Source: a virus
IMG/VR virus record: IMGVR_UViG_3300043313_000890
Span: 1-28,515 of that record
Reading direction: 5' to 3' (one strand)
Length of the DNA stretch: 28,515 bases
The notes beneath the pieces are model-generated. The model was not told the DNA's origin. It did not search any database and worked only from the letters and a program-made list of their open reading frames with translations. The position numbers and the translations under genes are program-made. Positions 1 through 28,515 of this stretch are shown in pieces. Positions within the stretch are counted from its first letter, which is position 1, and every line of letters begins with the position of its first letter.

Positions 1-31
1 CGCCCGCGCGCTCGATCTGCTGCTCCGTCAT
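1..31 (-). CDS. 5' end of a divergent reverse-strand gene (partial)
   Basis: Read on the reverse strand, an ATG at 31 opens a frame that runs off the left edge and begins MTEQQIERAG. The polar, glutamine- and glutamate-rich start looks like a genuine amino terminus. It diverges from the terminase operon, leaving about 107 bp between the two start codons. No strong Shine-Dalgarno precedes it. Only ten codons are visible, so function cannot be assigned and the start itself is uncertain. Confidence 0.4.
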   Translation of the reverse strand, partial: MTEQQIERAG

Positions 32-62
32 GCCAAGCGGTACGGGCGGAAATTGACCCCCA

Positions 63-80
63 CGGAAAATGTACGAAAGC
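63..80 (+). repeat. 18-bp direct repeat, copy 1 (candidate phage promoter/operator)
   Basis: CGGAAAATGTACGAAAGC occurs here and again, identical and in the same orientation, at 21587-21604. Both copies lie in short divergent intergenic regions just upstream of a forward structural gene (58 bp before the terminase small subunit, 38 bp before the fibre-locus gene). The two bases CC at 60-61 also match the second site. No convincing sigma-70 -35/-10 pair fits the repeat, so a phage-specific promoter or activator site is an inference. Confidence 0.5.
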
Positions 81-138
81 CCCCAGATGCTACGCCTCAC
101 GGCAATGGGAGGAATTCCCGCGGCCGCTGAGGTCCGGG

Positions 139-585
139 ATGCCCAAGCGCAAACGACCAGTCGAAAGCGACGGGCTCAATCCCAAGCAACGCCTATTTGC
201 CGCGCACTACGCCGCATCGGGCAACGGCGGCAGGTCAGTGATTGCCGCCGGATACTCGGCCAAGGGCGCGGATGTTCAGGCGGTGCGGCTGCTAGGAAAC
301 GCTAGGGTCAAAGCCGCGGTCGACGCGGCCCTTGCGGTGCAGATTGACCGCATTGAACTCAAGGCCGACGCGGTGCTCAACGGGCTGAAGAAGCTGGCCT
401 TCGGAGCTCCGAGCGACTGGCTGACCAGCGGAACCCAGGCCCGCTGCCTCGAGCTCCTTGGCAAGCACCTCAAGCTCTTCACCGAGAAGCACGAGGTGAC
501 CGGCCTGCTCACGCTCGAGGGGCTCGTCGCCGGCACCGTCGCGGCCCCCGCCCCACCGACTCCCGACGAAGGGGGCGAGGAGTGA
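139..585 (+). CDS. Terminase small subunit
   Basis: The 148-residue product matches the Terminase_2-type small subunit, which recognises viral DNA and recruits the large subunit for packaging. The family pattern is visible at residues 14-60: NPKQRLFAAHYAASGNG, then SVIAAGYSAKGA, then RLLGNARVKAAV. This is the helix-turn-helix DNA-binding region in relatives. The C-terminal tail is rich in alanine, proline and acidic residues, as expected for a part that contacts the large subunit. The ATG at 139 is preceded by GAGG at 128-131. The stop overlaps the GTG start of the next gene (GTGA), indicating translational coupling. This is the first gene of the forward operon. Confidence 0.85.
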   Translation: MPKRKRPVESDGLNPKQRLFAAHYAASGNGGRSVIAAGYSAKGADVQAVRLLGNARVKAAVDAALAVQIDRIELKADAVLNGLKKLAFGAPSDWLTSGTQARCLELLGKHLKLFTEKHEVTGLLTLEGLVAGTVAAPAPPTPDEGGEE

Positions 586-2039
586 CGTTCACCCCGCTTC
601 AGGAGAAGGCGCGGACGAAGATCCGTCACTGGCTCGAGGAGCCGGTGGTGTTCGCGCGGGAGTGCCTGAAGGCGGAGCCGGACGAGTGGCAGATCGAAGT
701 GCTCGAGGCCTACAAGACGCACCAGCGCATTGCCCTCAAGGCCAGCAAGGGACCGGGCAAGTCGACGGTGATGGCGTGGATTGGTTGGCACTACCTGCTG
801 ACCCGGCCGCACCCGAAGGTGATCGCCACCAGCATCTCGGGCGACAACCTGCGCGACGGGCTCTGGGCCGAGATGGCGAAGTGGCAGCGGAATAGCCAGC
901 TGCTGCAGGCCGCGTTCACCTGGAGCGCCGAGCGCATCGTCGCCAAGGATCACCCCGAGACCTGGTGGGCATCGGGCCGGCAGTGGAGCAAGACGGCCGA
1001 CCAGTCCCAGCAGGCGAACACCTTGGCCGGCGTCCACGCCAAGTACGTCCTGGTGATGGCCGACGAGGTGGGTGGCATCCCCGACGGCGTCATCGCAGCC
1101 GGAGAGGCCGCGCTCTCTACCGGGCCGGACACCCGGATGGTCATCGCGGGGAATCCCACGCACCTGTCCGGCCCGCTGTACCGCGCCTGCACTCGCGAGC
1201 GGCACATGTGGTTCGTCAAGGAGATCAGCGGGGACCCCGACGATCCGAAGCGCGCCCCCCGCGTGTCCATCCAGTGGGCCAGGGACCAGATTGAGAAGTA
1301 CGGCCGCGACAACCCCTACGTGCTGGTCAACGTCTTCGGGAAGTTCCCGCCAGGCCAGTCGAACGCGCTCCTGGGCGTGGAGGACGTCACCGCCTCGGCC
1401 CACCGCACGCTGACCGAGGCCGAGTATTCGCGCGAGCCGAAGATTCTGGGCGTCGACGTGGCCCGCTTTGGCGACGACGAGTCGGTCGTCTTCCCGCGAC
1501 AGGGCCGAGCGGCGATGCGCCCCGTCATTTTTCGCAACCTCGAGCTGATGGAACTCGTCGGCCAGGTGGCGCTGCGCATCGAACGCTGGAGACCGGACGC
1601 GGTCTTCATCGACGAGACCGGAGTGGGCGGCGGGGTGGTGGACCGGCTTCGCCAGCTCGGCCACGAGATTCAGGCAGTCAACTTCGGGGCCCGGCCGCTT
1701 CGCCCTGAGCCGAAGGTGGCCGACCGCCGGACCGAGATGTGGTGGCACATGGCGGAGTGGGTGAAGCACGGGGGCTGCATTCCCGACGACCCCCAACTCA
1801 TCTCCGAGCTGACCGCGCCCACGTACAAGTTCGACGCGCAGAACCGGGTCCGCCTCGAGTCCAAGAACGACATGAAGGCCAGGGGCGTCGGCAGCCCTGA
1901 CCGCGGCGACGCCTTGGCGCTCACCTTCGCCATGCCGGTGCAGGCCCGGAATCATGCCTACGAGCCGTTCGGATTCCAGAACGAGCTCCCACAGAAGCGC
2001 CGCCGTGACTTCGACCCGCTGAGCTGGAGGGGGCACTGA
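582..2039 (+). CDS. terL: Terminase large subunit (packaging ATPase/nuclease)
   Basis: The 485-residue product is the DNA-packaging motor and headful or end-cutting nuclease. A Walker A loop KASKGPGKST lies at about residues 53-62. A Walker B strand YVLVMADE ends at residues 161-162, followed by a coupling motif MVIAGNPT at about 186-193. The C-terminal RNase H-like nuclease is marked by acidic residues in GVDVARFGDDE (D292), VFIDETG (D344) and SPDRGDAL (D440, D443). Length fits the family. The gene starts at GTG 582, overlapping the preceding stop, and its own stop overlaps the next ATG (TGATG). All catalytic motifs appear intact, so the protein should be active. Confidence 0.95.
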   Translation: MTFTPLQEKARTKIRHWLEEPVVFARECLKAEPDEWQIEVLEAYKTHQRIALKASKGPGKSTVMAWIGWHYLLTRPHPKVIATSISGDNLRDGLWAEMAKWQRNSQLLQAAFTWSAERIVAKDHPETWWASGRQWSKTADQSQQANTLAGVHAKYVLVMADEVGGIPDGVIAAGEAALSTGPDTRMVIAGNPTHLSGPLYRACTRERHMWFVKEISGDPDDPKRAPRVSIQWARDQIEKYGRDNPYVLVNVFGKFPPGQSNALLGVEDVTASAHRTLTEAEYSREPKILGVDVARFGDDESVVFPRQGRAAMRPVIFRNLELMELVGQVALRIERWRPDAVFIDETGVGGGVVDRLRQLGHEIQAVNFGARPLRPEPKVADRRTEMWWHMAEWVKHGGCIPDDPQLISELTAPTYKFDAQNRVRLESKNDMKARGVGSPDRGDALALTFAMPVQARNHAYEPFGFQNELPQKRRRDFDPLSWRGH

Positions 2040-2377
2040 TGGGTGCAGCGCCAAGCAACGCCTGGTCAGACGCGTACCGCGAGCAGTACCGCAAGCAGCA
2101 GGCGGCGATGGGGTACCCCAACGGCCGAGCACCGGGCGAGCAGATCGGCCCAGGCCAGCGGGACCTCGGCAGCGGGTACGGCACGCGTGGGGGCGGGAAG
2201 ATCATCGGACAGGAGGCCTCGCCACCCCCGGCACCAGACCTCACCGACGAGCTTGTGCAGGCGTCTGCAAAGCGGGAGCGCCAGCGGCAGCTACTCCGGT
2301 TCGGCATCTCCCAGGCCTTCCTGACTGGAGCGGGGGGCACCATCGCGAACGCGGGCAAGGGCCCGGCCGGGTACTGA
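2039..2377 (+). CDS. Small protein between terminase and portal
   Basis: This 112-residue protein has no function I can name. The first two thirds are low complexity and polar (Gln, Gly, Pro, Arg). A basic helix follows (KRERQRQLLRFG), and then QAFLTGAGGTIANAG near the C-terminus. Short proteins ending in a similar basic 'R..S..LTG..G' stretch often sit beside portal genes in podoviruses, so a minor head or connector role is plausible from position. It begins in the stop codon of the terminase gene (TGATG), ends two bases before the portal ATG, and shows the same G/C-biased codon use, which supports it as a real gene. Confidence 0.7.
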   Translation: MGAAPSNAWSDAYREQYRKQQAAMGYPNGRAPGEQIGPGQRDLGSGYGTRGGGKIIGQEASPPPAPDLTDELVQASAKRERQRQLLRFGISQAFLTGAGGTIANAGKGPAGY

Positions 2378-2378
2378 C

Positions 2379-4067
2379 ATGGCCTCCCGGCGCGAGCGGT
2401 ACCTCAAGCGGCACACTGCCCTCAAGAACGAGCGGGCGAGCCACGATCCGCACTGGCGCGAGCTGTCGGACTACATCCTCCCGAGGCGCAGTCGCTTCTA
2501 CGACCAGGAGAGGAACCGGGGCGAGAAGAAGCACCAGAAGATCATCAACGGCACGGCCACCAAGGCGGTGCAGACCCTTGGCGCGGGGATGCTCGCCGGC
2601 ATCACCAGCCCCTCCCATCCCTGGTTCCGGCTGAGCACCCACGACTCCGAGCTCGCGGACTTCGGGCCGGTGAGCTCCTGGCTGCACTACTGCGAGCTCG
2701 CCCTCTACGACGTCTTCTCCAAGTCCAACACCTACAAGGCGCTCTTCGAGAGCTACCAGGACCTCGCGGTGCCGGGCACGGCGCCCGTCATCATCGACGA
2801 GGACGACGAGGACGTGCTCCGGCTCTACGTCCAGCCGACCGGCTCCTACGCCCTCGCCAACAGCGAGCGCCTGGTGGTCGACACCCTGTACCGCGAGATG
2901 TCCATGACCGTGGTGCAGATGGTCAGCAAGTTCGGCCGCAACAACTGCTCGGCGCACGTTCGCAGCGAGTACGACAAGGGCAACTACGACACATGGCGGA
3001 AGGTTGTCCGGGTGATCGAGCCGAACCTCGACCGCGACCCAAGCCAGGCGAACCACCGGGGCATGGCGTTCCGCAGCTGCTGGATGGAGGACGGGAAGTC
3101 TGACCGCGAGTTCCTCCGCGAGGGCGGGTACATGGACTGCCCCATCGCCGCGCCCCGATGGGACGCCACCGGCGAGGACGTCTACGGCAACTCGCCGGGG
3201 ATGGCCGCCCTGGGGGATGTGAAGGCGCTGCAGATCTACGAAGAGGCCCGCGCCGAAGGCGTCGAGAAGTTGGTCGACCCGCCGACCAAGGGCCCATCGA
3301 ATATGCGGCGGGACCGCATCTCCCTCATGCCGGGGGACCACGTCGCCGTCGATCAGGTGTCGGGCGGGACCGAGTTCGGGCCTGCGCTCGTCATCAACCC
3401 GTCCGGCATCGTCGCCACCACCGAATCCATCCGAGACATCGAGCAGCGGGTGAATGCCCAGTTCTACGTCGACCTCTGGGCGATGATGATGGACGCGGAT
3501 CGGAGCGGCATCACTGCGACCGAGGTGGCCGAGCGGCACGAGGAGAAGCTGCTCCTTCTCGGCCCCGTGGTGCTGCGCATCCAGGACGAGCTCCTCAAGC
3601 GCCTCATCGATCGCGCGTTCGGAATCCTCCTTCGCAAGGGCCGCCTGCCTCCGCCCCCGCGCGAGCTGGCGAATCAGGAGCTCAAGGTCGACTACACGGG
3701 CCCGCTCGCCCAGGCCCAGAAGCTCGTCGAGGCCGGACCGGTGGACCGCCTGGTGGGCTTCACCGGCAACCTGGCCCGCATCAAGCCGGACGTCCTGGAC
3801 AAGCTGAACGAGGACGCCACGTTCGACGAGTACAGCCGCGTGCTGGGCGTCAAGTCCACGCTGATGAACACCGCCGAGCGGGTGCAGGCCATTCGGCAGC
3901 AGCGGGCCCAGCAGCAGGCAGCAGCTGCCCAAGGCGCGGCGATGGCCCAGGCTGCGCAAGGGGCGAACCAGTTGGCCGGCGCCGACATGAGCGACGACAA
4001 CGCCCTCACCAGGCTGGTGGGGAACACGCTGGGCGGCGTCGCGGCCGCGGGCGGTAGCCGGCAATGA
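2379..4067 (+). CDS. Portal (head-to-tail connector) protein, T7 type
   Basis: The 562-residue product matches the T7 gp8-like head-to-tail connecting family, which forms the dodecameric channel through which DNA enters and leaves the capsid. Family features include the N-terminal WRELSDYILPRR, the stretch ATKAVQTLGAGMLAGITSP at about residues 61-79, and FESYQDLAVPGTAPVII near 126-142. The C-terminal 60 residues are rich in Gln and Ala (a likely coiled helix). Length is close to T7 gp8. The gene lies directly after the small protein and its stop overlaps the next start (ATGA). This portal class places the phage among short-tailed phages. Confidence 0.92.
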   Translation: MASRRERYLKRHTALKNERASHDPHWRELSDYILPRRSRFYDQERNRGEKKHQKIINGTATKAVQTLGAGMLAGITSPSHPWFRLSTHDSELADFGPVSSWLHYCELALYDVFSKSNTYKALFESYQDLAVPGTAPVIIDEDDEDVLRLYVQPTGSYALANSERLVVDTLYREMSMTVVQMVSKFGRNNCSAHVRSEYDKGNYDTWRKVVRVIEPNLDRDPSQANHRGMAFRSCWMEDGKSDREFLREGGYMDCPIAAPRWDATGEDVYGNSPGMAALGDVKALQIYEEARAEGVEKLVDPPTKGPSNMRRDRISLMPGDHVAVDQVSGGTEFGPALVINPSGIVATTESIRDIEQRVNAQFYVDLWAMMMDADRSGITATEVAERHEEKLLLLGPVVLRIQDELLKRLIDRAFGILLRKGRLPPPPRELANQELKVDYTGPLAQAQKLVEAGPVDRLVGFTGNLARIKPDVLDKLNEDATFDEYSRVLGVKSTLMNTAERVQAIRQQRAQQQAAAAQGAAMAQAAQGANQLAGADMSDDNALTRLVGNTLGGVAAAGGSRQ

Positions 4068-4423
4068 GCCGCTCGTACCTCGCCAACAAGGAGGCCCAGG
4101 AGAAGCTGACCGAGGCCGAGCGCCGCGTGCACGAGAAGCGCGAGGAGGACCTCCGCCAGGTGATGCGGACCGAGGTTGGCCGGCGCTTCGTCTACCACCT
4201 CATCTACCTGCGCTGCGGGGTGATGGACGACTTCTTCAGCGGCAACAGCCACGACGTTCGCCGCGGTGGCCAGCAGTCCGTCGGCAAGCAACTGGTCGCT
4301 GATCTCCAGGAACTCTGCCCGGACGAGTTCCTCCAGATGCAGAGCGAAGCAATCTCCGCCGCCAAGCAGCGGAGCTCAATCCGGCGCGCCGTTGTGGCCG
4401 CCGCTCACCAGGAGCACGACTGA
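4064..4423 (+). CDS. Bbp19-like small head-region protein
   Basis: The 119-residue protein resembles the Bbp19 family seen in podovirus head modules such as that of Bordetella phage BPP-1. The recognisable part is residues 31-100: a basic helix with EVGRRFVYHLIYLRCGV, then a GGQQSVGKQLVADLQELCP segment and a following E/M-rich helix. In relatives this gene lies between portal and scaffold, as here. Its biochemical role is not established, so I call it by family only. The start ATG at 4064 overlaps the portal stop (ATGA), and its stop overlaps the next ATG. The charged N-terminal 30 residues look helical. Confidence 0.72.
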   Translation: MSRSYLANKEAQEKLTEAERRVHEKREEDLRQVMRTEVGRRFVYHLIYLRCGVMDDFFSGNSHDVRRGGQQSVGKQLVADLQELCPDEFLQMQSEAISAAKQRSSIRRAVVAAAHQEHD

Positions 4424-5166
4424 TGCAGACGAACCCCACCACCACCGCTACGGGTTCCACCAATGCGGGCGGAGCTGGAGCCACCGGCAGCACCTCCACC
4501 GGGAACGCCGAGGGCAAGGAGGCAACGACGACCGAGAAGACCGGCGCCGGGGCCACTACCGAGCAGAAGACGGACGCAGCAGGCAAGGCGACCGAGAGCG
4601 ACAGCCTCCTCGAGAGCAAGGAGACGGACACCAGCAAGGACAAGGCAGAGGTGAAGACCGACGCCAAGGCCGAGCCGGAGCTCGTCATCAAGTTCCCGGA
4701 CGGGGTGAAGGTGGACGACGCGACGCTTGGCGAGTTCAAGGCGTTGGCGAAGGAGTTGGGCCTCAAGGGGGAGCAAGCCCAGAAGGCAGCTGACTTCTAC
4801 GTCAAGGCCCAGGCCGCCACGACCGAGCGGAGCCAGCAGCACTGGGCACAGGTGCGCAAGGAGTGGACGGACCAGGCCAGAGCCGACAAGGAGTTGGGAG
4901 GCGACAAGCTGCCCGCAAGCGTCGAGTTCGCGCGGAAGACCATCGCGCGGTTCGGCGGGGAGAGGCAGGGCGAAGCGGTGCTCTCAATTCTCAAGGACTC
5001 AGGCCTCGACAACCACCCCGAGATGCTCCGGTTCCTCGTGAACGTGGGGAAGCAAATTTCCGAAGACAACAGCGGCGGCGTCACCGGCAACGGCGGCAAA
5101 GGCGCGACCTCCAGGGAGGAGTTCCTCCGGGGGATGTACCCAACCATGCACAAGAAAAAGGAGTAA
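4423..5166 (+). CDS. Capsid scaffold/assembly protein
   Basis: The 247-residue product is very acidic and low complexity in its first 80 residues (Thr, Gly, Ala, Glu, Lys), then strongly helical. The helical part contains the pattern usual for podovirus scaffolds next to the capsid gene: IKFPDGVKVDDATLGEFKAL, then AKELGLKGEQAQKAADFY, then WTDQARADKELGG, then NHPEMLRFLVNVGKQISED. It should guide procapsid assembly and then leave the head. Some databases call relatives 'putative protease', but I see no catalytic motif. It overlaps the preceding stop and ends six bases before the major capsid start, the canonical scaffold position. Confidence 0.82.
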   Translation: MQTNPTTTATGSTNAGGAGATGSTSTGNAEGKEATTTEKTGAGATTEQKTDAAGKATESDSLLESKETDTSKDKAEVKTDAKAEPELVIKFPDGVKVDDATLGEFKALAKELGLKGEQAQKAADFYVKAQAATTERSQQHWAQVRKEWTDQARADKELGGDKLPASVEFARKTIARFGGERQGEAVLSILKDSGLDNHPEMLRFLVNVGKQISEDNSGGVTGNGGKGATSREEFLRGMYPTMHKKKE

Positions 5167-5172
5167 CGAGCA

Positions 5173-6162
5173 ATGGCAACCACAGCGAATGACACGAGCC
5201 TCCCGACCCTCGTGGACGTCATCAAGACGCAGGACCCTGATGGCACCACGGCGAAGGTCGTCGAGGTTTTGGCGCAGCAGAATTCACTGCTGCAAGACGC
5301 AGTTTTCGTCGAGGCCAACGGCGAGACTGGGCACCAGGTGACCGAAGAAATGGCTCTCCCGGCCGTCGCCTGGCGTCGGTTCAACAAGGGGACGCCTCCG
5401 AGCAAGGGCGCTGATCGACAGTTCGTCGAGACGGCCGGCATGCTCGAGGGCTGGAGCGTTGTCGACTCGGACCTGGCGAAGTTGAACGGGAACGAGGCGA
5501 GCTACCGGTACCTCAAGGACCGGAAGTTCATGCGCTCGATGGCCAACGAGGTCGAGACCGGTGGCTTCTACCACTCGACCGAGTCGGCCCCGGAGAAGTT
5601 CCAGGGTCTGTCCCCCCGGTATGACTCCACCTCCGGGCTGGCTGGTTCGCAGATCATTCTGCACACCGGCTCTCCCTCCGGAGCTCAGGCGTCGATCTGG
5701 CTGCTCGTCTGGAGCCCCGAGTCGGTCTTCTTCTTCTATCCGAAGGGGAGCCAGGGCGGGCTCGTCCACAAGGACCTGGGAGAGATTCCCTGGGAGGACG
5801 AGGACGGCGACAAGTTCATGGCCTACGTGAGCAACTGGAAGTGGCACACGGGGTTGTGTGTCGCGGACCGTCGCCAGGCCGTGCGCATCGCGAACATCGA
5901 CCGCAGCGCGCTGGTGACGACCGACCTGTCGCTCATCAACACGATGGTCGATGCGTACCACTCGCTGTATGACCCGGATCAGGGGCGGGCCGCGTTCTAT
6001 TGCGACCGCGAGATCGGCGCCTTCCTGCACAAGCAGGCGCTGAACGGAGTGTCGAACTCCACCCTCCGCATCGAGGAGATCGGCGGCAAGCCGGTCACCT
6101 CATTCCTGGGAATCCCCGTCCGCCGCGCCGACGCGCTGACCGACGAGGACCCCATCACCTGA
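5173..6162 (+). CDS. Major capsid protein
   Basis: The 329-residue product matches the major capsid proteins of BPP-1-like and related podoviruses, about 330 residues long. Conserved pieces are the N-terminal DVIKTQDPDGTTAKVVEVL, the stretch NSLLQDAVFVEANGETGHQV, then LPAVAWRRFNKGTPPSKG, and later GFYHSTESAPEKFQGLSPRY. It should adopt the HK97-type fold and form the icosahedral shell. The start at 5173 is supported by AAGGAG at 5158-5163. It follows the scaffold and precedes the cement protein, and the GC hairpin after the cement gene is placed to end transcription of this highly expressed pair. Confidence 0.93.
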   Translation: MATTANDTSLPTLVDVIKTQDPDGTTAKVVEVLAQQNSLLQDAVFVEANGETGHQVTEEMALPAVAWRRFNKGTPPSKGADRQFVETAGMLEGWSVVDSDLAKLNGNEASYRYLKDRKFMRSMANEVETGGFYHSTESAPEKFQGLSPRYDSTSGLAGSQIILHTGSPSGAQASIWLLVWSPESVFFFYPKGSQGGLVHKDLGEIPWEDEDGDKFMAYVSNWKWHTGLCVADRRQAVRIANIDRSALVTTDLSLINTMVDAYHSLYDPDQGRAAFYCDREIGAFLHKQALNGVSNSTLRIEEIGGKPVTSFLGIPVRRADALTDEDPIT

Positions 6163-6205
6163 ACCCGGCCCCCAACGACATCGAACCAAGAAAGGACTCC
6201 AAACC

Positions 6206-6655
6206 ATGTACCTCGATCAAACACTGATGTTCTCCGACGAGCAGGACCTCTCGCAGGTCGCGGGGACCTACCTCTCCGACAAGTCAATCGACTTGGGAGT
6301 GGCGGGCAGCATTCCGCAAGGCGGGAGCACCATCTTCGACGTTGGCCCGGGACAGTCGCTGTCCGTCCTGTGCCAGGTGATCGAAGCGTTCACCTCCGCC
6401 GGCAGCACCGGCACCGTCCAGGTGCAGTTGGTGATGGCGGACAACGAAGCGCTGAGCACCAACCTCGTGGTTCTGCAGGAGACGGCCGCCATCGTGGTGA
6501 CCACCCTCGTGCAGGGCTACCAGTTCCGCTTGGGGGCGCTGCCGCAAGGCATCACCAAGGGGTTCTTGGGGTTGCGCTACCTGGTGGCGGTGCAGACCAC
6601 CACGGCCGGCACCATCACCGCCGGACTCGTGAGGGACCTGCAGCAGAGCTTCTAG
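6206..6655 (+). CDS. Bbp16-family capsid cement protein
   Basis: The 149-residue protein matches the BPP-1 Bbp16 cement family, which sits on the capsid surface and stabilises the shell. The start MYLDQTLMFSDEQ is typical of the family, followed by SIDLGVAG, a strand with ADNEALS at about residues 73-79, and a beta-rich C-terminus with GLRYLVAVQTTTAGTITAGL. The fold in relatives is an all-beta barrel. The ATG is preceded by an AAAGGA element at about 6191-6196. The gene follows the capsid gene after 43 bp and ends just before a hairpin terminator. Confidence 0.88.
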   Translation: MYLDQTLMFSDEQDLSQVAGTYLSDKSIDLGVAGSIPQGGSTIFDVGPGQSLSVLCQVIEAFTSAGSTGTVQVQLVMADNEALSTNLVVLQETAAIVVTTLVQGYQFRLGALPQGITKGFLGLRYLVAVQTTTAGTITAGLVRDLQQSF

Positions 6656-6666
6656 TCCAGTGAACG

Positions 6667-6700
6667 GCCGCCGGCCTGCTTGTACGGGGCCGGCGGCTTT
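6667..6700 (+). terminator. Probable intrinsic terminator after capsid/cement genes
   Basis: A perfect 10-bp GC-only stem (GCCGCCGGCC at 6667-6676 with GGCCGGCGGC at 6688-6697) encloses an 11-nt loop and is followed by TTTG. The T run is short, so termination may be partial. That would fit the need for extra capsid and cement mRNA while letting the tail genes be read through. Its place, directly after the major head genes, parallels the T7 late terminator after gene 10. Confidence 0.65.
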
Positions 6701-6754
6701 GCTCGTCCAACACCCAACCTTCCGCAGTCCCTCTTTGCACAGGAGATCCCACCA

Positions 6755-7021
6755 ATGCCCAAGTACCAGCTGACCAAGAAGGCCTTCTTCCAGGACGGCG
6801 TTCTCAAGCCGAAGGATTCCATCGTCGAGGTGCCCGAAGGCTTCAAGGCGCCGCGACACTGGAAGCTCGTCGGAGCCTCCGCCGCCGTGGGCGAGACGCC
6901 CCCTCCGGCCAAGGAGACGGACCCGTCCACCATGTCGGAGTTGAACGCGACCAAGACTCCGGCCGCGAAGGAACACCACCACGCGAAGGGTGGCCGTCCT
7001 TCCGACAAGAGCCCGGTCTAG
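6755..7021 (+). CDS. Small hypothetical virion-module protein
   Basis: This 88-residue protein has no function I recognise. The N-terminal half (MPKYQLTKKAFFQDGVLKPK, then IVEVPEGFKAPRHWKLVG) looks like a small beta domain of the kind found in short phage head or tail-completion proteins. The C-terminal half is low complexity and basic, with KEHHHAKGG. I chose the ATG at 6755 because AGGAGA at 6741-6746 lies at good distance, whereas an in-frame ATG at 6680 falls inside the terminator loop. It ends 21 bp before the next gene. Confidence 0.72.
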   Translation: MPKYQLTKKAFFQDGVLKPKDSIVEVPEGFKAPRHWKLVGASAAVGETPPPAKETDPSTMSELNATKTPAAKEHHHAKGGRPSDKSPV

Positions 7022-7042
7022 TAGCGAGCCAGGGGGAACGAC

Positions 7043-7639
7043 GTGCCGACCAAGGTCCAAATTTGCAACCTCGCGCTGGTCCGAGTTGGCCAGCGTGACG
7101 CAATCAGCAGCCTGGCCGATGGAAGTACCGCTGCAGACATCTGCAATGCGGTCTTCGATCAGTTGCGCGACACCTTGCTCACGTCGTTCCCTTGGCCATT
7201 TGCCGCCAAGCACGCCGAGCTCGCGGTGCTCTCCTCGGCGGAGCGGACAGGGTGGGGGCTCGTCTACGCCTTGCCCACCGACTGCCTGCAGGCGCGGTAT
7301 ATCTACGCGGGCAAGCGGAACCCCACCGCGGATCAGCGCATCCCCTTTACGGTGGAGCTCAACGACGCCGGCTCCGGCCGAGTGCTGTGCACCGACCTGG
7401 AGGACGCCGAGCTCATCTACACCGCGAAGGTGACGGTCGAGACCGCATGGCCGCCGTTGTTCTGCGAGGCGCTGGCCTGGGCGGTGGCGCGCGAGCTGGC
7501 GATGGGGCTGGCAGTCAAGCCGGAGCTCCAGGTGAGGGCCGCGCAGATGGCGGAGATGTCCCTGCACCGGGCGACCGCGGTGTCCCAGGACGAGAAGCAA
7601 GAGCGCCGGCCCAAGAGCCGATTCATTTCCGGGAGGTAG
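7043..7639 (+). CDS. Tail tubular protein A (T7 gp11-like)
   Basis: The 198-residue product matches tail tubular protein A, the ring that docks below the portal in short-tailed phages. Typical signs are the start KVQICNLALVRVGQRDAISS, DICNAVFDQLRDTLLTSFPW, and the later WGLVYALPTDCLQARYIY. Residues 130-170 form a helical segment (FCEALAWAVARELAMGLAVK). The start is GTG at 7043 with AGGGGG at 7031-7036. It is immediately followed by the partner tubular protein B. Confidence 0.85.
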   Translation: MPTKVQICNLALVRVGQRDAISSLADGSTAADICNAVFDQLRDTLLTSFPWPFAAKHAELAVLSSAERTGWGLVYALPTDCLQARYIYAGKRNPTADQRIPFTVELNDAGSGRVLCTDLEDAELIYTAKVTVETAWPPLFCEALAWAVARELAMGLAVKPELQVRAAQMAEMSLHRATAVSQDEKQERRPKSRFISGR

Positions 7640-7645
7640 ACGCGG

Positions 7646-9889
7646 GTGGCTTCCATTCAGCAGACCAGCTTCGTCGGCGGCGAGCTCTCCCCCACGTTCC
7701 AGGGCCGGACCGAGTCCCCCAAGTACGCGAGCGGCCTGAAGCGGTGCCGCAACTTCTTCCCCGTGCCGACAGGTGCAGCGCTCAACCGCCCGGGCACCAA
7801 GTTCATCTGCGAGGTGGCGAACTCCGACCAGAAGGTGCGGCTCATCCCGTTCATCTATTCGGACGGCGACACCTACGTCCTCGAGTTCGGCGACGGCTAC
7901 ATCCGCTTCATCAAGAACGGGACCCCGGTCACCGTTTCGCCAGGGGTCCGCTACTTCGTCCCCATCGACTACGAGGAGTCGGACCTGCCCGAAATCCAGT
8001 ACGCCCAGGTGGGCGACGTTCTCTACCTCACCCACCGCAACTGGGACCCCCTCACCGTGACGCGGCTGGCCGACACCAACTGGGTGGTGAGTACCGTCGA
8101 CCTGACTCCTCCCGCGGCCTGCTTCACCGACGCCGACTACGGGCAGGAGCCGGCCATCCTGACCAGTTCCATCGCGACGGAAGACCTCGCCAACGGGATG
8201 CCCGACAGGGAATGGATTTGGTGGGTGACCTCGTTGGTTCGGGACAACACCACCGGCCAGGTCCAGGAGTCTGCTCCGTTCAAGGTTGTGAGCCAGTCCG
8301 CCTTTGGGGCCGACCCCTACGTGGCGGCGCCGCTGCCAGCCAGGTTCGCGGTCTACCCGTCCAAGCCGATCGCGCTCCGCTGGCCAACCACCGCGACTCC
8401 GACTTCAACGCCGGCCGGCCAGGTGATCGGATGGCGCGTGTACCGCGGTCGCGGAAGGCTCGGCGGAATGGTCGGCGAGACGACCTCGAGAGAGTTCATC
8501 GATCAGGGCGATGAACCGAACTACGAGATCCAGCCCCCAAGCGGAATTGACCCGTTTCAGGTCTTCGACCGCAGCGGCAACATCATCCGCACCGAGCACC
8601 CAGCCGCGGTCGCCATCTTCGAGCAGCGGCTGGGCTTTGGCGGAACCATCCAGCGACCGAGCCGAATCTGGCTCAGCGCCGTGGGCGACTTCTACAACCT
8701 GGGCATCCACACTCTCGAGACGGCCGATGGCCCGGTCGAGTCCCAGCTGGCTGCTCTGCGCCGCGAGGAGATCCGCTGGATGGCGGGCCTGGACCGGCTC
8801 TTCATCGGGACTTCTGGCGGGGTGTGGAGTGGCTCTGACTTCGGGGCGGATCGGATTCCACTGCTCCTCCGTCAGGCCGAGAACGGGAGCTCGAGCCTCG
8901 CGCCCCTGGTCATCGGCGACACGCTTTTCTACGTCCGCAGCAAGGGCGTCGGAATCAACGAGGTCGCGTTCGAGCAGGAGAGGGGGAAGTACGGGGTGAG
9001 CGACGTCACCACCCTGGCCAAACACCTGTTCCAGTACCGGGGCGCCGGACTTCGAGTGGTCGACTGGGCCTACGCGGAGGACCCCTACAGCATCGCCTGG
9101 GCCGTGCGACAGGACGGCGTGCTGCTCAGCCTCACCTACGACCGACAGCACAACGTCGCGGCCTGGGCCTGGCACGACACCGAGAACGCATTCACCGGCG
9201 CTCGAAACCTCGACACCTCCCTCAAGGCGCGGTTCGAAGCGGTCTGCACCGTCCCGGAGGGAGAGGAGGACGCGGTCTATGTCGTGGTTCGACGTGAGGT
9301 CGAGGGGCAGACGCGGCGGTACATCGAGCGCTTCGCTTCCCGCGGGGTTGGCAACATCGAGGCGAGCTGGTTCCTCGACTCGGCCGTCTTCTACATCGGG
9401 GTCCGCCTCAGCCTGACCGAGCCCACGCCCACCACCTCCATCGGCGGCCTCGATCACCTCGAGGGCAAGGAGGTCTGGGCGCTCATCGAGGGCGAGGTGT
9501 GCGGCCCCTACACCGTTGCCAGCGGTGCGATCGCGGTCGACTTCCCAGACGTGGTTTCTGGGATCATCGGCCTGAAGTATTCGATGCAGGTCCAGACGTT
9601 GGACGTCGCAGAGGCCCGCACCAGCCAGAAGAACGTCACCGCGGTGGTGCTCGACGTCGAGAGCTCCCGCGGCGCGTCGGCTGGTCCGAGCTTCGAAAAG
9701 CTCAAGCCCTGGCAGCAGCGCCGGGTGCAGGACGGGTTCGGCACCCTGGCCGCGGCAACGGGGCAGGCGCGCATCGCCCTCGCGTCCGGCTGGGAGGCCG
9801 CAGGAAGCGTGTGCATCGAGCAGGTCGACCCGCTGCCACTCGCCCTCCTGGGCATCACCCGCGAAGTGGAACCTGGAGGGAAGCCTTGA
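7646..9889 (+). CDS. Tail tubular protein B (nozzle, T7 gp12-like)
   Basis: The 747-residue protein fits tail tubular protein B, the nozzle of podovirus tails (T7 gp12 is of similar size). The family's opening is clear: QQTSFVGGELSPTFQGRTES, then YASGLKRCRNFFPVPTGAA and NRPGTKFICEV. Further conserved pieces are RLIPFIYSDGDTYVLEFGDG and a C-terminal half with LSLTYDRQHNVAAWAWHDTE. It is predicted to be beta-rich. It starts at GTG 7646 after GGGAGG at 7631-7636, and its stop overlaps the TTG start of the next gene. Confidence 0.88.
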   Translation: MASIQQTSFVGGELSPTFQGRTESPKYASGLKRCRNFFPVPTGAALNRPGTKFICEVANSDQKVRLIPFIYSDGDTYVLEFGDGYIRFIKNGTPVTVSPGVRYFVPIDYEESDLPEIQYAQVGDVLYLTHRNWDPLTVTRLADTNWVVSTVDLTPPAACFTDADYGQEPAILTSSIATEDLANGMPDREWIWWVTSLVRDNTTGQVQESAPFKVVSQSAFGADPYVAAPLPARFAVYPSKPIALRWPTTATPTSTPAGQVIGWRVYRGRGRLGGMVGETTSREFIDQGDEPNYEIQPPSGIDPFQVFDRSGNIIRTEHPAAVAIFEQRLGFGGTIQRPSRIWLSAVGDFYNLGIHTLETADGPVESQLAALRREEIRWMAGLDRLFIGTSGGVWSGSDFGADRIPLLLRQAENGSSSLAPLVIGDTLFYVRSKGVGINEVAFEQERGKYGVSDVTTLAKHLFQYRGAGLRVVDWAYAEDPYSIAWAVRQDGVLLSLTYDRQHNVAAWAWHDTENAFTGARNLDTSLKARFEAVCTVPEGEEDAVYVVVRREVEGQTRRYIERFASRGVGNIEASWFLDSAVFYIGVRLSLTEPTPTTSIGGLDHLEGKEVWALIEGEVCGPYTVASGAIAVDFPDVVSGIIGLKYSMQVQTLDVAEARTSQKNVTAVVLDVESSRGASAGPSFEKLKPWQQRRVQDGFGTLAAATGQARIALASGWEAAGSVCIEQVDPLPLALLGITREVEPGGKP

Positions 9890-10365
9890 TCCGCTTCGAG
9901 ATGGTCCCGGCAACCGAGGCCCACGCCCGGGAGCTCGCCCTCACCATGCGCATGGAGGACGCCCGCGAGGTGATGGCCTCCGCCGGCTGGACCCCATTAC
10001 AGGCCCTGCTCGAGTCGCTGAAGGTGTCCGACTCCCCGAAGACCCTCCTGGTCGACGGCAGCCCGGCGGCCATCTGGGGGGTGATGCCCGTGGACCTGGT
10101 CAACGGGGTGGGCGCCATCTGGCTCCTCACCGGCGACGCTGTGAATCGCTGGCCGATGGCCTTCCTACGCCGGTGTCGAGCCGAGGTGCGCCGCCTACAT
10201 GAACGGTGGCCGGTCCTCGTGAACGCCATCGACGCCCGCTACGAGACCGCCTGCCGATGGGCCTTCTGGTTGGGCTTCGACGTCGAGGACCCAGCGCCCA
10301 TGCCCGGAGCGGTCACCGACCTTCCATTCCGGCGTATCGAACTTCGGGGGATTCACCATGTGTGA
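9886..10365 (+). CDS. Gp13-like internal/assembly protein (GNAT-like fold)
   Basis: The 159-residue product resembles the T7 Gp13 family, small proteins needed for assembly of the internal virion components and related to GNAT folds. Visible family features are ELALTMRMEDAREVMASAGW near residues 17-36, then LLVDGSPAAIWGVMPV, AIWLLTGDAVNRWP, and ACRWAFWLGFDVEDP near the end. I place the start at TTG 9886, which has GGAGGG at 9875-9880 five bases upstream and overlaps the previous stop; an in-frame ATG at 9901 is the alternative. It overlaps the next gene by 8 bp. Confidence 0.75.
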   Translation: MIRFEMVPATEAHARELALTMRMEDAREVMASAGWTPLQALLESLKVSDSPKTLLVDGSPAAIWGVMPVDLVNGVGAIWLLTGDAVNRWPMAFLRRCRAEVRRLHERWPVLVNAIDARYETACRWAFWLGFDVEDPAPMPGAVTDLPFRRIELRGIHHV

Positions 10366-10846
10366 GCCAGTGACACTCGGAATTGCAATGGGGCTAAGCG
10401 CCCTCAGCACCGGCATCAACGCCGTGGGCCAAGCCAACGCCGGCGCCGCCGCCAATGAGGTCGCCAAGAAGAACGCGCACCTCTCCGACGTGGCGGCGGT
10501 CGACGCGGAGCAGCGAGGATCGAAGCAGGCCGGCGAAGCGCGAATGAAGGGCACCGACATCGTCGGGGAGCAGCGCCTTGCAACTGCAGCAAGCGGAGTC
10601 GAGGTCGGCGTCGGGACCTCCGCCCAGCTGGCCGAGGACACCAGGGCCGCCGCCGAGCTCGATGCGCAGACCATCAAGGCGAACGCAGCGCGCGAGGCCT
10701 GGGGGTTTCGCACCCAGGGCACCGACTTCCGGACCCAGGGAGCTCAGGCCGAAGCGCGGGGCAACTACGGCGCGGTCGCCTCCCTCCTCGAGGGCGGATC
10801 GAACACCGCGAATCTGGCGGCGAAGTTCTACAAATCCCTGAAGTAG
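10358..10846 (+). CDS. Internal virion protein, T7 gp14-like
   Basis: The 162-residue product has the hallmark layout of gp14-type ejection proteins. It opens with a short hydrophobic Ala/Gly-rich segment (GIAMGLSALSTGINAVGQ) and continues as a long Ala/Glu/Gln-rich helix. In T7, gp14 inserts in the outer membrane as part of the DNA ejection conduit. The internal stretch TAASGVEVGVGTSAQLAED is common in these proteins. It overlaps the Gp13-like gene by 8 bp and lies before two larger internal proteins, matching T7 order 13-14-15-16. Assignment rests on composition and position more than on catalytic motifs. Confidence 0.75.
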   Translation: MCEPVTLGIAMGLSALSTGINAVGQANAGAAANEVAKKNAHLSDVAAVDAEQRGSKQAGEARMKGTDIVGEQRLATAASGVEVGVGTSAQLAEDTRAAAELDAQTIKANAAREAWGFRTQGTDFRTQGAQAEARGNYGAVASLLEGGSNTANLAAKFYKSLK

Positions 10847-10856
10847 GAGGCCACCA

Positions 10857-12578
10857 GTGCCGAAGGTTCCCCAGTACGAGCCGCAGGTCCAGGAGCGCCC
10901 TGTTGGGACGCCCTATTCGAACGTCCACTATGCGCCCGAGGATTTCGGTTCCGCCATTGGACAGGGCGCCAGGCGCGCATCGGGAGAGCTCGAGCAGGCG
11001 GCCGCCATTCAGCGGGCGGAGGCCGAGAAGGCCCGGAAGTTCCGCTCCGACGACGCCTACCTGAAGTTCGCCCAGGGCGCGACCGACATCATGTGGGACT
11101 CGAAGACGGGGTACATGAATCAGCGGGGCGAGGCCGCCCTGGATCACGACGGGGTGGTGGGCAGCCTCCGGAAGCTGCAGCGGGAGATCTTCCAGGAGCT
11201 CCCCGACGACGAAACGAAGCAGCTGTACCTGACCAAGTCGACCGGCCACCTCGAGCAGGCGCGCGAGAGCATCAACCGTCACGCGGCTCAGCAGACCGAC
11301 GAGGTCTACAAGACCGTCGCCGACGGGCAGGCCAAGCTCGCTCTCGACACGATCGGGCTCAACTACTCGGATCCCAAGGCCGTGGACTCCGCCATGGGCA
11401 AGGTGCTCTTCGATCCAGACGGTGGGGCCGGTCCGCTCCCGCGCTACCTGAAGGACGTGCTCCACCTGCCAGACGCGGCAATCGAAGCGCAGGTGGCCGA
11501 CTTCAAGGCGAAGGGGTACGGGGCGGCGCTGAAGGGCTACCTCGCGGCATCGGACGGCACGGGGGCCAAGGCGTACTTCGAGCAAGTGAAGGGGCAGCTC
11601 GGGTCCGAGGCCGCAACCCTCGAGCGCGACGTGCACCACCTCTTCGCTGCCACCCAGGCCGGACGGGATGCGTCGGAGATCGCCTCGAGCTCCAAGCTGA
11701 AGGGCTACGAGTGGATCGACCCGGACGCCGCCCGCGCAAAGCTGGAGACCATTCCGGAGGGGCCCAGGCGCGAAGCCGCCAGGAAGGTCCTCGACGACCA
11801 GCTCCAGGACGCCGCGGCCAGCAAGAAGCGCGGAGGGGAGAACGTGTTCGAGCAGGCCCTGTCCCTCTACTGGCAGAACGGGAACAACCTCCACGATCCG
11901 AAGATGTCGGGCTTCGCCTCCTACCTGCTCGACCCGAACAACGGCGCCGTCGAGCTCTGGAACCGACTCCAGCGCGAGGACGAGCTCGCCCGCAGCCGCA
12001 GCCGCGAGGCCACTGCCAGGGTCAACACCGACGCCCTCAAGGACTTCATGGCGCGCCCCTCCGACGAGCGCGCCCACCTCAACATCGACACGGTCTACGG
12101 CGGGAGCACCACCAAGCCGATGCGCGACCAGATGCGGGCCGAGCAGAACAAGCTGGTCGAGCAGATGAGGAAGGCCGGCGGGCTGCAGACCTCGGAGTTC
12201 GACAAGTCGCTCGAGACGGCGATCAACAAGGCCCCGGACCTCAAGTCGAGCAAGGGGAACCAGCGCGACTTCAAGGCGTACATGAATCGCTGGTACCTCC
12301 AGTACACCTCGAAGAGCAATGGGGTCCCGCCCACGCTTGAGGAGGTGGAGACGCAGAAGGCCCAGGCGTTCCGGGAGACTGTGCGCGAGGGCACCTTCTT
12401 CGACAGCAAGGTCCCCGCGTACCGCATCCGGCCGGGCGACAAGGTGAAGGGCGCGGCCGGAGTCGTTCCGGTCGAGGAGCGGGCGCTGATCGAGTCCGCA
12501 CTCCGCGCCAAGGGTCGGGCCGTCACCGACGAAGAAGTGCAACGCCTCTACGACCTGAAGCACCAGGGGACCAAGTAA
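10857..12578 (+). CDS. Internal virion protein, T7 gp15-like
   Basis: The 573-residue protein is almost wholly helical and charged, without catalytic motifs or membrane segments. The opening (PKVPQYEPQVQERP) and the repeated helical pattern resemble gp15-position internal core proteins of podoviruses. T7 gp15 forms part of the periplasmic tunnel during DNA entry. The N-terminal 200 residues include KFAQGATDIMWDSKTGYM and QREIFQELPDDETKQLYL, a pattern shared by many phage proteins at this position. The start is GTG 10857 with AGGAGG at 10845-10850. The stop TAA abuts the ATG of the giant gene. Confidence 0.75.
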   Translation: MPKVPQYEPQVQERPVGTPYSNVHYAPEDFGSAIGQGARRASGELEQAAAIQRAEAEKARKFRSDDAYLKFAQGATDIMWDSKTGYMNQRGEAALDHDGVVGSLRKLQREIFQELPDDETKQLYLTKSTGHLEQARESINRHAAQQTDEVYKTVADGQAKLALDTIGLNYSDPKAVDSAMGKVLFDPDGGAGPLPRYLKDVLHLPDAAIEAQVADFKAKGYGAALKGYLAASDGTGAKAYFEQVKGQLGSEAATLERDVHHLFAATQAGRDASEIASSSKLKGYEWIDPDAARAKLETIPEGPRREAARKVLDDQLQDAAASKKRGGENVFEQALSLYWQNGNNLHDPKMSGFASYLLDPNNGAVELWNRLQREDELARSRSREATARVNTDALKDFMARPSDERAHLNIDTVYGGSTTKPMRDQMRAEQNKLVEQMRKAGGLQTSEFDKSLETAINKAPDLKSSKGNQRDFKAYMNRWYLQYTSKSNGVPPTLEEVETQKAQAFRETVREGTFFDSKVPAYRIRPGDKVKGAAGVVPVEERALIESALRAKGRAVTDEEVQRLYDLKHQGTK

Positions 12579-15500
12579 ATGGGCGACACGAACCCGTACC
12601 TCGACCTGGTGGAACCCCAGGCCGATCCAACCGCTGCGCCCTCTGGAGCGCAGACGTCTGCAGTCGAGCAGGCAAACCCCTACGCCGAGCTGGTCGAGCC
12701 CCAGGTGGACAACGAGGCCGGGCTGGCGGATGGACTTCGTCAGGCGGCGTACAGCGCATTCGCGGCCCAGCCCGACAAGCAATCCCAGGTGAAGGAGCTC
12801 AGCCGCCGGATGCGAGTGCCCGCGGACTGGGTCGAGCAGAACTACCCCGCCTTCGAGCGCGACTTCCAGGTCTCCAACTTCGACGCCAAGGGGTGGCTCG
12901 CCAACAACCCCACGATGGCGGACGTGTTCCGTCGCCACCAGGACGTGGCCGAGCACGTCGTCGTGGATCAGCCGATGTACAAGCTGACACAGTTCCTCCG
13001 GAACGCCTGGACCAGCATCGACATGGCGGCCGGCGGCGAGCCCTCTGTGGGCATGGATTTCGGGGTGAGCCTCGCGCCGGCGGAGGAGAGGCCGGAGACA
13101 AAGCCCCTCGACTTCTCCGCTGCCCCCAAGGTCGAGATGCAGAAGGCCGGCTCCTACGACAAGGGGCTGCTCTCCAAATTCGGCGAGTCGTACAGCGAGA
13201 ACAAGTCAGCCTCCGACAAGCTCGGCGAGGTGGGCCGGGAGATGCTCTGGCGCGGCATTCGCGGGGAGACCGACGCCTGGGACCTCGAGAAGAGAGCGGT
13301 CGACATCCAGAGCCAGCACCAGCCGAAGTCCTACGGCGAGGGCTTCCTTTCCGAGATGGCGAGCTCGGCCGGGCAAGTGGCCCCGTCGATGGTCCAGGGG
13401 ATGGAGCAGATGGGGGCGGGCGGGGCTGTTGGCGCGCTCATCGGTGCGACTCCCGGGCTGATCGCCAGGAATCCTCAGCTCGCAGTCAAGGGCGCCCTGA
13501 AGGTCGGTCGGCTCGGCGCTCGAGCTGGCAGCTTCGTCGGCACGATGATGATGGAGGCGCAGTCGGACATGGTCGACCTGGTCGACACAAGGACCGACGC
13601 GGGCGAGCGGGTCCCTCTCCGAGTGGCGGCCGGTGCTGCCCTGGTTGGCGGCGTGCTGAAGGCGGTGCTCGAGCAGGGGCTCTTCGAGCTCGAGGCCAAG
13701 CGGTGGGGGCCCGTCGGCGAGCTCCTCGCGTCGGGCAACTACAAGCAGGCCATGGCCAAGGTGCTCACCCAGAAGGGCTCCTGGCAGCTCTTCAAGGATG
13801 TTTCGGAGCGCCTGGCGAAGGGCAACATCTCGGAGAGCTTCCTCGAGGAGAGCCCCCAGGAGGTGATCGGAATGCTCGAGGGGTACGTGGCCAGGTCGAT
13901 GGTCGCCGGCAAGCTGCAGCAGCCGGACATCGCGGGCGGAGCTGCCCAAGCAGTGGCGGCCGGAACGAGCGCATTCATCGGGATGCTCCCCCTGGCGCCG
14001 GTGCACGCGGCCGTGAACGTGGTCCAGGACAAGGTCCTCCGCCGAGTCCTGCCCGACGTCGAGCGCAAGCTCATCGAGGCCAAGGTTCTTTCGGAGGAGT
14101 CGGCGGTCGGGCAGCACCAGGCGAACGCGATCATGGACGCCGCCGCCAATTCTCCCGCAGGTCGCGCGAAGCCCGCGGCAATGGCGGATGCAGTGGCCAC
14201 CGCTTCCGGGAAGGTCGGCCGCGAGGTGACGGACCTCTACGTCGATCCGGCCACCGTGCAGACCTTCTTCCAGAGCGCCAACACCGACGTGAACGAGGGC
14301 GCCAAGCAGCTCATGGGCGAGAGCGGACCGGAGCGCCTGCAGGAGGCCCTTGCGACCGGCGGCAAGCTCGAGGTGTCCATCGAGGAGTTTCAAGACAAGT
14401 GGGCCGGGCACGCCATCGCTGGGACGCTCAAGGACAAGGTCGCGGTCAGTCCGGTGCACAAGACCGGGGAGCAACTGAAGCAGGAGAAGGAATCCTTCGC
14501 CGCCAGCGTGAAGGACCTGGTCGCCCAGTTCGACAAGAAGGACGGGCCGGACCCGTCGCCAATGGAGCAGGCCGCAATGTCGCAGATGCAAGACGACATG
14601 CGGCGCGCTGGGCGCCAGGAGTCGGAGGTTCAGAAGGCAGTCACGCTTCGGCGCGCCGTTCTTCACACGCTCTCTGCCCGCGAGGGGCGGACCGTCGACG
14701 AGCTCCTGGCCCAGTACCCGCTTCGCGTGAATCCAGCGCAGACCGGCCCTGCCGCCGAGATGTCGCTCTCCCAGTCCGCAGCGCCAACCGACAACGCGAC
14801 GGAGCTCTCCACCTACTATCGCGGCCTCGACGAGGAGGGGAAGCTCGGCGCCTACTACAAAGACCGGGTGACGGGGCTGCTCAACCGCCGGGCCTTCGAT
14901 GCGCTTCCGACCGAAGGGAAGCCGCTCGTGGCGCATGTCTCCGTGGAGGGCTCGAAGCACTACAACAGCAAGGGCGGCCACCCGCTCGCCGACAAGGTGC
15001 TGCGGGCAGCAGCCAGGGCGCTGGTCAAGGCTGCGCCGGAAGCAGCGAAAAGCGGAACCGACTTCGTGGTCCGAGTGGCGTCGGCAGAAGAGCTGGCACC
15101 AATCATTGCAGCGCTTCAGGCCGCTCCGGAACTGAAGGGGCTGCAGGTGACCGGCACCGTCGGAAAGGACATCACCGAGGCCGCAGGCGCCCACGACGAG
15201 ATCAAGCGGTTGGCCGAGGATGCGAAAACCCGGGCTCCTCGTGGGGAGCGGCCTCTTGGCGTGGACGAGAACGAAGACCTCGCAAGGTTCGGTGAGGGCG
15301 AGGCTCAGGGGGCTCTGATCGGCGACGAGCTCCGCCAGGCCTTCGCCGGCGTTCCGGAAGAGTTCGCCATTTCCACGATCAACTTCGAGCCCGACACCGG
15401 CGTCCTCACCGAGGACGGCTTCAGGGCGCTGCCGCAGAAGAAGTGGCAGGCGCGGCTGGATCTCAACGGACTCAAGGCGACCAACCAATTCGGGAAGGTC

Positions 15501-18500
15501 ATCGGCGACACCCTCATCCGCAGCTTCAGCACCATCGCGGCGCAGCAGTTCGGCCAGGCCTTTGATTTCGCGCACTTCCATGGAGACGAGTACGCGGCCC
15601 AGGCTGACGACCCGGCCCTGTTGGCCGATTTCCTCAGGCACCTGTATCATTTGGCTGAAGGTGCGACGGTCGATGTCCCCGGAGAATCTGGCGACACGTT
15701 CCGCATCAAGGAGATTTCCTTTGGCTGGGGAGTTGGAAGGACAGAGGACGATGCCGAGCGGAACCTCAACACCCACAAAGACCGACTCGCGAGACACGGC
15801 AAGCGAGGAGCGGCAGCCGACCGAGGTCGCGTTGAAAGACTTGCCCCCGGGGTTCAAGGCCGAGAAGGCGCTTCGGATAGCGTTTCACGGCGTGGAGGTC
15901 TGGAACCACGAGAAGACGTACTCGCGCGAAGAGCTCGCCTCGAAGAGTTCGGAAATCATGGACGCGATGTACGGCCCGAAGGCTCCGCAAAAGTAGAGCG
16001 CTTCGACCAGTCCAAGAAGGAGGACCCGAAGAACCTCCTGGTGCAGCACAACCTCACCGCTGACAACCTGCTCCACGCTGACGAACTCGGCGGCCTCGCA
16101 GCGCCCTCTCTCGGCGTCGCCAGAAAAGAGCACCCGCTCGAGAGCTTCGGGGAGATCACTCTCCTCGGTGGGCCGGAGATGGCCGATCCAAGCGAGACTC
16201 CGGTTTTTGCCTCGGACGCTTACTCGCCGAGGTACCCGGACACCCACTTCCAGGTGAAGGATTCTGAGCTCACGAACCTCACCCGGTTCCTCGCCCCGTT
16301 CGTCAAACGGACAGAGGGCTACCTGGGGGACTTCCGGGAGAAGGTCGAGGCGGACGATCCCAGGGACGTGATCCACGGCTCGCTGATCCAGCCCGCGCTC
16401 CAAGTGGCCTGGCTGGAAACTGAGAAGAATCAGAAGGTTCCTGGGGAGGGCAGGTCCGCGATCCGGGACGCGGCCGAAGAGATGGTCGCTGCCGCCGGCG
16501 AAAACGAGTTCGAGGAGTGGGCCGAAGCAAGGGTCGCCGAGGCTCAGGGCGCCAGGCTCATCACGCGTCGCACGGCGAGCGGGAACAAGAGGGGCATCCC
16601 GTACACCCTTGAGAACGTGCTGAAGGAAGTGACGGGCAAGATCCGCCAGGGCGAGAACTTCAACTTCGGTCTCGGCAGTGTGCGCGCTGCCGGCACGAAG
16701 CGCTTCTCCAGCCTCGAGCAGATCAAGAAGGCCCGCGACAAGGTCGTCTCCCCGGAGCAGTTCGAGTCGCTGAAGAAGGAAAACGACAGCCGCTTCTTCG
16801 CTCTCACCGAGGAACTCCAGCCCTACTATCAGGGCGACAGTTCCTTCCGGATGATCGACGACGTCGCCGCGGCGATTGGCGAGTCCTACAAGCGCGGCCG
16901 CTCGATCGGGGCCGAGCTCGCCTACCGATTCAAAGACGTGCCGTCGGAGCTCGTCGAGAAGGTCCGCGCATTCGGCCAGGACCTCCTAGCGATGCCCACC
17001 GAGTATTTCGAGGCCAAGCCCCAGCGCGCGGTGCGGCTGGGCGAATTCAAGGCTGCCGTGGTTCCTGAAGGAGTGAGCCCGAAGGTGCTCGAGGCGCTGA
17101 AGGAGCACGGGCTCGAGGTTGTCACCTACAGCAAGTCGAAGGATGGTGATCGGCGGCGCGCGATCGAGGAGGCCGCAACCAGAAAGGACATCCTCTTCCA
17201 GGGCACCGGCGACGAGCGCGGGCGGGTGGAGATCGTCAAGACGGCGCAGAGCAAGGCGTTCAACATCTTCCTCTCGAAGGCTGACAGGTCGACCGTATTC
17301 CACGAACTCGGCCACACCTTCCTTGAGATGATGCGCGACCTCGCGGCCAAGCCCGGCGCCTCGGCCGCACTGAAGGCGGACCTCGAGGCCACCCTGAAGT
17401 GGATGGGGGTCGAGAAGGCGGAGGACATTCAGCGGGAGCACCACGAGAAGTGGGCGCGAGCCTTCGAGGCCTACCTGCGCGAGGGCAAGGCGCCCAGCAA
17501 CGCGATGATGCGCGCATTCACCCGGTTCCGGCTGTGGCTGACCGGCGTCTACTCCAACGCCACCGAGCTCAACGTCGAGCTCACCGACGAGGTTCGCGAG
17601 GTGTTCGAGCGCCTCCTGGCCACCGACAAGGAGATTGACCGCCAGCGTCGCAGCATGGGCCTGGCGCCCCTGTGGCAGTCCCCCGTGCAGGCCGGCATGA
17701 CTCCGGAGCAGTGGCAGGCCTACCTGGACGAGATGGCGGACGTCACCTCGCACGCATCGATGCAACTGGCCCACACCGCGGTCAAAGAGCAGCTGCGCGA
17801 GTCGGAGGCCTGGTGGCGTGAGGAACTCGCGGCCGAGAAGGAGAAGGCGCGGGCGGCCTACGACGGGCTGCAGGTGACCAAGGCGAAGGACTACATCAAG
17901 AAGGGGAAGCTCCCCGACGCTCCGCCCAACGGGATGATGGGTCGCCTGGATCGGAAGAAGGTCGAGGCGCTGATCGGGAAGGACCGCGCGAAGGCTGCAT
18001 TCGGTGGTCGGCTGGTCAAAGAGGGCGGCGAGGACCCGAAGGACATCGCCCAGCTGTTCAACTACCCAAACGCCAGGCAGCTGCTCGAGGCGATTGAGCT
18101 CCACCCCACCCGTGACGAATGGGCCAGGGAGATGGCCGAGCAGGCGATGAAGGACAAGCACCCGGGCGTGATGGACGACATCGGCAAGATGCGGGACACC
18201 GCAGCCAAGGGGATGCACGGGGACCGCACCGCCGAGTGGCTCCTCCGGGAGTGGTCCGAGCTGGGCAAGAAGAGCGGGAGCCCCGTCCCGCCATTAGCTG
18301 CGATCAAGGCCGCGGCCGCGCTCCTGGTCGAGCGTCGGGCGGTCCGGAGACTCGACGCTGGGGCGGCTCTTACCGCCGAGCGTTCCGCGGCTGGCCGAGC
18401 AGCTCGAGCGGCTGCGAAGGGGGACACCTCCGCGGCCTACGTCGCGAAGCAGCAGCAGCTCCTCAACTTCTACCTGTACCGCGAGCTCACCAAGGCAGCC

Positions 18501-21017
18501 GAGGAGCGGGAGTCGTTCCAAGCCCTGCTGGCGAACCTCTCCGACGACAAGCGGCGATCCAAGCTGGGGCTCGCCGGGAAGGAGTACCTCGACGCGGTTG
18601 ACACCATCCTCGAGGCAGTGGGTGAGATAGCGCCGGAGCTCGACAAGGGCATCCTGGCCGAGCGCGGTGGACTCGAGGCCCTGGTGCAGCGGCTCGAGGC
18701 AGACATGCTCTCGCCGGCGTTCGACGTGGATCTCATCCGTCGGCTGATCGCGGACCCGAAGCCATGGAAGAGCCTGACCTTCGGGGAGATGCGGAACGTC
18801 GACTCGGCGCTCCGGCAGATCAAGAAGGCCGCCTATGACACCAACCACATCAACGTCGAGGGCAAGCGGCTGGCGGTGGATAGCCTGACCGACGCCATCG
18901 AGCTCGAGGCCTCGGGGTTGAAGGACCAGGGGACCCAGCCGCACTCGGCGTCCCTCGCCACCCCGGCGTACCGATTCAAGATCTGGCTCCACAGCTTCCA
19001 CGCCGCACAGCGGGAGACCGCGGGCCTGTTCCGGCGGCTGGGGTCGACCGCGACACGGTTCTTCTGGAAGGGGTACGTCGAGGCGAGGAACAAGGAGGTC
19101 GAGCTCTCCTCGAAGGTCCTCCGATTCTTCACCCAGGCATGGGAGGCGCTGCCGGAGGAAATGCAGGCCGGGCGCTACGACATCATCGACGCGAGCGCTC
19201 TACCAATTCCGGACGACGTCAACCTGGGCGGCGAGCGGGATCGGCAGTGGATGTGGATGGTCGCCCTCAACATGGGCAACGCATCGAACAAGGACCGGCT
19301 CCTCGGCGGGTACCAGTGGACCGACGCCCAGGTGACCGACTTCCTCAACAAGAACATGACGAAGGAAGAATGGGACTTCGTGCAGAGCATCTGGACCCTG
19401 CTCGACCGGGAGCTGTACCCGCACATGGCGGAGGCCTACGAGAAGGTCAACGGCATCAAGCCCCACAAGATCGAAGCCACCCAGGTGATCACCCCATTCG
19501 GCGTCCTGACGGGCGGGTACTTCCCGGCAAGGTACTCGCCGGTGGACTCGCGCGTGGGGCGCAAGCAGGCCGAGTCGGCGCTGCAGAACATCTTCGGCGG
19601 GAACAGCGTGCCGGCGTCGGTTGCGAAATCCTTCACCAAGGAGCGCGCGAAGAACTACTCGGACATCATCCTGCTCGACTGGAACGTGATGCCGGGGCAC
19701 GTACTCGAGACGATCCACTACGCTGCGTTCAACAGCTTCGTTCGAGATGCCGCGCGGATCATCGGCAATTCCTCCTTCAACTCGACGGTGGTGCGCCGGC
19801 TGGGCCTGCCGTACCGCGACAACATCGAGGGCTGGCTGAAGGCCGTCGCCAGCGTCCACAGCGACTCGGTCGCAAAGGAGCTCGGGGTCTTCTACCGCGC
19901 GCTCTCCAGTGGCAAGGCCCGCATGGTCGGCCGCGCCCTGGGGTGGAACATCGCCAACGCCCTGGGTGACCTGAGCAATCCCCTGGTGGCTGCTGCGGCG
20001 GGCAAGGTCTCAGCTGCATCGATGCTGCGCGCCTACGGGTCCTCGCTGGTGGGTGGGCTCCCGGCAATGCGGCGGGAGGCCCTCGCGAAGTCGCCAGAGA
20101 TGCGAATGCGGTCCGACGAGTCGACGGCCGAGCTGAAGCGGAAGATCGGGGAGATCGGTGCGGCAGGCAAGCGCACCCGGATCGGCGACGCGATCGCCCG
20201 AGCGCAGGAGACCAAGTTCTTCTTCCAACACACCATCGGAAAGCTCGTCGACCCAATCGTGTGGCACGGCGCCTTCGCCGATGCGCTGGCGGCCGACCCC
20301 GACGAGGGCCGCGCCATCCAGCACGCCGACGAGATGCTCCGCCAGGCCACGCCCTCGCACGAGGCGGGTGAACGGGCGCCGGTCCTCCGTGACAAGCACG
20401 GCATCGGACAGCTGATCGCCTTCCAGGGGTTTTTCAACAAGCTCTACAACATGGAATCGGACGTCATCTCAAAGGCGCTGGACCAATGGGACGATGCCGA
20501 GGGCAAGGCGGACAAGTTGCGTGCTGGCGCTCAGGCGGGGCGGACCCTGGCCATCCTGGTGATGGCCGGGGCGATCGGCGAGCTCTTCACGCTGAAGCAC
20601 CCGGAGGAGGAGACTCCGGAGGGCTGGGCTGAGTGGGCCGCGCTCCAGTCAATCTCGGCGTTCGGGGCGATGTTTGGGATCTTCGGGGCCGGCATCACCA
20701 CCGCGGGCACCAAGCTGCTCAAGCTCGTCGAGGGCAAGACGATGCAGCCGGTCAGCGCCCGGCTAGCGCCACCACTGGCGGGGATGGACTCACTGAGGCA
20801 GGCCCTCGACCAGGCCGTGCACAAGGGGGGCGATGCAGGAGACAAGGTCCTCGACGTCCTCGAGGCCCTCCTGGTCGCAGCCGACCTGCCGTCGGGGGCG
20901 CCGGTTCGCTCCGCCCGCTACCTCAAGGCGGTGGGCGCTGGTGACCACGAGCCCGAGGGGGTCATGGACGTGGTTCGTGGGGTGGCTGGGACGAAGCGGG
21001 TGGACCGCGGGGAGTAG
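12579..21017 (+). CDS. Giant internal/polyvalent virion protein with GGDEF-like and zincin regions
   Basis: This 2812-codon frame occupies the T7 gp16 position but is about twice that length. Hydrophobic Ala/Gly segments lie near residues 280-330 and 440-475. A degenerate GGDEF-like copy starts at VTGLLNRRAF (764-773). A second, better copy is at about 935-1075, with DLNGLKATN (D961, N963, K966, N969), GD at 976-977 and HGDEY at 1001-1005. A conserved HNLTADNLLHADELGG block follows at 1156. A zincin motif HELGH lies at 1575-1579, with E1630 in RAFEAYL as possible third ligand. The C-terminal 160 residues have hydrophobic segments near 2656 and 2692. This layout fits the 'polyvalent' proteins injected by phages. 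Between about 15800 and 15996 the coding signature is in the +1 frame, so the true product may be split or frameshifted. Confidence 0.82.
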   Translation: MGDTNPYLDLVEPQADPTAAPSGAQTSAVEQANPYAELVEPQVDNEAGLADGLRQAAYSAFAAQPDKQSQVKELSRRMRVPADWVEQNYPAFERDFQVSNFDAKGWLANNPTMADVFRRHQDVAEHVVVDQPMYKLTQFLRNAWTSIDMAAGGEPSVGMDFGVSLAPAEERPETKPLDFSAAPKVEMQKAGSYDKGLLSKFGESYSENKSASDKLGEVGREMLWRGIRGETDAWDLEKRAVDIQSQHQPKSYGEGFLSEMASSAGQVAPSMVQGMEQMGAGGAVGALIGATPGLIARNPQLAVKGALKVGRLGARAGSFVGTMMMEAQSDMVDLVDTRTDAGERVPLRVAAGAALVGGVLKAVLEQGLFELEAKRWGPVGELLASGNYKQAMAKVLTQKGSWQLFKDVSERLAKGNISESFLEESPQEVIGMLEGYVARSMVAGKLQQPDIAGGAAQAVAAGTSAFIGMLPLAPVHAAVNVVQDKVLRRVLPDVERKLIEAKVLSEESAVGQHQANAIMDAAANSPAGRAKPAAMADAVATASGKVGREVTDLYVDPATVQTFFQSANTDVNEGAKQLMGESGPERLQEALATGGKLEVSIEEFQDKWAGHAIAGTLKDKVAVSPVHKTGEQLKQEKESFAASVKDLVAQFDKKDGPDPSPMEQAAMSQMQDDMRRAGRQESEVQKAVTLRRAVLHTLSAREGRTVDELLAQYPLRVNPAQTGPAAEMSLSQSAAPTDNATELSTYYRGLDEEGKLGAYYKDRVTGLLNRRAFDALPTEGKPLVAHVSVEGSKHYNSKGGHPLADKVLRAAARALVKAAPEAAKSGTDFVVRVASAEELAPIIAALQAAPELKGLQVTGTVGKDITEAAGAHDEIKRLAEDAKTRAPRGERPLGVDENEDLARFGEGEAQGALIGDELRQAFAGVPEEFAISTINFEPDTGVLTEDGFRALPQKKWQARLDLNGLKATNQFGKVIGDTLIRSFSTIAAQQFGQAFDFAHFHGDEYAAQADDPALLADFLRHLYHLAEGATVDVPGESGDTFRIKEISFGWGVGRTEDDAERNLNTHKDRLARHGKRGAAADRGRVERLAPGVQGREGASDSVSRRGGLEPREDVLARRARLEEFGNHGRDVRPEGSAKVERFDQSKKEDPKNLLVQHNLTADNLLHADELGGLAAPSLGVARKEHPLESFGEITLLGGPEMADPSETPVFASDAYSPRYPDTHFQVKDSELTNLTRFLAPFVKRTEGYLGDFREKVEADDPRDVIHGSLIQPALQVAWLETEKNQKVPGEGRSAIRDAAEEMVAAAGENEFEEWAEARVAEAQGARLITRRTASGNKRGIPYTLENVLKEVTGKIRQGENFNFGLGSVRAAGTKRFSSLEQIKKARDKVVSPEQFESLKKENDSRFFALTEELQPYYQGDSSFRMIDDVAAAIGESYKRGRSIGAELAYRFKDVPSELVEKVRAFGQDLLAMPTEYFEAKPQRAVRLGEFKAAVVPEGVSPKVLEALKEHGLEVVTYSKSKDGDRRRAIEEAATRKDILFQGTGDERGRVEIVKTAQSKAFNIFLSKADRSTVFHELGHTFLEMMRDLAAKPGASAALKADLEATLKWMGVEKAEDIQREHHEKWARAFEAYLREGKAPSNAMMRAFTRFRLWLTGVYSNATELNVELTDEVREVFERLLATDKEIDRQRRSMGLAPLWQSPVQAGMTPEQWQAYLDEMADVTSHASMQLAHTAVKEQLRESEAWWREELAAEKEKARAAYDGLQVTKAKDYIKKGKLPDAPPNGMMGRLDRKKVEALIGKDRAKAAFGGRLVKEGGEDPKDIAQLFNYPNARQLLEAIELHPTRDEWAREMAEQAMKDKHPGVMDDIGKMRDTAAKGMHGDRTAEWLLREWSELGKKSGSPVPPLAAIKAAAALLVERRAVRRLDAGAALTAERSAAGRAARAAAKGDTSAAYVAKQQQLLNFYLYRELTKAAEERESFQALLANLSDDKRRSKLGLAGKEYLDAVDTILEAVGEIAPELDKGILAERGGLEALVQRLEADMLSPAFDVDLIRRLIADPKPWKSLTFGEMRNVDSALRQIKKAAYDTNHINVEGKRLAVDSLTDAIELEASGLKDQGTQPHSASLATPAYRFKIWLHSFHAAQRETAGLFRRLGSTATRFFWKGYVEARNKEVELSSKVLRFFTQAWEALPEEMQAGRYDIIDASALPIPDDVNLGGERDRQWMWMVALNMGNASNKDRLLGGYQWTDAQVTDFLNKNMTKEEWDFVQSIWTLLDRELYPHMAEAYEKVNGIKPHKIEATQVITPFGVLTGGYFPARYSPVDSRVGRKQAESALQNIFGGNSVPASVAKSFTKERAKNYSDIILLDWNVMPGHVLETIHYAAFNSFVRDAARIIGNSSFNSTVVRRLGLPYRDNIEGWLKAVASVHSDSVAKELGVFYRALSSGKARMVGRALGWNIANALGDLSNPLVAAAAGKVSAASMLRAYGSSLVGGLPAMRREALAKSPEMRMRSDESTAELKRKIGEIGAAGKRTRIGDAIARAQETKFFFQHTIGKLVDPIVWHGAFADALAADPDEGRAIQHADEMLRQATPSHEAGERAPVLRDKHGIGQLIAFQGFFNKLYNMESDVISKALDQWDDAEGKADKLRAGAQAGRTLAILVMAGAIGELFTLKHPEEETPEGWAEWAALQSISAFGAMFGIFGAGITTAGTKLLKLVEGKTMQPVSARLAPPLAGMDSLRQALDQAVHKGGDAGDKVLDVLEALLVAADLPSGAPVRSARYLKAVGAGDHEPEGVMDVVRGVAGTKRVDRGE
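15751..15996 (+). other. +1-frame coding segment inside the giant gene (frameshift or overlapping 81-aa ORF)
   Basis: In the frame one base ahead of the giant gene, from about 15800 to the TAG at 15994-15996, third positions are mostly G or C and the peptide reads like a real protein (ALKDLPPGFKAEKALRIAFH, then WNHEKTYSREELASKSSEI). The giant frame here is rich in Arg, Gly and Glu with many A/T third bases, as in an out-of-frame translation. An ATG at 15751 with AGAGGA at 15743-15748 could start an independent 81-residue protein. Alternatively two frameshifts, real or from sequencing errors, join it to the giant protein. An A-AAG slip site lies directly before the TAG. Confidence 0.55.
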
Positions 21018-21174
21018 GCGGCAGTCCGGTTGCGCCAACCCTCTCGGCCGGCCCGAGGAGATCTCGGATCGTCGGAGGCCCAGAAGCCTTGGGCTGCCGG
21101 GCCGCGTGGCGACGCTCGATCAGCCACATCGCAAGCCCACCACCCATCACGACGACCAGCACGACCCAGTCCAT
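20962..21174 (-). CDS. Small single-span membrane protein (reverse strand)
   Basis: The 70-residue reverse-strand product starts MDWVVLVVVMGGGLAMWLIE, a clear membrane segment at residues 3-19, followed by a basic stretch (RRHAARQPK) and a Pro-rich tail. The pattern suggests an inner-membrane protein with a cytoplasmic tail. GGTGG lies about ten bases upstream of the ATG at 21174. It follows the lipoprotein gene on the same strand after 75 bp, so the two may form an operon. Its 3' end overlaps the end of the giant gene tail to tail by 56 bp. A spanin role is possible but it is short for one; a lysogenic-conversion or exclusion role is equally unproven. Confidence 0.5.
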   Translation of the reverse strand: MDWVVLVVVMGGGLAMWLIERRHAARQPKASGPPTIRDLLGPAERVGATGLPPTPRGPPASSQPPHEPRP

Positions 21175-21250
21175 TGACGAATTCCACCACCAGGGCGAGC
21201 TCGACCGATAGAGGAACAGCCGGACAGGTGGGTCACGGCCAACCCAGCGG

Positions 21251-21517
21251 CTAGCAACCGTCCTGAAAGAGAGAGCAATGGACAGAGCAGTAGGGTGAGC
21301 AGTTCTGCTGGTCTAGCTGCGCGGCCGCGTACGAGGACGCTGCGCAGACCAGCCTTCCGCCGGTGTCGTATGGGGTGACGTTCGGCGGGAACATGTGGCG
21401 CGTGCAGAGGTAGGTGTTCGTCGAGCTCGTCGGTGGAGGACTGCCCCCTCCGCCCGGATCGCTGGCGGGCGGACCACAGGCGACGGCGGCAAGGAGGGCG
21501 AGGGCGAGTCTCTTCAT
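21251..21517 (-). CDS. Cysteine-rich lipoprotein (reverse strand)
   Basis: The 88-residue reverse-strand product starts MKRLALALLAAVACGPP, a lipoprotein signal with the modified cysteine at residue 14. A Gly/Pro/Ser linker and a short mature domain with six more cysteines follow, suggesting disulfides in the periplasm or at the cell surface. The AVACGPP style and Gly/Ser/Pro linker are common in myxobacterial lipoproteins. It is transcribed against the virion genes and diverges from the fibre unit, a typical moron arrangement. GGGGAG lies immediately before the ATG, closer than usual. An outer-membrane spanin is the main alternative, but the cysteine content is unusual for that. Confidence 0.6.
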   Translation of the reverse strand: MKRLALALLAAVACGPPASDPGGGGSPPPTSSTNTYLCTRHMFPPNVTPYDTGGRLVCAASSYAAAQLDQQNCSPYCSVHCSLFQDGC

Positions 21518-21561
21518 CTCCCCATCCCACCACGCCCCGGCTCGGCCGCCAGAATTCGACC

Positions 21562-21575
21562 TGCAGACGTCTGCA
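21562..21575. promoter_or_regulatory. 14-bp perfect palindrome in divergent intergenic region
   Basis: TGCAGACGTCTGCA is a perfect palindrome between the divergent lipoprotein and fibre-locus genes, 11 bp upstream of the second copy of the 18-bp repeat. Such a site between divergent starts could bind a dimeric regulator. The inner 12 bases also occur at 12650-12661 inside the giant gene, so specificity is uncertain. Confidence 0.35.
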
Positions 21576-21586
21576 AAGTGCGTCCG

Positions 21587-21604
21587 CGGAAAATGTACGA
21601 AAGC
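21587..21604 (+). repeat. 18-bp direct repeat, copy 2 (candidate phage promoter/operator)
   Basis: This is identical to 63-80 and in the same orientation relative to the downstream forward gene. It sits 38 bp before the TTG start at 21643, in the only other divergent intergenic region of the window. Conservation of 18 bases in otherwise unlike sequence argues for a functional site. Confidence 0.5.
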
Positions 21605-21642
21605 AGTCGGAGCATGGCCTCTCCAGCCCCGGGGAGGCGCTC

Positions 21643-22092
21643 TTGTCGACCACCAAGAAGTTCCGACGCAGGCAGATTGTCAGCGAGGCCGAGTCAGGGG
21701 TGGTTGGGTTTCAGGCCAACAACGGGGCGCTGGTTGCACTCGGGGATGCCCCGGTTGTTTCGGGGTCCGCGGCCGGGATCGACATTGGCGGCGGCAAGCT
21801 CCTCATCGGTCCCTCCGGGAAGCTGAGCCTCGACTCCACCGACTCCAGTGGCATTCCGGGGGCCGCGACAGTCAACAAGCCGCGCGGTCAGGCGAAGGTT
21901 GCGGTCGGCGAAGCGACGCTGGTGATCACCAACAGCCTGGTGACCGCGGCCAGCGTGGTGTTTGCGGTCCTCCAGCAGGTGGACGCCACCTTCACCGAAA
22001 TCCTGTCGGTCGTTCCTGGGGCCGGCTCCTTCACCATCACCGGCAACGCTGCTGCCACGGCCGCCACGAAGGTCGGCTGGGTCGTCCTCTGA
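21643..22092 (+). CDS. Small tail/adhesin protein sharing a C-terminal domain with the tail fibre
   Basis: The 149-residue product begins LSTTKKFRRRQIVS and continues with beta-type sequence (VGFQANNGALVALGDAP). Residues 69-149 align with the last 82 residues of the downstream fibre: PGAATVNKP against PGNATINAP, TLVITNSLV against TVVITNNHI, and AGSFTITGNAAATA against AGSFTLIGNAAATA. Such domains occur at the ends of many phage tail and decoration proteins. I chose TTG at 21643 because GGGGAGG at 21631-21637 is ideally spaced and the sequence upstream is Arg-rich non-coding in character. It is probably a minor tail or capsid-surface protein. Confidence 0.72.
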   Translation: MSTTKKFRRRQIVSEAESGVVGFQANNGALVALGDAPVVSGSAAGIDIGGGKLLIGPSGKLSLDSTDSSGIPGAATVNKPRGQAKVAVGEATLVITNSLVTAASVVFAVLQQVDATFTEILSVVPGAGSFTITGNAAATAATKVGWVVL

Positions 22093-22095
22093 TCC

Positions 22096-24297
22096 ATGAC
22101 TGTTCCGGTCGCCACCAGAACCGTGTCCTACGACGGGGACGACGAGGTCACCGAGCTCCCGGTCCAGTTCCCGTTCATCGAGGACAACCACCTGGTGGTG
22201 ACCAAGACGGTCGACGATGTCGACGTCCTACTGGTCCAGGGCACTGACTACACGCTGACCGGTGCGGGCGAGTCCGAGGGCGGCACCGTTACTCTGCTCG
22301 AAGCACTGGCGACCGGCGAGACGGTCACCATCGAGCGCGTGGTGCCGTACACCCAGGAGTCGCAGATCGGGACCCAGGGCAGCTTCAATCCCGCCACCTA
22401 CGAGGCCGGGCTCGACAAGGTGACGATGCAGGTCCAGCAGGTCGCCGCGGATACCGAGGCCGCACTTGCCGCCATCCGCGAGGACATCGAAGCGGACCCG
22501 GATGCGACCGCACTCGATGCCCGGACCGTCGTGGCCTACGGGGGCACCACCGCGCGCACTCTGGCACGGCGCTTTGGGGACACGTTCCACTCGAGGGACT
22601 ACGAAATCGAGGGAGACGGGTCGGACGAGTGGGACGCGATTCAGGCATTCCTCAATCTCGCGCTTGTCCGCAACGGCAGGACGCTCGTTTTCGACGATGG
22701 CGTCTTCGGCTTCTCGCAGTTCCTCCACCTCTACAACGTCGAGCGCACACGCATCATCGGCGTCGGCCTTGGCGGGACCATCTTCCAGCCGACGGCCGCC
22801 CTGGTCGGAACGCGCTGCCTGCTGCTCAAGAATGTTCGCTTCTCCAAGTTCGAGGGCTTCTCTATCCGGGGAGTGGAGACCACGCGCCCCCGGTGCGCCA
22901 TCGAATTTCGCGAGGACGGGGCAGTCGGCGGCCGGGTCGGCACATCGAACGAAGTCGCCGACGTGGAGCTCGGCTCCGACGACTTCGTTGGGCTCACTGA
23001 CGGCATTCGTTGGACGTGCGCCGGAGCAATTGATGGCGCCGATGACCAGAACAATGATTTGGGGACCTGCCGTCGGGTGCTCGCACACAACCTGAGCAAT
23101 GACGCGTTCTCTATCGAGCACAACAATGCGCTCGCCATCAACTTCGACCACTGCCAGGCCTTCGACGTCGGGGTTGCCTACCACGCGGAGTTCGGCAGCT
23201 TCAACGTGCGAGGTGGCTTCATCTACACGAAGACCGCCGACTTCGTGGTGGGCGACGGGGTTGGCTTCCAGTCCTACCACCCGTGCCAGGTGCAGGGGGT
23301 CAACTCGGAGTCCAACACCCCGGCCGAGGCTTCCAAATCCATCATCCTCGGCGCCGGCGGTGACAAGGTCCGGCTCTTCATGGACCAGTACGAGCGGGTG
23401 GGCGGCAACTCATCGCCGACCAACATGGTGGAAATCCTCGGCGACGAGGCCCACCTGGTGCTCCACAAGTGTGCTCTCCGATACGGCCAGGCGGCGCAGT
23501 CTCTTGTGGATTCCGGAAACGGGAACCTCATCGAAATCACCGGCGGCCACTACGGGCTGACCGACTACACCTGGGGCGCCGGCGGCGGGGCGCTGATTCT
23601 CAAACACGTCCGCCACGAGCCAGGCACCGTCACCCTGAACCGCGACTCGGCCGGCTACCTGGTCCGCGACGCCAACGACGGCGGTGGCTTCCATCCTGGC
23701 GACTCCGTTCGCGTGGGGCCGACCGGTGGGAACGTCGGCACCGCCACCATGGACGCGCTGGTGAGCGGCTCCGGCCAATTCAGCGGCGACATGCTGCAGA
23801 TCAGCAGCAGCGAGCGGCAGTTCGCCCAGAAGCGGACCGGCGTCATCGGCACCGCCCCGAATAACCGGACCGACCCCAACTTCAAGTCCGGCCGCATCAG
23901 CAGCGGGACCTTCGCCAATTCCCCGCGCACCAGGTGGCTCTACGAGGACGCCGTTCTCGGCGAGGTGGTGATCGCCGAGCTCGAGTACCGTGGGTATTTC
24001 CAGCCAGTTCGCGGCCTGGCGCTGCCTCACGGGGACTCGAGCGGAAGCCCTGGCAACGCCACCATTAACGCCCCCTGTGGATTCTCGGCGGTGGCCCTCG
24101 GGCAGACGACGGTCGTCATCACGAACAACCACATCCTCTCCGCGAACGACAAGGTCTTCATCTGCCCAACGGACCTGGACGCAACGCTGACCGGGTGGAA
24201 GGTCACGAGAGCCGCTGGGAGTTTCACCCTCATTGGCAACGCCGCTGCCACCGCCAACTGGGCGTTCATGTGGTTCATCATTCCCAAGGCCATCTGA
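22096..24297 (+). CDS. Tail fibre/tailspike with T7-type anchor and beta-helix body
   Basis: The 733-residue product starts with a T7-fibre-like virion-anchoring domain: ATRTVSYDGDDEVTELPVQF, then GTDYTLTG, then VTIERVVPYTQESQ, up to about residue 115. A short helical linker follows, then about 300 residues with the repeating strands of a right-handed beta-helix, beginning near DEWDAIQAFLNLALVRNGRT and continuing with IIGVGLGGTIFQP and GFSIRGVE. This body type binds or cleaves surface polysaccharide in tailspikes; I cannot identify catalytic residues. The last 82 residues repeat the C-terminal domain of the preceding protein. It should be the main receptor-binding protein and starts 4 bp after the previous stop. 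Confidence 0.85.
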   Translation: MTVPVATRTVSYDGDDEVTELPVQFPFIEDNHLVVTKTVDDVDVLLVQGTDYTLTGAGESEGGTVTLLEALATGETVTIERVVPYTQESQIGTQGSFNPATYEAGLDKVTMQVQQVAADTEAALAAIREDIEADPDATALDARTVVAYGGTTARTLARRFGDTFHSRDYEIEGDGSDEWDAIQAFLNLALVRNGRTLVFDDGVFGFSQFLHLYNVERTRIIGVGLGGTIFQPTAALVGTRCLLLKNVRFSKFEGFSIRGVETTRPRCAIEFREDGAVGGRVGTSNEVADVELGSDDFVGLTDGIRWTCAGAIDGADDQNNDLGTCRRVLAHNLSNDAFSIEHNNALAINFDHCQAFDVGVAYHAEFGSFNVRGGFIYTKTADFVVGDGVGFQSYHPCQVQGVNSESNTPAEASKSIILGAGGDKVRLFMDQYERVGGNSSPTNMVEILGDEAHLVLHKCALRYGQAAQSLVDSGNGNLIEITGGHYGLTDYTWGAGGGALILKHVRHEPGTVTLNRDSAGYLVRDANDGGGFHPGDSVRVGPTGGNVGTATMDALVSGSGQFSGDMLQISSSERQFAQKRTGVIGTAPNNRTDPNFKSGRISSGTFANSPRTRWLYEDAVLGEVVIAELEYRGYFQPVRGLALPHGDSSGSPGNATINAPCGFSAVALGQTTVVITNNHILSANDKVFICPTDLDATLTGWKVTRAAGSFTLIGNAAATANWAFMWFIIPKAI

Positions 24298-24311
24298 TTC
24301 GGAGGAGCACC

Positions 24312-24782
24312 ATGAATTACAGAAGTTCGCTTCGTTGGTTGGCCGTGATCCCGGTGCTCCTGGTGGTGGCTCTCGTAAGCCATCTCGCCGGCGCGCAGGT
24401 GTCCTCGAACACCAACTACCGGCCGACCAGCCAGCTCGAGGTTGACCTTCGCCTGAGTGGAACCCCCATCCCCCTGGGCCGCATCTTCAGCCCGGACGGA
24501 GGGGTCTTCACCAACGAGTCGACACAGACCAAGTTCGCGAACACCGGGGTGCGGCTGAAGGGGAAGGTTCTCCTCCTGAAGTTCGACATTGCCGGCCGGC
24601 TCCTGCCGGTGATCGACGGGGATGGAGGTGTCACCGCTCTTCCGGAGCGGGTGAATACCGGGGTTCCGTTCGTGGCCGGCGAGCGGGTGATCACCACCAT
24701 GTCGAATGCGAACGGGGACCTGGCCTGGTTGCCCGACGCCTACGCCGCCGACGCGGGAGTCAACGTATGGGAACTGCAATGA
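24312..24782 (+). CDS. Secreted or membrane-anchored fibre-locus protein
   Basis: The 156-residue product has a clear export signal: MNYRSSLRW, a hydrophobic run (LAVIPVLLVVALVSHLAG) and a likely cleavage after AGA at residue 28. The mature part is beta-rich (LEVDLRLSGTPIPLGRIFSP, then TGVRLKGKVLLLKFDIAGRL) with no motif I recognise. GGAGGAG at 24301-24307 supports the ATG at 24312, and the stop overlaps the next start (ATGA). Export signals are unusual for virion proteins, so this protein may act on the host envelope, or the hydrophobic segment may serve as a virion membrane-contacting element. Confidence 0.7.
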   Translation: MNYRSSLRWLAVIPVLLVVALVSHLAGAQVSSNTNYRPTSQLEVDLRLSGTPIPLGRIFSPDGGVFTNESTQTKFANTGVRLKGKVLLLKFDIAGRLLPVIDGDGGVTALPERVNTGVPFVAGERVITTMSNANGDLAWLPDAYAADAGVNVWELQ

Positions 24783-25480
24783 AACTCCGTCGAGCTCTCG
24801 TCATCTCCGCCTGGGGGCTTCTGGTCACGGCGGGCATCTCGTGGACCGGCCTGGCGGTCGCGTCGGGGCTTGCCTCGAGCGGGATGCGGAACAGCCTGGA
24901 TCCTCGCGTCGCAAGCGGCTCGACGGCGACGGGCACCAACACCGGAGACGTCACCATCGCAGCGGTTGGCTCTGCCGACGCCAAGGGCGCCACCATCTCC
25001 GGGCAAGCCATCGCCCTCGGTCCGGCCGACGCAACCCACCCCGGCATCGTCACCAACGGCACCCAAACGCTCGGCTCCGGCGCGAAGACTGTCGACACCG
25101 GCTTCACGATTGGAACGGCAGCGACGGGCGCCTTCACCGTCGGTGGGCAGACCTGCACCGGCACGGCGGCCTCCAATATCATCACCTGTGGCGGCATCTT
25201 TTCGGCCGGGCAGGTCACGTCGACGGACTACGTCACCTCGGTGCACCTGACCGGAACGTACATCCGGCTCGCGCCGTCGACGCTTGACACCTGTGCGATC
25301 GGAACGACGCGGATCATTCAGGACGACGCAACCGGCAGCACGGGCGGAAGGCAGACGAAGCAGTGCAAGTGCATCGTCAAGAACGACGGCACCACCTACG
25401 CCTGGATTCAGCCCCTCAACACCGTGGCCTCCGGGCATCGCTACGGGACCACCACCACCTGTCCAGACGTGGACGAGTAA
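24779..25480 (+). CDS. Tail-fibre-like protein with N-terminal export signal
   Basis: The 233-residue product starts MKLRRALVISAWGLLVTAGI, an export-type segment with possible cleavage after AVA near residue 27. The rest has the Gly/Thr/Ala-rich repeats of phage fibres (GSTATGTNTGDVTIAAVGSA, then DATHPGIVTNGTQTLGSGAK). The C-terminal third has six cysteines, including CKC, and may form a disulfide-bonded tip. I chose the ATG at 24779, which overlaps the previous stop, over an in-frame ATG 12 bases upstream. A fibre-like body with a signal peptide hints at display on the host surface rather than in the virion, but this is inference. Confidence 0.7.
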   Translation: MKLRRALVISAWGLLVTAGISWTGLAVASGLASSGMRNSLDPRVASGSTATGTNTGDVTIAAVGSADAKGATISGQAIALGPADATHPGIVTNGTQTLGSGAKTVDTGFTIGTAATGAFTVGGQTCTGTAASNIITCGGIFSAGQVTSTDYVTSVHLTGTYIRLAPSTLDTCAIGTTRIIQDDATGSTGGRQTKQCKCIVKNDGTTYAWIQPLNTVASGHRYGTTTTCPDVDE

Positions 25481-25488
25481 GGAACGCC

Positions 25489-25785
25489 ATGGCCAACAAG
25501 AGCACCGTCGGAGCAATCGTCGCAGCAGTCGCCATCGGCGCGGCGGGCACCGTTGGGGCGCAGAAGGTGAGCAGGCCTGAGCCCCTCATCCTCAACGTCC
25601 AAGACGCGGTCCTCCGCGATGGCGTGAACGTCGTCGAGACCATCTGCGCGGAGATCGCTGGAGCTCGTGGGGAGATCACCACCCAGTGCTTCACCGACGC
25701 CCTGCCGGCAGATGAGGCCGCGGCTCGTCGGGCGGTGCTGCAGGCCAAGGCGCTCGAGCGCTGGAAGTCCCACTACTTCAAATAG
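25489..25785 (+). CDS. Small exported protein of unknown function
   Basis: The 98-residue product has an N-terminal hydrophobic export-type stretch (MANKSTVGAIVAAVAIGAAG) with possible cleavage after VGA at residue 24, then about 74 mostly helical residues with two cysteines (TICAEI, TQCF). AAGGAA at 25479-25484 precedes the ATG, and only 8 bp separate it from the preceding gene. It is the third consecutive gene with an export-type N-terminus. Position just before the lysis genes allows a spanin-like role, but I see no lipobox and cannot assign one. Confidence 0.65.
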   Translation: MANKSTVGAIVAAVAIGAAGTVGAQKVSRPEPLILNVQDAVLRDGVNVVETICAEIAGARGEITTQCFTDALPADEAAARRAVLQAKALERWKSHYFK

Positions 25786-25797
25786 GAGCTGGCCACC

Positions 25798-26142
25798 GTG
25801 AGCGACGACAGCCAGCCACCAGGCCCCAAGTCTCCGGGGCGTGCTGCCACGGTGGACGAGTTCCGCCTGGACCCAACCGACACCAGCCACCGGCTGCGTG
25901 TGGTGGAAAGTCGCCTCCTCGGCATGGACGGTTGGCGGGAGAGGTACGGCGTCCTGATGATGGAGGTGCAGGCCGAGCAGAAGCGGCAGAGCGCATCCAT
26001 CTCTGATCTCAAGATCGAGCAGGCCAACCAGACTATCGCCCTGGAGCGCATCCGCTCGGAGCACAGCAAGGACCACGCGGAGTTGATGACGATTCTGAAG
26101 TCGCTCCTGTCGCACGTTCAGAGCGGACCCCTTGCCAAATGA
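25798..26142 (+). CDS. Coiled-coil protein of unknown function
   Basis: The 114-residue soluble product has a polar N-terminus (SDDSQPPGPKSPGR) and then a long heptad-like helix from about residue 30 to 105 (SHRLRVVESRLLGMD, then EVQAEQKRQSASISDLKIEQ). No membrane segment is visible. It starts at GTG 25798 after GGAGC and its stop overlaps the following ATG (ATGA), so it is coupled to the membrane protein downstream. The two could form a coiled-coil pair at the membrane. Confidence 0.65.
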   Translation: MSDDSQPPGPKSPGRAATVDEFRLDPTDTSHRLRVVESRLLGMDGWRERYGVLMMEVQAEQKRQSASISDLKIEQANQTIALERIRSEHSKDHAELMTILKSLLSHVQSGPLAK

Positions 26143-26624
26143 CCGTGCCAGAGGACATCGACCCGGAGACGGGCGAACTCCGGTGGGGCGCCAAGCTCAA
26201 GGCGGAGATCAAGAAGGACATCGCCGAGCTGCGCGGTGAGGTCCACGATCTCAAGGAGGGCACCGTGACGCATCGGGGACTGCTGGGCTGGGCGGGTGGC
26301 CTCATTGCCGGAATCGTGGTCGCAGTCGGAGGGGTGATGTGGTGGGGGGTCGATCGCGCCGACAAGGCCAAGGAGACCGCCGTCACCGAAACCAGGGCGA
26401 TCACCACCGTGGCCGTGGCTGAGTCGCACGAGGCAGTCGACAAGCTCTCGAAGGTGGTCGACCAGAACAAGCGGGAGGCCACCGCCCAGGTCCAGGCCGT
26501 CCAAGCCGACGTCGTGGAGGGCCGCAAGGACACGAAGGGCATCTACAACTTCCTGCTCTCCGGTCGTCGCCAGGCTCGGTTCGCGGCTCCGATCGAGGCC
26601 ACCATCCCCGAGGTGGTGCGATGA
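26139..26624 (+). CDS. Single-span membrane protein of the lysis region (possible i-spanin)
   Basis: The 161-residue product has a charged helical N-terminus (KLKAEIKKDIAELRGEVHDL), one membrane span at about residues 48-69 (LLGWAGGLIAGIVVAVGGVM), then a helical region up to about residue 135. The shape suits an inner-membrane lysis accessory such as an i-spanin, or a membrane-anchored scaffold. No partner o-spanin is recognisable next to it. It overlaps its upstream neighbour and the endolysin gene by 4 bp each, so all three are translationally coupled. Confidence 0.65.
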   Translation: MTVPEDIDPETGELRWGAKLKAEIKKDIAELRGEVHDLKEGTVTHRGLLGWAGGLIAGIVVAVGGVMWWGVDRADKAKETAVTETRAITTVAVAESHEAVDKLSKVVDQNKREATAQVQAVQADVVEGRKDTKGIYNFLLSGRRQARFAAPIEATIPEVVR

Positions 26625-27139
26625 ACGAGATCGCCAGCAGGCTCCCCCCGCGGCTCTCCCGATACGCCAAGCACTTCGAGGCCGCAGCACTGTGCTTTGA
26701 CCTCGACGCTCTGGTGCTGGCTGCTCTCTGCGATCGGGAAAGCGGAGGAGGCGACTTCCTCAGCACGAAGGGGCCGGATGGCGTTGGCGACGGCGGGCAT
26801 GGACGCGGCCTCATGCAGATCGATGATCGGTACCACAAGACCTTCATCGCAGCCCTGGGGGTCGACGGGGTGGCGCTCTGGAAGCGCCCCTGGGCCAACA
26901 TCCTTTACGGGGCGAGCCTCCTGGCGTTCAACCTGAGCCAGTTCGGCCGCGACTACATTCCGGCAATCGCCTCGTACAACGCGAGCCTCGACAACGTGCG
27001 CAACCTCATCCATTCCGCGGATGCCGGCGCGGACCGCGTTGCCCTGGTCGACACCATCACCACGGGCCACAACTACACCAAGGACGTCCTCGCTCGGCGC
27101 GACAAGTTCCTCGCAGCGCACCCGCTTCCAACCGTCTAG
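26621..27139 (+). CDS. Endolysin, lysozyme/transglycosylase-like
   Basis: The 172-residue product should cleave the glycan strands of peptidoglycan. The lysozyme-like fold is indicated by the catalytic glutamate in LCDRESGGG (E40), then GDGGHGRGLMQID at residues 57-68 and AIASYNASLDNV at about 115-126, the pattern of goose-type lysozymes and soluble transglycosylases. No signal peptide is present, so it would need the adjacent holin-like protein to reach the wall. It overlaps the upstream membrane-protein gene (ATGA), and the next gene begins 8 bp after its stop. Confidence 0.87.
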   Translation: MNEIASRLPPRLSRYAKHFEAAALCFDLDALVLAALCDRESGGGDFLSTKGPDGVGDGGHGRGLMQIDDRYHKTFIAALGVDGVALWKRPWANILYGASLLAFNLSQFGRDYIPAIASYNASLDNVRNLIHSADAGADRVALVDTITTGHNYTKDVLARRDKFLAAHPLPTV

Positions 27140-27147
27140 GAGAACCC

Positions 27148-27639
27148 ATGCACCTGCTAGTCCTCGCCGCAGAAGCCGCCTCCGCTCCGCCGCTGTCGTT
27201 CGGCGCCACCTTTGTGCAGTACCTCCTGGTCCCCATCTGCACCGCGGCGGCCGGAGTCGCCACCGCAGCGCTTGCCTACCTTGCTTCGTGGCTCCGGGAG
27301 AAGGCGAAGACCTCGAAGGTTGCCGGGGTCCTTTCCGTCGCCGACAACATCGCGCTGACCACCGTGGCCCACGTTCAGAGCGGGATGCGGGCGAAGCTTG
27401 AGAAGGCGGCGGAGGACGGGGAGATCACCTCTGCCGAGGCCGCCGAGCTCAAGACCGAAGGGATGCGCCTGCTGAAGGAGGGGCTCGGCGCGGGTGGCCT
27501 TGCCCAGCTCAAGTCCATCGGCATCTCCGGCGGTTTCCTGGAGACGTTCCTGTCCGGGCTGCTCGAGCGGGCGCTGGACATCCACCAGGCGGTCGAGGCC
27601 AGGGCCGTGGTGCCGGTCGCGGCCACCGCCTCCCCCTAG
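27148..27639 (+). CDS. Holin-like membrane protein
   Basis: The 163-residue product has one strong membrane segment at about residues 20-48 (FVQYLLVPICTAAAGVATAA), preceded by a short hydrophobic start. A basic junction (REKAKTSK) and a long helical cytoplasmic region follow. The arrangement resembles LLH-type phage holins: one span, then a helix with regularly spaced Ala and acidic residues. Its place directly behind the endolysin supports a role in releasing it. AGGAGA at 27138-27143 overlaps the endolysin stop. A holin regulator is the alternative. Confidence 0.7.
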   Translation: MHLLVLAAEAASAPPLSFGATFVQYLLVPICTAAAGVATAALAYLASWLREKAKTSKVAGVLSVADNIALTTVAHVQSGMRAKLEKAAEDGEITSAEAAELKTEGMRLLKEGLGAGGLAQLKSIGISGGFLETFLSGLLERALDIHQAVEARAVVPVAATASP

Positions 27640-27668
27640 TTGCCACCCGCGCGGAGGTCAGCGACGGG

Positions 27669-27866
27669 TTGCGCCGTGTGCTGACCGATGTTCCTTTGCG
27701 GCGTGGCTACTTGGAGGCGCAAGCGGGCTGGAGCTCCCTCTCGGGCGCCTACGCCCGCGGTGAGGCTGGGTACCATCCGGCGGAGCATGTGGCGCTCTTC
27801 GGCTTCGCGGAGACCACCACGCGGATGGGGAGCAATGCGGGCGTCGGAGCGCGGTTGGAATTTTGA
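27669..27866 (+). CDS. Short protein with outer-membrane beta-barrel-like C-terminus
   Basis: The 65-residue frame reads like the last strands of an outer-membrane barrel: RGYLEAQAGWSSLSGAYARG, then YHPAEHVALFGFAETTT, ending AGVGARLEF with the terminal phenylalanine of the barrel-assembly signal. I place the start at TTG 27669 with GGAGG at 27653-27657, but no ATG exists and the start is uncertain. It may be a real small gene or the remnant of a larger one. Codons carry mostly G or C in third position. Confidence 0.5.
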   Translation: MRRVLTDVPLRRGYLEAQAGWSSLSGAYARGEAGYHPAEHVALFGFAETTTRMGSNAGVGARLEF

Positions 27867-27880
27867 AAGGGAGTACACGG

Positions 27881-28090
27881 ATGAAGATCGAGACCGAGGT
27901 GCCTCAGCAGGAAGTTGTCGCCACGATGGTGATCAAGCTGCATCGGGATGGGTCGGCGAAGGTGGCCGCGCCCCTGAACGACAAGATCATCTGCTACGCC
28001 ATGCTCGAGCTCGCGCGAGACCTGGTGAAGGACTACCGGCCCTCGCCCATCCTGGCGCCGCAGCCGGGCCAGCGCCTCGTTCCTGGGTAG
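27881..28090 (+). CDS. Small hypothetical protein
   Basis: The 69-residue product starts MKIETEVPQQEVVATMVIKL and has a helical middle (YAMLELARDLVKDYR) and a Pro-rich end. I do not recognise a family. The ATG at 27881 has GGGAG at 27869-27873 at suitable spacing; an in-frame TTG at 27863 is less likely. It lies 14 bp after the previous stop and shares the window's codon bias, so it is probably real. Confidence 0.65.
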   Translation: MKIETEVPQQEVVATMVIKLHRDGSAKVAAPLNDKIICYAMLELARDLVKDYRPSPILAPQPGQRLVPG

Positions 28091-28092
28091 AC

Positions 28093-28263
28093 GTGCTGAC
28101 CCGACGCTATCGACACCCCGTGAAAGCCTTCTTCCCACACCTGGATCGAGGGGTGGTCGATGGCTTCCGGTGTATCTCGTACCGGTTCGCCTGGTTCTTC
28201 AATGACGTTGTGCGGGTGTCGGACCCGCCGGTAGAATGTCGGGGTCGCGTGGAGCAGCGGTAG
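28093..28263 (+). CDS. Possible small ORF overlapping the tRNA 5' end
   Basis: A 56-residue frame from GTG 28093 is rich in aromatic residues (KAFFPHLDRG, then YRFAWFFNDVVRV) with mostly G/C third positions. It has no clear ribosome binding site and its last 21 bases lie within the tRNA, which argues against it. If it is not a gene, 28091-28242 is a 152-bp leader holding the candidate tRNA promoter. Confidence 0.25.
   Translation: MLTRRYRHPVKAFFPHLDRGVVDGFRCISYRFAWFFNDVVRVSDPPVECRGRVEQR
28208..28237 (+). promoter_or_regulatory. Candidate sigma-70 promoter for the tRNA
   Basis: TTGTGC at 28208-28213 and TAGAAT at 28232-28237 are separated by 18 bp. The -10 is one base off consensus; the -35 keeps only TTG. 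The expected start, about 7 bases downstream, falls at about 28244, next to the first base of the tRNA. A GCGGGT/ACCCGC hairpin (28212-28228) lies in the spacer. Confidence 0.4.
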
Positions 28264-28314
28264 CTCGCCAGGCTCATAACCTGGAGGTCGCCGGTTCGAG
28301 TCCGGCCGCGGCAA
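28243..28314 (+). tRNA. tRNA-Met (CAT), initiator-like
   Basis: A full cloverleaf can be drawn. The acceptor is 28243-28249 with 28307-28313, the D stem GAGC/GCTC with a 7-base loop, the anticodon stem CCAGG/CCTGG, the loop CTCATAA with CAT at 28275-28277, and the T arm GCCGG-TTCGAGT-CCGGC. Initiator-type features are the unpaired 1-72 position (G opposite A), the A11-U24 pair in the D stem, and overall likeness to bacterial tRNA-fMet (TGGAGCAG, GCTCATAACC, AGGTC). The usual three G-C pairs of the initiator anticodon stem are reduced to A-U, G-C, G-C. CCA is not encoded. Confidence 0.88.
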
Positions 28315-28316
28315 TT

Positions 28317-28424
28317 ATGCCAGCCCTGACCGTCGCCAACGTCGCCGCCGCTCTCGTTCTCTCATTCGTCGCCGGCATCGGGTGGACCACCGGGTGCTGG
28401 CTCGTTGGGCGGGCGCTGAAGTAG
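28317..28424 (+). CDS. 35-residue membrane peptide directly after the tRNA
   Basis: The frame starts at an ATG two bases after the tRNA discriminator base and encodes MPALTVANVAAALVLSFVAG, a single membrane span, ending GRALK. There is no independent Shine-Dalgarno, since the upstream bases are the tRNA 3' end. It would have to be translated from an unprocessed or leaderless transcript. The hydrophobic pattern and basic C-terminus look protein-like, but chance is possible. Confidence 0.35.
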   Translation: MPALTVANVAAALVLSFVAGIGWTTGCWLVGRALK

Positions 28425-28496
28425 TCGAACCCTTGCCGGCCGAAAAGTTGGCGCGCTGCGCTGGTGGCCCCATGCTCGCGTCGAGGGGGTGAGCCG

Positions 28497-28515
28497 GTGG
28501 CGCCGAAAAAAGTGA
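28497..28515 (+). CDS. Start of a further gene at the right edge (partial)
   Basis: A GTG at 28497, preceded by GAGGGGG at 28483-28489, opens a frame reading MAPKKV that runs off the window. The good ribosome binding site and basic start are gene-like, but only six codons are visible. Confidence 0.4.

Follow-up and report, generated by a model that had tools for sequence, protein, structure and literature searches.

The window analysed here, an IMG/VR virus record of 28,515 bases, raises the question of why a giant phage gene should pass into the +1 frame in its coding signature over a short stretch and then return. The phage is close to phiV10/epsilon15-like podoviruses by its portal and terminase, with the portal about 44% identical over 88%. 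Acinetobacter phage Ab9 (2839 aa) and Cobetia phage Carin1 (2854 aa) have counterparts of the giant gene at the same place after a lysozyme-like gene. Several effector-type domains are combined in one large protein, namely a weak GGDEF domain, a PBECR5 domain and a zincin motif, as is typical of phage polyvalent proteins (Table 1). The GGDEF pair spans about residues 735-1071 of the giant frame, and the PBECR5-like domain starts 12 bases 3' of the stop codon at which the +1 signature ends. Elsewhere in the window, two adjacent ORFs (21433-22092 and 22096-24297) have similar C-terminal stretches (ATVNKPRGQAKVAVGEATLVITN and ATINAPCGFSAVALGQTTVVITN), perhaps a repeated tail-protein domain. A probable lysis cassette was recognized by eye at 26139-27639 and consists of a membrane-segment protein, a transglycosylase-like protein and another membrane protein.

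A same-strand nested gene with its own start, across which the giant frame is read, is the likely explanation of the switch. A ribosome-binding site within the giant mRNA, at the end of the second GGDEF domain, would direct initiation at ATG 15751, and a hydrophilic protein of 81 aa would be read in the +1 frame as far as the TAG. Other ribosomes, having started at ATG 12579, would translate the giant frame straight across the nested ORF. The same bases would then encode an Arg/Gly-rich linker from the second GGDEF domain to the PBECR5 and zincin part.

Table 1. Features of the giant gene and of the putative nested gene in the window.
Feature	Position	Strand	Description
Giant polyvalent-protein ORF	12579..21017	+	2812 aa, open; phrog_9880-like (E 1.9e-201)
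First GGDEF domain	14859..15104	+	PF00990, residues 761-842; weak, below the Pfam cut-off; 49% identity to L127
Second GGDEF-like domain (HGDEY motif)	15330..15791	+	Residues ~918-1071; 38% identity to L127; from alignments
Shine-Dalgarno-like purine-rich stretch GGAAGGACAGAGG	15735..15747	+	5' of the nested ATG; duplex energy -5.5
Nested +1-frame ORF	15751..15996	+	ATG 15751 to TAG 15994-15996; 81 aa, ~9.0 kDa, hydrophilic
Dual-coding stretch	15775..15995	+	Codon usage fits the nested frame; giant frame gives an Arg/Gly-rich linker
PBECR5 nuclease-like domain	16008..16301	+	PF18814, residues 1144-1241, E 1.5e-14; giant frame
Zincin-like HELGH motif	17301..17315	+	Giant frame, residue ~1575

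The switch had been noticed in a preliminary description of the window, and it is borne out by codon statistics. With a codon model trained on the window's other genes, the best island begins at 15775 or 15791, ends at 15993-15995 and favours the +1 frame over the giant frame by 83.5 nats. The giant frame had been regarded as the correct one on both sides, in agreement with its third-position GC content of 0.81-0.82 there; between 15811 and 15996, it drops to 0.40, against 0.85 for the +1 frame. The interval originally singled out, 15751-15996, is exactly the ATG-to-TAG span of a +1 ORF, counted from its best-placed start, that lies wholly inside the giant ORF on the same strand. In 4108 shifted-frame comparisons of 180 bases from the window's other genes, the best score was -21 (mean -88, sd 18), and none of their 180-base stretches came within 20 nats of switching. 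When the giant-frame protein was held fixed, the synonymous codons of 15804-15993 were 11.7 sd less likely than expected, and third-position GC was 10.6 sd too low. Under a stricter model, in which codons were resampled across 195 giant ORFs, the island still scored about 68 nats, and the null maximum was 49.

Relatives of this region are difficult to find. Neither the nested peptide nor the GGDEF part by itself, used directly as a query, retrieved any relative from viral contigs or phage records; a single-sequence genome scan also found none, and the portal protein matched no viral contigs. Searching genomes with the GGDEF alignment yielded many bacterial diguanylate cyclases and was uninformative. 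Alignment A2 of the conserved C-terminal part brought in 160 loci (numbered L). Among them, L127 carries a GGDEF pair (49% and 38% identity to the window) with the same +1 island directly after it. An alignment of the window with L127 then led to L179 and L180 and afterwards to L190-L193. The resulting set of eight phages, in each of which a giant gene contains a related GGDEF module, comprises the window, L127, L179, L180, L190, L191, L192 and L193. Homologues colinear with giant-frame residues 1075-1139, which would speak against a frame switch, were sought as the preliminary description had proposed, and none was found in meaningful form. A tblastn alignment of L004/L005 over residues 1060-1140 was discarded, since it prolongs the PBECR5 match at low identity.

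In all eight phages, a +1 island of 21 to 121 nats directly follows the last GGDEF domain, with L193 (21 nats) and L192 (32 nats) at the weak end. The corresponding +1 ORFs have 49-96 codons and start with an ATG in or near the last GGDEF helix; the start in L192 is uncertain and may be ATG 5070 or TTG 5088. The domain that follows in the giant frame varies: the window has PBECR5 there, L127 has another domain, and in L180 and L190 the zincin part comes directly. One phage with a single GGDEF domain (L182/L183) is without the island. The nested ATG arises from differing giant-frame residue pairs (Asp-Ala, Tyr-Gly, Tyr-Glu) by way of less-preferred codons. With the giant-frame residues fixed, an ATG would fall in the five-codon stretch with a probability of 2-37% in each phage, and of about 2e-8 jointly if the phages are treated as independent. 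Anti-Shine-Dalgarno pairing is better at the eight nested starts than at other +1 ATGs (p=0.0004), and the GG-rich bases upstream of the nested ATG partly follow from the G-x-G motif of GGDEF. The synonymous anomaly of the giant frame sets in strongly some 10 codons 5' of the ATG, persists as far as the nested stop and has almost disappeared after another 4-8 codons. The early onset fits a ribosome-binding site and also a nearby frameshift. No stop interrupts the giant frame along the island in any of the eight phages, although coding for the nested protein by itself would keep it free of stops with a probability of 5-45% per phage.

As far as can be read from their nucleotide sequences, the eight phages show that both frames are kept open and that constraint extends from around the ATG to the +1 stop. 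Codon islands, conservation of the ATG and the boundary at the stop all indicate selection on the nested frame that is shared with relatives. The outer frame also appears to be translated, as it is open and resumes in every case, with PBECR5 and zincin in frame. Because the same arrangement recurs in seven other phages, the frame switch very probably has a biological origin and does not stem from faulty sequencing or assembly. Translation from the nested ATG is what we infer from these signals, and the overlapping 81-aa gene, one of the options offered at the outset, gains support from the ATG, the stop boundary and the islands.

Several other readings of the switch can be weighed against this evidence. 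Programmed +1 frameshifting is unlikely. On this reading, some ribosomes would slip out of the giant frame where the second GGDEF domain ends and stop at the TAG, giving a shorter product composed of the N-terminal part, the GGDEF pair and a +1 tail, while the rest make the full-length protein. Such a shift would account for a +1 tail directly after a domain end, for the end of constraint at the +1 stop and for synonymous constraint already present before the ATG, but it has no need for an ATG in 8/8 phages (joint chance 2e-8, again with the phages as independent) or for Shine-Dalgarno-like pairing. Inspection by eye of the eight sequences around the start and the stop revealed no shared slippery site, and stop codons are absent from the giant frame there. 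Furthermore, the +1 frame is closed about 13 codons (L180) and 7 codons (L193) 5' of the ATG, which leaves little room for a shift. A programmed shift back at A-AAG had been suggested as well; since the bases before the +1 stop differ among the homologues, with no conservation, A-AAG is not a conserved shift site. A division into two proteins, of which the GGDEF one would end in the +1 frame and the zincin one begin further on, is very improbable. In its favour, the giant frame has poor codon usage in the linker, yet this frame has no stop along the island in 8/8 phages, and in Ab9 and Carin1 the gene is undivided, at 2839-2854 aa. The window also offers no well-placed downstream start: the only one close by in frame is GTG 16041, 45 bases past the nested stop, with its GGAGG about 17 bases upstream.

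It is equally improbable that the island is a compositional accident of a disordered Arg/Gly-rich linker, without a +1 product. The +1 frame is generally the second-best frame in GC-rich genes, and linkers are low in complexity. However, synonymous resampling with the protein fixed fails to reproduce the effect (z -11.7 in the window; 33 giant ORFs above 30 nats against 0.5), and the conserved ATG and the sharp boundary at the stop would both be left over. The least probable reading, also among the early options, is that an ordinary gene with one frame carries two compensating indels, either real or introduced in assembly. The window sequence exists in one copy, and the resulting polypeptide would look normal. 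Nevertheless, the +1 island recurs at this domain border in seven independent contigs, with an ATG and a stop in every case; the giant frame resumes in all of them, and the point of return is the stop codon each time. As far as sequence can decide, the homologues refute such indels.

With the nested gene as the preferred reading, the next question is which of the two frames is older. In 8/8 phages, the rest of the giant gene is matched more closely in codon usage by the nested frame than by the giant frame; in the window, the correlations are 0.69 for the nested and 0.25 for the giant frame (Hotelling t 3.6). Overprinting would predict nested codon usage further from the genome than that of the outer frame, and the opposite is found in all eight phages. 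Because the nested codon usage is nearer to the rest of the gene, the nested frame would, by the criterion described in PMC8227390, be the older one, which is the reverse of ordinary overprinting. With less certainty, it may be proposed that the small gene once stood at a gene border and was engulfed when the gene of the GGDEF module fused in frame with what lay downstream. Split-gene relatives with an unfused small gene in between were looked for, and none was clear.

The nested products themselves are very divergent, and their alignment exceeds that of shuffled sequences for some pairs only. A shared-motif test across them was not significant (P about 0.4), and HMMs built from them matched only their own members. 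The nested proteins of the GGDEF group may not form one family, so the conserved thing is the position and the arrangement. The nested protein of the window has no phrog_2423 match (0 families in the profile search) and no apparent signal sequence or lipobox. AlphaFold gave a pLDDT of 52 for all eight nested proteins and 68 for five cores, with a hairpin and a helix that were too weak for a fold search. The models thus suggest, with low confidence, a short beta-hairpin plus helix. One guess is a small accessory protein whose synthesis keeps pace with that of the giant protein. Two related arrangements were also seen. In L181, a separate short GGDEF gene has a +1 ATG ORF (MTDSTKTKPAGNG..., 4374-4601) starting at the corresponding place, which may be chance. 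The giant gene of L179 contains a second nested +1 ORF (5133-5414), with a TTG/GTG start directly after the first nested stop; its 93-aa product has two hydrophobic segments and is holin-like by eye.

The pattern is not confined to GGDEF modules. Of about 195 giant ORFs from the fetched loci, 33 have +1 ORFs above 30 nats, some of them stop-to-stop ORFs extended upstream of the true start, against about 0.5 expected per resampled set. Good giant-frame coding on both sides was found for 18 distinct island cases (L178 duplicates L127). The island lies upstream of the corresponding zincin in 20/21 other giant genes with an island; no zincin was found in L193. The preceding modules include GGDEF (also in L118 and L162), DUF7178 (L143, weakly L105), GP88-like (L114) and others. 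In the L024/L130 pair, 13/22 differences fall on nested third positions, and there are 7 amino-acid changes in the nested frame and 17 in the giant frame. Nested +1 ORFs with a common PGKSYQVLLENAVRLVRSGRSKGEALALALNLAGYRPP-like pattern were seen at L118:7036-7248, L162:594-779 and L122:4330-4605, with weak phrog_2423 matches (E 0.001, 0.001 and 0.13). Giant polyvalent genes have additional +1 codon islands, often a short distance 5' of the zincin domain and after other modules, at L143:6913-7183, L146:5485-5803, L105:3667-3781, L172:7863-7933, L114:7839-7965, L099:7525-7687, L166:7627-7795 and L115:4392-4543.

The balance is about even for a broader proposal, that giant polyvalent genes repeatedly engulf small genes at module-fusion borders and keep them alive in the +1 frame with their own ribosome-binding site. 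The linker of one protein would then be the coding sequence of another, and there would be a general, largely unannotated store of nested genes that arose by fusion and not by overprinting. Gene callers seldom keep a gene wholly inside another, and such small proteins are missing from phage annotation. If the proposal is true, the giant genes of many phages hide proteins at module borders, and this definite set of small proteins could be examined for a part in infection. Nested genes would account for the nonsense-looking linkers in giant phage proteins, and engulfment by fusion would be an uncommon way for overlapping genes to arise, marked by a clear signature in codon usage.

Phage polyvalent proteins in which GGDEF occurs together with a zincin-like domain have been described (Iyer et al. 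2017, PMC5512222), and the giant protein of the window resembles them in its GGDEF, BECR-fold nuclease-like and zincin-like domains. The main text of that work reports no nested genes: "overlapping" and "frameshift" are absent, and "nested" is used for a protein fold only. The 52-position phage family phrog_2423 is matched by the nested ORFs after GGDEF in L118 and L162 and not by that of the window. In lambdoid phages, the Rz/Rz1 pair is a small +1-frame lysis gene nested inside another; unlike it, the nested ORF of the window has neither a secretion or lipoprotein signal that is apparent nor a lysis context. Same-strand internal overlapping genes of viruses (PMC8227390) are also similar, with a small +1 ORF wholly inside a larger one, its own start and constraint on both frames. 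In classical overprinting, the nested frame is new and deviant in codon usage (PMC8227390), whereas here the nested frame has normal usage and the frame of the host gene deviates. A parallel in proposed history is the S gene inside the polymerase gene of hepatitis B virus. In the model of Pavesi (2015), as outlined in PMC8227390, a short gene between two genes was later overlapped as the flanks extended, much like the engulfment proposed here. That case concerns an animal virus, whereas here the process would have taken place in dsDNA phages, repeatedly, at the borders of modules.
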